From Candidimonas sp. (GTDB lineage: Bacteria; Pseudomonadota; Gammaproteobacteria; Burkholderiales; Burkholderiaceae_B): a stretch of DNA of 64,000 nucleotides. Both the position numbers and the translations under genes were made by a program. How positions within the stretch are numbered: position 1 is the stretch's first letter; the number at the start of each line of letters is the position of its first letter. Shown here piece after piece: positions 1 to 64,000 of this stretch. The notes beneath the pieces are model-generated. The model was not told the origin of the DNA. It saw only the letters and a list, made by a program, of their open reading frames with translations, and searched no databases. The stretch spans positions 1 to 64,000 of the forward strand of contig SCRC01000063.1 of NCBI GenBank assembly GCA_004297945.1, written 5' to 3'.

Positions 1-131
1 AGATGACCTTTGCCATGGGCGAGGCCCTGGCGCATCTGCATGCCTTGTATTTTGAGGGCAAGCTCACGCGTGAAACCGGCGCCGATGGCGTGATTCGCTT
101 CAGTGTGAAGCAGCCGCTAGAGCATTTTTGA
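1..131 (+). CDS. C-terminal end of an MBL-fold metallo-hydrolase-like protein (5' truncated by window)
   Basis: Open frame from the window start: ...MTFAMGEALAHLHALYFEGKLTRETGADGVIRFSVKQPLEHF*, typical of MBL-fold hydrolase C-termini. Confidence 0.55.
   Translation, partial: MTFAMGEALAHLHALYFEGKLTRETGADGVIRFSVKQPLEHF
108..130 (+). repeat. 23-bp inverted repeat, left copy (AAGCAGCCGCTAGAGCATTTTTG)
   Basis: Exact reverse complement found at 848-870. Confidence 0.9.
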
Positions 132-228
132 TTGAAGTGTTTACGGAACTGAACGCGTTTCGCGTCGCTATTTTTTGAGTCGTTTTGGGTGGGGTAATCG
201 TTATGGGCGGGGTCGTTCTATTAACACG

Positions 229-451
229 CCGCAGGGCGAGGGGTGGGTAGCGTCCGGTCCGTCCAGCGGTCGTGGCGCTCACGCGCCCCGACTGCCCGGG
301 TCTGCCTCGTCCAGGCGGGCGTCGGGCGAACTCACTTAGCCTCGCACGCGAGGCTACGTTCAGACAGCGCCCGACGACAGCCCCCGCCTTCCCTTCGTCA
401 GCACCCGGCGCTGGCCCAATGACCGGACGCTACCCACCCCTCGCCCTGCGG
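229..451 (+). repeat. Palindromic element A: 31-bp perfect inverted arms (229-259 / 421-451) around a conserved core (301-407)
   Basis: CCGCAGGGCGAGGGGTGGGTAGCGTCCGGTC at 229 and its exact reverse complement at 421; apex hairpin GCCTCGCACGCGAGGC. Confidence 0.85.
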
Positions 452-587
452 CTGCGATGATGACGTGCAACGGGAGATGTGGAGGGCGGCGGATGTTGGG
501 TCGATGGATGTCTATGGGCAACGGGCAACGAGCAACGTGATAGACACAGGCTGCAGGCAAATGAGTTCCAGGCATGTCATAACGCGA

Positions 588-785
588 GCCGTCTATGGGA
601 GCTGGGCCGGGCCGGCGTAAGGCGTGCCCCGGATGCTGACGAAGGGAAGGCGGGGGCTGTCGGCGGGCCATGTTTGAGCGGAGCCTCGCGCGCGAGGCGT
701 AGCGAGTTTGGCCCGACGCCCGCCTGGACGAGGCAGATCCGGATCAGGCACGCCGTGCCGGTCCTGCCCAGCTCCCATAGACGGC
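588..785 (-). repeat. Palindromic element B: 20-bp perfect arms (588-607 / 766-785) around a core (629-737) homologous to element A in inverted orientation
   Basis: GCCGTCTATGGGAGCTGGGC at 588 and its reverse complement at 766; core shares TCTGCCTCGTCCAGGCGGGCGTCGGGC and CGACAGCCCCCGCCTTCCCTTCGTCAGCA with A. Confidence 0.85.
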
Positions 786-847
786 GTCTTTAAAGACCAG
801 CACGTCCAGCCAAATACTAAAACATCCCGTGCTGTATACCTTTTGAC

Positions 848-870
848 CAAAAATGCTCTAGCGGCTGCTT
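848..870 (-). repeat. 23-bp inverted repeat, right copy
   Basis: Exact reverse complement of 108-130. Confidence 0.9.
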
Positions 871-1484
871 AGCGCAAGTTTGAGGGCCAGGCCGATAAAT
901 ACGACGGCGGCAAATCGATTGAGCACGCGTTGGGCCTTTGCCGAATTTTGTATATGGTCGCCGAAGGCGCCTGAAAAGAAGGCAATGCAGCCAAATACGA
1001 TCAAGGCCGCAAGGATGAACAGCGCGCCCAGTTGCAGGGTCTGCAGCGCAACCGAGCCGCGCGCAGGCGAAGTGAACTGCGGCAAAAAGGCCAGGAAGAA
1101 CAGAGATACTTTCGGATTGGTCAGGTTCATGATGATGCCGCGGCGATATAACGTGCCGTTGGACAGCCGTGGAATCTTCTGGTGCGAAGCGAGGTGGCTG
1201 CGGGCACGCAATGCCCCCCAGGCCAGGTAAATCAGATACGCCGCTCCCAGCAGCTTGAGCACGGTAAATGCGGTTTGCGAGGCGGCAAAAAGCGCAGCCA
1301 GGCCGACGGCGACCGCAACGGTATGGCCGATCAGGCCGGTGCACAAGCCCAGCACCACCAGCATGCCCGAGGTGCGCCCCCACATGGCTGACTGCATCAG
1401 CACGAACAGGTTGTCGGGGCCCGGAGCCAGGGCCAGAAGCAGCGCAATGCCAAAAAACGAAAGCGCGACATCAATGGTCAGCAT
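858..1484 (-). CDS. LysE/RhtB family amino-acid exporter
   Basis: 208 aa, multiple TM segments, LALAPGPDNLFVLMQSA and NLTNPKVSLFFLAFLPQF motifs. Confidence 0.9.
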   Translation of the reverse strand: MLTIDVALSFFGIALLLALAPGPDNLFVLMQSAMWGRTSGMLVVLGLCTGLIGHTVAVAVGLAALFAASQTAFTVLKLLGAAYLIYLAWGALRARSHLASHQKIPRLSNGTLYRRGIIMNLTNPKVSLFFLAFLPQFTSPARGSVALQTLQLGALFILAALIVFGCIAFFSGAFGDHIQNSAKAQRVLNRFAAVVFIGLALKLALSSR

Positions 1485-1574
1485 GACGGTGTTCGCCGCG
1501 AGGTAAGTCGGACGGGGTGGTTATAAAATGCATGTTGGCTTTAACAGTTCGCATTATTCACTAGGCTACAGACC

Positions 1575-2774
1575 ATGACCCATACTTCTACACCACCGCA
1601 TTTGGATACCTTGTTGCAGCATACGGGCATCGCCGAGTTTAATCCCAAAACCGGCGCGGCTCCGGTTGCCGTGCCGTCGGTGCGCACCAGTACGGTGCGA
1701 TTTGCCTCGCTCGCCGCGCTTGATCAGGCGCAAGCCGGTAAGGCCCGTGGCGAGCGCGTCGTGACATATGGCCGGGTAGGCATGGATACGCACGCTGCGC
1801 TGGAGCAGGTGTTTTGCGATCTGGAAGGCGCGGATCGTGCTTTTCTGGCGCCTTCCGGCCTGGCGGCCATAACGCTGGCGCTGCTGGCGCTCGTCAATAG
1901 CGGCGACCATATGCTGGTGGCCGATTGTGTCTATGGGCCGGTGCGGCACCTGGACGACACGGTTTTGCAGCGCATGGGCATAGAAACTACCTATTGTCGC
2001 GCCACCCCTCAGGTTCTGGCCGAGCAGTTAAGGCCCACGACCCGTGTGCTCTATATCGAGTCGCCTGGTTCGCTCTTGTTTGAAATGCTCGATATTCCTG
2101 CGTTGGCCGAATTCGCCCGGCAGCATGGCTTGATCCTGGTGGCCGACAACACCTGGGGCTCGGGCTATATTTATCGTCCGCTGGATTTGGGCGCTCATGT
2201 GTCGGTGGTGGCCGGTACCAAATATGTGGGCGGACATTCCGACCTGATGCTGGGGGCAGTCGTGGCTTGTGACCCGGCCATCGTGCGGCGCATCAACGAT
2301 ACTCACTATGCCATGGGGTATGCCATCAGCGCTGATGACGCCTGGTTGGCCTTGCGGGGTGTACGAACCTTGCCTATACGTATGCGTGAACACGCGGCGC
2401 ATGCCTTGCGGATCTGCGAGTTTTTACAGGGCCGAGCCGAGGTCGGGCGAATCTACCACCCCGCTCTGGCGTCCGATCAGGGCCATGCGATCTGGGCGCG
2501 CGATTGCACCGGTTCAAACGGCATGATGGCGGTCGAGCTAAAGCTCGACGCAGCGGCTGCCCGGCGCTTTGTTGATGCGCTGCGCTTGTTCAGCATTGGA
2601 TTTTCCTGGGGCGGTTTCGAAAGCCTGGTGCAATTGGTCAATACCGGGGTGCTGGCCGCCCACGGCTATTGGCAGCACAGCGATAACGCACTGGTGCGCC
2701 TGCATATTGGCCTGGAGTCGCCCGATGACCTGATGGTCGATCTGGCGCAAGCATTCGCCGCCGCGCGCGCGTAA
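1575..2774 (+). CDS. metC: Cystathionine beta-lyase-like PLP enzyme
   Basis: 399 aa; VVADNTWGSGYIYRPLDLGAHVSVVAGTKYVGGHSDLMLG is the Cys/Met-metabolism PLP signature. Confidence 0.88.
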   Translation: MTHTSTPPHLDTLLQHTGIAEFNPKTGAAPVAVPSVRTSTVRFASLAALDQAQAGKARGERVVTYGRVGMDTHAALEQVFCDLEGADRAFLAPSGLAAITLALLALVNSGDHMLVADCVYGPVRHLDDTVLQRMGIETTYCRATPQVLAEQLRPTTRVLYIESPGSLLFEMLDIPALAEFARQHGLILVADNTWGSGYIYRPLDLGAHVSVVAGTKYVGGHSDLMLGAVVACDPAIVRRINDTHYAMGYAISADDAWLALRGVRTLPIRMREHAAHALRICEFLQGRAEVGRIYHPALASDQGHAIWARDCTGSNGMMAVELKLDAAAARRFVDALRLFSIGFSWGGFESLVQLVNTGVLAAHGYWQHSDNALVRLHIGLESPDDLMVDLAQAFAAARA

Positions 2775-2806
2775 ATGAATTGTGTAGATAATGTAGCGGC
2801 AGGCTA

Positions 2807-2896
2807 GTGTAGCGACAGGCCTTGTGCCTGTCATCCATGCAAAATAAGATCTTGGCCGTTGAAAATTTTGGCAGCCACAAGGGCTGCCGCTACAAA
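2807..2896. repeat. REP-like inverted arm pair
   Basis: GTGTAGCGACAGGCCTTGTGCCTGTC ... TGGCAGCCACAAGGGCTGCCGCTACAA. Confidence 0.8.
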
Positions 2897-2910
2897 AACG
2901 TATCCGTCGC

Positions 2911-3546
2911 CTATTTCTTGTTGACCATGTCAACCAGTTTTTGCGCTTCCTTTATCGTTCCTTCGTAGCTTTGTGTCATGGATGGCGAGGTCACGTATTT
3001 GCCGTCCACTGAAATGCTCGGAGTGCCTTCGATCTGGTAACTCTTGGCCTGTTCGTTGGCTCGTGTGACTTTGGCCTGGACGCCGAAGGACGTAAAGACG
3101 GCCACGAATTTGGCCCGATCCAGGCCTTTGCTGACGGCCCAGTCGGTGATCGCTTTTTGATCGTAAATAGGCTTGTGCTCTTCGTGTATGGCTTTGAACA
3201 CTGCGGGGTGTAGATCCAGCCTGCCCATGACGTCAAGTGTGTAGTACAGCCTTTGCAGGTCGGCCATGCTCGCGTTGAAGGCTACCGGAACAGAGCGGAA
3301 GACCACATTGGGCGGAAGTGTCTTGACCCATTTTTGAACCATGGGCTCGATGGCTGCGCAGTGCGGGCAGGTATAGGCGAAGAATTCCAGCACTTCGATT
3401 TTCCCCGGGGTGTCCGAGGGCTGGGCCTGGTCCAGGGTGGCATATTGGCCTTGAGCGTCGGCAGCCTGACTGATGGGGGCGAAGAGTACGCCTGACCCTA
3501 TTGTGATGACAGCTATTGCACGTAGAAAAAAGTTTTTTAGCGACAT
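2911..3546 (-). CDS. dsbA: Thiol:disulfide interchange protein DsbA
   Basis: Signal peptide, FFAYTCPHCAAIEP thioredoxin-like CPHC motif, IEGTPSISVDGKYVT cis-Pro loop. Confidence 0.93.
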   Translation of the reverse strand: MSLKNFFLRAIAVITIGSGVLFAPISQAADAQGQYATLDQAQPSDTPGKIEVLEFFAYTCPHCAAIEPMVQKWVKTLPPNVVFRSVPVAFNASMADLQRLYYTLDVMGRLDLHPAVFKAIHEEHKPIYDQKAITDWAVSKGLDRAKFVAVFTSFGVQAKVTRANEQAKSYQIEGTPSISVDGKYVTSPSMTQSYEGTIKEAQKLVDMVNKK

Positions 3547-3672
3547 GGTTTCGTAATCCAGAACAAATCAAGAAAATAAGACAGCTAATGTGGCGACAAG
3601 TTCAGCGCAGGTACAACGATAGGCCAAGCGCAAAGCCGTAGCAAGTTCAACGTAAATCCGATCCGTTTCAGT

Positions 3673-4380
3673 TCATTGGCGTACGACGGACGAGGTTATT
3701 TTTTCTTCGCTCAATCGCGCCCTGGATCGGTTCATTGCGTCGATCCCCTTGAAGGGGCCCACCCGAACGCGGTTGATGGTGGAGCCGTTGACCTGAGCCT
3801 TTTGCACTTCAGCCGGCAGGCCCATAAGCAGAATTCGCGCCTTGGTCGCCTCGGCCTCTTTGTTGGAATGGAAGGCGCCGGCCTGCAAAAAATAAATGGT
3901 CTGCGTATTGGCTGGCGCGGGTGTTTTCGCTGCGGCAGCAGCGGCTTTGGCTGTTGGTGCAGGCAGGGGAGCGGGCGGCTTGGCAGGCGCTTTGCTGTTG
4001 TCGGTCAGTGTGGCTATAAGATTGCTAAGCTTGTCTCCTGCCAGGGGTTTGTCGGCTGCGGGCGATGTCTGCCCTTTTGCGGTGGACGCCTGGCCTGACA
4101 GCGGCACGGGTGCGGTATTGATCGGTCCGGTAGGCGCTACGCCTGCTCCCCCATCGTTGCCGTACAAGCCTACGTTGGGATCGGGCGCGTCTTTCAGATC
4201 GGGGAGCAATGTTTTTGCCGGATCGCGGCTGGCGTGATCGACAAAGGGCATTGGCGCGCGGGCCACGAAAACCGCAACGACCGTCGCGATGGCAAGCCCG
4301 ATGATAAGGCCGGCAAGCACGCCAAACCACGTGCTGCCGCCCGATCTTGAACCCGATGAACTGCGATTATTGCGTGCCAT
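3673..4380 (-). CDS. SPOR domain-containing membrane protein
   Basis: N-terminal TM, Pro/Ala-rich linker, C-terminal YFLQAGAFHSNKEAEATKARILLMGL...RVRVGPF SPOR signature. Confidence 0.9.
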   Translation of the reverse strand: MARNNRSSSGSRSGGSTWFGVLAGLIIGLAIATVVAVFVARAPMPFVDHASRDPAKTLLPDLKDAPDPNVGLYGNDGGAGVAPTGPINTAPVPLSGQASTAKGQTSPAADKPLAGDKLSNLIATLTDNSKAPAKPPAPLPAPTAKAAAAAAKTPAPANTQTIYFLQAGAFHSNKEAEATKARILLMGLPAEVQKAQVNGSTINRVRVGPFKGIDAMNRSRARLSEEKITSSVVRQ

Positions 4381-4389
4381 GGGAATGGA

Positions 4390-6069
4390 TTACATCCTTT
4401 CAGGGGCGGACACCCCAAGTAACGCCAGGCCGCTGGCGATCACTTGGCGAGTTGCCTGGGCCAGACGCAAGCGCGCCAGCTTGAGCGCATCGTTGTCGAC
4501 CAGAACTCGCTCGGCGTTGTACCAAGCGTGGAAATCGGCGGCACAATCGCGCAGCCAGAACGCAATGTGATGCGGCGCCAGTTCTTGTGTGGCCAGCGCC
4601 ACCGTGTCGGGGTATTCGGCCAGGCGTTGCATCAGGGCGAATTCGCTTGGAGCGGTGAGAACGCGGGGGTCGGCGGCGGCGGCTTGCGGCAACAGGTTTG
4701 CGGACGCTTTTAGAATCGAGCAAATGCGCGCATGCGCATACTGGATATAGTAAACCGGATTTTCCTCGTTCTTGGACAAGGCCAGGTCAATGTCGAAAAT
4801 AAATTCGGAGTCGGCGCGGCGCTGAATGAGAAAGAACCGGACGGCGTCCTGTCCGACCCAGTCGATCAGATCGCGCATGGTGACGTAGCTTCCCGCCCGT
4901 TTGGAGATTTTCACTTCGGCACCGTTGCGCACGACTCTGACCATTTTATGCAATATGTAGGCGGGGTAATCCTTGGGTATGCCCAGATTCAGGCCTTGCA
5001 GGCCTGCCCGCACCCGCGCGACCGTACCATGATGGTCGCTGCCCTGGATATTGATGGCATGGTGAAAGCCGCGTTCCCATTTGGTCACGTGGTAGGCCAC
5101 GTCGGGGACAAAATAGGTATAGCCGCCTTCGGACTTGCGCATCACGCGGTCCTTGTCGTCGCCAGTGCCAAGAGCGGTGGTGCGCAGCCACAGCGCGCCT
5201 TCGTGTTCATAGGTGTGACCAGCGGCGATGAGCGCTTGTACGGTGTTGTCGACCCTGTCGCTGGTGTAAAGCGAGCTCTCGAGATAGTAGTTGTCGAAAC
5301 GCAGGCTGAACGCTTGTAGATCCAGATCTTGTTCATGGCGCAGGTACGCCACGGCAAAGTGGCGAATGTCGTCGAGGCTGTCGATGTTGCCGCTGGCCGT
5401 CACCGATTTGCCATCGGCCGCCTGCACCGTGGCGCAGGCCTGGAAGTCGTGGACGATATCGAGGATGTAGTCGCCCTTATAGCCTTCGGCCGGGAATCTC
5501 TCTGATTGCGGGCTTATGCCCTGCGCTCGCGCCTGGACGCTGATCGCCAGATTTTCGATCTGCTTGCCGGCGTCGTTGTAATAGAACTCGCGGGTGACGT
5601 CAAAGCCCCGTGCGGCAAACAGGCGGCAAAGCGAATCGCCCAGGGCCGCCTGGCGGGCGTGCCCTACGTGCAAAGGGCCGGTGGGATTGGCCGAGACGAA
5701 TTCAACCAGAACCTTTTCGCCGGAAGGCGGGAGCGTTCCGTATAGATCGCCCTGCGCGGAAATTTGGCCAATAACGGCCTGGCGCGCGGCGTGGCTTAGG
5801 CGAAAATTGATAAAACCGGGGCCGGCGACCTCGGCCGATGCGATAAGGGCCTGCGCATCGCCAGCCAGCGCGTCGACGATTTGTTGCGCCAGCTCGCGTG
5901 GATTGCGTTTGGCGGGCTTGGCGATTTGCATGGCCACGTTGCTGGCGATGTCGCCATGGGCGGCCACTTTCGGACGCTCCAGCAAAATCTTGGGCGACGC
6001 CTCGGGGACCAGCCTGGCCACGGCGGCCTGAATCAAGGAAATAAGTTGTTTTTGTTGCTCTGGGAGCAT
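4390..6069 (-). CDS. argS: Arginyl-tRNA synthetase
   Basis: 559 aa; [22 protein letters not shown] (HIGH-type) and [27 protein letters not shown] motifs. Confidence 0.97.
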
Positions 6070-6145
6070 AAGACGTTGTTTTTGGCAAAACTGGAAAGAC
6101 GTAAATGATAGCGTGATTTGCCTTGCGCTGCCCTGTATGAGGCGC

Positions 6146-9100
6146 CTACACGGGAAGATCCTGCCAGCCCAGTTCGTTTCGCAGCCATTGCGCGTAGCCG
6201 CGCATGTCTACCGTACCGACCTCGGTCGTTAGTGTGCTGCGCCAGTTGGCAATGCGTTGAATGAGCTCTTCTGTGGTGTCGCGTTGCAAACTGCCCAGTT
6301 GAGGGTGATCGTCCTGGTTGGGCCAGCCAGGCGAGCCGTCCTGGCCGTCGACGCGGCGGTCGCCGTCTTGCACGGATCGGACCAGTGCCGAGCGCTGGTC
6401 GTGCACAATGGGCTCGGTGATTTCCCGATCAGACAAAGGCGCGGTATCGAAACGCAGCAAGGCGGCTCGCGCCTGCCACAGCATCCAGTTAAGCGCCACG
6501 TCGGAGAGGTCGCCGCGCGAATTGGGCTGGCCCTTGTCGTCGGTGTCCGTGCCGCCGCCTATGTCGGCATGGGCTCCGATGAATGCCGCTTCGACGGCAT
6601 TGTTTGCGGGGCCGCCGGCGGCTGAGACCAGTGGATACAGCCAGCGCCGCTCCTGCAGGGCGACTGCGTGCGCCACCCAGCCCCAGGCCGAGGCGATGCT
6701 CAGGTCGTACTGAGTGTTGTCGATGCCACCCAGGCCAAATTGGGCGACCGTATCGAACAGGCCCATGAACCGGAGGTCGAGGCAGGCCGTTACCAGGCCG
6801 CGAACGCTGTCCGTATACGAAAAAAGCCCCTGTTCAATGTGCTGATCGAGCAGATTTCCGAAATGCCTGGCCAGGGCTGCGCCGCGCGAGTAGCCGAGGA
6901 TATCTATGGGAATAATATCGCGACCGGCGCCGTCCAGCGCGTCAAGAAGCGATTGCCATTGCGCGTCGATGATCGCCGGCGCAGAGTACGCGGTGACAGC
7001 GTCCCAGTTCAAATGAGAGGGGTTGCCCGGGCCGCTCTGGTAGAAGGCCGGGCCGTCCTGATACCATTGGCTCATTTTCCAGACGTTGGTTTGCGACACG
7101 GGGCTGTTGCGGGTGCCGTCAAACGAAAACAGCAACAGGCCCAGCGGGTCGACGTAGCGTTTGGCTTGTTGATTGGCATAGCCTAGCGCCTGGTTGGCGG
7201 GAACGGGCCCAAGCGGATCGGGCTCCAGGTACTGGCCCAGTTCTGGCAGGTAGGTGCGCAAGAGATTGTCGTGCCATCCGGTGCTGCGGTCGGCGATCTG
7301 GCCGGGCAGGCGTAGATCGAGCGCGAGGTCGCCGGCGATTTGCCTGGCCGCCCCTGTTGGGCTGTAGGTGGCGAGCCAGCGTATTTTCCGTTGGTCGTCG
7401 GTGACCATGCGCGGGGCACCCAGCAGATCCGAGTGTGCCGCGTACAAGACGCCGGGCGATGTGGCCCGGCCCTCGCCGGTTGCCGGATAATCTATGAGAC
7501 CCACCAGCGTGAGTCCGGCATAAATGTAGCGGCGGGTGATGTTCGGTTGGGCCGCGGGGTGCCGATCTGGCGCCCCCGCCCGCGGGGCCTGCGATTCGGC
7601 CGCCAGTTGGTTGTTCAGATAGAAATAGTCGGTGCGCGTGCCGGCTGATATCTTGGCAATGCGCTGGCCGAACGCATTGTGGCGATAAACGTCCGGCGTG
7701 TGGCCCGGGAGGCTTGCGCCGGTGAGGCGGCGGTTGGGGCCGTATTCCAGCGTGTATCCCTGGTAGCGTGTGGGCAACCCGCTGGCATCGCGCTCGATGG
7801 CCGGCTTGAGGGTGTTTGACGCCGGGCGTTGCGCCGCCAGCGCGCCGTCGTTGTGCCATGCGTACCATTGAGCGGATTCGGCCTGCTGCTGTTGCGCACC
7901 GATGAGGCGCGACTGGCGGTCGTAGGCGTAGTTCCAGGTCTCGACATGGTTTTGCGAGGGCACGCGGTGCTGCTCTTGTTGCACCAGGCCGTGCGGGCCG
8001 TAGTCCTGGTGCTGGGCCCATACCGGTCTGCCGCCGTGATGCAGGATCAGATCGCTGGCCTGCCCCTTGGAGAGTCGTGTTTGCAATTGTAGGCCGTTGC
8101 CGTATTGGTAGCCCGCCAGAGGTGCAGCGCTTTCGATGACGCGGTGGACACGGTCTTGCGCATCGCGCCAGGCGATGGACTGCAACCGCCCGTGCGTGTC
8201 CCATTTGTAGTGCAAGGCGCCGCCTTCGGGCAACTGATGTCGGGTCAGGCGGCTTTTGTTGTCGTAGCGGAACTGTTCGGTATAGCGCATAGCGTTGTCT
8301 GAAGGTGAGAGGCGGCGCTCGACGCGGCGCTGGATCAGGCGGTTTTGGGCATCGTAGCGACGGGTTTCATTTTCGTGCGGATGGCGGATATGGGCCAGAT
8401 GCGGCCCGCGCCAGCCAAGCACGGTTTCTTGCTTTTCACGGGCGTTTTGTTCGATGATTTGAACGGGACGGCCGGCCGCGTCGTAGCGATAGCGCCATTG
8501 GTCGCCATTGGCAAAAGTGCGCTCCACGGGACGCAGCTTTGCGTCGAACCGGGTGTGTTCGGTGCCGGTCAGGGTGCTGCTCCATGAGCTTCGAGAAGCC
8601 TGAGCTCCATAACGCAATATCAGGCCGGGCCACCCCCCCGACGGCTCGCTGATGCGTTCGACCGCGCCCGTCGCCGTCCGGAAAATATCCGTTCCGTTGA
8701 TATGTACCAGGCGCCCCCGGTCGTCGTAGCGGGCCTGGCTGCCTGGCGCCGCGCAGCCGGGACACGGAGCGCCGCTGACACGGGTCAGGACGTGGCGGCC
8801 GCCTTTGCGAGCCGTATGAAAAGTTGTTTTTTCGCCGGACGCGTTCGTCACCACCGTAAGGCCTTCGGACAGCGGGCCGGGGGCTTTCAGATAGCGTAGC
8901 GTGAGCCGGCCGGTGCGTTCTTGCGGGCCGCCCAGGATTGATAGTGTGGCGCGGCCGCTTACGTCGTACGCCCAGGTATTGCTGCGTTCCTGGCGCTCGC
9001 CGTTGGCTGACACGGTTTCGATGCCGGTTAAATGGTAAGGATTGCCCGCTTGCAATAAGGGCTCGTACAGATAGCGCCGCCGCATTCCATCTGGCCGTAT

Positions 9101-9877
9101 CACCTGGTTCAGACGCCAGGGCCCGGTTGCCTGACCGGACGGCGTGGTTACCGCTTGGTAGGTATAGCGGAACGCCCCGAGCGGGGTATCGATGCGGCTT
9201 AAATAGGCACGCCCGCTGATGGTTTGATAGGAAAAGCCCAGCGCCAGGCCCGATTTGGATGTTAGCCGCATAATGGCGCCAAACTCGGGGCCGGGGGCGC
9301 TTTGGCGCTGGATGTCCAGCGCCTGCCCGCCTGGGAAATCAATGCGAACGAGCCGGCCATGCCGGTCAAAGCGGTTTTTCTGGCCGTTGGGCCACGTCCA
9401 GATCCACTGCTGTTCATGCGCGTCTACACGGCCGGTGCGTCCGGTGTGTTCGCCCTTACGCGCAAAGCTGATGCGGCTGCCGTCTGCCTGCACGATTTGT
9501 AGACGTCCGCCTGCATGGAATAGCCGGGTGTCGTAGGACAAGGCCCAGCCTGGCCCCAGAACCGACTGGCGGCGATCCAGCGAATTGTAGTGTCGGCGCA
9601 GTTCCAGTTCAGGGGTGCGTGGCGCGGCGGGCAGGTCGAGTTCTTGCTGGTATTTGTTGCCGGTGGCCAGATGGATGGGATTGCCCACGCCAAGATTCAG
9701 CTTGGGTTCAGGGTTGTCGGCAAGCGAGGCCAGGCCCCCCTGGGCGCAGGGCTGGCCCAGAAGCGAGGGATTGCAGCTTAAGTCAGCTCCGACTGCCGTG
9801 CCGGCGCACAAGGCCAGTAGCCATATCGGCGCCATGAAGTGCCGTGTCATAATGCGTTTCGCCAAATTCGAAAACAC
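6146..9877 (-). CDS. Giant RHS-repeat protein with DUF2235 (Tle1-like alpha/beta-hydrolase) C-terminal domain
   Basis: 1243 aa; N-terminal signal peptide, YD repeats, RHS core [36 protein letters not shown], then [20 protein letters not shown] and GAHADIGGG motifs. Confidence 0.9.
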
Positions 9878-9948
9878 CTATATTGCCGCTTGGCACGGCG
9901 CGCAAGATAAGGTAGTGTATCTATGTGTCTATTGAGGGAAACCGAAGC

Positions 9949-10290
9949 ATGCTAGTTGTCTTTCATTCCAAAGCCGCCGCCGAAGTTCTCATGTTCGAGA
10001 AACACGCGCTACCCATTCTGATTGCCGCAGGCAAGCCTTATACCGATACGCTGCCTGCGCGCGGCGTCATCACTCGCGACCAACTCGATGCCGCCATAGC
10101 GGGAATTGAAGGCGCAATTTCAAGCGATACCGATTCGGCATTTTCGGACGAGAACGACGATTCCAAGGCACACCCGATTTCGCACGCCGTAAGCTTTCGT
10201 CGGCGTGCCTGGCCGTTGCTGGCCATGCTCAAGCTATCGCGTGATCAGCAGGTCGATGTGTTGTGGGAACCGGCGCCTACCAACTGGTGA
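9949..10290 (+). CDS. DUF1840-like protein
   Basis: MLVVFHSKAAAEVLMFEKHALPILIAAGK...PISHAVSFRRRAWPLLAMLKLS; internal ATG preferred over the GTG at 9925. Confidence 0.75.
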   Translation: MLVVFHSKAAAEVLMFEKHALPILIAAGKPYTDTLPARGVITRDQLDAAIAGIEGAISSDTDSAFSDENDDSKAHPISHAVSFRRRAWPLLAMLKLSRDQQVDVLWEPAPTNW

Positions 10291-10316
10291 GCCACTCGTA
10301 GAAGTCGTGGCGCCTT

Positions 10317-10405
10317 GTAGCGGCAGCCCTTGTGGCTGCCATATCATTGAGAACCGAAACGGTATTTATCGAACGCCGATGGCAGCCACAAGGGCTGCCG
10401 CTACA
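10317..10405. repeat. REP-like inverted arm pair
   Basis: TGTAGCGGCAGCCCTTGTGGCTGCC ... GGCAGCCACAAGGGCTGCCGCTACAA. Confidence 0.9.
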
Positions 10406-10427
10406 ACCGGCGGGTAAGTTTTCTCAA

Positions 10428-11236
10428 TCAACGGATCCCCGCCCGCATGAACGATTGGACGAATTGGCGCTGGAACAGCAGGAACGCAATCAGCAACGGT
10501 GCTGCGCTAAGCAGGGTTGCCGCTGTGATGATAGACCAGTCAATGCCTTGATCGGAAGACGCGAACACCTGAAGGCCTACCGTACCGTTATGGGTCGCGT
10601 GTTTACCGATTTGGTAATGATCAAGGGCCACAAAAAATTGTTCCAGTGATAACTGATCGACACCAGTCCATAGGCGATATAAACGGGCTTTGCCAGCGGC
10701 ACGTACACACGCATCAGGATCTGCCAACGATTGGCTCCTTCGATACGCGCCGCGTCTTCCAGTTCGCGCGGGATGGTCTTGAATGTCTGCCTTAGCAGGA
10801 AAATGCCAAACGCTGAAGCAAAGTAGGGCAAGCCGATGGCAAAAATGGTGTCGTTCACACCCAGCCAGGTCATCGTGCGGTAGTTCTCGACGATCAACAC
10901 GTCGGGCATGATCATGAGCTGCAGCAACACCAGCATGAACATGACATCCCGCCCCTTGAATTCGAAGCGCGCAAAGGCGTAGGCTGCCATGGTGGACAAT
11001 ATGAACTGAGCTACCAGCACCATTGTGACCAGCAAGAAGGTGTTCAGGAAATAACGCGCAAACGGCGCGGCGTGCCATGCCGCTGCGAAGTTGGCCAGTG
11101 TCAGCGGTGCGGTCAGGTCGAAATGCGTGGAATAGGCCGACGAGTGAAACGCCGCCCATAGCGTATAGGCCAGTGGCAAGAACCACAGCAGGCCCAGCAG
11201 CCAGGCACCCAGAGTATCGAGCAGGTTCGTTTTCAT
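10428..11236 (-). pseudogene. ugpE: UgpE-type glycerol-3-phosphate/sugar ABC permease, frameshifted near its 3' end
   Basis: Frame 10577-11236 ends ...ITKSVNTRPITVR*; homologous continuation GLQVFASSDQGIDWSIITAATLLSAAPLLIAFLLFQRQFVQSFMRAGIR* lies in another frame; TACCGTACCG tandem duplication at 10578-10587 accounts for the shift. Confidence 0.85.
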
Positions 11237-12114
11237 TGGTAATGAGTTTTGCGGTCAAGTCTGCGAAAGCTCACCAGCGCCGTCAAGGCCAGGATCGCCA
11301 GCAGGACAACCGTCAGGGTAGCCGCGTACGAGGTGTCCCAGAATCGGAAGCCGACCTGGTAAATGTAGAAAAGCAGCAAGGTGCTGGCGTTGTCCGGGCC
11401 GCCGTTGGTCATGACGACAATCTGGTCGACCACGCGAAACGCGTTGATCAGAGCGTTGATCAGCACGAATACGGTAGTGGGCATCAGCAAAGGCAGCAGA
11501 ACGCGCCAGAAATACTGCCAGCGCGAGGCTCCTTCGAGTAGCGCCGCTTCGCGCACCGAGGGCGAGATCTGCTGTAGTGCGGCGAGATAAAAAATCATGA
11601 AAAACCCGGCTTCCTTCCAGACGGTGACCGCCATCACCGCCGGCAACGCGGTCGAGCGCGAACCCAGCCAGTTTATGTAAGGCAAGCCCAGCAAATGCCC
11701 GAGCTGTGCCAGTAGACCATACTGCGGGGTGTAGAAAAACAGCCATATATTGGCCACGGCAATCATGGGTAAAACGGTAGGCGTGAAATAGGCCATACGC
11801 AAGAATCCACGGCCGGTCAACTTGCGATTGACCCAAAGCGCCATGACGAGCGCAATCACGATCGAAACGGGGATGGTGCCCAGCGCAAAATACAGGTTGT
11901 TCCACAGCGCTTGCCAAAACACCGGGTCGTTGATCATGGCGTTGTAATTGCTCAAGCCCACAAAATGCGACGGCCGAGTGCCCCTCGGCGTAGAAAAAAA
12001 ACTATGCCACAGGGTAGACAAGGCCGGGTAATGCGTAAAAGCGATAAGCAGCACCATGGCTGGCAGCAATAGCAGCCAGCCATAGACGGCATTTAACGAA
12101 GTGCTGCGGCTCAT
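11233..12114 (-). CDS. ugpA: UgpA-type ABC transporter permease
   Basis: 293 aa, MalF/UgpA-like permease; EAALLEGASRWQYFWRVLLPLLMPTTVF EAA loop; 4-bp overlap with ugpE. Confidence 0.9.
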   Translation of the reverse strand: MSRSTSLNAVYGWLLLLPAMVLLIAFTHYPALSTLWHSFFSTPRGTRPSHFVGLSNYNAMINDPVFWQALWNNLYFALGTIPVSIVIALVMALWVNRKLTGRGFLRMAYFTPTVLPMIAVANIWLFFYTPQYGLLAQLGHLLGLPYINWLGSRSTALPAVMAVTVWKEAGFFMIFYLAALQQISPSVREAALLEGASRWQYFWRVLLPLLMPTTVFVLINALINAFRVVDQIVVMTNGGPDNASTLLLFYIYQVGFRFWDTSYAATLTVVLLAILALTALVSFRRLDRKTHYQ

Positions 12115-12120
12115 GCTGCT

Positions 12121-13416
12121 TTATTTATATGAGCGCAATATGAGGTCAGCGGCATGTTGTGCGTCTTCCATGGCCTGCTTGGGCGTTTTGGCATTGGTGA
12201 CCACCGCTTGTAGATTGTCATTAAGAAGCTTGGTGACGCGCTGGTTTTCGTGCGTGGAGAATTCGGCAACGCTCACTGCAAGCTGATCACGAGCAACCAG
12301 TGCCTGGGGCACTTTTTTGACGTAGGCCTCCATTTTTTCTGTTTTCCAGGCTGGCTTTGTCACTGCGATGTAGCCTGTGTCGATGCTCCATTGCGCTGCG
12401 TTTTCGGGGCTCGTCATCCATTTGGCGAACTTGAATGCGGCCTGTTGCTGCTCGGGAGTGCTGTCCTTGAAAATATAGAAATTGCCGCCGCCGGTGGGGC
12501 TGCCCCCTTGTTGAGCCTTGGGCATGGGCGCTACGCCGAAATCGAATTTCGCGTTTTTGCGTACATTGGTCAAATTGCCGGTAGTCGTCCACATGATGGC
12601 AGTTTTGCCAACGAGGAAGTCTTTGGGCGTGGTGCCCCAGTCTATCGTGCCGGTGGGCATGACCTTGTACTTGTAGGCCAGATCGCGCCAGAACTGCAGC
12701 GCCTGGATCACGGCCGGCTTGTCGAAATAGACCTCGTTGCCCGCCGAGTTCATGAGTATGGCTTTATTGGGGGTGGTAAGCGCCTGGAACATCCAGTACG
12801 CATAGGCCCCGCCTGAAGGGATCTCGAGCCCCCATTGCGTCACCTGGCCGTCGGCATTGTGTTTGGTCAGTTTTTTGGCATCGGCTACCAGTTCGTCCCA
12901 GGTGCCGGGCGGATGGTTGGGATCCAGGCCCGCTTGCTTGAACATGTCCTTGTTGTAATACATGACAATGGTGGAGCGCTGGAAAGGAATCCCCCAGGTT
13001 TTACCGCCGGTGCGGCTGTTTTGCATGAATGCGTCGTAGAAACTTCCCATCCATTTTTTGTCGGCGTCGGTCTTGATGAAAGAGTCCATGGGAACAATCG
13101 CATCCTGATCGATCAGCGTGAACATGTCGGTAGACAGTAAGACCGCCACCTGCGGCGGGTTTCCGCCCTTTTGTGCCGTCAGGGCCTTGGCCACGGCATC
13201 CTGATAGGAGCCAGCATAAATCGCCTTGATCTTGATGTCGGGATTGGCTTTTTCAAAGCGCGCAACGTCATTGTCGACGATCTTGGTGATCGGGCCGCCC
13301 ACGGCGACGGGGTAATAAAATTCGAGATTCACTGGTTTGGCTTCAGACCAGACCGGGAGCGTGCCCAGTGCGCTTGCCATACCGAAGGCCAGAGCTTTCA
13401 GAACGATGCGTCGCAT
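12121..13416 (-). CDS. ugpB: UgpB-type ABC substrate-binding protein
   Basis: Signal peptide; VNLEFYYPVAVGGPITKIVDNDVARFEKANPDIKIKAIYAGSYQDAVAKALTA typical of UgpB. Confidence 0.92.
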   Translation of the reverse strand: MRRIVLKALAFGMASALGTLPVWSEAKPVNLEFYYPVAVGGPITKIVDNDVARFEKANPDIKIKAIYAGSYQDAVAKALTAQKGGNPPQVAVLLSTDMFTLIDQDAIVPMDSFIKTDADKKWMGSFYDAFMQNSRTGGKTWGIPFQRSTIVMYYNKDMFKQAGLDPNHPPGTWDELVADAKKLTKHNADGQVTQWGLEIPSGGAYAYWMFQALTTPNKAILMNSAGNEVYFDKPAVIQALQFWRDLAYKYKVMPTGTIDWGTTPKDFLVGKTAIMWTTTGNLTNVRKNAKFDFGVAPMPKAQQGGSPTGGGNFYIFKDSTPEQQQAAFKFAKWMTSPENAAQWSIDTGYIAVTKPAWKTEKMEAYVKKVPQALVARDQLAVSVAEFSTHENQRVTKLLNDNLQAVVTNAKTPKQAMEDAQHAADLILRSYK

Positions 13417-13436
13417 AATAGTGTCCTTGTAAAAAA

Positions 13437-14489
13437 TTATGAGCCAGCCACAATGGCCTGACCCGAAGCGTCAAAGAAGTGCTGCTGTTGCGGGCGCCAA
13501 GATAGCTTGAGCGCTTCTGTCGGTTGAACCCGTAGATGCCCGGCCACCCGAACGGCGACGCCTGTGTTGGCGCCTATCGTGCACACGACAATACTGTCCG
13601 CACCGAAATACTCCACCCCCTCGACGGTGGCGCCGATGTCGCCGCCAGGGTCAATCGAAATATGTTCGGGGCGAATTCCCAGTTTGCGCGCGCGGACTCC
13701 GTGCGGCGCGGCAATTGGGGTGTTGCATCCAGCGATTCGCTGCCCCTCAGCGTCCAGAAGCAACAAGTTCATGGGTGGCGTGCCGATGAAGCGCGCCGCG
13801 AATTCGGTGCGCGGATGAGCGTACAACTGTTCGGGAGTATCGTGCTGTTCGATCTGTCCGTGCTGTAGTAATACGACGTGGTCAGCCATGCTCATGGCCT
13901 CGGTCTGGTCATGTGTGACGTAGACCATCGTAATGCCCAGGTTTTGCTGCAGTGTGCGAATTTCGCGGCGCATCTCGTGGCGCAGCTGAGCATCGAGGTT
14001 CGACAAGGGCTCGTCCATCAGGCAGACAGGCGCTTCGGAGATGACGGCACGCCCAAGAGCGACACGCTGTTGCTGTCCGCCCGATAATTGGGAAGGCTTG
14101 CGATCGAGCAGTGGCGCCAGACCCAGCAGGTCGGCCACGCGCTGCAAGCGGCGGCTGAAGTCGCGCGAAGGTTCTTTTCGAACCCTCAGCCCGAAAAGAA
14201 TATTTTCCCGCACGGACAGATGCGGGAACAGGGCATAAGACTGAAACACCATTGAAATCTTGCGTTTCGACGGCGGCAGGTTTGTTACGTCGCGCGCGCC
14301 GATGCGGATGCGTCCGGCACTGGGGTCGTCCAGCCCGGCGATCATTCGAAGCGTGGTCGATTTGCCGCAGCCCGAGGGGCCGAGCAATACTGTGAACGTA
14401 GCCGCTTGCACCGTAAAGCTCACGTCGTTGACTGCAGCAGGTGCATCGCCGTATTGTTTGCTGACACGATCCAGAACGATGGAAGACAT
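13437..14489 (-). CDS. ugpC: UgpC-type ABC ATPase
   Basis: Walker A GPSGCGKST, LSGGQQQRVALGRA signature, C-terminal TOBE region. Confidence 0.9.
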   Translation of the reverse strand: MSSIVLDRVSKQYGDAPAAVNDVSFTVQAATFTVLLGPSGCGKSTTLRMIAGLDDPSAGRIRIGARDVTNLPPSKRKISMVFQSYALFPHLSVRENILFGLRVRKEPSRDFSRRLQRVADLLGLAPLLDRKPSQLSGGQQQRVALGRAVISEAPVCLMDEPLSNLDAQLRHEMRREIRTLQQNLGITMVYVTHDQTEAMSMADHVVLLQHGQIEQHDTPEQLYAHPRTEFAARFIGTPPMNLLLLDAEGQRIAGCNTPIAAPHGVRARKLGIRPEHISIDPGGDIGATVEGVEYFGADSIVVCTIGANTGVAVRVAGHLRVQPTEALKLSWRPQQQHFFDASGQAIVAGS

Positions 14490-14713
14490 GGGCGATTTAA
14501 TTATTCCAGGGTCGTTGGGCGCGGCTTAAAACAGTGCACTGTCGCCGTCCCTTGTCCGCACCCTATTCCAGGGTCGGTAATGAATCGATTTTAAGCATTT
14601 ACCATGACGTGCATGTGACAGTGTTTACCCTAGGGATGGCTGGGCCGGCGGTGATATTTTCAGGCGATAGCAATGATTCCCGAGCGTGCCGGTTTTTTTG
14701 CGCAGGTAAAAAA

Positions 14714-14740
14714 ATGGCACCCACAAGGGGTGCCGCTACC
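14714..14740. repeat. REP-like single arm
   Basis: ATGGCACCCACAAGGGGTGCCGCTACC. Confidence 0.8.
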
Positions 14741-14759
14741 ACACGCAAATCCGTTATCC

Positions 14760-16457
14760 TTACGCCATCAATGCCTCGGCGGGCTGCTGGACGCTTGCCA
14801 TGTGGCGATTAACCGCCACCAGAATGGCCAGGAACGACGATGTCACGATATCGCGGTGGATGCCTACCCCGAAACCCGTGGGTGAGTCGCCGACGCGCAA
14901 TTCCACGTAAGACGCGGCGCGTGTGTCGGTGCCGGTTCCGATGGCGTGCTCGTGATAATCCATGATGCGTATGGGCAGGCCCAGCGCATTGACAAAGGCC
15001 GCGATGGCGCCGTCTCCTTTGCCCGACAAATGGTGTACTTCGCCATGGTCTTCGATCTCGGCATCAATGGCGAACTGATGACCGCTGCCGGCAGTCGGGT
15101 CGCCCGTGATGCGGTGGCGGATCAGCTTCAAGGGTTGTTCCTGCTCCAGATATTCCTTGCTGAAAATATCGTAGACGGCCGCAGCGGTGACTTCGGCGCC
15201 GGTCTGGTCGGTTACGCGCTGGATGGCACGGCTGAATTCGATTTGCAGGCGGCGCGGCAAAGCCAGGCCGTGTTCGTGCTCGAGCAGGTACGATACCCCG
15301 CCCTTGCCCGACTGGCTATTGACCCGTATGACGGCATCGTAGCTGCGGCCCAGGTCGGCCGGATCGATAGGCAGATAGGGGACTTCCCACAGCGTGTCGG
15401 CTTCCTGGCACGCGAAGCCCTTTTTGATGGCGTCCTGATGAGAACCCGAGAACGCGGTGAACACCAGATCTCCGGCATAAGGATGACGCGGATGAACCGG
15501 CAACTGATTGCAATATTCGACGCAGCGGCGCACTTCGTCGATGTCCGAGAAATCCAGCCCCGGGTGTATGCCTTGTGTATACAGATTCAGTGCGAGCGTA
15601 ACCAGGTCAACGTTGCCGGTGCGCTCGCCGTTGCCGAACAGACAGCCTTCGATGCGGTCGGCGCCGGCCATTACCGCAAACTCTGCCGCCGCCACGGCCG
15701 TGCCGCGGTCGTTATGGGGGTGCACGCTCAAAACGATGCAGTCGCGCTGTTTCAGATTTTTATGCATCCATTCGATCTGGTCGGCGAACAGATTGGGCGT
15801 GGTGGCCTCGATCGTGGCGGGCAGATTGAAAATGATTTTCGATTCAGGAGTAGGTTGCCAAGCCTGGGCAACGGCGTTGCACACTTCAAGCGCGAACTCG
15901 GGCTCGGTCGTGCTGAACACTTCGGGCGAATATTCGTAGCGCCAGCGGGTTTCCGGGTGTTGCGCCGTGCATTCCCTGACCAGGCGAGTTCCGGAGAGGG
16001 CGATTTCCTTGACCTCGTCGCGGCTCATGTTAAAGACAATCTTGCGAAATGCCGGCGCGCAGGCGTTATACAAATGGACAATGGCCTGTTTGGCGCCGGC
16101 AGCCGATTCGACAGTGCGGCGGATCAGATCGTCACGCGACTGGGTCAGGACAATGATCGTCACGTCGTCGGGGATGCGCTTTTCGTCGACCAGCTTGCGC
16201 ACAAAATCAAAATCGGTTTGCGAGGCCGACGGAAACCCGACTTCGATTTCCTTGAAGCCGATTTTCAACAGCTGTTCGAAGAAACGCAGCTTGCGCTCCA
16301 CGCTCATGGGTTCGATCAGGGACTGATTGCCGTCGCGCAGATCAGTGCTCATCCAGATGGGCGGATGGGTAATGCGTTTGCTGGGCCAGGTTCGCTCGGA
16401 AAATTCGTGGGCGAACGGATGGAATGGACGATATCGGTCTGAGGGGGTGGAGAGCAT
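14760..16457 (-). CDS. leuA: 2-isopropylmalate synthase (long form)
   Basis: 565 aa; [53 protein letters not shown]. Confidence 0.96.
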
Positions 16458-16755
16458 GTTGCACCTAATTTAGCAAAATCTACAAGCCGTGGTCACCGGG
16501 AATTATGAATCTTGGAATTCCGTTGCGCAGGTACGCGCGGATGACGGGGAATAACGTGGCGTGAGGGTTGCCGAACTGCCACAGGACGCTAGGTCCGGCA
16601 ACCGATCAGTAGTAGCAGCGATAGTGCGGCAGGTAGCAGACGAGAATGCGCAACGCCGCCGGCAGCGTTGCTGCGAGCGTAGGCGTTTTGGGGAAAATCG
16701 CGCGATTTCATAGTGCTAGTCGAACATATTTTTACGAAAATTGCAAGTTCCGCGC

Positions 16756-17301
16756 TTAAGAGTCGGCCGCCGGCTGAGTCTCCAAAGCCTGGGCGTGTTC
16801 GCGCGCCAGGCTGATTTTTGCGGCACGCCGTGCTCGCAATTCGTGAGATGTGCGTTGCAAATCCCCCACACTGACAGGGTTGCGGCGGTCTACCCAGGCC
16901 CAGCGCAACACTTCCCGGGCGGGTTCCGATAATTGCTTGACGATCTCGCCGAACATTTCACCGCTGACCAGTTTGCCCTGCACCTTTTGTTGACTGCTGC
17001 GAATGAAGCGGTACAGGAAATAGGCAATAATGAGCGTGCATAGCGCCACTACCGCCCACCAGAAGAAAAGGTTGTATTGCTGTAGTATCTCGACGGCTTG
17101 CGGGCCAAATGCGTGCAGCCCCGCATAATCGATGCCATGGCCGAAGTCCATCAGGCGATTAAGCAAGTCGTACCAAACTAGCGCCACCACGGCGATAACA
17201 ACCGTGCAGCTTATTTTCTGCGTGGCCGTCAGCTTGAGCAAAGCGTTGCGCAACACGGTGTCATCGTGGCGGGTCGGTTGTGGCGTCGAATTTTGTTTCA
17301 T
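16756..17301 (-). CDS. Uncharacterised membrane protein with two TM segments
   Basis: MKQNSTPQPTRHDD..., TM segments around CTVVIAVVALVWYDLL and FFWWAVVALCTLIIAYFLY. Confidence 0.6.
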   Translation of the reverse strand: MKQNSTPQPTRHDDTVLRNALLKLTATQKISCTVVIAVVALVWYDLLNRLMDFGHGIDYAGLHAFGPQAVEILQQYNLFFWWAVVALCTLIIAYFLYRFIRSSQQKVQGKLVSGEMFGEIVKQLSEPAREVLRWAWVDRRNPVSVGDLQRTSHELRARRAAKISLAREHAQALETQPAADS

Positions 17302-17320
17302 GCAAAATATTGTACCCAAT

Positions 17321-18712
17321 ATGACAGTGCACCAGTCTTTAGAACTTCGTAACCATCAGCAATTGGCGCTGACTCCGCAGCTGCAGCAATCGATCCGTTT
17401 GCTGCAGCTTTCGGCGCAGGAGCTGGAGCGCGAGATTTCTCAGGCCATAATGGACAATCCCTTGCTTGAGCAAAGGGAAGAGCAAGGCGTTGAACAGCCT
17501 GAGGCCAACGCTGAAGACCCCGATACGCCGCACGATGAATGGCCGGCCTTGCTCTCGCCCAGCCGCAGCGTCGACCCCTACGCCGACTCGGAGCGGCCTG
17601 AAGCCGCTCAGGCCGAACCCCTGGGCCAGCATTTGCTGCGTCAATTGCACCTGACGCGGGCCGGGCCACGCGACCTGGCCTTGATCACGCTGTTGATCGA
17701 AGAGCTGGACGAGAATGGCTACCTGCCGTCCTCCCTGGACGACATTGCACAGTGCCTTCCGTCCGAGCTTGAAGTGGACACCCAGGAGCTTGGGACGGCC
17801 CTGCGCTTGCTGCAATCGTTTGATCCCACGGGCGTTGGGGCGCGATCACTGGCCGAATGCCTGTTGCTGCAGTTGGCTCTCGCTCCGGCGGCGCAACGTT
17901 GTGATCCGCCGATTCTGCAGTGCGCTCGCCAATTGGCAGAGCGCCATCTCGATTTGCTGGCGTCGGGCAACTTGGGCCGGCTGCGCGAGGCGCTCGGATG
18001 TACGCAGGATGTCCTGCGCCAGGCGCACGTTCTGTTGCTAAGTCTTGAGCCGCGGCCGGGGCGCGCATGGGCTGGCTCGCAAGCCGACTATGTGAATCCC
18101 GATGTGCTGGTGCATAAGGCTGGGCGGCGCTGGCTGGCGCGGTTGAACCCAGCGGTACTGCCAAAACTGCGCGTCCATCCGCAATACGAGTATTGGCTAG
18201 GCGAGGCGCCCCGGCGCAGTCCGCTGCATGAGCAATTGCAACAGGCACAGGGTCTGATCAGGAATGTGCATCAACGTTTTGAAACAATTTTGCGCGTTGC
18301 GCAGGCTATTGTTGATCGTCAGCAGGCGTTTTTCGAGCAAGGCGCACACGCCATGCGGCCCTTGCTGCTGCGCGACATTGCCCAGGCGCTCGAAATGCAC
18401 GAATCAACCGTCTCGCGCGCAACCCGGCAGAAGTTTGTGGCCACGCCTTGCGGCGTGCTTGAGTTGAAGTATTTTTTTGGCGCCGCGCTCGATACCGACG
18501 ACGGCCTGGCCACTTCCGCCACAGCAGTGCGCTCGCTGATCGTCAAGCTGGTAGCGGGCGAGTCCCGTAAAAAACCCTTGTCCGACAGCCAGATTGCCGC
18601 CAGCCTGGGCGAGCAGGGCGTGATGATCGCGCGGCGCACTGTGGCCAAATATCGCGAAGCGGCGGGAATTGAATCGGCCTCTTTACGCCGGGCCAGGGCA
18701 ACGCTGGCGTAG
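17321..18712 (+). CDS. rpoN: RNA polymerase sigma-54 factor
   Basis: MTVHQSLELRNHQQLALTPQLQQSIRLLQLSAQELEREI N-terminal region I; C-terminal ARRTVAKYREAAGI RpoN box. Confidence 0.95.
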   Translation: MTVHQSLELRNHQQLALTPQLQQSIRLLQLSAQELEREISQAIMDNPLLEQREEQGVEQPEANAEDPDTPHDEWPALLSPSRSVDPYADSERPEAAQAEPLGQHLLRQLHLTRAGPRDLALITLLIEELDENGYLPSSLDDIAQCLPSELEVDTQELGTALRLLQSFDPTGVGARSLAECLLLQLALAPAAQRCDPPILQCARQLAERHLDLLASGNLGRLREALGCTQDVLRQAHVLLLSLEPRPGRAWAGSQADYVNPDVLVHKAGRRWLARLNPAVLPKLRVHPQYEYWLGEAPRRSPLHEQLQQAQGLIRNVHQRFETILRVAQAIVDRQQAFFEQGAHAMRPLLLRDIAQALEMHESTVSRATRQKFVATPCGVLELKYFFGAALDTDDGLATSATAVRSLIVKLVAGESRKKPLSDSQIAASLGEQGVMIARRTVAKYREAAGIESASLRRARATLA

Positions 18713-18737
18713 TGCGGTGGGTATGGACGGTGAATAA

Positions 18738-18763
18738 TGTAGCGCCACCCCTAGTGGGTGGCA
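18738..18763. repeat. REP-like single arm
   Basis: TGTAGCGCCACCCCTAGTGGGTGGCA. Confidence 0.7.
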
Positions 18764-18813
18764 CAACGACATCGAACAAAAACATCGGCGAGCTTGATTA
18801 TTTTTCGCTACTG

Positions 18814-18832
18814 GATAATAATGGTTCTCATG
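18814..18832. promoter_or_regulatory. Candidate Fur box overlapping the bfd start
   Basis: GATAATAATGGTTCTCATG resembles the GATAATGATWATCATTATC consensus; next to bacterioferritin genes. Confidence 0.4.
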
Positions 18833-19099
18833 TTTATTTGTATCTGCAACGCAATCACCGAGCGCGATGTCCAGGCGGCTGTAGCCGGCGGGGCGGGTAG
18901 CTTGTCCGATCTTCAGGCGCAACTTGGGATCGCGACCGCTTGCGGCTGCTGCGCCGACGCAGCGCTTCAATATCTGCCGGGCGCACGCCATGGCAGCCCG
19001 TTGCAGAGCGAACATGGTCTGGGCACCGGGGCTATGGCGGGCTCGGCCGCCAACGATGCCGCCGCGACGCTGATCGAAACGGTTGCGCGTCGCGCCTGA
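18830..19099 (+). CDS. bfd: Bacterioferritin-associated ferredoxin
   Basis: MFICICNAITERDVQAAV...CGCC Cys pattern (C-x-C ... C-x2-C); start uncertain (18821 or 18830). Confidence 0.85.
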   Translation: MFICICNAITERDVQAAVAGGAGSLSDLQAQLGIATACGCCADAALQYLPGARHGSPLQSEHGLGTGAMAGSAANDAAATLIETVARRA

Positions 19100-19232
19100 G
19101 CTTGCCTTTTGCATTTTCCGTAGTATGTGCCAATAGCACATTGGCGTGGTAGCCTATGGATGATCGACCGTCAGGGTTGATATGGGTTCGCCGATACGGC
19201 GCGAGCCCGGCCTACACATCAGGAGCACGGCA

Positions 19233-19703
19233 ATGAAAGGCGATAAAACCGTCATCCAGCATCTGAACAAGCAGCTCAAAAACGAACTGACCGCCATTAA
19301 CCAGTATTTTCTGCATGCGCGCATGCTGCGCCATTGGGGTTTGAACCGGCTTGGAAAACATGAATATGAGGAATCCGTCGGCGAGATGAAACACGCGGAC
19401 CGGCTGATCGAACGCATCTTCATGCTTGAGGGGTTGCCCAATCTGCAGGATTTACACAAGCTTTCGATTGGCGAGAACGTGCCAGAAATCCTCAAGGCCG
19501 ATCTCTCTCTGGAGTCGGGCGCTCAGGGCACGGTCAAGGAAGCCATGGCGTATTGTGAGTCAGTGCGCGACTTCGTTTCGCGCGATCTGTTCCAGGATAT
19601 TCTCAACGACACCGAGGAACATATTGATTGGCTGGAAACGCAACTAGAGCTGGTCGACAAGGTGGGTGTACAGAACTATCTGCAATCGCAGATGGATGAA
19701 TAG
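19233..19703 (+). CDS. bfr: Bacterioferritin
   Basis: [37 protein letters not shown]...[24 protein letters not shown]. Confidence 0.96.
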
Positions 19704-19748
19704 CGGTTTGACGGCGCCAGGCCACTCAAAAGTCAACCGCTTGGGTCG

Positions 19749-20408
19749 CTAAAAATTTTTGGCCGGGCAGTCGTGCACCTTGCCCCAGGCATTGTTGGGT
19801 TCGCAGTATTTATTGCGCGCCGCCCACGCGCAGCTGGGCCTGTCGAAAAAGCTCAGGGCGCTACAGGCAAGAATTTCCTGCCGCAGGCTCGCCTGCCATG
19901 CGGTATTGGCCGGCCGCACATTCCTGGGTTCGGTTGTGGTGGGTGGCGGGACTCCGGGCGCTTCGATGGGTTGTATAGGCTGCGTGATGGGCGGCCTTTT
20001 CGAATCGCTGGCCGTCATGTCGAGCCCGCTAACGTCGGCAATGCCTACCAGAGCCTGATGGCCGTTGCTGGCTGCAATTTGTTTGGCTTCGTCCATGGTG
20101 ATCGTGGTGGTAGCCAGATCGACGACGCCGTTGGGCAGGAGTTGCACCAACGATTTATCGGGAATCTTCCAGTCTACCGGCGGTATGGGTTCGGTAACGC
20201 TCAATCGGCCGTTGACCTGGGGTTGAGGCGGCTGGGCCACAAACGGCTTGCCGTTGGCGTCAAGCACCGGTACGGCTACCGGCAGCGTTTCGGTGACCGC
20301 CTTGTGCTCAGGCCCGTGGGCGACCAGCCAGTCTCCCAGACGCAGACCGCCCCATGCGGAGGCACCCGCTGCGGCCAGTAGAACAACAATAATGAAGCGC
20401 CAGGACAT
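19749..20408 (-). CDS. Hypothetical periplasmic/membrane-anchored protein
   Basis: 219 aa with N-terminal TM and Pro-rich regions; six Cys near the C-terminus. Confidence 0.6.
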   Translation of the reverse strand: MSWRFIIVVLLAAAGASAWGGLRLGDWLVAHGPEHKAVTETLPVAVPVLDANGKPFVAQPPQPQVNGRLSVTEPIPPVDWKIPDKSLVQLLPNGVVDLATTTITMDEAKQIAASNGHQALVGIADVSGLDMTASDSKRPPITQPIQPIEAPGVPPPTTTEPRNVRPANTAWQASLRQEILACSALSFFDRPSCAWAARNKYCEPNNAWGKVHDCPAKNF

Positions 20409-20446
20409 TCTTACCCTCGGTCTGGAGAATTAAACCTAGTATAAAC

Positions 20447-22054
20447 TCAGGCCGTTTTACCAAAAACCCTGCCGCCGTGCTCGCGCATGACGTGAAATTG
20501 AATCTTTGGGTAAAGCTCTTGCGCCACGCGCAACTGAGCCGCAGAGCTGAGCAGAAAGGCTGCGGCATCGACGACATCATAGGCGATATGGGCAGCATTG
20601 GCATCCATAAATTTGCGTAAATCCTTGGGATCGTCAGATGTAATCCAGCGTGCCATGTTGTAACGAGATGGCATTAGTCGGGCGTCTACGCCATATTCGT
20701 GTTTAAGCCGGTGCGCGACCACTTCAAATTGCAATTGCCCGATGGCGCCTAGCAGCAAAGAGCCGCCGACCGCCTCGGGGCGAAACACCTGGATAGCGCC
20801 TTCTTCACCAAGCTGAATCAATCCCGTACGCAGTTGCTTGATGCGCAAGGGATCCTTCACCTCAACTGCCTGAAAGAGTTCGGGAGCAAAGAAAGGAAGG
20901 CCGGTGAACTGCAGGGTCTCGCCTTCCGTGAGCACGTCGCCCAGCTGCAGCACCCCGTGATTGGGGATGCCTATCACATCGCCCGCATAAGCCTGATCGA
21001 CCAGTTCGCGGCGTTGAGACAGGAAAGACACGACATTATTGGGGCGTATTTCCTTTCCGGTGCGCGAGACCGTCAGGCGCATGCCGCGGTCAAAACGTCC
21101 CGAGCTGACTCGGACAAAGGCGACCCGGTCGCGGTGCGCGGGATCCATATTGGCCTGGACCTTGAAGACCACGCCGCTGAATTTGGGCTCTTCGGGTTGT
21201 ACTTCACGTTGCAGCGCGGTGCGCGACCCAGGTTTCGGAGCCAGATCGACCAGGGCGTCAAGCACTTCTTGCACACCGAAGTTATTGATGGCCGAACCGA
21301 AGAAAACCGGCGTCTGCCGGCCAGCCAGAAAGGCCGCATGATCAAATTCAGGGGCGGCGGCCGCGATAAGCTCGATTTCCTCGTGGGCTTTGCCAAAGGC
21401 GTCGTCAAAGCGTTCGGCAATCAAGGGGTTATCCAGGCCTTCGATAATCTCGTCGTGGTCGCCGCGGCGTTCCTGGCCGGCCCTGAATACCCGCATGCGA
21501 TTGCGCCGTATATCGAAGACCCCGCCAAACATCCGGCCCATGCCCACAGGCCATGAAAAAGGCACGGCATCCATGCCCAGATGAGATTCGATTTCGGAGA
21601 GCAGATTCAACGGTTCCTGAACCTCGCGATCAAGCTTGTTTATAAAGGTGATGATAGGCGTGTTGCGGGCGCGGCAGACTTGCAGCAGCCTGAGGGTTTG
21701 CGGCTCGACGCCGTTGGCGGCGTCAATCACCATCAGCGCGGCGTCCACAGCGGTAAGCACCCGGTAGGTGTCTTCGGAAAAATCCTGGTGCCCGGGCGTA
21801 TCCAGCAGGTTCAGGACACAGCCGCGATATTCCATTTGCATGACCGAGGAGGCTACGGAGATGCCGCGTTGCTTCTCGATTTCCATCCAGTCCGACGAGG
21901 CGTGGCGGCTGGCTTTGCGCGCCTTGACACTGCCCGCGATCTGGATTGCGCCTGCGAACAGCAGCAGCTTTTCGGTGAGGGTGGTTTTACCTGCATCGGG
22001 GTGCGAAATAATGGCGAAGGTGCGTCGCCGGGCGACTTCTTGACTAATACTCAT
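20447..22054 (-). CDS. prfC: Peptide chain release factor 3
   Basis: 535 aa; TFAIISHPDAGKTTLTEKLLLFAGAIQIAGSVKARK, NLLDTPGHQDFSEDTYR. Confidence 0.96.
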   Translation of the reverse strand: MSISQEVARRRTFAIISHPDAGKTTLTEKLLLFAGAIQIAGSVKARKASRHASSDWMEIEKQRGISVASSVMQMEYRGCVLNLLDTPGHQDFSEDTYRVLTAVDAALMVIDAANGVEPQTLRLLQVCRARNTPIITFINKLDREVQEPLNLLSEIESHLGMDAVPFSWPVGMGRMFGGVFDIRRNRMRVFRAGQERRGDHDEIIEGLDNPLIAERFDDAFGKAHEEIELIAAAAPEFDHAAFLAGRQTPVFFGSAINNFGVQEVLDALVDLAPKPGSRTALQREVQPEEPKFSGVVFKVQANMDPAHRDRVAFVRVSSGRFDRGMRLTVSRTGKEIRPNNVVSFLSQRRELVDQAYAGDVIGIPNHGVLQLGDVLTEGETLQFTGLPFFAPELFQAVEVKDPLRIKQLRTGLIQLGEEGAIQVFRPEAVGGSLLLGAIGQLQFEVVAHRLKHEYGVDARLMPSRYNMARWITSDDPKDLRKFMDANAAHIAYDVVDAAAFLLSSAAQLRVAQELYPKIQFHVMREHGGRVFGKTA

Positions 22055-22108
22055 GAAAGGATTTTAGCGTGTGCTGTTCCAGCGCATGGCGCTGTGATTG
22101 GCCATGCC

Positions 22109-22738
22109 TTATTTATGATGACTGAAAGAGGCCAGCACCGTGCCGGCCAGAATGAACATGGCGCCAAACGTGCGGTTAAGCCAGCGGATATGCCTGGGCT
22201 TGCGCAGCAGGCCCAGAATGCGTGAAGCAAGCGACGTATAGCAGCTCATGGCGACCAGATCGGTGCAGCAAAGCGTTGCGCCGATGATGACGTACTGCAG
22301 CGCCAAAGGCCGCGACAAATCCAGAAACTGGGGCACGACGGCCAACAGGAACATGGTGCCTTTGGGGTTGGTGATATTGACCAGGAAGCCGCGCGCAACC
22401 ACTTCGCGAAACTGAAAGGGCGCCGTCGTTCGCGCTTGGACGGCCACCGGCATCGCGTCGGTGCGAAACTGCTTCCAGCCCAGGTAGATTAGGTAAATAG
22501 CGCCTACCCACTTAACGATACTGAATGCCGTTTCGGAGGTCGCCAGCAGGGCTCCCAGGCCCACAGCGACCACCAGAAGCTGACACATGATGCCCATCTC
22601 CAGGCCGAATATGTTCCAGTAGCTGCGCTTGAATCCATATTTAAGGCCCGAAGCCATGGCGGACAGGGCTCCTGGTCCCGGTGAGAACGAAATGGCCCAG
22701 GACGCTACAAAAAAGGCTAGCCAGGTAGACAAAGACAT
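22109..22738 (-). CDS. LysE/RhtB family transporter
   Basis: SFSPGPGALSAMASGLKYGFKRSYWNI, VNITNPKGTMFLLAVVPQFL. Confidence 0.9.
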   Translation of the reverse strand: MSLSTWLAFFVASWAISFSPGPGALSAMASGLKYGFKRSYWNIFGLEMGIMCQLLVVAVGLGALLATSETAFSIVKWVGAIYLIYLGWKQFRTDAMPVAVQARTTAPFQFREVVARGFLVNITNPKGTMFLLAVVPQFLDLSRPLALQYVIIGATLCCTDLVAMSCYTSLASRILGLLRKPRHIRWLNRTFGAMFILAGTVLASFSHHK

Positions 22739-22780
22739 GGTGCGTTGTCAAAAGGTTCTGAAGTCGGTTTCGGGCAGGCC

Positions 22781-24190
22781 TTATTTGCCTAAAAGGGCCA
22801 CTCGCGGCGCATTCGCGGGACGACTGCTGCGCGCACGGGCCGGTGCTCCGGTCGATGGCGCTGTGTGTCGCGGAGGATTGCTGGGCCGGCCATTCGTGTC
22901 CTGGCGCCCCCTGGGTGCGGATGTGCGTGCGTTATCGCCCGGGCGGCCTGAGTGGCGCTGCGCGTGGCCGGGAGCGCTTGAACGCCGCGGCGCCCGATCA
23001 TCGCGATGTTCGCGGGCATTGGCGGGTTCGGCCTTGACCAATGCAGGCGACCAACCGTCGATGGTGGTGCGCGGTATGGATTTCTTGAGCATTTTTTCAA
23101 TGTCGTTAAGAAACTTGATCTCGGTCTTGTCAACGAGTGACAAGGCGCAGCCTTCGACTCCAGCGCGGCCGGTGCGTCCGATGCGATGCACGTAATCTTC
23201 AGGGATATTGGGCAGTTCGAAGTTGACAACATTGGGCAAATGATCGATGTCCAGCCCGCGAGCAGCGATATCGGTGGCGACCAGCACGGCGACTTTGCCG
23301 TCCTTGAAGCCGGCCAGAGCGCGGGTACGCGCCGCCTGGCTTTTGTTGCCGTGGATCGCTGCGGCAGACAGACCGTCCTTGACCAGCTTTTCGGTCAGGC
23401 GGTTGGCGCCGTGTTTGGTGCGTGTAAACACCAACACCTGGTGCCAGCCGCTTTCGCGGATGATGAAGCTGAGCAGGTCGCGTTTATGGGAAGGCTCGGT
23501 CATCACCACGCTTTGGGTCACCAGTTCCGAGGCCGTGTTGCGGCGCGCGACCGACACCTCCACGGGCTTGTTCAGCACGCCTTTGGAAAGCTCGCGGATT
23601 TCGTCCGAGAACGTGGCCGAAAACAATAGATTCTGACGCGTCTTGGGCATCAAGGCGATGATGCGTTTAATGTCGCGAATAAAGCCCATGTCCAGCATGC
23701 GGTCGGCTTCGTCGAGGACCAGAATTTCCACGCCCGATAAATCCACGGTCTTTTGCTGGGCATGGTCCAGCAGTCGTCCGGGAGTGGCGACCAGAATATC
23801 CAGTGGCTTGCGCAAGGCGCTGATCTGCGGATTGATATTCACCCCGCCAAACATCACCATGGAGCGTATCGATGTGTGCTGGCCATAGGTGCGTACCGAT
23901 TCTTCGACTTGCGCCGCCAGCTCGCGCGTAGGGGTCAGAATCAGGCAGCGCGGCCGTCCTGCCTTTTTAAGGGCGGCAGGGTGTTGCAGTAAAAGGTGCA
24001 GAATGGGCAGGGTGAAGCCTGCAGTTTTACCGGTGCCGGTTTGGGCCGCTGCCAACAGGTCGACGCCTTTTAGCACTTCGGGTATGGCTTGGGCCTGGAT
24101 AGGCGTGGGCTGAGAATAGCCGACGTCCAAAATGGCGCGCATAAGGGGTTCTGCCAGGCCAAGCGAGGCAAATGAGGTTTGGGTATTCAA
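22781..24190 (-). CDS. rhlE: DEAD-box RNA helicase, RhlE-like
   Basis: [54 protein letters not shown] start ([12 protein letters not shown]) preferred over the upstream ATG. Confidence 0.88.
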
Positions 24191-24459
24191 GGGGAAAAAC
24201 TCCAGCGACAGCCTATCGCTCGAGTTGAGAGAGACCAATCTAGGCAGACGAAAAAGAAGTTGAGGGCTGAGAATCAGCCAGCAAAGCATAAGAATGGCTT
24301 GCAAGACGCGAGTTGACTGGCACGACACGCGAACGAACAATTGTAACGTAGTTATCGTTTCCGCGCTGTGAGGGTGGCGAGGCTTTGCATGTCCATGCTT
24401 GGCAATGCCGGCGCAACCTGCTGTAATCTGGAGCCTTGCTCAATCCAGGTAGCCGATAT

Positions 24460-25080
24460 ATGAAACGAGTTCTGTTGTTGATCCTCTTGCCCTGCCTGAC
24501 CTTGCTATTGTCGGGTTGCGGGTATAACGATATTCAGCGTCTGGATGAGCAGGTCAAAACGGCATGGTCGCAAACGCTCAATCAATATGAGCGTCGTGCC
24601 GAACTAGTGCCCAAACTGGTCAGTTCCGTGAATGCCTATATGGTCAACGAGCGCCAGGTACTGACCCAGGTCACCGAGGCACGCTCGAGGGTGGGCAGCA
24701 TCCAGATCAGCGCCAAAGATCTCGAAAACCCCGAGGTCATGAAAAAATTTGCTGCGGCACAAAGCCAGTTGTCGTCGGCGCTATCGCGCCTGATTGCCGT
24801 ATCGGAAAATTATCCGCAGCTTAAAAGCGATGGCTTGTTTCGCGACCTGATGACGCAGCTCGAAGGCACCGAGAATCGCATTGCCACCGAACGCGGGCGC
24901 TATGTGCAGGCGGTGCAGGAATACAACCTGGTCGTACGCCAATTCCCCACGCTGATTACGGCCAAGATTTTTGGCTATCACACCATGGAAAACTATGGTG
25001 TATCCAAGCAAGAGCAAATCACCCGCGATCCAACCGTCAAGTTCGATATCCCCACACCCGCCCCGGCGCCAGCGAAATGA
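24460..25080 (+). CDS. LemA family lipoprotein
   Basis: Lipobox LLLSGC; GYNDIQRLDEQVKTAWSQTLNQYERRAELVPKLVSSVNAY. Confidence 0.93.
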   Translation: MKRVLLLILLPCLTLLLSGCGYNDIQRLDEQVKTAWSQTLNQYERRAELVPKLVSSVNAYMVNERQVLTQVTEARSRVGSIQISAKDLENPEVMKKFAAAQSQLSSALSRLIAVSENYPQLKSDGLFRDLMTQLEGTENRIATERGRYVQAVQEYNLVVRQFPTLITAKIFGYHTMENYGVSKQEQITRDPTVKFDIPTPAPAPAK

Positions 25081-25110
25081 TAATGTAGCGGCGAGCGACG
25101 AATACGTTTT

Positions 25111-25138
25111 TGTAGCGGCACCCCTTGTGGGTGCCATT
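25111..25138. repeat. REP-like arm
   Basis: TGTAGCGGCACCCCTTGTGGGTGCCATT. Confidence 0.8.
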
Positions 25139-25148
25139 GAGAGAAAAG

Positions 25149-26066
25149 ATGAATGCCGTTACGCCATTTAACTCATTTTTTGGTCGCGTCAGGATCGGGT
25201 TCGCCTGGTGCCTGTTAGGGCTGCTATGGTTGGCGTGCATGGCCGTGGGCGCGCGCGCAGCCGAGGCGCCCATTCCCACCCTGACAGCGCGCGTTACCGA
25301 CCTGACTCACACGCTGGGCGCCAAGACCCAGGCCAGTCTGACACAAAAACTGGCAGCCCTTGAACAAAGCAAAGGGTCGCAGATAGCGGTTTTGATAGTG
25401 CCTACTACGGGCACCACCACGATAGAGCAGTACGCGACGCATGTGTTCGACCAATGGAAATTGGGCCGCAAGAAAATCGACGATGGGATTTTGCTGGTCG
25501 TGGCCAAAGACGATCACCATCTGCGTATTGAAGTGGGCTATGGCCTGGAAGGCGCCGTGCCTGACATTCTGGCGGGCCGCATTATCCGCGAGCAGATCGC
25601 TCCCCGGTTCAAGCAGGGTGATTACGCTGGCGGCGTGACCGCGGGTGTCGATAGCCTGATCAAGCTGGTCAATGGCGAGGCCTTGCCGCCTGTGGTGCCG
25701 CACGCCACGCAGGCATCAACAGATCACTCACCTTCCTTGGGCATGATCCTGCCGCTAGCGTTTATGGCCTTGGTGTTGCCTGCGACGATTGCCGCGTTCG
25801 CTGCGGCGCTTTTCGGGTACCTGATATTCCATAGCCTGGGCCTTGCGATATTGGCCGCCGTGGGGGCGTTTGCGTTAAGCAGCATCGGGCGGCAAATGCG
25901 TGCCGGTGGCCAGGGCAGCGCAGGGCGGGCATCGCGCGCTGGAGGCATTATCGGCAGTCTGGGTGGTCTGGGTGGTTTTGGCGGCGGTGGTTTTGGTGGA
26001 GGAGGTGGGGGTTTCGGTGGTGGTGGCGGCGGCAGTGGCGGCGGCGGAGCCTCCGGAGGCTGGTAG
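25149..26066 (+). CDS. TPM-domain (YgcG-like) membrane protein with Gly-rich tail
   Basis: ARVTDLTHTLGAKTQASLTQKLAALEQSKGSQIAVLIVPTT...RIEVGYGLEGAVPDILAGRII. Confidence 0.92.
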   Translation: MNAVTPFNSFFGRVRIGFAWCLLGLLWLACMAVGARAAEAPIPTLTARVTDLTHTLGAKTQASLTQKLAALEQSKGSQIAVLIVPTTGTTTIEQYATHVFDQWKLGRKKIDDGILLVVAKDDHHLRIEVGYGLEGAVPDILAGRIIREQIAPRFKQGDYAGGVTAGVDSLIKLVNGEALPPVVPHATQASTDHSPSLGMILPLAFMALVLPATIAAFAAALFGYLIFHSLGLAILAAVGAFALSSIGRQMRAGGQGSAGRASRAGGIIGSLGGLGGFGGGGFGGGGGGFGGGGGGSGGGGASGGW

Positions 26067-26112
26067 GCGTTTTACGTGGGCAAAGCCTTATGGCTCGGCG
26101 CGTTTGGGTTGT

Positions 26113-26228
26113 TGTTGGCACCCATCGTGGGTGCCAACAAGGCAATGGCGAAAAATGGCAGCCACAAGGGCAGCCCCTACAAAAACATATCGGCGAATTA
26201 TGTAGCGGCAGCCCTTGTGGCTGCCATT
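26113..26228. repeat. Cluster of three REP-like arms
   Basis: GGCACCCATCGTGGGTGCC; GGCAGCCACAAGGGCAGCCCCTACAAAAAC; TGTAGCGGCAGCCCTTGTGGCTGCC. Confidence 0.85.
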
Positions 26229-26264
26229 GACCGAAATAAACCGAACAGAGTCTGGAGATAAATA

Positions 26265-26771
26265 GTGCGACAAGATGGCGGCAAATGGAAGGAGCTCACA
26301 GGGTGGGCGTTCATTGAGGGGCATTGGCTGCGCCGCAAGCACTTTACTCCCCAACTGTTGCAGCAAATCGCTTTGCGCATTGCCGAGGGCGAACGCGCGC
26401 ACGCAGGCGAACTGATGGTGGCGATAGAAGCCGTGTCGCCCGCGCATGAGCGCAAAAGCCATTTAAGGGCGCTGGAAGTATTCGGCCGCTTGCGAGTATG
26501 GGATACGCCACACAATACCGGCGTTCTGCTTTACCTGGCATTGGACAAGCATCACATCGAAGTGATCGCCGACCGTGGAGTGGCGGCTGGAAATGATGTG
26601 TGGGGGCAGATATGCGGGCAATTGCAGGCACGGTTGCAACAAGGCGACTACGTGGCGGGCGTGCTGGCTGCTATTGATGCCATTGAAGAAGTATTGGGCA
26701 CACGTTGCCCGCCATTGGCCCAAGGCGCTGTCCGCAGCAATGACCTGCCCGACGAGCCAGTGCTTTTGTAA
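26265..26771 (+). CDS. TPM-domain protein (second, short paralogue)
   Basis: LRVWDTPHNTGVLLYLALDKHHIEVIADRGVAAGNDVWGQICGQLQARLQQGDYVAGVLAAIDAI; GTG start. Confidence 0.85.
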   Translation: MRQDGGKWKELTGWAFIEGHWLRRKHFTPQLLQQIALRIAEGERAHAGELMVAIEAVSPAHERKSHLRALEVFGRLRVWDTPHNTGVLLYLALDKHHIEVIADRGVAAGNDVWGQICGQLQARLQQGDYVAGVLAAIDAIEEVLGTRCPPLAQGAVRSNDLPDEPVLL

Positions 26772-26790
26772 AGAGTGGTGTTTCAACCGC

Positions 26791-26900
26791 ATGTAGCGGC
26801 AGCCCTTGTGGCTGCCAAAATCGCGACCATAAGGGCCGCCGCGACGACATCAATTGGAAATGGCGGTGAAAAAAATGGCAGCCACAAGGGCTGCCATAAG
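26791..26900. repeat. REP-like inverted arms
   Basis: TGTAGCGGCAGCCCTTGTGGCTGCC ... GGCAGCCACAAGGGCTGCC. Confidence 0.85.
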
Positions 26901-26913
26901 GTTCCAGACGGAT

Positions 26914-28377
26914 TCACGCCAATCTTTTTGCCAATGATTTGATGACTTGTTCGCGTCGCGGGTTTGGGCTGTAGTCCGCGCTTAGGGTCGACCAGAGCGG
27001 CTGGCCACGAGCTTCGTTCAGTTCTTCGGGCAAGCGGCCTTTGCTCAATGGCGTGTGGCCGGCATCGTCGTTCGCGTTCGAGGCTGGTGCGACCGTGGCA
27101 ATGGCACCGTCGTCGCCCGATTGTTTGTCGGTTGATTCCTTGATGTTGCCGGGCTCCCCGGCCAGGACTATCGGCCCTTGCGCCGCGTGTCCGCGGCGTT
27201 CAAGTGCGTTGACCAGCGTAATCTGGCGCGCTCCCAGAAGCCGCAGCACCGCGTCGTCGACACTGAGTTCACGGTAGCCTTTCAAGCGACCCAGAATGCG
27301 CTTGCCGTATGGGCCTGAGCTTTGCCATAGGCCGCCTATCACGGCGCCGGTCAGCGCAGCGGCGCCCAGGCTTAAACCCGCCGTGAAAACGTCGATGGTG
27401 GCGCCGGCCGCCGCGCCCGCCGCAATACCTTTGCTGACATGTATCCCCATGTCTCTTAACGCCTGGGGATGAAACAGATCCATGCCCCAGCGTTCCCCTT
27501 TCAGCGGGAGATCGTGATAGGGGAAGTCTGCCGCTTTGAATTTGTAGCGCTTTAGCAGCGCCTTGATGCACTGGTTTTCGCGTTTGCGAACCTGTCGACG
27601 CAGTGTTTCGGTGGCTTGCGTCACGGATGTGTCGTCGGAGGCGCTGCCCAAATGCCAGGCCGCGACATCGACCAGCAATTCGGCAATCAGGCGCAGCGCG
27701 TCCGCACGGCGGATGTCGCGCTGCAAGACGATATCTTCGTTCAAGGCCTTTAATAGCGCGGCGTGCGAATCCAGCAAAAGGGCCAGCTTGTCGTACAGTT
27801 GCGCTTCGCCATCGAGCGCAGGGGCCACGGTGTCGAATTCGACGTTGGCATGCAGCCCCAGGCGAGCCAGTGCGTCGCGCCAATCACCGGCGCGCTGATT
27901 TGGGCTGCGTGTAAAGTTTAGGACAGGCAGCAGGGGCTGGCCACAGCTGGCGAGAATCGCCAGTTCGTCCTTGTATTTGCCCAGCACTGGATCGCGCACG
28001 TCTATCACATACAGACCCGCGTCGCAGTCGAGCAGCTTGTTCAGCACCCGGGCTTCCTGCTCGAAACGGCGCTTGCTTTCCGGAGAATCCAGAAAACGCC
28101 GGATTCTATCCGGCCCGTCCAGGCGTTGGGCGCGCTGTGCAAGCTGATCCATGTAGTCCAGCAACGCGATGCCGTCTTCCATCCCTGGCGTGTCGAATAG
28201 TTCGATTGCCGTTGCGTCGTTCACGAGCAGGCGCGCGCCTTCCACATGGCGGGTAGTGCCCGGCTCATCCTGGACTTCGCCGAAATTGGGGTCGCGGGTC
28301 AGTGTGCGCATCAGCGATGTTTTCCCGGTATTGGTGTGGCCCACCACAGCCAGGCGCAAGAATGGGCGTTCACTCAT
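26914..28377 (-). CDS. GTPase with DUF3482-type C-terminus
   Basis: VVGHTNTGKTSLMRTL (G1), FDTPGMEDGIALLDYMDQLAQ (G3); start MSERPFLRL. Confidence 0.85.
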   Translation of the reverse strand: MSERPFLRLAVVGHTNTGKTSLMRTLTRDPNFGEVQDEPGTTRHVEGARLLVNDATAIELFDTPGMEDGIALLDYMDQLAQRAQRLDGPDRIRRFLDSPESKRRFEQEARVLNKLLDCDAGLYVIDVRDPVLGKYKDELAILASCGQPLLPVLNFTRSPNQRAGDWRDALARLGLHANVEFDTVAPALDGEAQLYDKLALLLDSHAALLKALNEDIVLQRDIRRADALRLIAELLVDVAAWHLGSASDDTSVTQATETLRRQVRKRENQCIKALLKRYKFKAADFPYHDLPLKGERWGMDLFHPQALRDMGIHVSKGIAAGAAAGATIDVFTAGLSLGAAALTGAVIGGLWQSSGPYGKRILGRLKGYRELSVDDAVLRLLGARQITLVNALERRGHAAQGPIVLAGEPGNIKESTDKQSGDDGAIATVAPASNANDDAGHTPLSKGRLPEELNEARGQPLWSTLSADYSPNPRREQVIKSLAKRLA

Positions 28378-29767
28378 CGGTTTGCGCCTCCAGCCATGCC
28401 AGCGCGTCGCTGCGGTGCGCGTAAATCTGCCTGGACTCAAACCCGGCGGCGCCCAATCGCGATCGCCAGGCCACCATGCGCGCATCGCGTTCGCCGGGCA
28501 GGTCTTGCCTCAACAACACTCGGGTCTGGCGGGCGAGGCCGGCCAGATCCGTCAGTATCGAAATCGTGCCGCGATCGGGCGTTTGATGCGGATCGCAGAC
28601 GGCCAGCAGTTTTTCCGGAGCGTGATCTTGAAGGTCGTCGAGCAAGGCCATGCGCTGTTCACGCGTGTCGATGTTGCCGGCATCCTGAATGGTCTGGGCC
28701 AACGCCTGTGGCGGCCAGGGCTCGTCCGCAGGCAGCTCGATGCCGACAATCAATGACTTTGCGCCTTGCCCGGGAGTGCCGGCTTGCGATCGAATGCTTG
28801 CGTCAAGCCCGCAGAAGGCAGGGGAATCGACTCCTATTTTCTCGCTACTGGGCTGCAAACGTTCGCGCAAATTCGCATATCCGGGCAGGTTCTCGTCCAG
28901 AGTGATGGCCGCAGCACAGCGCCTGCTCATGAAAAGACTAAGCAGCAGGCTTAAAAGCCTTGGTAATAATCCATAGACAACGACGCAGCCGATCAGCCAG
29001 CTCGACCAAAGTGCCTGCACCGATTCGGGTACCGCATGCAGGCCGTTGCTGGCTCGCACCATGTCGGCTGACGGCATCAGAAACCCCAGCTTTCCGGGCA
29101 GCCACCCGATCACTGCCGTCAATTGCACAAAGGTGTCGGCCGACAGCAGCGTGGTTTCCCAGTTGAACTCATAGCGCCGCGCAGACAGCGCTGCGAGCAG
29201 AGTCAACAACAGGGTGAGGAAGGCGCCTGTCCATAGGCCGTGGCTGACGCTGCTCAGTATCCAGCGCAGAGCGCCGTTGCGTCCCAGCACGTCAACAAGG
29301 GCCCGCGGAATCAGTGCCACATCGGGACCGCGCGCCAGTTTTCGGGTAAGCCACAGCCATAATTGCCCGAGCCATGAACCGTGGCCGCGTATACCAAAGC
29401 TAAGCAGCCAAAGCAGAAAGGTGAGGCCGTGCAGGCCAAGTATCGCCACCAGCGCCAGCAGCAGATTGACGGATCGGCCGCCGTCTCCCAGGGCCCCCAT
29501 GGCGGTGCCGGCGCCGGCGAGCACGGCGGCGATAATCAGGCCAAGCAGTGCAATTCTGGCTCCGCGGGACCAGCGTGCAATCAGCAGGTCGAGATTTTCA
29601 CGTTTGCCCAGAAGCGTTGCGCGCAGCAAAATGCGCTGTGTGAAATTGTGCCCTTCTGTGCGGGCGCGGCGTGTCTCGGAGGCGTCCTCGATCGGTCCCC
29701 AATGCGCTTCGCGCAGACGAATGAATTCGGCTAGCCAGTATGCGGAGAAAGAATCGACTGAGGGCAT
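28370..29767 (-). CDS. DUF2868-type membrane protein, partner of the GTPase
   Basis: MPSVDSFSAYWLAEFIRLREAHWGPIEDASETRRAR..., several TM segments; 8-bp overlap with the GTPase start; upstream part of the ORF overlaps another gene so an internal ATG was chosen. Confidence 0.85.
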   Translation of the reverse strand: MPSVDSFSAYWLAEFIRLREAHWGPIEDASETRRARTEGHNFTQRILLRATLLGKRENLDLLIARWSRGARIALLGLIIAAVLAGAGTAMGALGDGGRSVNLLLALVAILGLHGLTFLLWLLSFGIRGHGSWLGQLWLWLTRKLARGPDVALIPRALVDVLGRNGALRWILSSVSHGLWTGAFLTLLLTLLAALSARRYEFNWETTLLSADTFVQLTAVIGWLPGKLGFLMPSADMVRASNGLHAVPESVQALWSSWLIGCVVVYGLLPRLLSLLLSLFMSRRCAAAITLDENLPGYANLRERLQPSSEKIGVDSPAFCGLDASIRSQAGTPGQGAKSLIVGIELPADEPWPPQALAQTIQDAGNIDTREQRMALLDDLQDHAPEKLLAVCDPHQTPDRGTISILTDLAGLARQTRVLLRQDLPGERDARMVAWRSRLGAAGFESRQIYAHRSDALAWLEAQTDE

Positions 29768-29820
29768 TAGGGGGAGGGGATCGGGGCGGGCTGCGACGTG
29801 GGGCGCCCTGGTCGGCACCT

Positions 29821-30066
29821 CTATTTTTTGGCGATCATTCCGTAGATAAACAACACTATTACGGCGCCTATGATAGAGCCGAACCAGCCGACTCCTTCGC
29901 CGGGGCTGTACAGGCCAAGCGCGTGCCCAAGGTAGCCGGCGACAATCGAGCCGACAATACCCAGAACGACGGTCATGATGAAACCCAGTTTTTGTTCGCC
30001 CGGCATCACAGCCCGCGCAATCAGGCCCACAATGAACCCGACGATGATCATGGTGATAATGCCCAT
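29821..30066 (-). CDS. GlsB/YeaQ/YmgE family stress membrane protein
   Basis: MGIITMIIVGFIVGLIARAVMPGEQKLGFIMTVVLGIVGSIVAGYLG. Confidence 0.93.
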   Translation of the reverse strand: MGIITMIIVGFIVGLIARAVMPGEQKLGFIMTVVLGIVGSIVAGYLGHALGLYSPGEGVGWFGSIIGAVIVLFIYGMIAKK

Positions 30067-30154
30067 GGCGATCCTCCAAAAGTGTTAAACAAGCCGGCCG
30101 CTAGACGTGTTGGCGGCTCCTTGCGGTTATCATACCCCGCGCTGTCCCGATATC

Positions 30155-31903
30155 TTATGCGGTCTGCGTGTGCTCCACATCCAGCCCTTCGCGGGACAGG
30201 AAGTTCAGGGTGGGCATGAGCGACAGCAGATGCTTGCTGTACTCATGCTGCGGGTTGGAAAAAAGCGCTTCGGTATCGGCCACCTCAAGCAGCTCGCCGT
30301 GACGCATGACACCGACCCGGTCGCACATTTGCCGGATGACGGGCAAATCGTGGCTGATGAACAAAATGGTGAGGTGCAGCTTCTCCTGCAGATCTTTGAG
30401 CAGGTTCAGGATTTGCGCCTGAATCGATACGTCCAGCGCCGAGGTCGGTTCGTCGCAGATCAGGAAGCGCGGCCGGGTGGCCAGCGCGCGCGCGATGCAT
30501 ATGCGCTGGCGCTGGCCGCCGGAGAATTCGTGCGGAAAACGTTTGAGCGCCTGTTGCCCCAGGCCCACGTAGTCGAGCAGGTCGCCGACAATGCTGCGGG
30601 TTTGCGCCTCGCTGCCGGTCAATTTGTGAAAGCGTATCGGTTCGGCCACGATATCCAGTATGCGCATGCGGGGATTAAGCGAGGAATATGGGTCCTGGAA
30701 CACCATTTGTATCTGGCGGCGAAACGCATTGAGCGCTGATTCGTCCTTGAGCTTGGTCAGATTGACGTCATTGAAAATCACGTTGCCGCTGCTCGCCTTG
30801 TAAAGGCCGGCGATCAGGCGGGCGATAGTCGATTTACCCGAGCCCGATTCGCCGACCAGGCCGAATACCTCGCCTTCCTTGATTGAAAAGCTGACGTCTT
30901 TGACGGCATCGAGCATGTAGCGGTTCTTTCTGAAAAACGCATTTTTCAGCACGAACTGTATGCCCAGATTTCGGGTTTCCACCAAAGGGGCGTCGGCATG
31001 TGAGCCGAAATCGCGTTCTTGCCCGAGCCAATGGGTGCCGATATCCAGCTCTTTCTTGGTGGGCGCCCGTACGTCCTCAATATAGGTCACCATCGGAAAG
31101 CGACGCAGTTTGATGTCGGAGCGCGGCACGGCCGAAATCAGGCTCTTGGTGTAGGGATGGTCTGGGTTTCCCAGAATTTTCTGGGTGGTGCCTTGTTCGA
31201 CCAGCTTGCCCCGATAAAGCACCGCTACTCGATCCGTAATTTCGGCAATCACACCCATATCGTGGGTGATGATGATCATACCGACTTGCTTGTCCTTGCA
31301 TAGCTTGCGCAGCAGATCCAGAATTTGCGCCTGAATGGAGACGTCGAGCGCCGTCGTGGGTTCATCCGCAATGATGACCTCGGGCTCGCAGCACAAGGCC
31401 AGCGCGATCACCACGCGCTGGCGCATTCCTCCGGAAAACTGATGCGGGTATTGCTGCAGGCGCATTTCCGGCTCGGGCATTCCGACGCTTTGCAGCAGAT
31501 CTATGGCGCGCGTGTGCGCCTGGCTGTGCGATAGATTCAGGTGCACCTGCATGGTTTCGATCAGCTGGCTTTCGATGGTTTGCAGCGGGTCGAGCGAGGT
31601 GAGTGGATCCTGGAAAATCATGCTGATGCGTGGTCCGCGAATTTTGCGAAATTCGTGGCTGGGCAACTGATCGATGCGTTGACCATCGAGGCGAACCGAC
31701 CCGGCCGTCATTTTTCCGGGCGACTGGAGCAGACCGATGACTGCGTTGCCTATGGTCGATTTGCCCGCGCCGGACTCCCCCACGACTCCCAGAATCTCAC
31801 CCTTTTCCAGAGCAAGCGTGACATTGTCGATGGCCACCAGGTTGCCGTGCCGGCTCGAGAATTCGATGCGTAATTGGTCAATATCCAGAAGTGCCATGCG
31901 CAT
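30155..31903 (-). CDS. Duplicated-domain peptide/nickel-type ABC ATPase (DppD-DppF fusion)
   Basis: Two Walker A ([18 protein letters not shown]) and two LSGGQ-like ([16 protein letters not shown]) sets. Confidence 0.93.
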
Positions 31904-31906
31904 GTC

Positions 31907-32824
31907 TCAATTCAGCTTGGGATTGAGCGCATCGCGCAGCCAATCGCCCAACAGGTTGACCGATAAGGCCAGCAATATGAGGGTGATCCCGGGGAAGATC
32001 GTGATCCACCATTCGCCGGAGAATAAATAGTTGTTGCCAATACGGATCAGCGTGCCCAGCGATGGCGTGGTGGGCGGAATGCCCACACCCAGAAATGAGA
32101 GCGTGGCTTCCGTGATAATTGCGACGGCCAGGTGAATGGTGGCAATCACCAGCACTGGCCCCATCACGTTGGGCAAGACGTGGCGGCGCAAGACCATGAA
32201 GGGTTTCATGCCGATCAGGCGGGCCGCCTGCACGTATTCTTTATTGCGTTCGACCATGGTGGCGCCGCGGACCGTGCGTGCATATTGCACCCAGCCCGAA
32301 ATTCCGATGGAGAAGATCAGCACATATAAAGACAGTGCATCTTGGGCATCGCGCGGCAACATGCCGCGGGCAATGCCGTCTACAAGCAGGGCAATAAGGA
32401 TGGCGGGAAACGACAACTGGACATCGGCGATGCGCATGATGAACGTGTCGATGCGTCCGCCCGCGTAGCCACTGATCAGGCCCAGCGTCACCCCGATGGT
32501 GAGCGAGAACAGGACCGACGCAAAGCCCACCACAAGCGAGATGCGCGACCCGTACAGGATGGCCGACAAAATATCCCGGCCCTGGTCGTCGGTGCCCAAC
32601 AAGAACTGGGCGCTGCCATCGTGCGACCAGGCGGGTGGGGTGTTGGCATCAAGCAGATTCAATGACGCCAGATTAAACGGATCGTGCGGCGCGATGAGTG
32701 GGGCGCATACCGCGCCCAGAAAAATGGCCAGCGCAATCACCGCCGATATGACGGCGGTGGGCGAGCGGCTAAAGCTGTAGAACATGTCGCTACGGATGAT
32801 GCGGGACAAGGCATTTTGGGCCAT
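31907..32824 (-). CDS. Peptide-type ABC permease (DppC-like)
   Basis: AVCAPLIAPHDPFNLASLNLLDANTPPAW...LLGTDDQGRDILSAILYGSRISL. Confidence 0.92.
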   Translation of the reverse strand: MAQNALSRIIRSDMFYSFSRSPTAVISAVIALAIFLGAVCAPLIAPHDPFNLASLNLLDANTPPAWSHDGSAQFLLGTDDQGRDILSAILYGSRISLVVGFASVLFSLTIGVTLGLISGYAGGRIDTFIMRIADVQLSFPAILIALLVDGIARGMLPRDAQDALSLYVLIFSIGISGWVQYARTVRGATMVERNKEYVQAARLIGMKPFMVLRRHVLPNVMGPVLVIATIHLAVAIITEATLSFLGVGIPPTTPSLGTLIRIGNNYLFSGEWWITIFPGITLILLALSVNLLGDWLRDALNPKLN

Positions 32825-32837
32825 AGGCTTGAATCTT

Positions 32838-33809
32838 CTAATTTTTTTGTATGCGGAGTCGGGGATCGACCGCAAAGTACAGCAGGTCAACAATCAGGTT
32901 GATGATCACAAAGAAGAAAGCGATCATCAAAAGATAGGCGGCCATCACGGGGATGTCGACCGAACCTATGGATTGAATGAAGAGCAAGCCCATGCCGGGC
33001 CATTGAAAAACGGTTTCGGTAATAATCGAAAATGCAATGATCGACCCCAACTGCAGGCCGGTAATGGTAATGACTGGCACCAGCGTATTTTTCAATGCAT
33101 GGCGAAAGTTGATCATGCGCTCGGGCAAGCCGCGCGCCCGGGCAAACTTGATGAAATCGGCCTGCATGACTTCGAGCATTTCGGCGCGCACCAGCCGCAT
33201 GATCAGGGTCATCTGGAACAGAGCCAGGGTGAAGGCGGGCATGATGAGCGAGAGCCAGCCACTTTTGGTAAAAAAGCCCGAGCTCCACCAGCCGAAATGC
33301 ACCACTTCGCCGCGGCCAAATGTGGGTAGCCATCGCAGCAGCACGCCGAAGATCAGAATCATCAGAATGCCGGTGAGAAAAGTGGGCAACGAAATGCCCA
33401 ATAGCGAAATGGTCATGAATGTATGCGAGAGGATGCCGCGGCGCTTGAGTGCCGTGTAGATTCCCATGGGGATGCCCAGAAACAACGCGATGATGGCCGA
33501 CGTAAACGAGAGCTCCAGCGTGGCAGGCATACGGCTTTTAATAAGCTCGCTGACCGGGCGCCGCTGGCGATACGACACGCCGAAGTCGCCATGCACAGCG
33601 TTGCCGATGAATCGTACGTACTGCACAAAAAACGGATCGTCCAGGCCCAGCTGCTTTTTCAGCTCGGCGCGTTGCGCCAGCGTCGTGTCTTGGCCGACCA
33701 GATTGTTAATCGGGTCGCCCACATAGCGAAATAGGGAAAATGCAATAAAACCCACCGCCAGCATGACGAAAATCGACTGGAAAATTCGTCGCGCAATGAA
33801 ATTCAGCAT
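32838..33809 (-). CDS. Peptide-type ABC permease (DppB-like)
   Basis: MLNFIARRIFQSIFVMLAVGFIAFSLFRYVGDP...ITETVFQWPGMGLLFIQSI. Confidence 0.92.
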   Translation of the reverse strand: MLNFIARRIFQSIFVMLAVGFIAFSLFRYVGDPINNLVGQDTTLAQRAELKKQLGLDDPFFVQYVRFIGNAVHGDFGVSYRQRRPVSELIKSRMPATLELSFTSAIIALFLGIPMGIYTALKRRGILSHTFMTISLLGISLPTFLTGILMILIFGVLLRWLPTFGRGEVVHFGWWSSGFFTKSGWLSLIMPAFTLALFQMTLIMRLVRAEMLEVMQADFIKFARARGLPERMINFRHALKNTLVPVITITGLQLGSIIAFSIITETVFQWPGMGLLFIQSIGSVDIPVMAAYLLMIAFFFVIINLIVDLLYFAVDPRLRIQKN

Positions 33810-33884
33810 GGTGATGATCTTTTGGTGATGAGCAGCCACCCATCCGGGCCGTAAACTGGGGCCCGGATGGGTGGCTAGCGTCGC

Positions 33885-35489
33885 TTAAGGCATTACGACG
33901 TTGCGCATATCAAGCACATCGTCGGCGCGTTGCGCCACTTTGATGCCTTTTTTTACACCCCATGACAAAGGCTGCTGATGCAAAGGCAGATAGCCGTAGT
34001 CGTTGCGCAGCAACGTAAAGGCCGTTTTGATCATGGCGTTGCGCTTGGCCTGATCCGTTTCCACCCCTATTTTTGCAATCAGGGCATCGATATCCTTGTT
34101 GCAATAGCCACCCAGGTTGAATTGCCCTGCCGCCGTTGCCTTGTTGCGGCAAGCCACCAGGTTGGTCAGAGAGTTTTCGGCGTCGATTGAGCTGGGTGTC
34201 CAGCCCAACAGGTACATGCTGGTGTTGTTGCCGGCCTGCAGCAAGACTTTGCCGAAGTACTTGGACTTGGTCTGCGCGAGCAAATCGATCTTGATGCCGA
34301 TGCGTGCCAGCATGCCTGATACGGCCTGGCAGATTTTTTCGTCATTCACGTACCGATCATTCGGGCAGTCCAACTGCACCGAAAAGCCGTTGGGGTAGCC
34401 GGCCTCGGCCATCAGCTTCTTGGCTTTAGGCAAGTCGGTTTTATACGGTTTGCCAAAGGACTCGTCGTAGCCGTTGATCGAGGTGGCGATTAGCGTGCCT
34501 AAGGGGTGCGCCGCGCCACGCATGATTTTCTTGTTAATGATGTTGGTGTCGACGGTCAGGTCAATGGCTTCACGAACGCGTTTGTCCTTGAACGGATTCT
34601 TGCCCTTGACGCTGGAGAACAGCAACTGGTCGCGCAACTGATCCATGCCTATGAAAATGGCCCGTGCTTCAGGCTTGTTGAGAACCCGGATATTGGGTTC
34701 TTTTTCCAGGCGTGACCAATCTTGCACCGGAATTGGCATCACCAGATCCATTTCACCCGAAATAAGGGCGGCGACGCGGGTTGATTCCTGGGTGATGGGT
34801 TGGAATACGATGTCAGTGATGTTGGTGGGAATTTTCTTGTTCCAATAGCCGGTAAAGCGTTTCAACGTTGTTTTAACGTCGGGTTGGCGATCAACCACTA
34901 TAAACGGGCCCGTGCCGTCCTCGTGCAAATTGGCATAGTTATTGGCTCCTCCCTTGACGTTAGCGGCTTCGGTAGTATGGTTTTTTTCGGCCCAGGTTTT
35001 GCTCATCATGTAGAGAAACACCCAGTCGCGCGGCAAAATCGGGTTGGGCTTGGGCGTGGTCACTTCGACGGTGTAGTCGTCGATTTTTTTCACATCGGTG
35101 GCCATTGCGCCGTAGCCCTTCATGTCCGAACCTGGCGTGAGGCTGCGTTTCCAGGAGAAGATCACATCATCGGCAGTAAAGGGGCTGCCATCGTGGAATT
35201 TGACGCCGTGCCGCAAGTGGAAAACCCATTTGGTGGGTTCGGGATTTTCCCATTTCACCGCCAGCGCCGGAATCAGCCTCAGATCTTTGTCATAGGTGGT
35301 CAGGGGTTCGTAGAAAGCGTTCTGGAACCCAAGCGTAAAGGTTTCGTTCAGCGACATAGGGTCGAGCGACTGGACATCGCCCTGATAGGCCCAGTGCAAA
35401 GTCTTGGCCTGAACCGCGTGGCTCAAGCCGATGCTCAGGACCAGTGCCGCAGCCAGCGCGGTGTGTTGAATTAGTTTTGGGCAGTTCAT
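33885..35489 (-). CDS. Peptide-type ABC substrate-binding protein (SBP_bac_5)
   Basis: Signal peptide; KTLHWAYQGDVQSLDPMSLNETFTLGFQNAFYEPLTTYDKDLRLIPALA. Confidence 0.93.
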   Translation of the reverse strand: MNCPKLIQHTALAAALVLSIGLSHAVQAKTLHWAYQGDVQSLDPMSLNETFTLGFQNAFYEPLTTYDKDLRLIPALAVKWENPEPTKWVFHLRHGVKFHDGSPFTADDVIFSWKRSLTPGSDMKGYGAMATDVKKIDDYTVEVTTPKPNPILPRDWVFLYMMSKTWAEKNHTTEAANVKGGANNYANLHEDGTGPFIVVDRQPDVKTTLKRFTGYWNKKIPTNITDIVFQPITQESTRVAALISGEMDLVMPIPVQDWSRLEKEPNIRVLNKPEARAIFIGMDQLRDQLLFSSVKGKNPFKDKRVREAIDLTVDTNIINKKIMRGAAHPLGTLIATSINGYDESFGKPYKTDLPKAKKLMAEAGYPNGFSVQLDCPNDRYVNDEKICQAVSGMLARIGIKIDLLAQTKSKYFGKVLLQAGNNTSMYLLGWTPSSIDAENSLTNLVACRNKATAAGQFNLGGYCNKDIDALIAKIGVETDQAKRNAMIKTAFTLLRNDYGYLPLHQQPLSWGVKKGIKVAQRADDVLDMRNVVMP

Positions 35490-35642
35490 TCACGGTCTCC
35501 ATCAATAATACGTTTTATGGTTTGATACAGCTTTCATGCGGCTGCGATAAGATTTTTTGTCTTAGCGCGGATACACGATATTGGCGTCCCATCGATAGCG
35601 CAGACCCCCAATGCGTGGATTTTGTATTCAACAGATGCCCGA

Positions 35643-36806
35643 TCAGACGGTTGGGGCCGTCATTTTTTCAATCAATTTTTCCAGAAAAATTTCGCAGGCT
35701 TCGACCTGGGTAACATCAATATATTCGTTGGGCTGGTGAGCCTGGTCAATAGACCCCGGGCCGCAAAGAACCGTGGAATAGCCCCGTTGCTGGAACAGGC
35801 CGCCTTCGGCCCCATACGAAACGCAGTTGCGGCATTGCTGCCCCGACAGGCGTGAAGCCAGGTCTTGCGCTGCGCCTGCGCGATTCTGCATGGGCGGCGC
35901 ATCGGCGATGATTTCAGTATTGATGGCCGCTTCGGGCGCGATCGCCTTCATGGCCGGTAGCAGGCTGTCGGCATAGGCCTGCAAGCGCCCAAGATAGCGT
36001 CGCCAGTCGTCGCCTGGCAGCGCGCGTATGTCCCACATGAAGGTGCATTGCCGCGCAATGATGTTTAGCGCCGTTCCGCCATTGACGACACCCACGTGCA
36101 GTGTTGTGTAAGGCGGCACGAACGGGCATTCGGGGTCTGCGGACGCCTGATTTTCGGCCATCATGCCGTCGATGAAGGCGATAAGCTTGGCGGCGATCAT
36201 TACAGCACTGACCCCACGCTGGATCTGGCTTGAGTGTGCTTCGTGCCCGAGAACGGTGACACGTACAGCGGCGATGCCTTTGTGCGCCACAATAGATTGC
36301 ATGCTGGTGGGCTCGCCCACTATAACGGCGCTGGGTTTGGCCGCATCAATGGATATCCGTTCGATCAGGGCGGGTGCGCCTACGCAGCCGACTTCTTCGT
36401 CGTAGCTGAGGGCAAAATGGATCGGGCGCTTCAAATGCCGCATATCGGGCACCATCGCCAGCGCAATCGCCGAAAAGGCCTTCATGTCGCAAGTGCCGCG
36501 ACCATACAGGCGGCCATCCTTTTGCACAAGCTGAAATGGGTCTGTATCCCAGGCTTGGCCGTCGACCGGCACGACATCAGTGTGGCCCGAAAGCACGACG
36601 CCGCCTTCGACGTTGGGGCCAACGGTGGCAAACAGATTGGCCTTGTCGCCCTTGCTGTTGCTGATCAGATGGCTTTTCACTCCATGCTCGGCGAGAAAAT
36701 CGCGCACATAATGGATCAAGGGAAGGTTCGAATTGCGCGAGACGGTGTCAAATCCGACCAACTGGGTGATCATTTCTAAAGATTGGGGTTTCACAGCAAA
36801 AAACAC
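35643..36806 (-). CDS. argE: Acetylornithine deacetylase-like M20 peptidase
   Basis: VVLSGHTDVVPVDGQAWDTDPFQLVQKDGRLYGRGTCDMKAFSAIAL, SYDEEVGCVGA. Confidence 0.88.
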   Translation of the reverse strand: MFFAVKPQSLEMITQLVGFDTVSRNSNLPLIHYVRDFLAEHGVKSHLISNSKGDKANLFATVGPNVEGGVVLSGHTDVVPVDGQAWDTDPFQLVQKDGRLYGRGTCDMKAFSAIALAMVPDMRHLKRPIHFALSYDEEVGCVGAPALIERISIDAAKPSAVIVGEPTSMQSIVAHKGIAAVRVTVLGHEAHSSQIQRGVSAVMIAAKLIAFIDGMMAENQASADPECPFVPPYTTLHVGVVNGGTALNIIARQCTFMWDIRALPGDDWRRYLGRLQAYADSLLPAMKAIAPEAAINTEIIADAPPMQNRAGAAQDLASRLSGQQCRNCVSYGAEGGLFQQRGYSTVLCGPGSIDQAHQPNEYIDVTQVEACEIFLEKLIEKMTAPTV

Positions 36807-37064
36807 TCCGGCGAGCGCGACGCATTCGGCGACTGTGTCCGGGCCGTCGGCTGCGCTGTGCTACATATTTTAGTAAAGCTGATCTTAGCCATTCTGTGCT
36901 TTAAACGTCAATGACTTTGCCTCGGGGTATGCCCCATGTTTTGTCCTGCTTTAAGGCTTTAGGCAGGAAGATGGCACTTTTCCCGTTAGGTTTTCAGCTA
37001 TTTATAAGTCGCTGCCGTGTTCGCAGGCCTGAATAAGCAAGACGGTATCTGTAAATGCGCTGAT

Positions 37065-37087
37065 GGCACCCAATGGGTGCCCCTAAA
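37065..37087. repeat. Degenerate REP-like arm
   Basis: TGGCACCCAATGGGTGCCCCTAA. Confidence 0.5.
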
Positions 37088-37113
37088 ATTGTGTTACACG
37101 CAGATCCCCGTCG

Positions 37114-37926
37114 TTAATACGGCTCGCCAGATCTTGCAGGCGTACTGCCTGCCACCTCTGCACCTTTGAATTCGTGGGTGAGTTTCTCGACGGCGCGCGC
37201 CAGTACGGAGGAGTCCACGCCTACGGCCACAAAAGTGGCGCCCAGATCCAGGAAATGTCGGGCCTTTGCGATATCGCTGTGCAGGATGCCCGCTGCTTTG
37301 CCCGAGCGTGCGATGCGCGTGATGGCGTCATCGATCAGTTTGACTACGTCGGGGTGCTCGGGGTTGCCCAGATGGCCCATATTGGCTGAGAGGTCGGCAG
37401 GCCCTATGAATACGCCGTCTACGCCGCCGCACGCCAGGATATCGTCGAGCGCGGCGACGCCTTGCGGCGTTTCGATCTGGATAAGCACGCATATTTCGTC
37501 GTTGGCGCGTTGCAGGTAATCGGTGATACGGTTCCAGCGCGAGGAGCGCGCCAATGAACTGCCGACCCCGCGCACGCCTTGAGGTGGATAGCGCACAGCG
37601 GCTACTGCGGCGGCCGCCTCGGCACCCGACTGCACCATGGGTATGAGCAGGGTCTGCGCACCAAGTTCCAGAAGCTGCTTGATTTGTACGGGGTCGTTCC
37701 ATGAAGGCCGCACGACCGGCGCGACGGGGTAGGGGGCGATGGCCTGCAACTGCGGTAGCATGGTTTGCAGAGTGTTGGGCGCGTGCTCGCCGTCGATCAG
37801 CAGCCAGTCAAAACCCGCGCCGGCGCAGATTTCAGCGGTGATGGGATGGGCCAGCGCCAGCCATAGCCCGATTTGCGGCTGTCCTTGGCGTAGCCTGCGC
37901 TTGAAAGTATTGGTCAGGATATCCAT
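37114..37926 (-). CDS. hpaI: 4-hydroxy-2-oxoheptane-1,7-dioate aldolase (HpcH/HpaI family)
   Basis: [51 protein letters not shown]. Confidence 0.93.
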
Positions 37927-37930
37927 GTTT

Positions 37931-38734
37931 TCAGACAAAGCAGCAGTTGACCGAGCCAAGCGGGCCGTAATCGACATTGAAGGTGTCGCCGGGACGGGCA
38001 AAGACGGGACGGGTGAACGATCCCGATAATATCACTTGGCCGGGTTCGAGCGCGATACCGTGGGGAGCCAGTTTGTTGGCCAGCCAGACCACGCCGTTGG
38101 CGGGGTGATTAAGTACGCCGGCGGCCACACCTGTTTCTTCGATGGCCGCATTGCGCGACAGGATGGCGCCGATCCAGCGCAAATCGAATTCGCCGATTCT
38201 GACCGGCCGCCCGCCCATGACGATGCCGGCGTTGGCGGCATTGTCGGAGATGGTGTCGAATACCTTGCGTGGCCGTTTGCTGTCGGGGTCGATGCTGTGT
38301 GAGCGCGCGTCGATGATTTCCAGGGCGGGCACGACGTAATCGACCGCATCGTAGACATTGAAGAGGGTGACTTCGGGGCCTTCCAGGCGTTTACCCAATA
38401 TAAAAGCCAGTTCCACTTCAATGCGCGGCATGATGAAACGCTCTGCGGGAATGCGGCTGCCATCGTCGAAAAACATATCGTCCAGCAGTACGCCATAATC
38501 GGGTTCGTCGATCTGTGACGACTGCTGCATGGCGCGCGAGGTCAGGCCTATTTTGTGACCCTTCACTTGGCGGCCTTCGGCGACCTTCATGGCCATCCAT
38601 TCGCGCTGAACGGCATAGGCGTCTTCGATAGTGATGTCGGGATAGTCCTGGGAGAACTGACGAGTTTGGGTACGGGTGCGCTCGGCTTCATGCAGCCGGG
38701 CAGCTAGAGCCTTGATGGTTTTCTTGTTGAGCAT
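37931..38734 (-). CDS. hpaH: 2-oxo-hept-4-ene-1,7-dioate hydratase
   Basis: [50 protein letters not shown]. Confidence 0.93.
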
Positions 38735-38771
38735 GGCGTGTCTGTTTCAGTGTGGGTTGGTGGAGCCAGCG

Positions 38772-39521
38772 TCAGGCCGGGTCGGCGATCAGTGTATTGA
38801 CCAGGCGTCCAATGCCTTCTATTTCGGTCACGACTTCGTCGCCAGGATTCACATTGACGATGCCGTCGGGTGTTCCAGTCAGGATTAGGTCTCCCGGCGA
38901 CAGCGTCATGAAACGGCTGAAGTATTCAATTAACGCGGGTATATCAAATACCATATCGCGCGTGTTGCCGCGCTGGGTTTCGACGCCGTTGACCGTGGTG
39001 CGCAGATTCAGGTTCATGGGATCGGGCACGTCGTCGCGTTCGACCAGCCAGGGCCCCAAAGGAGTGCATGTGTCGCGGCTTTTAACGCGCAGATTGGGGC
39101 GATACCAGTTTTCCAGGTAATCGCGTAGCGCATAGTCGTTGGCCACCGTATAGCCGGCTACATAATCATAGGCCTGTTCACGCAATACCTTGCGGGCTGT
39201 GCGACCGATCACGACCGCCAGCTCGCATTCGTAATGCATGAAGGCGATATCGGTCGGGCGCAACGTTTGTGCGCGATGGCCCACAAACGTATTGGCCGCT
39301 TTCAAAAATCCCAAAGGCTCTTCGGGCGCCTTGAACGCCAGTTCTCTAGCGTGATCGGCATAGTTGATGGCAAGCGTAAAGGTGGTGCGCGGCTCTATCG
39401 GCGGCAGCCAGCTGACTTCGTCCTGGGACACCGTGCGGCCGTCAGCCAACCGTAGTTGGCTACTGCCGGCATCGGTGGCCAGGTGACTACGCTCTTGATA
39501 GCGAACGCGGGCATGTTTCAT
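38772..39521 (-). CDS. hpaG2: HpaG2-type 5-oxopent-3-ene-1,2,5-tricarboxylate decarboxylase/isomerase (FAH family)
   Basis: FAH fold; YADHARELAFKAPEEPLGFLKAANTFVG, GYTVANDYALRDYLENWYRPNLRVKSRD, TGTPDGIVNVNPGDEV. Confidence 0.85.
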   Translation of the reverse strand: MKHARVRYQERSHLATDAGSSQLRLADGRTVSQDEVSWLPPIEPRTTFTLAINYADHARELAFKAPEEPLGFLKAANTFVGHRAQTLRPTDIAFMHYECELAVVIGRTARKVLREQAYDYVAGYTVANDYALRDYLENWYRPNLRVKSRDTCTPLGPWLVERDDVPDPMNLNLRTTVNGVETQRGNTRDMVFDIPALIEYFSRFMTLSPGDLILTGTPDGIVNVNPGDEVVTEIEGIGRLVNTLIADPA

Positions 39522-39544
39522 TGCATGTGTTTCCGTGCGAACCG

Positions 39545-40240
39545 TTAAAAAACTGGAGCTACAGTCAAGCGATTAACCAGGCTTCCCAGCGGCGCGATCC
39601 TGATTTCAAAGCGCTGGCCTGCGCGAGCCCGCGGCGCGTCGACTGGCACACCGATCAATAGGATGTCGCCGCAGTCCAGACTCATGAACTGGGTCACATC
39701 GGCAATCAGCTTGGCCACGGGACGGATCAGGTCACCGGTATGCGCTTGCTGTGCGAGCCGGCCGTCGATATACACCTCGATAGTTAGGTCATCGGGATCG
39801 ACGATCTGGGCGCGTGGCGTCAGCTGCGCGCCGATGGGGCAGAAGCCGTCACGGCATTTCTGTTTCATGGGTGGGCGGAAATAGCTGGCGTGGGGCACAG
39901 ACAAGTCGGCTACGATCCGGTAGCCGGCCACGTAATCGAGCGCATTCGTTGCTTTGACGCGAGTGGCTTTCCGCTCGAATACTAAGCCTACACAGGCGCC
40001 GATTTCGACCTCGGCGACATCTGAAGGCAATACTATATCGCTATCACTCTCGGCATAAGTATTGGCCGGTTTGATATACAGCACCGGCGCTTTTGGGGTT
40101 GCTTTGTAGGGAGTCTGTTGCGCTGCGTCGCCAAGCTGCTCCAGTGCCTGCCGGTAATTGAGCAGTGTGCCTACAACAGTGCGCGGCCGGGCTTCAGCGG
40201 GCCAGTCGATTAGACTTGCGTAATCCAGGGGGCGAGTCAC
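39545..40240 (-). CDS. hpaG1: HpaG1-type FAH-family subunit
   Basis: VVGTLLNYRQALEQLGDAAQQTPYKATPKAPVLYIKPANTYAESDSDIVLP. Confidence 0.85.
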   Translation of the reverse strand: MTRPLDYASLIDWPAEARPRTVVGTLLNYRQALEQLGDAAQQTPYKATPKAPVLYIKPANTYAESDSDIVLPSDVAEVEIGACVGLVFERKATRVKATNALDYVAGYRIVADLSVPHASYFRPPMKQKCRDGFCPIGAQLTPRAQIVDPDDLTIEVYIDGRLAQQAHTGDLIRPVAKLIADVTQFMSLDCGDILLIGVPVDAPRARAGQRFEIRIAPLGSLVNRLTVAPVF

Positions 40241-40252
40241 GTTAGGATTTCC

Positions 40253-40654
40253 TTACTTGTATTCAGCCCGAGCTTTGAGATACGTACGGTAGTTGCTGTT
40301 TTTGTAGCTCAAGATCGGATCGGCTTCTTCGATTTGCATGGTAATACCCAGCGGGCGGCTCGCCATAATCGGCGCCAGAGCCCTTTGCAGCGCAGCGAAA
40401 ATCCGTTCGCCAGCCTGTTTTTTTACGGTTTCTTCGCGACCATGTCCGATTTTAAGCGTGACATGCACGAACGCGTTATCCGGGTGCCCGTCTGCGATCA
40501 GGTAGTCATCGATACGGATTGCGCGGGTGCGTGCGCCGGCCAGGGGGAAAACGCTGCCGTCGTCGATGGCGACGTTCTGGATGGTTTTCATCAGCGATCC
40601 GACATTGAGCTCGGGCCGCAGATTGGCAGAATATTCGATCCAAATATGCGGCAT
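40253..40654 (-). CDS. hpaF: 5-carboxymethyl-2-hydroxymuconate delta-isomerase
   Basis: MPHIWIEYSANLRPELNVGSLMKTIQNVAIDDGSVFPLAGARTRAIRIDDYLIADGHPDNAFVHVTLKIG. Confidence 0.92.
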   Translation of the reverse strand: MPHIWIEYSANLRPELNVGSLMKTIQNVAIDDGSVFPLAGARTRAIRIDDYLIADGHPDNAFVHVTLKIGHGREETVKKQAGERIFAALQRALAPIMASRPLGITMQIEEADPILSYKNSNYRTYLKARAEYK

Positions 40655-40675
40655 GTCCGGCCTCTTGGGAATGTA

Positions 40676-40689
40676 ATTAACATGTTAAT
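40676..40689. promoter_or_regulatory. 14-bp palindrome ATTAACATGTTAAT, candidate MarR/HpaR operator
   Basis: Perfect palindrome 22 bp upstream of hpaF; near-identical to the palindrome upstream of hpaE. Confidence 0.6.
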
Positions 40690-40735
40690 ATTATAGAGAA
40701 TAGATTGGGGTGTCAACGGATTTAGGCTGCGCGGT

Positions 40736-41281
40736 TTGTCGAATACACTTGCGCTACACGGATCTGACTGGAGATGCCAATTGAGCGATGAATACAGTGC
40801 CGACCGGGAAGAAACAGTTTTAAAAAGCTTGTTCAGTTTTCAAGTCAGACGATTCAATGTGTTGTATACGAGAGCTTCAACACTCATTTACAACTCTGAT
40901 TTTGATCTCAAATTGAATGAATGGCGTGTATTGGCTGCGATTATGACGTATGGAAACGCCGCTTTATCTCTGGGCCGGTTGGCGCAGGAAGCTGGACTGG
41001 ATTATGGCTTGGCATCTAGGCTGGTTGGCTCCTTGGTTCAAAAGAAGCTTGTTATACGAAGGCCATGTGCCGATGACGCTCGCTCGCGAGTGCTGAAGGT
41101 GACTTCAAAGGGCAGGCGGCTTGCGTCGGAAGTGTTAGACGTAGCCTGTGCGCGAAACAAAAACCTTACACAAGACTTGTCGGACGAAGAAGTTCAAATG
41201 CTCAACAAGGTTATGAACTCGCTTATTCAAAGGGCCGAGATTATGTTGTTCGACGAGCTGGAAAAGCGGTGCAAGGACTAG
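40736..41281 (+). CDS. MarR family transcriptional regulator
   Basis: LNEWRVLAAIMTYGNAALSLGRLAQEAGLDYGLASRLVGSLVQKKLVIRRPCADDARSRVLKVTSKGRRL wHTH; TTG start. Confidence 0.88.
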   Translation: MSNTLALHGSDWRCQLSDEYSADREETVLKSLFSFQVRRFNVLYTRASTLIYNSDFDLKLNEWRVLAAIMTYGNAALSLGRLAQEAGLDYGLASRLVGSLVQKKLVIRRPCADDARSRVLKVTSKGRRLASEVLDVACARNKNLTQDLSDEEVQMLNKVMNSLIQRAEIMLFDELEKRCKD

Positions 41282-41298
41282 TGGGCTACCCCATCGAG

Positions 41299-42870
41299 TT
41301 ACGCCACATTTTTAGCGTAGGGGCTGGTTTCCGATAGAGTGATGGTAGCCCTGATCATTTGTTCCATGAGCTCGCGAACAGTCTTGTCGCTGGCCTGGGC
41401 CCACAAGTTGTCGTATTCCCACGGATCGTTTTGATGATCGTAGATTTCTGCCCATTCCACGCCATCATAGACGCTCAGACGATGCTGCGCGGTGATCAAA
41501 GTGCGCATGCGTACGCGATTTGCAAATCCTAATGCTATGCGCTGGCCTTCTTCCTCGACAAGGACCGATTCGCGAATCTTGTCCGCTTCATTTTTGATCA
41601 AAGGCAGCATGGAATAGCCTTGCATTCCGTTATAAGCGGGTATTCCGGCTCGTTCCAGAATGGTGGGGGCAATGTCTATAGTGCTTAGCAAGGAGTCGTT
41701 GCATGCTTGTGCGGAATGCAGAGGATCCGACCAGATGAACGGGCTGCGAATTACGCTGCGATAGTGCAAGGGCCCTTTCCAAAGCAGTTGGTGATCACCC
41801 ATGAAATCTCCGTGATCGGTGGTGAAGATTATCACAGTATTCGAACCCAGGCCCAGCGCTTTCAGTGTATCTAGAATGCGCCCGACCTGGAAGTCAATAT
41901 GAGCGGTAGAGCCATGAGAAAGTGCGACCGCCTCGCGGGCTTCCTTTTCGCTCGCAGCAAAAACTCCGGGCGTTGACTTGATGGCATGGCCAGCATCGCG
42001 CTGCGCGCGCAGCCAAGCCAGATGTGGGGGTGGCCTACAGACTCTGTAAAAAGTTTCTGGCAGTTCGATCCCATCTGGGCGGTACATGTCCCAATAGTAA
42101 CCAGGCGGAGTAAACGGATGGTGCGGATCAGGAAACGAGCAATACAGGAAGAAGGGCTGTGTTTTGTTGACCTGTTCCTGAAGGTAGTGGATAGTTTTGT
42201 CTGCGATCCAGGCAGTCGGATGCAGTTCCTGCGGTATCCGGGTGCGCCAGGCCTGACGATACGTGCTCAATTTACACTCAGGCGTAGGTAGGGCGTGCTC
42301 AGGGCCGGATATCCCTGCTATGCCCGGATAATGAGTTTGCAGCCAACGCCAGTAATGGCCGTGTAAACGGTCGCCGTGGCCGTTGGCCAGGGCGACGTCG
42401 GTGAAGCCGTAAAACGGCAAATCCATGCATGGTTGATCGGGAGAGTCCCAGAACGAGGGCGATTCCTGCTTGTAGTTGCCCTTGGCTTCCTGGTGCGCCT
42501 GCGCTGCTGCCCGATCTTCGGCGCGAACGGGCCACTGAGGCGGCTGATCGGTCATGTTTTGCAGGTGCGACTTGCCGGTTATTATGGTGCGGTAACCATG
42601 AACCCTGAGCGTCTCCACAAATGTGTTAGCGCCTAGTGATAAGGGAATGCCATTGTGGCGAACGCCGTGTCGCGAGGGCATGCGTCCGGTCATTAGGCTG
42701 GCGCGGTTGGGCATGCAGATCCCGCTGGCAACGTAAAGATTTTGAGAGCGCCACCCACTTTTGGCCAAACCGTCTATATTCGGAGTGAGCAGGATCGGGT
42801 TGTCATAGCAGCTCAAATGGGTGGCAGGCAACTGGTCGGCGATAATGAACAGGAAATTCGGTTTGAACAT
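41299..42870 (-). CDS. Sulfatase (FGly-type, CxPxR motif)
   Basis: NFLFIIADQLPATHLSCYDNPILLTPNIDGLAKSGW; GICMPNRASLMTGRMPSRHG. Confidence 0.92.
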   Translation of the reverse strand: MFKPNFLFIIADQLPATHLSCYDNPILLTPNIDGLAKSGWRSQNLYVASGICMPNRASLMTGRMPSRHGVRHNGIPLSLGANTFVETLRVHGYRTIITGKSHLQNMTDQPPQWPVRAEDRAAAQAHQEAKGNYKQESPSFWDSPDQPCMDLPFYGFTDVALANGHGDRLHGHYWRWLQTHYPGIAGISGPEHALPTPECKLSTYRQAWRTRIPQELHPTAWIADKTIHYLQEQVNKTQPFFLYCSFPDPHHPFTPPGYYWDMYRPDGIELPETFYRVCRPPPHLAWLRAQRDAGHAIKSTPGVFAASEKEAREAVALSHGSTAHIDFQVGRILDTLKALGLGSNTVIIFTTDHGDFMGDHQLLWKGPLHYRSVIRSPFIWSDPLHSAQACNDSLLSTIDIAPTILERAGIPAYNGMQGYSMLPLIKNEADKIRESVLVEEEGQRIALGFANRVRMRTLITAQHRLSVYDGVEWAEIYDHQNDPWEYDNLWAQASDKTVRELMEQMIRATITLSETSPYAKNVA

Positions 42871-42896
42871 GGTTGTAGCTGATCCGGCGCCATTGT

Positions 42897-43880
42897 TTAA
42901 TCGACCTGGCTACCCGATTTTTTAATGATGTCGGCCCATCCTGCCTCGTCTTTTTTCAGAAATTGATTCAGCGCGTCAACGCTCATAGGATTGGCCTGAA
43001 GTCCTATGTCTGCCAGCTTTTTTCGAAAGGCTGGTATCTTCAACAATCCGTTGATATTTTTGTTGAGCAGTGCAACGATGGCTTTCGGTGTGTTGGCCGG
43101 AGCAGCGATGCTTTGCCAAATTTGCAGGTTCATGAAAGGAAAGCTGTCCGTGATGGGCGGCACGTTTGGCAAAGTGTCCAGCCGCGTTGAACCGCTCACG
43201 GCAAGAGCTTTGAGTTTCCCCGCTTTGATTTGAGGAGTGGCAATGGCGGCGTCAAGGAACATGAAATCTACTCGTCCCGACATTACCGAGGTCATCGCTG
43301 TCGGCGATCCTTGAAACGGAATATGCGTGATATTTAGTTTTTCATGCGATTTAAGCAGTTCCATCAATAAGTGATGTCCGGTTCCACTTCCCGGTGAAGC
43401 AAATGTGTATTTCCCCGGATTCTTCTTGGCTAGCCCAACCAACTCGACTGCCGTGTTTGCGGGAAAATTCGGTCGCGCGACGAGGATGAGGGTAACGTTG
43501 CCCAGCATGGCTACGCCGGTCAGTTGGTTTGATCTGAACTTGGTGTGTTTATATAACGCGGGCGAGATGCTAAGCGTCGTGGTGGTGGCCACCATGAGCC
43601 GATATCCATCCGGCTTATCCTTGGCCACTTGTTGTGCGGCCAGCAGTGTTCCTGCCCCAGGTTTATTTTCGACGATAAACGATTGTTTCAGTTTCCCAGA
43701 GAGCTGGTCGGCAATAAGCCGCCCCAGGTTGTCTGTGAGCCCTCCAGGTGGGAACGGCACGATTATGGTGACTGGCCTGTTCGGGTAAGCGGCGTCGGCC
43801 GAGTAGGCGGGTGCGGCGTTTACCAAAACAGAACAGCCCGCTATGAATATAAACAGTTTGATTAATTGCTTGACAACCAT
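42897..43880 (-). CDS. Bug/TctC family tripartite tricarboxylate transporter substrate-binding protein
   Basis: YPNRPVTIIVPFPPGGLTDNLGRLIADQLSGKLKQSFIVENKPGAGTLLAAQQVAKDKPDGY. Confidence 0.95.
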   Translation of the reverse strand: MVVKQLIKLFIFIAGCSVLVNAAPAYSADAAYPNRPVTIIVPFPPGGLTDNLGRLIADQLSGKLKQSFIVENKPGAGTLLAAQQVAKDKPDGYRLMVATTTTLSISPALYKHTKFRSNQLTGVAMLGNVTLILVARPNFPANTAVELVGLAKKNPGKYTFASPGSGTGHHLLMELLKSHEKLNITHIPFQGSPTAMTSVMSGRVDFMFLDAAIATPQIKAGKLKALAVSGSTRLDTLPNVPPITDSFPFMNLQIWQSIAAPANTPKAIVALLNKNINGLLKIPAFRKKLADIGLQANPMSVDALNQFLKKDEAGWADIIKKSGSQVD

Positions 43881-43891
43881 GATTGTCTCCT

Positions 43892-44863
43892 TTAACGCTC
43901 GAATTCACGTATGGGCTTTGGGCGGCTCGTATTTGACGCCTGCTTGCCGTCGGGCAGGGCGTCTACGGCTTCTTTTTCATAAAGGCCACTTACGCCCACC
44001 ACGTTGTCTCCCGCGACGGTTACACGCTCCATGGTGCGGCGCTGCGGGTAATAGTCATGAGGCGCGTAGTGCTGAACAGACCTGTTGTCCCACATGACAA
44101 CGGTGTTGGGTTCCCATTTGACCCTAAGTTGATACTCAGGAATGGCGGCGCGACTGTAGAGATGGTTGAGAATGGCTTCACTTTCATCGGCGCGCAAGTC
44201 TCGCAATTGCAACGTAAATTGCGGGTTTACATTCAGGATTCTGCGTTGAGTGACTGGATGGACCCGGACTACCGGATGCCAGCGCTTGGGGTATTCGATT
44301 TCCAGCTCTCGCAATTTTTTTTGATGTTTTTCGGAACTGGTGAACAACGGCCTCCAAGGTTTGAAGTCATGCAGTGCTTCAAGGCCGTGTATATATTGTT
44401 TCATTCGCTCGGACAAGCCTGTATAGGCCGCTGTCATACTCGAAAAAAGGGTGTCGCCACCATATTCGGGCACCACTCGAGCGCGCAGGATTGTTCCCAG
44501 CGGAGGGTTCTTGCGGAAGGTTTCATCTGAGTGCCATTGGTCTGTAAGCGCTGGTGGATTGTCGGCGCTGTAATCAAGGACTATGACTTCACGTTTGTCA
44601 TCCAGATTAGGTGAAAAAGGATGAGTGGACAATTTTCCGAAAAGGCGGGCAAATGCCATTTGTTGATCTAGCGTAATGTTCTGATTGCGCATCACAATAA
44701 CTTGGTGCTCAACGAGAGCGCGGTGGACAATATGAAAGTCCGCTTCGCTTAGCGGCTGGCTCAGATCGATATTGTGCAGTAGTGCGCCGATATTGCCATT
44801 GATGCGTTGGACAGTGATATCGGAATCGACAGAGGCCTGTTGCATCGTGATATTTCGTGACAT
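43892..44863 (-). CDS. TauD/TfdA family Fe(II)/2-oxoglutarate dioxygenase
   Basis: DQWHSDETFRKNPPLGTILRA (HxD) and VMWDNRSVQHYAPHDYYPQRRTMERVT (distal His/Arg). Confidence 0.93.
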   Translation of the reverse strand: MSRNITMQQASVDSDITVQRINGNIGALLHNIDLSQPLSEADFHIVHRALVEHQVIVMRNQNITLDQQMAFARLFGKLSTHPFSPNLDDKREVIVLDYSADNPPALTDQWHSDETFRKNPPLGTILRARVVPEYGGDTLFSSMTAAYTGLSERMKQYIHGLEALHDFKPWRPLFTSSEKHQKKLRELEIEYPKRWHPVVRVHPVTQRRILNVNPQFTLQLRDLRADESEAILNHLYSRAAIPEYQLRVKWEPNTVVMWDNRSVQHYAPHDYYPQRRTMERVTVAGDNVVGVSGLYEKEAVDALPDGKQASNTSRPKPIREFER

Positions 44864-45028
44864 GGTAGGTGTCTCCCTTGCTACGGTCTTGGCCTTGAAT
44901 TTTTTACTATAAATTCATTGTTGTGTTAAGTATTATTCAATTATTTGATAATGTCAATGAATTGATTTCCCGAGGCCGTAGCATGCGGATATGGCGGAGG
45001 TGCATTGACAGACACTTGAAAAAAACAG

Positions 45029-45048
45029 ATCATTAACTAGTTAATGAT
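45029..45048. promoter_or_regulatory. 20-bp perfect palindrome ATCATTAACTAGTTAATGAT upstream of hpaE, candidate HpaR operator
   Basis: Perfect dyad 57 bp upstream of the GTG start. Confidence 0.65.
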
Positions 45049-45104
45049 ATCCGGCCTTGGCCGCCGGTGATTTCAACCGACTGCGGGGCAACAAGGAGAA
45101 TAGT

Positions 45105-46571
45105 GTGAGCATCAAACATTGGATCAATGGCAAAGAGGTCGACAGCAAAGGCCGGTTCACCACTTACAACCCGGCTACCGGAGATGCCATAGCCGAAGTC
45201 GCGGCCGGCGGCGAGACGGAAATCGAAGCCGCAGTGGCGGCCGCCAAGGCGGCCTTCCCCAAGTGGGCCAACACGCCGGCGGGCGAACGTGCACGCCTGA
45301 TGCGGCGCCTGGGTGAACTGATCGACCGCAATGTGCCGGAACTGGCCGAGCTTGAAACCCGTGATACGGGCCTGCCGATTTCCCAGACCCGCAAGCAACT
45401 GATTCCGCGCGCTTCGCAAAACTTCAATTTTTTTGCTGAGGTATGCACGCGCATGAACGGCCACTCCTATCCGGTTGATGACCAGATGCTCAACTACACG
45501 CTGTACCAGCCGGTGGGCGTGTGCGCCCTAATTTCGCCCTGGAATGTGCCGTTCATGACAGCCACTTGGAAAACCGCGCCATGTCTGGCGTTGGGCAACA
45601 CGGCCGTGCTGAAGATGTCTGAGCTGTCGCCGCTTACGGCCGATCAGTTGGGGCGGTTGGCCCTGGAAGCCGGGATCCCGCCAGGCGTATTGAACGTGGT
45701 GCAGGGTTATGGCGCGACCGCTGGCGATGCACTGGTGCGCCACCCGGATGTGCGTGCCATTTCCTTTACCGGTGGTACGGCCACCGGCAAGAAAATCATT
45801 GTCCATGCCGGCGGGGTCAAAAAATTTTCTATGGAGCTGGGCGGCAAATCGCCCGTTTTAGTATTCGACGATGCCGATGTTGAACGGGCGCTGGATGCCG
45901 CCCTGTTCACCATTTTTTCGCTCAATGGCGAACGTTGCACCGCAGGTTCGCGCATCTTTATCCAGGAAACGGTATACGACGATTTCGTGCGCAAATTTGC
46001 CGAGCGCGCCAATCGTCTGGTGGTGGGCGATCCCTTAGATGAAAAAACCAATTTGGGCTCCATGATTACGCGCCAGCACTGGGAGAAAGTCACCGGGTAT
46101 ATTCGACTAGCCGAACAGGAGGGCGCGCGCATATTGGCAGGTGGCGCCGACAAGCCGGCGGGCCTGCCTGCCTATCTACAGAAAGGTAATTTTCTGCGCC
46201 CGACGGTGCTGGCAGATGTCGACAATCGCATGCGCTGCGCACAGGAAGAAATCTTCGGGCCGGTAGCTTGCCTGCTGCCTTTCAAAAACGAAGAAGACGG
46301 CCTGACTCTGGCCAACGACATCAAGTATGGTCTGGCTTCATATATCTGGACTAACGATATCGGTCGTGCTCATCGTCTGGCACGCGGCATTGAAGCCGGA
46401 ATGGTGTTTATCAATAGCCAGAACGTGCGCGATTTGCGCCAGCCTTTTGGCGGCACCAAGGACTCAGGCACCGGCCGCGAGGGGGGTGAATACAGCTTTG
46501 AGGTGTTTGCTGACGTCAAGAATGTATGCGTGTCCATGGGCAGCCATCATATTCCTAGGTGGGGTGTGTAG
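45105..46571 (+). CDS. hpaE: 5-carboxymethyl-2-hydroxymuconate semialdehyde dehydrogenase
   Basis: ALDH fold (SMELGGKSPVLVFDDAD, NGERCTAGSRIF); HpaE-like N-terminus IKHWINGKEVDSKGRFTTYNPATGDAIAEVAAG; GTG start after AAGGAG. Confidence 0.94.
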   Translation: MSIKHWINGKEVDSKGRFTTYNPATGDAIAEVAAGGETEIEAAVAAAKAAFPKWANTPAGERARLMRRLGELIDRNVPELAELETRDTGLPISQTRKQLIPRASQNFNFFAEVCTRMNGHSYPVDDQMLNYTLYQPVGVCALISPWNVPFMTATWKTAPCLALGNTAVLKMSELSPLTADQLGRLALEAGIPPGVLNVVQGYGATAGDALVRHPDVRAISFTGGTATGKKIIVHAGGVKKFSMELGGKSPVLVFDDADVERALDAALFTIFSLNGERCTAGSRIFIQETVYDDFVRKFAERANRLVVGDPLDEKTNLGSMITRQHWEKVTGYIRLAEQEGARILAGGADKPAGLPAYLQKGNFLRPTVLADVDNRMRCAQEEIFGPVACLLPFKNEEDGLTLANDIKYGLASYIWTNDIGRAHRLARGIEAGMVFINSQNVRDLRQPFGGTKDSGTGREGGEYSFEVFADVKNVCVSMGSHHIPRWGV

Positions 46572-46634
46572 GTTTCACCGCATCTGGTGCATTGGATCTG
46601 CAGACACGGCCGGCGATCGGCATGGGAGACTGAA

Positions 46635-47483
46635 ATGGGAAAATTATCGTTGGCGGCCAAGGTCACGCACGTGCCGTCCATGTATCTGTCCGAACTACCC
46701 GGTAAGCATCATGGTTGTCGCGACGCCGCCATACAGGGGCATCGTATTATCGGTCAGCGCTGCCGGGAGCTGGGCGTGGATACACTGCTGGTTTTCGATG
46801 TGCACTGGCTAGTCAATGCGGGCTATCACGTTAATTGCAATCATCGTTTTGCCGGAATTTACACTAGCAATGAATTGCCACATTTCATTAAGAATATGGA
46901 GTATCAGTATTCTGGCAATCCCGAGCTGGGCCGACTGATTGCCGAGGTGGCAAACGCTCACGGGGTAGGCACGCGTGCCCACGAAATCGATAGCCTTGAG
47001 CTGGAGTACGGCACGTTGGTGCCCATGCGCTACATGAACTCAGATCAGCATTTCAGCGTGGTTTCAGTGGCTGCCTGGTGTGCCTGGCACGATCTGCAGG
47101 AAAGCCGCCGCTTTGGCGCCGCCGTGCTTGAAGCCATAAATCGCAGCGACAGCAATGTGGCCGTACTGGCGAGCGGTTCGCTATCGCATCGTTTCAATGA
47201 CAACGGTCGTCCCGAAGAGTCCATGCACCAGATCAGCCGTGAATTTTTTCGCCAGGTCGATTTGCGCGTGGTCGACTTGTGGCGCCAGGGCGATTGGAAA
47301 ACCTTTTGCAGGATGTTGCCTGAATACGCCGATTTGTGCGTAGGCGAAGGCGGCATGCACGACACGGCCATGCTGCTGGGCTTGCTGGGTTGGGACAGCT
47401 ACGCTAGGCCAGTCGAAATCGTGACCGATTACTTTGCCAGTTCGGGCACAGGCCAGATCAACGCCATATTTCCGCTCCCCTAG
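46635..47483 (+). CDS. hpaD: 3,4-dihydroxyphenylacetate (homoprotocatechuate) 2,3-dioxygenase
   Basis: LAAKVTHVPSMYLSELPGKHHGCRDAAIQGHRIIGQRCRELGVDTLLVFDVHWLVNAGYHVN. Confidence 0.95.
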   Translation: MGKLSLAAKVTHVPSMYLSELPGKHHGCRDAAIQGHRIIGQRCRELGVDTLLVFDVHWLVNAGYHVNCNHRFAGIYTSNELPHFIKNMEYQYSGNPELGRLIAEVANAHGVGTRAHEIDSLELEYGTLVPMRYMNSDQHFSVVSVAAWCAWHDLQESRRFGAAVLEAINRSDSNVAVLASGSLSHRFNDNGRPEESMHQISREFFRQVDLRVVDLWRQGDWKTFCRMLPEYADLCVGEGGMHDTAMLLGLLGWDSYARPVEIVTDYFASSGTGQINAIFPLP

Positions 47484-47516
47484 CCTCCGGACGCTGGCCG
47501 ATGATGAGACGCGCCG

Positions 47517-47963
47517 TTAGTGCCGTGGATCTTCTTGGTTGACCAGCCGCATCGCGGCGTCGATGTCGCGGTACAGGCGTTCAAGCAAGCCTCTGCCTAT
47601 CTTGTCTTCGAGTCTCTGATATTTTTCGTCGATTTTGGGCCGCATGCGTTTGATGAGTGTTCGACTTTTTGCGGTAAGGGAAACCTCTTGGCGCCGTTGA
47701 TCTGCTTCTGAGCGGGTGCGCCGGATTAGGCCGGATTGCTCCATGCCTGCCAGCATGCGCGTCAGGCTGGGGCTGAGAATCTGGCAATTGCGGGCAATCT
47801 GATTGGGTTCCTGAGAGTCTTGCTCACTTAGCGTACGCAATACGCGCCACTGCTGTTCAGTGACACCCGCTTCGTTGAGTATGGGCCGAAAGTGCGCCAT
47901 CAGGGTCTCGCGAGCATTAAGCAGCAGGTGCGGCAGGTTCCGATGGTGAAACGATGTATTCAT
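47517..47963 (-). CDS. hpaR: Homoprotocatechuate degradation operon regulator HpaR (MarR family)
   Basis: HRNLPHLLLNARETLMAHFRPILNEAGVTEQQWRVLRTLSEQDSQEPNQIARNCQILSPSLTRMLAGMEQSGLIRR. Confidence 0.93.
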   Translation of the reverse strand: MNTSFHHRNLPHLLLNARETLMAHFRPILNEAGVTEQQWRVLRTLSEQDSQEPNQIARNCQILSPSLTRMLAGMEQSGLIRRTRSEADQRRQEVSLTAKSRTLIKRMRPKIDEKYQRLEDKIGRGLLERLYRDIDAAMRLVNQEDPRH

Positions 47964-48363
47964 GTTGCCATGTTAACAAGAACAACGGCTCTATGGAGTG
48001 GAATTATGTGGCCCCTTCCGGACTGCGGGCTACATAAGATGGTTCGGAGATCGCCCCGTTCGAAATTGATACTGCGAGCCGTCGCCCGCACTAGCGGGAC
48101 CAGCGTGCGACGGATTTTGTCCAGCCCCCATCGGGGCGACGGTACGGGAACATTGACTGCGCCACAGGGTATGCAAACCGGGCAGCGTGGTGACGGTATG
48201 TTGGGTCATGGCGGTTCGAGTGGCTCGCGTCAAATGTTCGAGTGCCATCGCTGGGCGGAACCGCGATAGAATGGCGCGACCGGCAGCGGTGCAAAAAAAG
48301 CAGGCAGGTGCGAGCCTACGCACAGGCCGACCCGTGATTGGGCCCGCGATCGGTCGCCGCGGT

Positions 48364-48392
48364 CGTAGACCGCATTTGGCTGTTTCCGGCCT
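48364..48392 (+). repeat. 29-bp direct repeat, left copy (CGTAGACCGCATTTGGCTGTTTCCGGCCT)
   Basis: Identical to 56288-56316. Confidence 0.92.
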
Positions 48393-48623
48393 CTAGGATT
48401 CTGACATTCCGCACGCATGATACGTCGGACAAGCCGCATAAACTTCAACGTCTAATTGCGTTGATGTTGGTATTTGCGGGCGCGGCGATAGCGAAAGATA
48501 CTATCTCAAAGAAAATGAAACAGTTAGCGGCTTGTATGCCGGATGCAAAAATCCCGTTCTTCCAGCCGGAAGAAGTTGGGCTATTATCGTAATAAAATAA
48601 GTTCTATTTCAAAATAGGTTACT

Positions 48624-49508
48624 GTGACCCAACCGATGCCTACAAACAAATCCAGCCCAGTAAAAACCCGCAAAAAGCTTGCCCCTGTCCCCGAATACGA
48701 CATTATACCGTCTACTTCGGCCAGGAAGAGAGGCAAATTGGAAGATGCGTCGCAATCGACTCTGTTCGTGAACTCTGTGGAAAAGGCAATGCGGGTTCTA
48801 GCCATCTTCGACGGCAAGCAGCCCCGGCTTTCGTTATCGCAGATCGCGGTAGTCACTGGTCTGGATCTAAGCGCGGTCCAGCGATTCACCTTCACTCTGT
48901 CGGCACTGGGATATCTGGTGAAGGATCCATTCACGAAAACATATAGCCTGTCGCCAAAGATGCTCGACTTCAGCTACTTCTACTTGGCGTCGAACGAATT
49001 GGTTAACAGAGCAGCACCATATTTGCGTCAGTTGAGCCAGGAAACCGAAGAAACCACGAACATTACGGTGCTTGAAGGCACGGATATTGTGTTTACGTTG
49101 CGGATGATAAGTCGTCATGTCTTGGCCCCGCAGGTCATCACCGGCAGCAGGTTGCCAGCATATTGCACTGCTCCCGGCCTCGCTATTATGGCTAACCTCC
49201 CGCCCGCAGAAGTCCAAAAAATACTGGAACATTCCAACCTGATCGAGCACACGCCGAACACCATTGCCGATCCCGATAAAATCCAACGTCGACTGGGTTC
49301 TATTCGACGGCAAGGATATTCACACACCGAAGGCGAATATTATCTTGGGGATATATCGACTGCAGCGGCCATCCTGGATGCGCATGGCTATCCCATCGGC
49401 GCTGTGAATGTGGCGGTATCACGGGCCAGGTGGCGCGGCGCCAAGGACGAGAAGAAGATGGCTGATCTCGTCATCATGGCTGCTAGCGCGATTTCAGGCC
49501 AGTTTTAG
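48624..49508 (+). CDS. IclR family transcriptional regulator
   Basis: TLFVNSVEKAMRVLAIFDGKQPRLSLSQIAVVTGLDLSAVQRFTFTLSALGYLVKDP. Confidence 0.93.
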   Translation: MTQPMPTNKSSPVKTRKKLAPVPEYDIIPSTSARKRGKLEDASQSTLFVNSVEKAMRVLAIFDGKQPRLSLSQIAVVTGLDLSAVQRFTFTLSALGYLVKDPFTKTYSLSPKMLDFSYFYLASNELVNRAAPYLRQLSQETEETTNITVLEGTDIVFTLRMISRHVLAPQVITGSRLPAYCTAPGLAIMANLPPAEVQKILEHSNLIEHTPNTIADPDKIQRRLGSIRRQGYSHTEGEYYLGDISTAAAILDAHGYPIGAVNVAVSRARWRGAKDEKKMADLVIMAASAISGQF

Positions 49509-51050
49509 CGCCGACATTCTGTCCCAAGCGCCGGAAATATCTTGGGACAACATGTGCTTGCGAATTCGCTCACTGGGAGTCAGTTCGAACCGATCTATAC
49601 CTTGATAATAACGCGGCACCTGGAACGAGGCGAGCCTGTTGCGAGCCCAGGTAGCCAGGTCGGGAAAAGAGACGCTTGAGTTTTCCTTCCACTGAATGTA
49701 AAGCAGTATTTCCTGTTCGCCAATCTCGGATTTCACACCGATTGCAGCCGCTGAAGCGATATCGGGGTGCTCAAGAAATACCCTCTCAATTTCCCACGCG
49801 GATACGTTTTCGCCTCTCACGCGCATGCTCTCCGTTTTCCTACCGACGAAGTACAGGTTACCGGCTGAATCGGCACGCGCCATATCACCGGTATATAGTT
49901 TGCCGTTTCTCAGTACCTGACTCGTCGTATGCGCGTCGTCCAGGTAGCCTGGGAAGAAATTCCCCTCTATTTCTGAAGAGATAACCACCTGTCCCAATTT
50001 CCCGACGGCAACAGGCGCGTCGCTTTCGTCGAGCAATTCGACAGCCAGCCACGGCAATGGTTTGCCTATAGATCCAGGGACGTTGGCCGTGTTCATCGTT
50101 GCAAAACTCGCACCCTCGGTCATTCCATAGCATTCACGGAATTCGATCAGGAACCGATCACGTATCGGCCTCCAGGCCGATACGCTCATCCCAGCCCCCC
50201 AGGCAAGTCGAAGGGTTTGACGGTCTGATCGTGCGGGAACTGGGAGATGCATGAGAATATCCAGAATGCCTCCAAGGTAATGCAATTGCGTACACTTTCC
50301 GTCTTGGATTTGTGTCCAGAACCGGCTTGCTGAAAACGACGGCACAATAACCAGGCATGCCGGCTCTAAAATTGGAACCATCAGCATCTGAGCGCCGCCG
50401 ATGTGACAAAGAGGTTCCCAGAGGAATGGGCGATCGCCGGCGCGTATATTGGCAACAATGCGAGCAGACTCGCTCGCTATTCGCATCATCCGGTGGGTAA
50501 ACACTACGCCCTTGGGCGCCCCCGTGGTTCCCGAAGTGTAAATAATGCACAAAGGACATTCCGGCCCCACGTCGTTCACCAACAGGTCTGCCCCCGACTC
50601 ATGGTCTTCAAGCAGGTTTTCGGAATCCAAAATTGTCATTCCGGGGTACTTTCCACTGATCGATTCGAGTACCTCGGAGTACCTGTGATCCACTAATACT
50701 ATCTTCGGTCGACAATGGTCAAGCTGATAATCGATGCTGGCCGATTTGAGCTTAGTGTTCAAGGGAATCCACACGGCTCCAAGCAACACGAGCGAATAAA
50801 TGCAGGCGACGTGAAAAGGGCTGTTGTCCAGCATCAACGCCACTCGATCTCCTGTAGTGATGCCCATATCGCGAAACAAACATTGCAGCGCTGTCACGCT
50901 ACGTCTGATTCTCGCGACGTCCCATTCCTCTTCTTCGAATGCCAGCAATGGCCGAGTAGAATCGCCGTTCAACCCCTCGTATAACAACTTTACAATATCC
51001 AGATTGTCGTTCTCTGATCGAGCTGGAAAATATTTTAGATAAGGGTGCAT
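49494..51050 (-). CDS. AMP-dependent acyl-CoA synthetase/ligase
   Basis: IIYTSGTTGAPKGVVFTHRMM, YGMTEG, LYTGDMARADSAGNLYFVGRKTESMRVRGENVSAWEIE. Confidence 0.93.
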   Translation of the reverse strand: MHPYLKYFPARSENDNLDIVKLLYEGLNGDSTRPLLAFEEEEWDVARIRRSVTALQCLFRDMGITTGDRVALMLDNSPFHVACIYSLVLLGAVWIPLNTKLKSASIDYQLDHCRPKIVLVDHRYSEVLESISGKYPGMTILDSENLLEDHESGADLLVNDVGPECPLCIIYTSGTTGAPKGVVFTHRMMRIASESARIVANIRAGDRPFLWEPLCHIGGAQMLMVPILEPACLVIVPSFSASRFWTQIQDGKCTQLHYLGGILDILMHLPVPARSDRQTLRLAWGAGMSVSAWRPIRDRFLIEFRECYGMTEGASFATMNTANVPGSIGKPLPWLAVELLDESDAPVAVGKLGQVVISSEIEGNFFPGYLDDAHTTSQVLRNGKLYTGDMARADSAGNLYFVGRKTESMRVRGENVSAWEIERVFLEHPDIASAAAIGVKSEIGEQEILLYIQWKENSSVSFPDLATWARNRLASFQVPRYYQGIDRFELTPSERIRKHMLSQDISGAWDRMSALKLA

Positions 51051-51055
51051 GAGTT

Positions 51056-52825
51056 TCAGTCTTTATTATCTTGTCGAATCATGGAAAGCAAAAATACGAT
51101 TAAAGCAATGGTCACAACCAGGACGAACGACACTGCGGCGAGCGTAGGGTTGGCCGCAAGCAGCATGTCGTCCCACATCTGCTTTGGCAAGGTCGTTTTT
51201 ATGCCGCCGCTGACAAAGATGGCAATCGTCAGTTCATCAAAGGATATGAGGAACGCGAACAGAAATGATGCCATCAAAGCAGGCTTGAGCAGCGGCAACA
51301 TGACCGTGCGCACGCGTGCAAGCGGCGAGGCGCCCAAAATCCGCGCCGCATCATCAAGCTGCCAGTCGTACCGCTTTAGCGCTGCCGCCAGTGTGACTAC
51401 GACGTACGGGATCGCCAAGACGGTATGACCAATCACTAGTCCCGCATTGGTGCCTGCCAAACCGATCCGCGCATAGAGGTAGAAGAGCCCTACCGCAGTC
51501 ACGATACGGGGGACTATCAATGGTGCGATCAGAAAGGAGAACGTCGCTTTGGCCATACGCGGGGATAGCCTTGTCAAAGCGAGCGCTGCACCGAATCCCA
51601 AAGACACCGACACGAATGCCGTGATGGTAGCTACGCCCAGGGACCTGAACAGTGCAGCACGCCAGACGGGAGAAAACATGAAAACGTCGAACCAGCGCAG
51701 ACTGAAGCCGGTTGGAGGGAAGGACAGGAAAGGTGAGCTTGTGAATGCGATAGGCAGGATAATAGCAACGGGGAGAAACAAAGCGAACATGACTAGCCAG
51801 GAATACATGCGAATGCCTCTGGAAACATCGAACACACCCCTGGTGTTCGTTTCAGAGCTCCTTCTAATCAACCTCCGGGCCCTCGAACACACCATGCCAA
51901 CACGGTCGATTGATCGAGCCGTGAAGGCCAACAAGGCCATGAATACCCGGGACGCATCTTGCCCACTTCCATTCGAATCGCCCCCGCCCAGCGTCGATAA
52001 GCCGGCCACGCGATCATAGATAAGAAAGACGATAATGGCGCAGCTCAACAGCAGAACCGACAAGGCGCCGGCAAACGGAAGATTGAACAGATCAAGAACC
52101 GCCGAAATGACCATCTGGGCAATCATCGTTTCCTTCGGTGTCCCCAACAATGCCGGTACGATAAAAAATCCTAGGCTGGTGATGAAAACCAGCAGGGCTG
52201 CCGCCGTTACTCCAGGCATGGACAACGGCAGATAGATTGTGAAAAATGATTCTGTTCTAGATGCTCCGAGCGTTTCCGCTGCCTGCGTTAATTGGCGCCC
52301 GACACCCTGCATGATGGGCAGCATGATCATGACGGCCATAGGCAGCATCCCGTGAATCATGCCGATCAGAACGCCGCCAAATGATGGTGCCAGCGACACA
52401 GGATTGTCGATCAGGTGAAGAGAAACAGCAAGCGACTCAATGACGCCGGTGCGAGACAACACCAATATCCATGCGAAGGTCTTGACCAGATAGCTGGTCC
52501 AGAACGGGATCAGCAACCATATGAGCCATCGACTGCGGGACCGCCCGGCGATCCGACCGAGGAAATACGCAACTGGGTAGCCGAGCCCAACGCAGCCGAG
52601 CGCGGTACAAAAGGAAATCAGGAAGGTCATCCACAAGACCTTGAGATAAACGATGTTTGCGGTCAAACGATGGAACTGGTTCAGCCCGAGCTGCCCGTCA
52701 GCGGAATGGAAGGAACCTTGCAGTATTTCGACGACAGGGATGCCGAAAAAGATAGCAAGAAAAAGAAGAGCCGGCACTGCGGGCAGCCAAGCTCTTATCC
52801 GTCTGGAAATGTTGAGATCGAACAT
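51056..52825 (-). CDS. Polyamine/iron-type ABC permease with two permease domains fused (PotB-PotC-like)
   Basis: 589 aa; two permease halves, with EAA-like loops TQAAETLGASRTESFFTIYLPLSMPGV and DDAARILGASPLARVRTVMLPLLKPAL. Confidence 0.9.
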   Translation of the reverse strand: MFDLNISRRIRAWLPAVPALLFLAIFFGIPVVEILQGSFHSADGQLGLNQFHRLTANIVYLKVLWMTFLISFCTALGCVGLGYPVAYFLGRIAGRSRSRWLIWLLIPFWTSYLVKTFAWILVLSRTGVIESLAVSLHLIDNPVSLAPSFGGVLIGMIHGMLPMAVMIMLPIMQGVGRQLTQAAETLGASRTESFFTIYLPLSMPGVTAAALLVFITSLGFFIVPALLGTPKETMIAQMVISAVLDLFNLPFAGALSVLLLSCAIIVFLIYDRVAGLSTLGGGDSNGSGQDASRVFMALLAFTARSIDRVGMVCSRARRLIRRSSETNTRGVFDVSRGIRMYSWLVMFALFLPVAIILPIAFTSSPFLSFPPTGFSLRWFDVFMFSPVWRAALFRSLGVATITAFVSVSLGFGAALALTRLSPRMAKATFSFLIAPLIVPRIVTAVGLFYLYARIGLAGTNAGLVIGHTVLAIPYVVVTLAAALKRYDWQLDDAARILGASPLARVRTVMLPLLKPALMASFLFAFLISFDELTIAIFVSGGIKTTLPKQMWDDMLLAANPTLAAVSFVLVVTIALIVFLLSMIRQDNKD

Positions 52826-52834
52826 GCGGCTGTC

Positions 52835-53872
52835 CTACTGATGCAGAAGTATCGTGTCGGCAGGATTCCAGGTGATACCCACCATGGCACCCAGGTCCGG
52901 TTTTCCGATACGTGGAGTGCGCACTGTGAAACGCACATTTGGCTCGATCTGGACGATCACCCTCAGGTCTGCACCGGTGAAAACAGTCTCAACAACCTGT
53001 CCTTGTAAAAAGGAGGTATCAACTGGCGCTAATGCAGCTGACTCGGGGCGCACCAGCAAGGACGCACTCCCCGACGCTGCCTCACTCATTGCTGGTAATG
53101 GCAGTTGGAGATTTCTCCATTGCATGTATTTACCATGCACATGGCCGTCGAGGATGTTCGAATGCCCAAGGAAGGCGGCGGCAAACCGAGAAACCGGCTT
53201 GTCGTAAAGTTCGTTGGGGGCGCCGATCTGTTCGACGCGAGCTTGATTCATTAGGCAGATACGGTCGGACATCGCCAGGGCTTCTTCCTGATCGTGTGTC
53301 ACATAGATGAACGTCGCACCCAGGCCTCTATGTAAACTACGAATCTCCAACTGCATGTGTTCGCGCAGATTTTTGTCCAACGCACCCAGCGGCTCATCGA
53401 GCAGTATGACCGAAGGCTTGTATACGAAGCAGCGCGCTAGCGCGACACGCTGTTGCTGGCCGCCCGAAAGCTCACGAGGATGTCGATCGGCAAAAGTATC
53501 CATTTTGACCATGGACAGCGCCTCACGGACTCGCTTCGTCGTTTCCGACGAGGAGGTCCGGCGCATGCGCAGTGGGTAGGCGACATTCTCTGCCACGGTC
53601 AGATGGGGAAACAAAGCATAACTCTGGAAAACAAGGCCTATTCCGCGCTGTCCCGCCAAAAGATGCGTAGCATCGCGCCCATCTATGAATAGTTGCCCTC
53701 CGCTTGGCTCGATCAGCCCTGAAACCATTTGCAATAAAGTCGTTTTCCCTGATCCGGAAGGCCCAAGCAAGGTCAGGAATTCGCCATCGCATACCTGCAG
53801 ATCGGTGGGGGCGAGCGCCAGAGAGTCGCCGTAGCGTTTGGTTAGCCCGCGCGTTTCTAGCTTGATGCGCAT
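52835..53872 (-). CDS. PotA-type ABC ATPase
   Basis: LLGPSGSGKTTLLQMVSGL, ELSGGQQQRVALARCFVYKPSVILLDEPLGALD, TOBE-type tail. Confidence 0.94.
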   Translation of the reverse strand: MRIKLETRGLTKRYGDSLALAPTDLQVCDGEFLTLLGPSGSGKTTLLQMVSGLIEPSGGQLFIDGRDATHLLAGQRGIGLVFQSYALFPHLTVAENVAYPLRMRRTSSSETTKRVREALSMVKMDTFADRHPRELSGGQQQRVALARCFVYKPSVILLDEPLGALDKNLREHMQLEIRSLHRGLGATFIYVTHDQEEALAMSDRICLMNQARVEQIGAPNELYDKPVSRFAAAFLGHSNILDGHVHGKYMQWRNLQLPLPAMSEAASGSASLLVRPESAALAPVDTSFLQGQVVETVFTGADLRVIVQIEPNVRFTVRTPRIGKPDLGAMVGITWNPADTILLHQ

Positions 53873-53888
53873 GTAATCTCCCACCTAC

Positions 53889-54947
53889 CTAGCCGATGAT
53901 CCATGTATTGAAACGTTCAGTGACCTTCTCGCGGTTGTCTTTCCACCACTTCGGGCTGGGTAATATCATGCGCTTAAGATTGTCCGGCGAAGTCGGTAAG
54001 ATCTTTGCGCGTGCCGCAGGGATCAGATCGTAGGCTTTCAGGTTCGTTGGACCATATGCCAAGAGGCCGGTGAATGACGCTTGACGGGCCGCGTCACCAC
54101 AAAATCGTACGAACTCCTTGGCTTCCGCCGCTCTGGGTGTCCCTTTCGGAATACCCCACCCTTCTATCGAATAGAGTCCTTGGTTCCAATTGATGGAAAC
54201 TGGCGCCTTTCCGTCGATCGCAGCCTGGGCACGCCCGTTCCAAAGCGACAACATGTCGACCTCTCCCGACTGGATCAATTGCATGGACTGGGCGCCGCTC
54301 GTCCACCACACCGCGACATGCGAGCGGATCTTGTCCAGACTGTGAAAAGCGCGATCAACGTCCAGAGGATAGAGCTCATGCGGAAGCACCCCATCAGCCA
54401 TCAGGGCCTCTTCGAGCGTATCAAGAGGGCTACGACGCAGTGAACGTCTCCCTGGGAAACGCTTTACATCCCAGAAATCCGCCCAGGATTCAGGGTGTCC
54501 ACCGTTGGGCTTGTTGTTACGATACGCCATCACAGTCGAATATACGTCCACCCCAAGCCAGTTCGGTCTCAGTGCTTCCGGCATCAAGCCCGGAAAGTCC
54601 TCGAGCTTGAGGCCGATTGGTTCGAGCAAATCGTTTTCCTCGAGATAGGGAATGTCAGCCGACAATGTCAGCGTAGTCACATCCCAGATATAGTTTTGTG
54701 TCTTTACCATGGCCGTGAATTGAGCCACTGGTTGCGATTCCCTTGCGACGCTCACCACCTTCACCCCAGTTTTCTTCTCGAAGGGATCATAAAATGCCTT
54801 TCGATAAGCAGCGGTATATGGGCCACCCGGGTCGGACACTACAATCTGGCGAGTGGCTGCCCGCACCGACCAAGGAGCGGCAAGAACGGCTAGCCCTCCA
54901 CCGATCGCCTTAATTGCAGCACGACGGGAAATTTGTGTGGTTGTCAT
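53889..54947 (-). CDS. PotD-type ABC extracellular substrate-binding protein, putative Tat signal
   Basis: MTTTQISRRAAIKAIGGGLAVLAAPWSVRAA RR signal; periplasmic SBP fold. Confidence 0.9.
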   Translation of the reverse strand: MTTTQISRRAAIKAIGGGLAVLAAPWSVRAATRQIVVSDPGGPYTAAYRKAFYDPFEKKTGVKVVSVARESQPVAQFTAMVKTQNYIWDVTTLTLSADIPYLEENDLLEPIGLKLEDFPGLMPEALRPNWLGVDVYSTVMAYRNNKPNGGHPESWADFWDVKRFPGRRSLRRSPLDTLEEALMADGVLPHELYPLDVDRAFHSLDKIRSHVAVWWTSGAQSMQLIQSGEVDMLSLWNGRAQAAIDGKAPVSINWNQGLYSIEGWGIPKGTPRAAEAKEFVRFCGDAARQASFTGLLAYGPTNLKAYDLIPAARAKILPTSPDNLKRMILPSPKWWKDNREKVTERFNTWIIG

Positions 54948-55047
54948 GTTTTGTCTCCTTGAATAATCGATTGTGCGGATTTTCATGACCGGCGTCACAG
55001 CCGGATCACTTTCGAAGTTGGGCGCGGCTACTCTGAAGTGCCGTGCG

Positions 55048-55812
55048 TCACTTTTTTTCTTTCTTCCGGAAGAATGCCTCCATCATCTTCGCAGGTTCGC
55101 CAGAGGCATATGACTCCGCCTGGAAGCGGATCCCGGCCTCTATAGCGTCTCGAAACCCGGGCTCGGTCACTTCCTTGAACCGCTTCTTGTCCAGGCGCAG
55201 CGCGATAGGTGGTTTGGCGGCCAGGTCACGGGCGATTTCCATAGCCTTCTGCATGACCTGATGTGCTGGTACGACGTGGTGCAATATACCGATCTGTTTG
55301 CACTCTTCGGCGTCCATGAGTCGCCCGGTCAGCGTCAGTTCGATCGTGCGTGACAGCCCCAACATTTCCTTCATAATCCAAGGTCCTGTCACACTGACGA
55401 TGCCGGAATTAATTTCTGGCTGCCCCATCCGCACGCCAGGATGACCCACCCGGATATCTCCAAGAAGCGCTACCTGGAACGCAGAACCTGCGGCCACACC
55501 ATTCAACGCCATGATTAGCGGCTTAGACAAACTTCGTAGAACGTCGTAATAGCGCTCCCATTCCTGCATCCACTCTGTGGATCGGGCCACGTCGAACGTC
55601 TTGGCTTCTTCCAGATCTTGTCCGGCACAGAACGCCCGGTCGCCAGCCCCTGTCATGATGATGGCGGCAACAGAATTGTCGGCATCGTACCGTTCAAGGG
55701 CTTGGATGATTTCCTGACGCATCGGCGTATTCCAGGCATTCATTTTTTCTGGCCGATTCAGCGTGACGATCGCAATACCGTCCTGTATTTTGGTGATGAT
55801 GAGTTTGTTCAT
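55048..55812 (-). CDS. Enoyl-CoA hydratase/isomerase family
   Basis: GIAIVTLNRPEKMNAWNTPMRQEIIQALERYDADNSVAAIIMTGAGDRAFCAGQDL. Confidence 0.94.
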   Translation of the reverse strand: MNKLIITKIQDGIAIVTLNRPEKMNAWNTPMRQEIIQALERYDADNSVAAIIMTGAGDRAFCAGQDLEEAKTFDVARSTEWMQEWERYYDVLRSLSKPLIMALNGVAAGSAFQVALLGDIRVGHPGVRMGQPEINSGIVSVTGPWIMKEMLGLSRTIELTLTGRLMDAEECKQIGILHHVVPAHQVMQKAMEIARDLAAKPPIALRLDKKRFKEVTEPGFRDAIEAGIRFQAESYASGEPAKMMEAFFRKKEKK

Positions 55813-56287
55813 TGATGCCTTGTTTATTTCATTACAATAACTATTAGTGAATTATGATTTTTCACAAGAATATAGCGAGCCTGTTGATGACGCATCGGTA
55901 TTTACCCTAGTGATGGAAAGGACAGTCGACAATACACACGCTGATCCTTTGATTCTCTCTGATTGGCGCTACACGTTGCACAAGCGTTGCGCGGATGTTT
56001 TGCTAATTGGTCGTGAAGAGCCACGGCGTGGTTGCCGCTTTGGCAATTCGGGAGCACCCAGTCCCTGCTCCGTTGTGCCGTTGGTCATCGCGCGTTAGCC
56101 GCGGTGCCGGGCATGCTGGGTGATATCAATAGCGCTGTGTATTTGCTATGGCGTTATTTGCCTGAAGCGTTGCCGTAGCTGGTACGTTTTGTATGGCCGA
56201 CCCGTATTTTTGTTAATCCCTTGTGACTGTCAAAATGGAGCCCAACACTGTTACAACTTCGCCTGAGTGTTAACGGGATGTTGCCGG

Positions 56288-56316
56288 CGTAGACCGCATT
56301 TGGCTGTTTCCGGCCT
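56288..56316 (+). repeat. 29-bp direct repeat, right copy
   Basis: Identical to 48364-48392. Confidence 0.92.
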
Positions 56317-56560
56317 TCTTCAGCGCTATTGAAAGCGCCTCTTGATAGCCGTGCCTGTACTGCCTTAGGCAGATTTTGAAGCCGTCACAACCGGATGGCC
56401 AGATTGCGGACGGTGCCGGGGCGGCTGTTACGTTCACTTATGGCTTTTCTTGACGAGTTTGATTGTCGGCCGTTAGGGTAAGGGTAGGCCCGGATGAAGC
56501 AGGTACGGGTTGAATTCATGTAGGGGACTATTTCCCCCGCCATTACTCAAGGAGCATTGT

Positions 56561-56761
56561 ATGAATAAAGATACTCTCGAAGGCCAATGGAAACAGCTGT
56601 CTGGCAAGGCAAAAGCAGTGTGGGGCGAGCTCACCGATGATGAGTTGGCAAAAGTTGATGGCAACGCACAACGTCTGACTGGCCTGATTCAGGAAAAATA
56701 CGGACGCACTCGTGAAGAGGCGGTGCGCGAGGTTGATGCCTTTTTTGACCGCAACCGTTAA
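56561..56761 (+). CDS. CsbD family stress protein
   Basis: [59 protein letters not shown]; preceded by AAGGAG. Confidence 0.95.
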
Positions 56762-56784
56762 AAATAACTAAACGGAGAAGCATT

Positions 56785-56949
56785 ATGCTGTATTACGCCG
56801 TTGTATTTTTTGTGATCGCCATTATTGCAGGGGTGCTGGGATTCGGGGGCATTGCCGCCGGCGCTGCATCCATTGCGAAAATCTTGTTTTTGATTTTTAT
56901 TGTGCTGGCCGTACTGGCATTGCTAAGTGGCGCGTTTAGGCGAAAGTAA
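56785..56949 (+). CDS. DUF1328 small membrane protein
   Basis: [54 protein letters not shown]; below the ORF-track length cutoff. Confidence 0.93.
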
Positions 56950-57003
56950 AGCTGCTTTGATCCATAATTGATTTCCAAATGGAATAAGTAGCGCCATCCA
57001 GTA

Positions 57004-57118
57004 GCGTCGCCATGTAGTGCCACCCCGGAGCGCCACCCCTTGTGGGTGGCAAAATCGTTGGTAACCAAGACGATGTCGGTCAATGCGCCGATAGCACCCA
57101 CAAGGGGTGCCGCTACAA
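57004..57118. repeat. REP-like inverted arm pair
   Basis: AGCGCCACCCCTTGTGGGTGGCA ... TAGCACCCACAAGGGGTGCCGCTACAA. Confidence 0.85.
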
Positions 57119-57175
57119 ATGCAGTCGACGATCAACAATAAGGTAGACGGTCGATATTAAGGCCGACTTTCGACA

Positions 57176-59272
57176 TTAATGTTCAGGTTTGGGTTGTGCA
57201 GAGGTTGGTTTGGCAGGGGCTTTTGATGCGGCCGGACGGTCGCGAGACTCGGTCTTTCGGGTTTCTCCTGCGGGAGGGGCCTTTGGCACCTTGTTGGCCC
57301 TCGCCAGCAGGGAGGCGCAGTCATTGGAGCCGTTCTCCCCTGTATTGAGCAGGGGCAGCAGCGCGGCAAATGGCGTGGCGATAACGCCCAGCACGATGGC
57401 GGCGCCGGCACGCACGATAATTGGTCCTTTCTGGACCCCCACATCGGGGTGCTTGAACGTTCCTTTTACATACAGGGGCGAGCGCAATGTGAAAATGCGC
57501 AGCGTTTTATTTTCGGGATTGATATTCAGATCCAACTGTTCGGTGGCAAGGTTGATCTGCCCGGTGATGTTCACAATGGCATCTTGCGTGTCGAGCGTGA
57601 ATTCGCGCACCTGCATCAAACCCTTGGAGACGGTGAAGTCGCCCGCCAGACAATTCAGGACAATCTGTTTATCGCCAAAGAGCCTGACCATGATGATATT
57701 GGCCACATTCAGGCCGGCCGTTTCGAGCAGAAGTTTGCTGATGGTGCCTTTGCTGACCAACGCCTTGATTTCGCCATTGGAATGCGCCAGCAGTGTGGCC
57801 ACCGATGTCCCCTCGGCGGACAGGGACGCGTCGCCGTGAAGTTCCCCAAAACTGGCATCCATGGTTTGGGCCGCCGGAAAGAGTCTTTTGAGCTTGAGGT
57901 GACGCGCTGAAGTCGTCAGGTTGGCCTTGATCTGGCTGCCCCGTCCGTCAAGCTTGATCGTGTTGCTCAGGGTCCCTCCAGCCATTCCGAAATTCAGCGG
58001 AGTAAGCGATAGCACTCTGTCAGTTAGCACGAGATGTGTGGAGAGGTTGTCGAGGGGCAAATCTTTATTGCGAATTATTTTTTGTCCGGTGAATTTAACG
58101 TCCGCATCCATGGCTCCCCAGGCTGCGGTGCTGATGGGGTCAACGGGCAAGACCTTATCTGCGGGCTGCTTCACCTTGGGCGCTTGCGCGCCCTTGGCTT
58201 TGGCGTCACTCGTATCGGCGCCGATGAGCGGGCCCAGGTCTTTAAGTCTCAGTAGTTTTGATTCGACCGTTCCGGTAAGCAGCGAGCGCGGCTTTTGCAC
58301 CTGATATTGCAGCGTGCCCTCCAGGTCACTCTTGCCCACGACTCCCTTGAAGTTCTCATATAGCCACTTGCTGTGGCCGGCCTCCAGCGTGCCTACAAGA
58401 TGGCCTTCGGTGTGATAGGGTGGGGTGTTGGGCAACACGACACCGGTAAGCGGATAGAGCGCCGACATCGTGTTTCCGGCCAGTTTCAGGCGCACATCAA
58501 GCGCGGCCAGCGCCTGCGGCTTGGTCAGCGATCCATCCAGGCTTATCGTTGTGGTGCCCACGGTCATGGCGCCTTGCAAAGGAAAAGGCGCACTGTTTTG
58601 CTGCAAGGACAATATCTTTCCTGCCTGACCTTTGCCGCTGACCTTCGCCCCGTTATATGTGCCGTTGGCAGTCCACTCGATGCCGTAGCCTTCAGGCGTG
58701 ACCTCGGGCAAACTGTCGATGGTGGCTTTCAGATCGAGCCGGCTGACGGCATCTTTTACCTGTAGCGCGACTTGTTCCAATGACAGCTTTTGCAAATCAA
58801 CAGTCCATGGCGATGGTGTCGCTTTAGTGGCACCGTCCGGGGTGAAGGTCCAGTTGTTTTGTTGATCCACCTGGCGTTCGAGCACCAGATTGGCGCCATG
58901 AATATCCAAGTTGGAAATCTCAACAGTATGATTAAACAGGGCCCAAGGGTTTAGCTCCACTGTCAGGCTCTTTACTTCGGCCATGTTTGCGCCGGTTTGG
59001 TCTGACGGCGGGTTGCCGACGACAAGTTGTTCGGCATGGATTTGCGGCCACGGTATCCAGTTGTGCCAGCCATTCTGATTTTGCGGCTTTACCCAGCTGA
59101 GCGTCAGATCGCCTTGTACGGCTACGGGCCGGCCTGCTATGGCGCTGGCCTGGCGATTGATCCATGGCTTGGCGTAGTCCGCGCCGATCGTCAAGGCTAG
59201 CGCTACGCACAGTACGAGGCTTGCCACGACGGCGACGCATCCCCAAAGAATTATTTTGACATAGCGCGGCAC
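57176..59272 (-). CDS. AsmA family protein
   Basis: N-terminal TM, PVAVQGDLTLSWVKPQNQNGWHNWIPWPQIHAEQLVVGNP; AsmA-like C-terminus; GTG start VPRYVK assumed (ORF extends to 59332). Confidence 0.88.
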   Translation of the reverse strand: MPRYVKIILWGCVAVVASLVLCVALALTIGADYAKPWINRQASAIAGRPVAVQGDLTLSWVKPQNQNGWHNWIPWPQIHAEQLVVGNPPSDQTGANMAEVKSLTVELNPWALFNHTVEISNLDIHGANLVLERQVDQQNNWTFTPDGATKATPSPWTVDLQKLSLEQVALQVKDAVSRLDLKATIDSLPEVTPEGYGIEWTANGTYNGAKVSGKGQAGKILSLQQNSAPFPLQGAMTVGTTTISLDGSLTKPQALAALDVRLKLAGNTMSALYPLTGVVLPNTPPYHTEGHLVGTLEAGHSKWLYENFKGVVGKSDLEGTLQYQVQKPRSLLTGTVESKLLRLKDLGPLIGADTSDAKAKGAQAPKVKQPADKVLPVDPISTAAWGAMDADVKFTGQKIIRNKDLPLDNLSTHLVLTDRVLSLTPLNFGMAGGTLSNTIKLDGRGSQIKANLTTSARHLKLKRLFPAAQTMDASFGELHGDASLSAEGTSVATLLAHSNGEIKALVSKGTISKLLLETAGLNVANIIMVRLFGDKQIVLNCLAGDFTVSKGLMQVREFTLDTQDAIVNITGQINLATEQLDLNINPENKTLRIFTLRSPLYVKGTFKHPDVGVQKGPIIVRAGAAIVLGVIATPFAALLPLLNTGENGSNDCASLLARANKVPKAPPAGETRKTESRDRPAASKAPAKPTSAQPKPEH

Positions 59273-59514
59273 GGTTGCTCCTTTGGCCTGCCCAGCCGAA
59301 ATGTTTTCGACAGTGTGCAGATCGCATTGCAAATGTAACTCTATCGAGCGAAGTGACCTGTAACGATATGAAGCGCGATCACGATTGATTTAGAAACAGA
59401 GTCATCCGTGCAAAGCCGCGATCACGAGTGGCTAACGATGCAGCGCTCGCGGCGTCGATTGCCAGGCAATGCAATATTCGTCATCGATTGCGATCAGAAC
59501 TGCATTGTCAATCA

Positions 59515-60432
59515 TCATTTCGCCGACAAAGATTCGATTGGCTGGTAACAAGAGCAGGATACCGTTTCAAGGCCCGCACGGTCCAGGATTCTGATCGTGC
59601 CGCGGTGGCAACTGATCAGGTTGCGTGTCCGCAGGGAGCCGGCTGAAAATGTGACCGATTCGCGTCTCACGTTCATGACGGATGCCAGGTACTCCTGGGT
59701 CAGGAAGATTTCCTGCGACCGAGATCGATCGCTTGTCATCAGAAGCCAGCAGGCAAGTCGCTGCTCAAGGGGATGGGAGGCGAAGCACGCAGCGGCCTGT
59801 CGTGCTTGCGCCAGTTTCGTATTGGTAAAGCGATATAGCTCGCGTTGCAAGGGCAGGCATCGGCGAAACGCGTTGTTGAAGTGCGCAGCAGACATTCGCA
59901 AGGCGGTTCCGGCGGACTGCACCTCGGCACGAGCCGACGATACGTCGACGCCGAGTGCCAGCGATACGCCGATCACACCTTCGTAGCCGACCAGCCCGGT
60001 TTCCACGGTTCGTTGACCCGCGGTACCCGTCAACAGGCAGACAACGCAATCGACAGGAAAGTAGACGTGCCGAATCAGAGTACCCGCTTCGTGGAGAACG
60101 TCGCCGAACGCGAGCGTGACCGGTTCGAGGTCGGACAAGAGCCGCCGATAGTCCCTGCGAGGCAGGGCCGCGAGCACGGCGTTGGCTGCCGGCATCTCAA
60201 GCGCCACTTTCCGGCTTGCCGCGGATGCGCGGTTTGCGGCGACACGCAGCGCGCGGCGAGCTGCGGGAAACATGATGACGTTGGCGTTTCCGTAGTCAAT
60301 AACCGCGTCGACTTCGCCGGCCTCGACCGCCCGCTGTTCAGGTCCGCCTCTAGGAAGCCGGCGAAGTACGCTGCGCAGCCCGGCCGATCCCGGTCCGACA
60401 CGAATGGCGGCAAGATGGCCATCACTCGACAT
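59515..60432 (-). CDS. Crp/Fnr family regulator with an N-terminal extension of about 80 aa
   Basis: NAVLAALPRRDYRRLLSDLEPVTLAFGDVLHEAGTLIRHVYFPVDCVVCLL; C-terminal HTH TQEYLASVMNVRRESVTFSAGSLRTRNLI. Confidence 0.9.
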   Translation of the reverse strand: MSSDGHLAAIRVGPGSAGLRSVLRRLPRGGPEQRAVEAGEVDAVIDYGNANVIMFPAARRALRVAANRASAASRKVALEMPAANAVLAALPRRDYRRLLSDLEPVTLAFGDVLHEAGTLIRHVYFPVDCVVCLLTGTAGQRTVETGLVGYEGVIGVSLALGVDVSSARAEVQSAGTALRMSAAHFNNAFRRCLPLQRELYRFTNTKLAQARQAAACFASHPLEQRLACWLLMTSDRSRSQEIFLTQEYLASVMNVRRESVTFSAGSLRTRNLISCHRGTIRILDRAGLETVSCSCYQPIESLSAK

Positions 60433-60748
60433 TTGGCTTCAGCCCGAGTGCAAACAAGACACGAATCTTGTCGCTGAGGTTGCCGACGACCTGTGCCACC
60501 GGCCCTGGCGACAGCTTGGTAAGACTGGGGGTGACCACCACGCCATCGGCCATCGCCCGTCGCGGGTTCTCGAGGACATCGACGACCTCCAGCCTGTGAC
60601 CGTCCTTCAGGTATTCGGCGCAGATCGCCTCCAGGTTGGCGATCGCTTGTATCGAATTGGGCGCGCCGCCGGCGACGTACAGGCGCAGCACCACGACCTT
60701 CGACAACGCCGCGGGCGCTGCCATGGACTTGTCTGTTCGCCGGTTCAC
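60422..60748 (-). CDS. kaiB: KaiB family circadian clock-type protein
   Basis: VVLRLYVAGGAPNSIQAIANLEAICAEYLKDGHRLEVVDVLENPRRAMADGVVVTPSLTKLSPGPVAQVVGNLSD. Confidence 0.95.
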   Translation of the reverse strand: MNRRTDKSMAAPAALSKVVVLRLYVAGGAPNSIQAIANLEAICAEYLKDGHRLEVVDVLENPRRAMADGVVVTPSLTKLSPGPVAQVVGNLSDKIRVLFALGLKPNVE

Positions 60749-62598
60749 TTTGCGGCCCCGTTCGTGCTTTTCCGCGCGGACACCTGCACGGCGTCCGCAC
60801 CACGCCTGCTACGCATCTCGCTTTCGCGCTGACTCGAGGAGGCCGTGCGAACGTCGTATTCTCCAGAATATAGTGTCAGTTCGGCGCGCTGCCTCTCCAG
60901 CTCCAATTGCAAGGCCTTGATGTGGGCGCTCGTGCTCGCCTCGGCGAATTGAAGATCGCGGCGCTTGTGATCGAATTCAGCGCGATGCCGGACTTTCTTG
61001 GCGCTCTCTTCAGCTTCCTTCTCCCAGCGCAGCGTACCCATCAGCACTTCGCCCCCAGCTGTGTAGACATCGGATAGCGACGGGCCAGCCTCGCTCAAGA
61101 CGAGCTCGCGCACCTGGTTGGAGTGCGACGTACCCCGTGATTTGACGATTGTGAGCGCGCGGTTGCGTTCGCCGCTTCGAACCAGGTAGGATAGATGAAT
61201 CCATGTGTCCGCGATGGTCGAGATCTGCAGGTCAGTGGCTTCGTCTCCTGTCTCGCCGGATTCGCTCAGGGCGGTCACCATCAAGGTGATGTTCGCATCC
61301 TTGACCATGTAGATGAGCCGGTTCGCGACCGTGCGCGCAGCCCCCAGCGCGCCCGCTTTGGCAATGGCCGTCAGCGGGTCTATCACCATGCAACGCGGTT
61401 GGTAGTCGCGAATAAGCGCATTGATCTTGATCAATTGCTCTTCCGCGCTGATGCCTTCGGTGCGGGCCGAGTACATTCGCAACAGTCCGGATTTCAAGTG
61501 CAGGCCAAGCTGGATACCGACAGACGACAGGTTGCGCACGATCTGTTCCGCGCTTTCGTCGAAGCTTACGAACAGCGCTCGCTCGCTGCGCCGACAGGCC
61601 GCCTCGACGAACTTTCCGGCCAGCGTGGTCTTGGACGTGCCCGGCACGCCCGTGATCAGCGTACTGCTCCCGCGAAAGACGCCGCCGCCGAGCATCACGT
61701 CGAGCCTATCGAAGCCGGCGCTCAATCGCTCGGTCGACGCCTTGTGTCCGATTTCCGCAGGCGTGGCGGCGCCCACCTCGATACCCGATGCCCCGAAGCT
61801 CAAAGGGAACTCGGCCGCCGCGTAGCCCGACCCTCGATATTTCGTAATCTGGAGGGTCTGCACCGATATGCGGTCTTCGTGGCGTCGCTCGAATCGCACG
61901 ACGCAATCGACCATGAACTGCAGGAACCCGTAGTGCACGGCTTCGACGGGTCGCCCCTCTATCTTGGCCGTCATGATAGCGGTCAACGCGTTGTCGTCGA
62001 GCCAGTCGCGCAAGCGATAGAGCTCGCGCATTTCGGCGGCTGGGTCTTGAAGCAGGGTCAGCAAGACGTCGATGCCATCGAACACGATCCACTGCGCCCC
62101 GATCTCCTGCTTCTTGGCCACGAGCATGGCCAGCATGCCGGCCAGATCGAAGTCGCCGGCCTTGACCAAGGTGGGCGACAAATGGGCGTCCATGAAGAAC
62201 AGCTTCTTCGCCGACAGGTTTGCCAGGCCCCAATCGAACGTGGCACCATTGGCAATGATCTGGCGCGGACTTTCCTCGAAGGCGACAAATATCCCTGGCG
62301 CCCGATGGTGAAGCGCGGCATTGACCAGGCACTGCAGCGCGAACACGGTCTTTCCCGCGCCCGGGCCACCGATGAGCAAGCTCGTGCGGTGCTGCGGGAA
62401 GCCGCCGTGGCTCAGTTGATCGAATCCCACAATGCCGGTGGCCAGTTTGGCCAGCGGCATTGTGGGTGTCTTCTTGGGTCCGATTTTGGCCTCCGTTTTG
62501 GGGGAAACGCAGCCGGTTGCAACGTCTGACGCCACGAGCGCCGACGGCGTTTCTATTTGAACTTGTACAGTATTTTTTCGGGCTTGTATGTGCGGCAT
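60745..62598 (-). CDS. kaiC: KaiC family double-domain RecA-like ATPase
   Basis: 617 aa; CI P-loop GGPGAGKT and EES; CII GVPGTSKTT and DES; TDLQIST phosphosite-like segment; core likely starts at MPLAKLATGIVGFDQL. Confidence 0.94.
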   Translation of the reverse strand: MPHIQARKNTVQVQIETPSALVASDVATGCVSPKTEAKIGPKKTPTMPLAKLATGIVGFDQLSHGGFPQHRTSLLIGGPGAGKTVFALQCLVNAALHHRAPGIFVAFEESPRQIIANGATFDWGLANLSAKKLFFMDAHLSPTLVKAGDFDLAGMLAMLVAKKQEIGAQWIVFDGIDVLLTLLQDPAAEMRELYRLRDWLDDNALTAIMTAKIEGRPVEAVHYGFLQFMVDCVVRFERRHEDRISVQTLQITKYRGSGYAAAEFPLSFGASGIEVGAATPAEIGHKASTERLSAGFDRLDVMLGGGVFRGSSTLITGVPGTSKTTLAGKFVEAACRRSERALFVSFDESAEQIVRNLSSVGIQLGLHLKSGLLRMYSARTEGISAEEQLIKINALIRDYQPRCMVIDPLTAIAKAGALGAARTVANRLIYMVKDANITLMVTALSESGETGDEATDLQISTIADTWIHLSYLVRSGERNRALTIVKSRGTSHSNQVRELVLSEAGPSLSDVYTAGGEVLMGTLRWEKEAEESAKKVRHRAEFDHKRRDLQFAEASTSAHIKALQLELERQRAELTLYSGEYDVRTASSSQRESEMRSRRGADAVQVSARKSTNGAAK

Positions 62599-62660
62599 CG
62601 AACATAGCGTCTGGATCCGAAATCATGGCCGACCAAACCATTTGTGGGTCCTTTTGCCCA

Positions 62661-62789
62661 TCATGGGCGCATCTGCGTCAACCCTCGGCGTGTGACCATT
62701 TCGAGCAAAAGAGCGCGGACGTCCTTATTGCGCTTGTTTCCATCACGGATGGCGATCAGTTCGGCGCGGGTCTGAGGGCCGGTTTTCAT
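62661..62789 (-). CDS. Small hypothetical ORF (42 aa)
   Basis: MKTGPQTRAELIAIRDGNKRNKDVRALLLEMVTRRGLTQMRP*; below the ORF-track cutoff. Confidence 0.3.
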   Translation of the reverse strand: MKTGPQTRAELIAIRDGNKRNKDVRALLLEMVTRRGLTQMRP

Positions 62790-62898
62790 GGCCGATTACT
62801 GTAATAATAAACATCATTTTTAGCGTGAAATCGGAAAGCAAAGCCTGACATTCAAGGCTATGCCAAAAACCGACGCTAGTACGTCTGGCTGAGTCTAT

Positions 62899-62948
62899 TG
62901 GTGCCGGTTAGAAGAGTCGAACTCCTGACCTTCGCATTATAAATGCGC
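62899..62948 (-). tRNA. 3' fragment of a tRNA gene (anticodon arm, T arm, acceptor, CCA), probable att-site remnant
   Basis: Reverse complement GCGCATTTATAATGCGAAGGTCAGGAGTTCGACTCTTCTAACCGGCACCA; no matching 5' half (GCCGGTT...) next to it. Confidence 0.6.
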
Positions 62949-63073
62949 AAAATATAGGGTTTTTCCGTATTTATCCATGTTGATTAAAAATCGCAAAACA
63001 CTGTGAATATGCGGGTTCTAAGCGGGTACACAAATGTGAAGGTTGATTTGTATTGATTGATATCGTATGATTC

Positions 63074-63106
63074 GGGGTACACAGGGGGTACAAAGGGGGT
63101 ACACAG
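63074..63106 (+). repeat. Three tandem 11-bp repeats GGGGTACA(C/A)AG just upstream of the integrase
   Basis: GGGGTACACAG GGGGTACAAAG GGGGTACACAG; further GGGTACACA at 63024-63032. Confidence 0.85.
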
Positions 63107-63114
63107 GAATCGAC

Positions 63115-64000
63115 ATGGCAAGGGATAATCTCACACCGGGACGCATAGAAGCACTTATATGCCCGCCCAATAAAAAGCAGGTATTCCTACGTGATGCATC
63201 GGGTCTAGGCGTTCGTGCGACCGCTGGCAGCAAGTCCTATATTTTCCAGGGCAAGTTATCCGGGCAGGTTATCCGTATGACCATTGGCGGCCTGGAGACA
63301 TGGAGCCTAGGGGACGCTCGTAAAGAGGCCCGCCGCCTGAAAACCATCATTGATGATGGCCGCGACCCGCGCATAGACAAGGCCGAAGTCACCGCCGCCG
63401 ATACCGCTACACGTGCGAAGGCCGTATTAGACAAAGCCGCTGCCCTCGATGCTTGGAACGTATATATAAAGGCGCGTGCCGGTAAATGGAGCGCTCGCAC
63501 CTTCCTTGACCATCAAAAGCTATCCGACGCCGGGGGTAAGACGAAAACGCGGGGGCGCAAGAAAGGGGAAGGCGAAAAGACATTGCCGGGGCCGCTGGCT
63601 GGTCTGCTGGCGTTACCGCTGTCGAAAATTGACCGTGCCGCCGTCACTGACTGGTTAAGGCAGGAGCAGCGCCGCCCGACTGTGGCCCGTGGTGCTTTCG
63701 TTCGCTTGCGTGCTTTTCTGAACTGGTGCGCTGACCGCCCCCAATATAAGAATCAAGCCATACCCGCCGCTTGCAACACCCGTGTTATGCGTGCCGAACT
63801 ACCGAAAGCCCGCGCCCGCGATGATTGCTTGCAGCATGAGCAGTTAGCCGTATGGTTCGAACAGGTGCGCACGCTCCAAAACCCGGTTATTGCCGCCTAT
63901 CTGCAAGCCTTATTATTGACCGGCGCCCGCCGCAATGAATTGGCCGCGCTGAGATGGGAAGATGTTGATTTTCAATGGGGTAGTCTGACTATCCACGACA
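63115..64000 (+). CDS. Tyrosine recombinase/integrase with DUF4102-type N-terminus (3' truncated by window)
   Basis: MARDNLTPGRIEALICPPNKKQVFLRDASGLGVRATAGSKSYIFQGKL...LLLTGARRNELAALRWEDVDF; frame open to the window end. Confidence 0.93.
   Translation, partial: MARDNLTPGRIEALICPPNKKQVFLRDASGLGVRATAGSKSYIFQGKLSGQVIRMTIGGLETWSLGDARKEARRLKTIIDDGRDPRIDKAEVTAADTATRAKAVLDKAAALDAWNVYIKARAGKWSARTFLDHQKLSDAGGKTKTRGRKKGEGEKTLPGPLAGLLALPLSKIDRAAVTDWLRQEQRRPTVARGAFVRLRAFLNWCADRPQYKNQAIPAACNTRVMRAELPKARARDDCLQHEQLAVWFEQVRTLQNPVIAAYLQALLLTGARRNELAALRWEDVDFQWGSLTIHD

What the first reader, a model, noticed from the sequence alone, without database searches (positions are those of the whole stretch)
59515..62598. 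kaiC-kaiB-crp/fnr operon: KaiBC system wired to a Crp-type regulator, no kaiA
kaiC and kaiB overlap by 4 bp (ATGA at 60745-60748). kaiB and the crp/fnr gene overlap by 11 bp (60422-60432). This indicates one translationally coupled operon. Established: KaiBC without KaiA occurs in non-cyanobacterial bacteria, often with histidine kinases. Here the coupled output gene is a Crp/Fnr-type DNA-binding protein. This suggests a KaiBC timer or stress switch that acts directly on transcription, and it is my main candidate for an undescribed system.
Basis: partly seen in the sequence, partly recalled or inferred. Interest (0 to 1): 0.75.

Follow-up and report, generated by a model that had tools for sequence, protein, structure and literature searches.

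The report
Kai timer operon with Crp output
Three overlapping genes encode a KaiC/KaiB protein timer and a DNA-binding regulator that carries the same small N-terminal domain normally found on the signalling kinases beside KaiBC in related bacteria, so the timer probably acts directly on transcription instead of through a kinase.

Summary
In detail: kaiC, kaiB and a Crp-family gene lie on the minus strand with 4-bp and 11-bp overlaps. The order and both overlaps recur in two unrelated genomic contexts (L007, L008), and the three KaiCs form one fully supported clade. The nearest KaiBC operons (L161, L182) also hold a crp gene, upstream of kaiC.

Proteobacterial kaiC-kaiB operons usually end with a PAS kinase or GGDEF/EAL protein. 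I find that those third genes share an N-terminal module of about 50 residues (core 'GEVDAV'), absent from Pfam and NCBIfam and nearly exclusive to genes next to kaiB; Rhodobacter sphaeroides KaiBC has it too. The window's Crp carries this module, and its core is the best conserved part of the protein. The usual output has apparently been swapped for a DNA-binding domain.

A palindrome, TGTGCGGCATCGAACA, lies upstream of kaiC and matches the motif found upstream of this Crp subfamily. Autoregulation is likely, but I found no other intergenic strict site in the incomplete genome. The cassette is absent from a same-genus genome and sits beside a tRNA-Thr integration site. I call it a new variant of proteobacterial KaiBC systems. 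Timing and protein contacts are untested.

The parts
60745..62598 (-). kaiC, double-domain KaiC ORF of 617 aa; true start probably downstream of 62598, candidate M47 at 62458-62460
   Evidence: PF06745 two domains, NCBIfam KaiC above cut-off; aligned to R. sphaeroides KaiC 8dba over residues 47-574; N-terminal 46 residues not conserved
61216..61221 (-). codons of the S460-T461 phosphosite pair of KaiC, aligned with S413-S414 of R. sphaeroides KaiC
   Evidence: alignments; S and T identical in L007 and L008
60422..60748 (-). kaiB, 108 aa, GTG start, 4-bp overlap with kaiC
   Evidence: PF07689 above cut-off; PDB KaiB matches to 6e-20
59515..60432 (-). Crp-family regulator, 305 aa, 11-bp overlap with kaiB
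   Evidence: HTH_Crp_2 above cut-off; Crp/FNR fold in the predicted model
60244..60387 (-). N-terminal GEVDA module of the Crp (residues 16-63), shared with third-gene kinases and GGDEF/EAL proteins of KaiBC operons
59557..59766 (-). winged HTH of the Crp (residues 223-292)
   Evidence: PF13545 match at residues 224-289
62589..62604 (.). predicted Crp operator TGTGCGGCATCGAACA upstream of the conserved kaiC coding region

Best explanation
The three genes form one operon, probably autoregulated. It encodes a KaiA-less KaiC/KaiB ATP-driven phosphorylation switch (hourglass-type timer or metabolic switch) whose output is a transcription factor instead of a histidine kinase. KaiC, with conserved Walker motifs and an S/T phosphosite pair, would change state with ATP/ADP and KaiB would bind one state (inferred from R. 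sphaeroides). The N-terminal GEVDA module of the Crp, shared with the signalling proteins encoded in the same position elsewhere, couples the Crp to the KaiBC complex (inferred) and so changes DNA binding by the Crp domain (inferred). The Crp binds the palindrome in front of kaiC and regulates its own operon, closing a feedback loop on the timer (operator shown by sequence, binding inferred). Shown: genes, overlaps, conservation, module homology, operator motif. Inferred: protein contacts, sign of regulation, timing.
For: Order and both overlaps conserved in three unrelated contexts. Module homology: hhalign score 32.7 against at most 22.8 in 200 column shuffles; the three Crps and two PAS/GAF proteins rank above 2000 shuffles; tblastn 38% identity, E 1.3e-5, to the protein after kaiB in L161. 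The module follows kaiB in 16 of 16 genomes hit and at 11 of 13 hits in the class, and in R. sphaeroides KD131. Its core is the most conserved part of the Crp, 76% invariant against 44-58% in the body. Sister operons hold a crp upstream of kaiC. Operator motif in front of kaiC here and in front of crp-kaiCB in L161, enriched upstream of this Crp subfamily.
Against: No physical interaction, timing or DNA binding has been measured. Only three operons with the fused Crp were found. The module homology between Crp and kinases rests on about 45 residues. A wider regulon was not found in the window genome, so the output may be limited to the operon itself. The L007 operator is degenerate.
Confidence: 0.6

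Rival explanations
1. The Crp is only a local regulator of kaiBC expression that senses its own ligand or redox state. It is an input to the operon, not the output of KaiBC.
For: The only intergenic strict operator found in this genome is in front of kaiC. In L161 and L182 the crp gene without the module is first in the operon, with the operator before it in L161.
Against: The Crp carries the module that elsewhere sits on the presumed output proteins after kaiB, and that module is the best conserved part of the protein. A plain regulator would not need it.
Confidence: 0.22
2. The Crp gene is a chance passenger, co-transcribed with kaiBC without functional link.
For: Crp genes of this subfamily are common in the order: 23 of 101 relatives searched have one.
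Against: Same order and overlaps in three contexts, two Crp lineages in one KaiBC clade, and the shared module.
Confidence: 0.05
3. KaiBC here is not a timer but an ATP/ADP-dependent stress or metabolic switch, with the Crp as its output.
For: No kaiA nearby; KaiC has a C-terminal extension of the R. sphaeroides type, in which the ATP/ADP ratio drives the cycle. The first of the two catalytic Glu of CII is Asp (D347), which might alter the kinase.
Against: S460 and T461 are conserved. Sequence alone cannot separate timer from switch; this is a variant of the best explanation, and its confidence overlaps with it.
Confidence: 0.4

Closest known systems
Proteobacterial kaiC-kaiB-PAS/histidine kinase operon (Rhodobacter sphaeroides KD131, Rhodopseudomonas palustris; PMC10076222, PMC4794148)
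   Same: kaiC then kaiB then a signalling gene; KaiC with C-terminal extension and phosphosite pair; third protein begins with the GEVDA module.
   Different: Third protein is a Crp-family DNA-binding protein, not a kinase; KaiC only about 36% identical; gene overlaps.
kaiC-kaiB-GGDEF/EAL operons of Beta- and Gammaproteobacteria (KaiC contexts in PMC3164672)
   Same: Nearest relatives after L161/L182; KaiC 46-52% identical; same module at the start of the third protein.
   Different: Output is c-di-GMP or kinase signalling instead of DNA binding.
Crp/Fnr family (GlxR, M. tuberculosis CRP, FNR, NtcA)
   Same: cNMP-binding-like fold, long helix and Crp HTH; best PDB structural matches are GlxR and M. 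tuberculosis CRP.
   Different: cNMP domain below the Pfam cut-off; extra N-terminal module; predicted operator TGTnCGnnnnCGnACA instead of the E. coli CRP site (the latter from general knowledge).
Cyanobacterial KaiABC-SasA-RpaA
   Same: KaiC and KaiB homologues; a DNA-binding output acting on the kai promoter is the inferred analogy.
   Different: No KaiA in the neighbourhood, no SasA-type kinase in the operon; DNA-binding output encoded in the operon itself.

Membership tests
Bacterial KaiBC timer proteins | Double-domain KaiC with two P-loops | tested here: met
   PF06745 two stretches, NCBIfam PRK09302 480 vs cut-off 408; TIGR02655 (circ_KaiC) is below its cut-off, 288 vs 546
Bacterial KaiBC timer proteins | Adjacent phosphorylatable residues in CII | tested here: met
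   S460-T461, aligned with S413-S414 of R. sphaeroides KaiC
Bacterial KaiBC timer proteins | KaiB encoded next to KaiC | tested here: met
   PF07689 71.7 bits vs 27; below the NCBIfam equivalog cut-off (77.5 vs 110)
Bacterial KaiBC timer proteins | Rhythmic or hourglass phosphorylation | not testable with these tools
   needs biochemistry
kaiC-kaiB-histidine kinase operon | Third gene encodes a histidine kinase or GGDEF/EAL protein | tested here: not met
   third gene has only Crp domains in Pfam
kaiC-kaiB-histidine kinase operon | Third protein begins with the GEVDA module (feature defined in this work) | tested here: met
Crp/Fnr family | cNMP-binding-like domain followed by Crp HTH | tested here: met
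   HTH_Crp_2 above cut-off; cNMP_binding 21.3 vs 27.5, below cut-off; fold by predicted model
Crp/Fnr family | Known effector (cAMP, Fe-S cluster, heme, 2-oxoglutarate) | tested here: inconclusive
   by eye the segment EGVIGVSLALGVDVSSARAEV lacks the usual Glu of the cAMP phosphate cassette; Cys129, 216, 293, 295 conserved in the subfamily, meaning unknown

The most novel reading that the evidence does not exclude
The GEVDA module is the general output-coupling domain of proteobacterial KaiBC timers. In this operon it sits on a DNA-binding protein, giving a complete protein clock plus transcriptional feedback loop in three overlapping, horizontally transferable genes.
Probability: 0.35. Interest if true: 0.85.

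Novelty: new variant of a known kind. Interest (0 to 1): 0.63.

Why it matters
How KaiBC without KaiA passes its state to the cell outside cyanobacteria is an open question. This work points to a small unnamed module shared by different third-gene outputs, including the structurally studied R. sphaeroides operon, and to a case where it is joined to a transcription factor. If the module binds KaiB or KaiC, the output route becomes directly testable, and the three genes would be a compact portable timer with a built-in transcriptional readout and a known candidate operator.

Tried and rejected
Passenger hypothesis: disfavoured by conservation in three contexts. Plasmid relatives of the Crp module: none in PLSDB; plasmid KaiCs are only 31-38% identical. 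Wider regulon in the window genome: the strict pattern gives 5 sites, 4 of them inside ORFs; GTnCGnTAnCGnAC gives 0 sites against 11 for its control, so no regulon is claimed. Descent of the module-bearing Crp from the upstream Crp of L161: rejected, they fall in different parts of the Crp tree. Promoter for kaiC: none convincing. A hairpin over M47 of KaiC in the window (-35.8 kcal/mol, z -7.7) is not seen in L007 or L008. Literature: no paper found that links KaiBC with a Crp-family output; the library is open-access only. In one search the L161 row of the KaiC alignment is in the wrong frame and was ignored.

Full report
OBSERVATION. The minus strand of 59515-62598 carries kaiC (60745-62598), kaiB (60422-60748) and a Crp-family gene (59515-60432), overlapping by 4 and 11 bp exactly as reported. 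Domain libraries and PDB sequence matches support each identity. The best KaiC match in the PDB is the R. sphaeroides KaiC, and the alignment runs into its C-terminal extension. The phosphosite pair is conserved as S460-T461. The Crp model (mean pLDDT 80) has the Crp/FNR fold preceded by a small helix-helix-hairpin-helix module of lower confidence. The genome holds one KaiB and one double-domain KaiC; other PF06745 matches, on contigs C90 and C117, are weaker.

CONSERVATION. A scan of genome contigs with the Crp found two loci with the whole operon: L007 (a gammaproteobacterial MAG) and L008 (Ideonella sp. A 288). Both have the same gene order, the same 4-bp and 11-bp overlaps and unrelated flanks. 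KaiB relatives are rare: 3 of 271 genomes of the family, 17 of 400 of the order, 18 of 369 of the class. In the KaiC tree the window, L007 and L008 form a clade (100/100) whose sister is L161+L182 (joint clade 100/100); next come operons with PAS, GGDEF/EAL or kinase third genes.

WHAT NORMALLY SITS IN THIRD PLACE. [quoted passage not shown] R. palustris and R. sphaeroides, PMC4794148). In most fetched relatives this is so. Most of these proteins start with the same ~50-residue module, L..L..AEETLxAIrsGEVDAlVv, then a short stretch ending in LxxAxxxxR. Representative modules match no family in Pfam or NCBIfam above cut-off. A profile of it (A6) hit 16 of 20 genomes, exactly once each, each time just downstream of kaiB, including one genome (G646) not used to build it. 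In 369 class genomes, 11 of 13 hits lie just after kaiB; the other two are marginal. The third proteins of R. sphaeroides KD131 and Pararhizobium, also not used, match at 6e-18 and 9e-25. Not every kaiB-linked third gene has it: some operons, mostly with more distant KaiC, lack it.

THE CRP CARRIES THAT MODULE. Most other Crps of the subfamily align only from about residue 78-86 of the window protein; the first 80 residues belong to the Kai-linked ones. Residues 16-62 match the start of the PAS/GAF protein after kaiB in L161 (38% identity, tblastn E 1.3e-5). Profile comparison with the kinase modules gives a score of 32.7 against at most 22.8 in 200 column shuffles and 12.6 elsewhere in the same Crp; in an hmmsearch the three Crps and two PAS/GAF proteins rank above 2000 shuffled sequences. 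Residues 35-63 are 76% invariant among the three Crps, against 20% in the linker and 44-58% in the Crp body. The simplest reading is an exchange of the output domain behind a common KaiBC-coupling module.

A SECOND CRP LINK. In L161 and L182, the closest KaiBC operons, a crp gene without the module lies directly upstream of kaiC (4-bp overlap in L182), and the module sits on a PAS/GAF protein without kinase domain. The L161 Crp and the window Crp are distant in the Crp tree, so Crp regulators joined this KaiBC clade twice, or one replaced the other.

OPERATOR. Upstream of the conserved kaiC coding region in the window lies TGTGCGGCATCGAACA (62589-62604); upstream of crp-kaiCB in L161 lies TGTTCGGTATCGTACA. 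The pattern TGTnCGnnnnCGnACA occurs 40 times in 1.24 Mb of fetched loci (a few are overlapping copies of the window site) against 0-6 for nine control palindromes. In the Crp loci, 11 of 22 hits fall in the 22.6 kb upstream of Crp genes, out of 390 kb. In G739 the sites lie mostly in intergenic DNA next to further crp genes and to genes whose products look, by eye, like polysaccharide export and synthesis, acyltransferase and NRPS proteins. It is therefore probably the binding motif of this Crp subfamily. In the window, L007 and L008 the same block, with an invariant CACATACA half, aligns before the conserved KaiC coding region. In the window genome the other four strict sites lie inside ORFs, so autoregulation is the only predicted direct effect; the assembly is 83% complete and the motif may have drifted.

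ORIGIN. In a same-genus genome (G001) the AsmA gene lies directly next to tRNA-Thr. The window genome has 5.9 kb in between: the kai-crp cassette, then a 59-bp copy of part of the tRNA, an integrase and an XRE-type gene, then the intact tRNA. The cassette has higher GC (61.7%) than the window (57.2%). Horizontal acquisition is likely; the cassette lies outside the repeat pair, so it is not shown to move with this integrase.

MECHANISM. By analogy with the R. sphaeroides hourglass, in which the ATP/ADP ratio sets KaiC phosphorylation (PMC10076222), the KaiBC state would be read by the GEVDA module and passed to the Crp DNA-binding domain, which acts on its own promoter. Every step beyond the presence of the parts is inference. 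Whether KaiBC here is a timer or a metabolic switch cannot be decided from sequence.

NOVELTY. KaiBC operons with a third signalling gene are known. I found no report of a Crp output, of the shared module as a domain, or of the operator, within an open-access library. Hence: new variant of a known kind.

Noticed in passing
window 62890-62948 and 63067-64000 (contig C54 on to 65449; locus L203): Integrase (63067-64431) and an XRE-type gene (64694-65083) lie between a 59-bp partial tRNA-Thr copy and the intact tRNA-Thr (C54 65374-65449): a small integrated element next to the kai-crp cassette; both are absent from same-genus genome G001.
   Followed up: partly
L207-L210 (G739, 1.81-1.90 Mb): TGTnCGnnnnCGnACA sites cluster around the kai operon of G739, mostly in intergenic DNA beside crp genes and genes that look like exopolysaccharide, NRPS and acyltransferase functions: a possible Crp regulon of polysaccharide synthesis.
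   Followed up: partly
N-termini of third-gene proteins in L105-L123, L161-L179, L212, L213: An unnamed ~50-residue GEVDA module marks signalling proteins encoded after kaiB; not in Pfam or NCBIfam.
   Followed up: yes
window 62426-62466: A 41-bp inverted repeat spans the candidate kaiC start M47; as RNA it folds at -35.8 kcal/mol (z -7.7); not seen in L007 or L008.
   Followed up: partly
window KaiC residue D347 (codon 61558-61560): The first of the two catalytic Glu of the CII domain is Asp in this clade; L106 has Asp-Ser.
   Followed up: no
window crp, residues C129, C216, C293, C295: Four cysteines nearly invariant across this Crp subfamily, possibly redox or metal related.
   Followed up: no
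L161 295-3400: A second KaiC-like gene (497 aa) and a hybrid histidine kinase lie downstream of the kai operon in G739.
   Followed up: no
L010 6-638: Closest Crp outside the three operons; the contig begins inside the gene, so it may belong to a further kaiBC-Crp operon.
   Followed up: no
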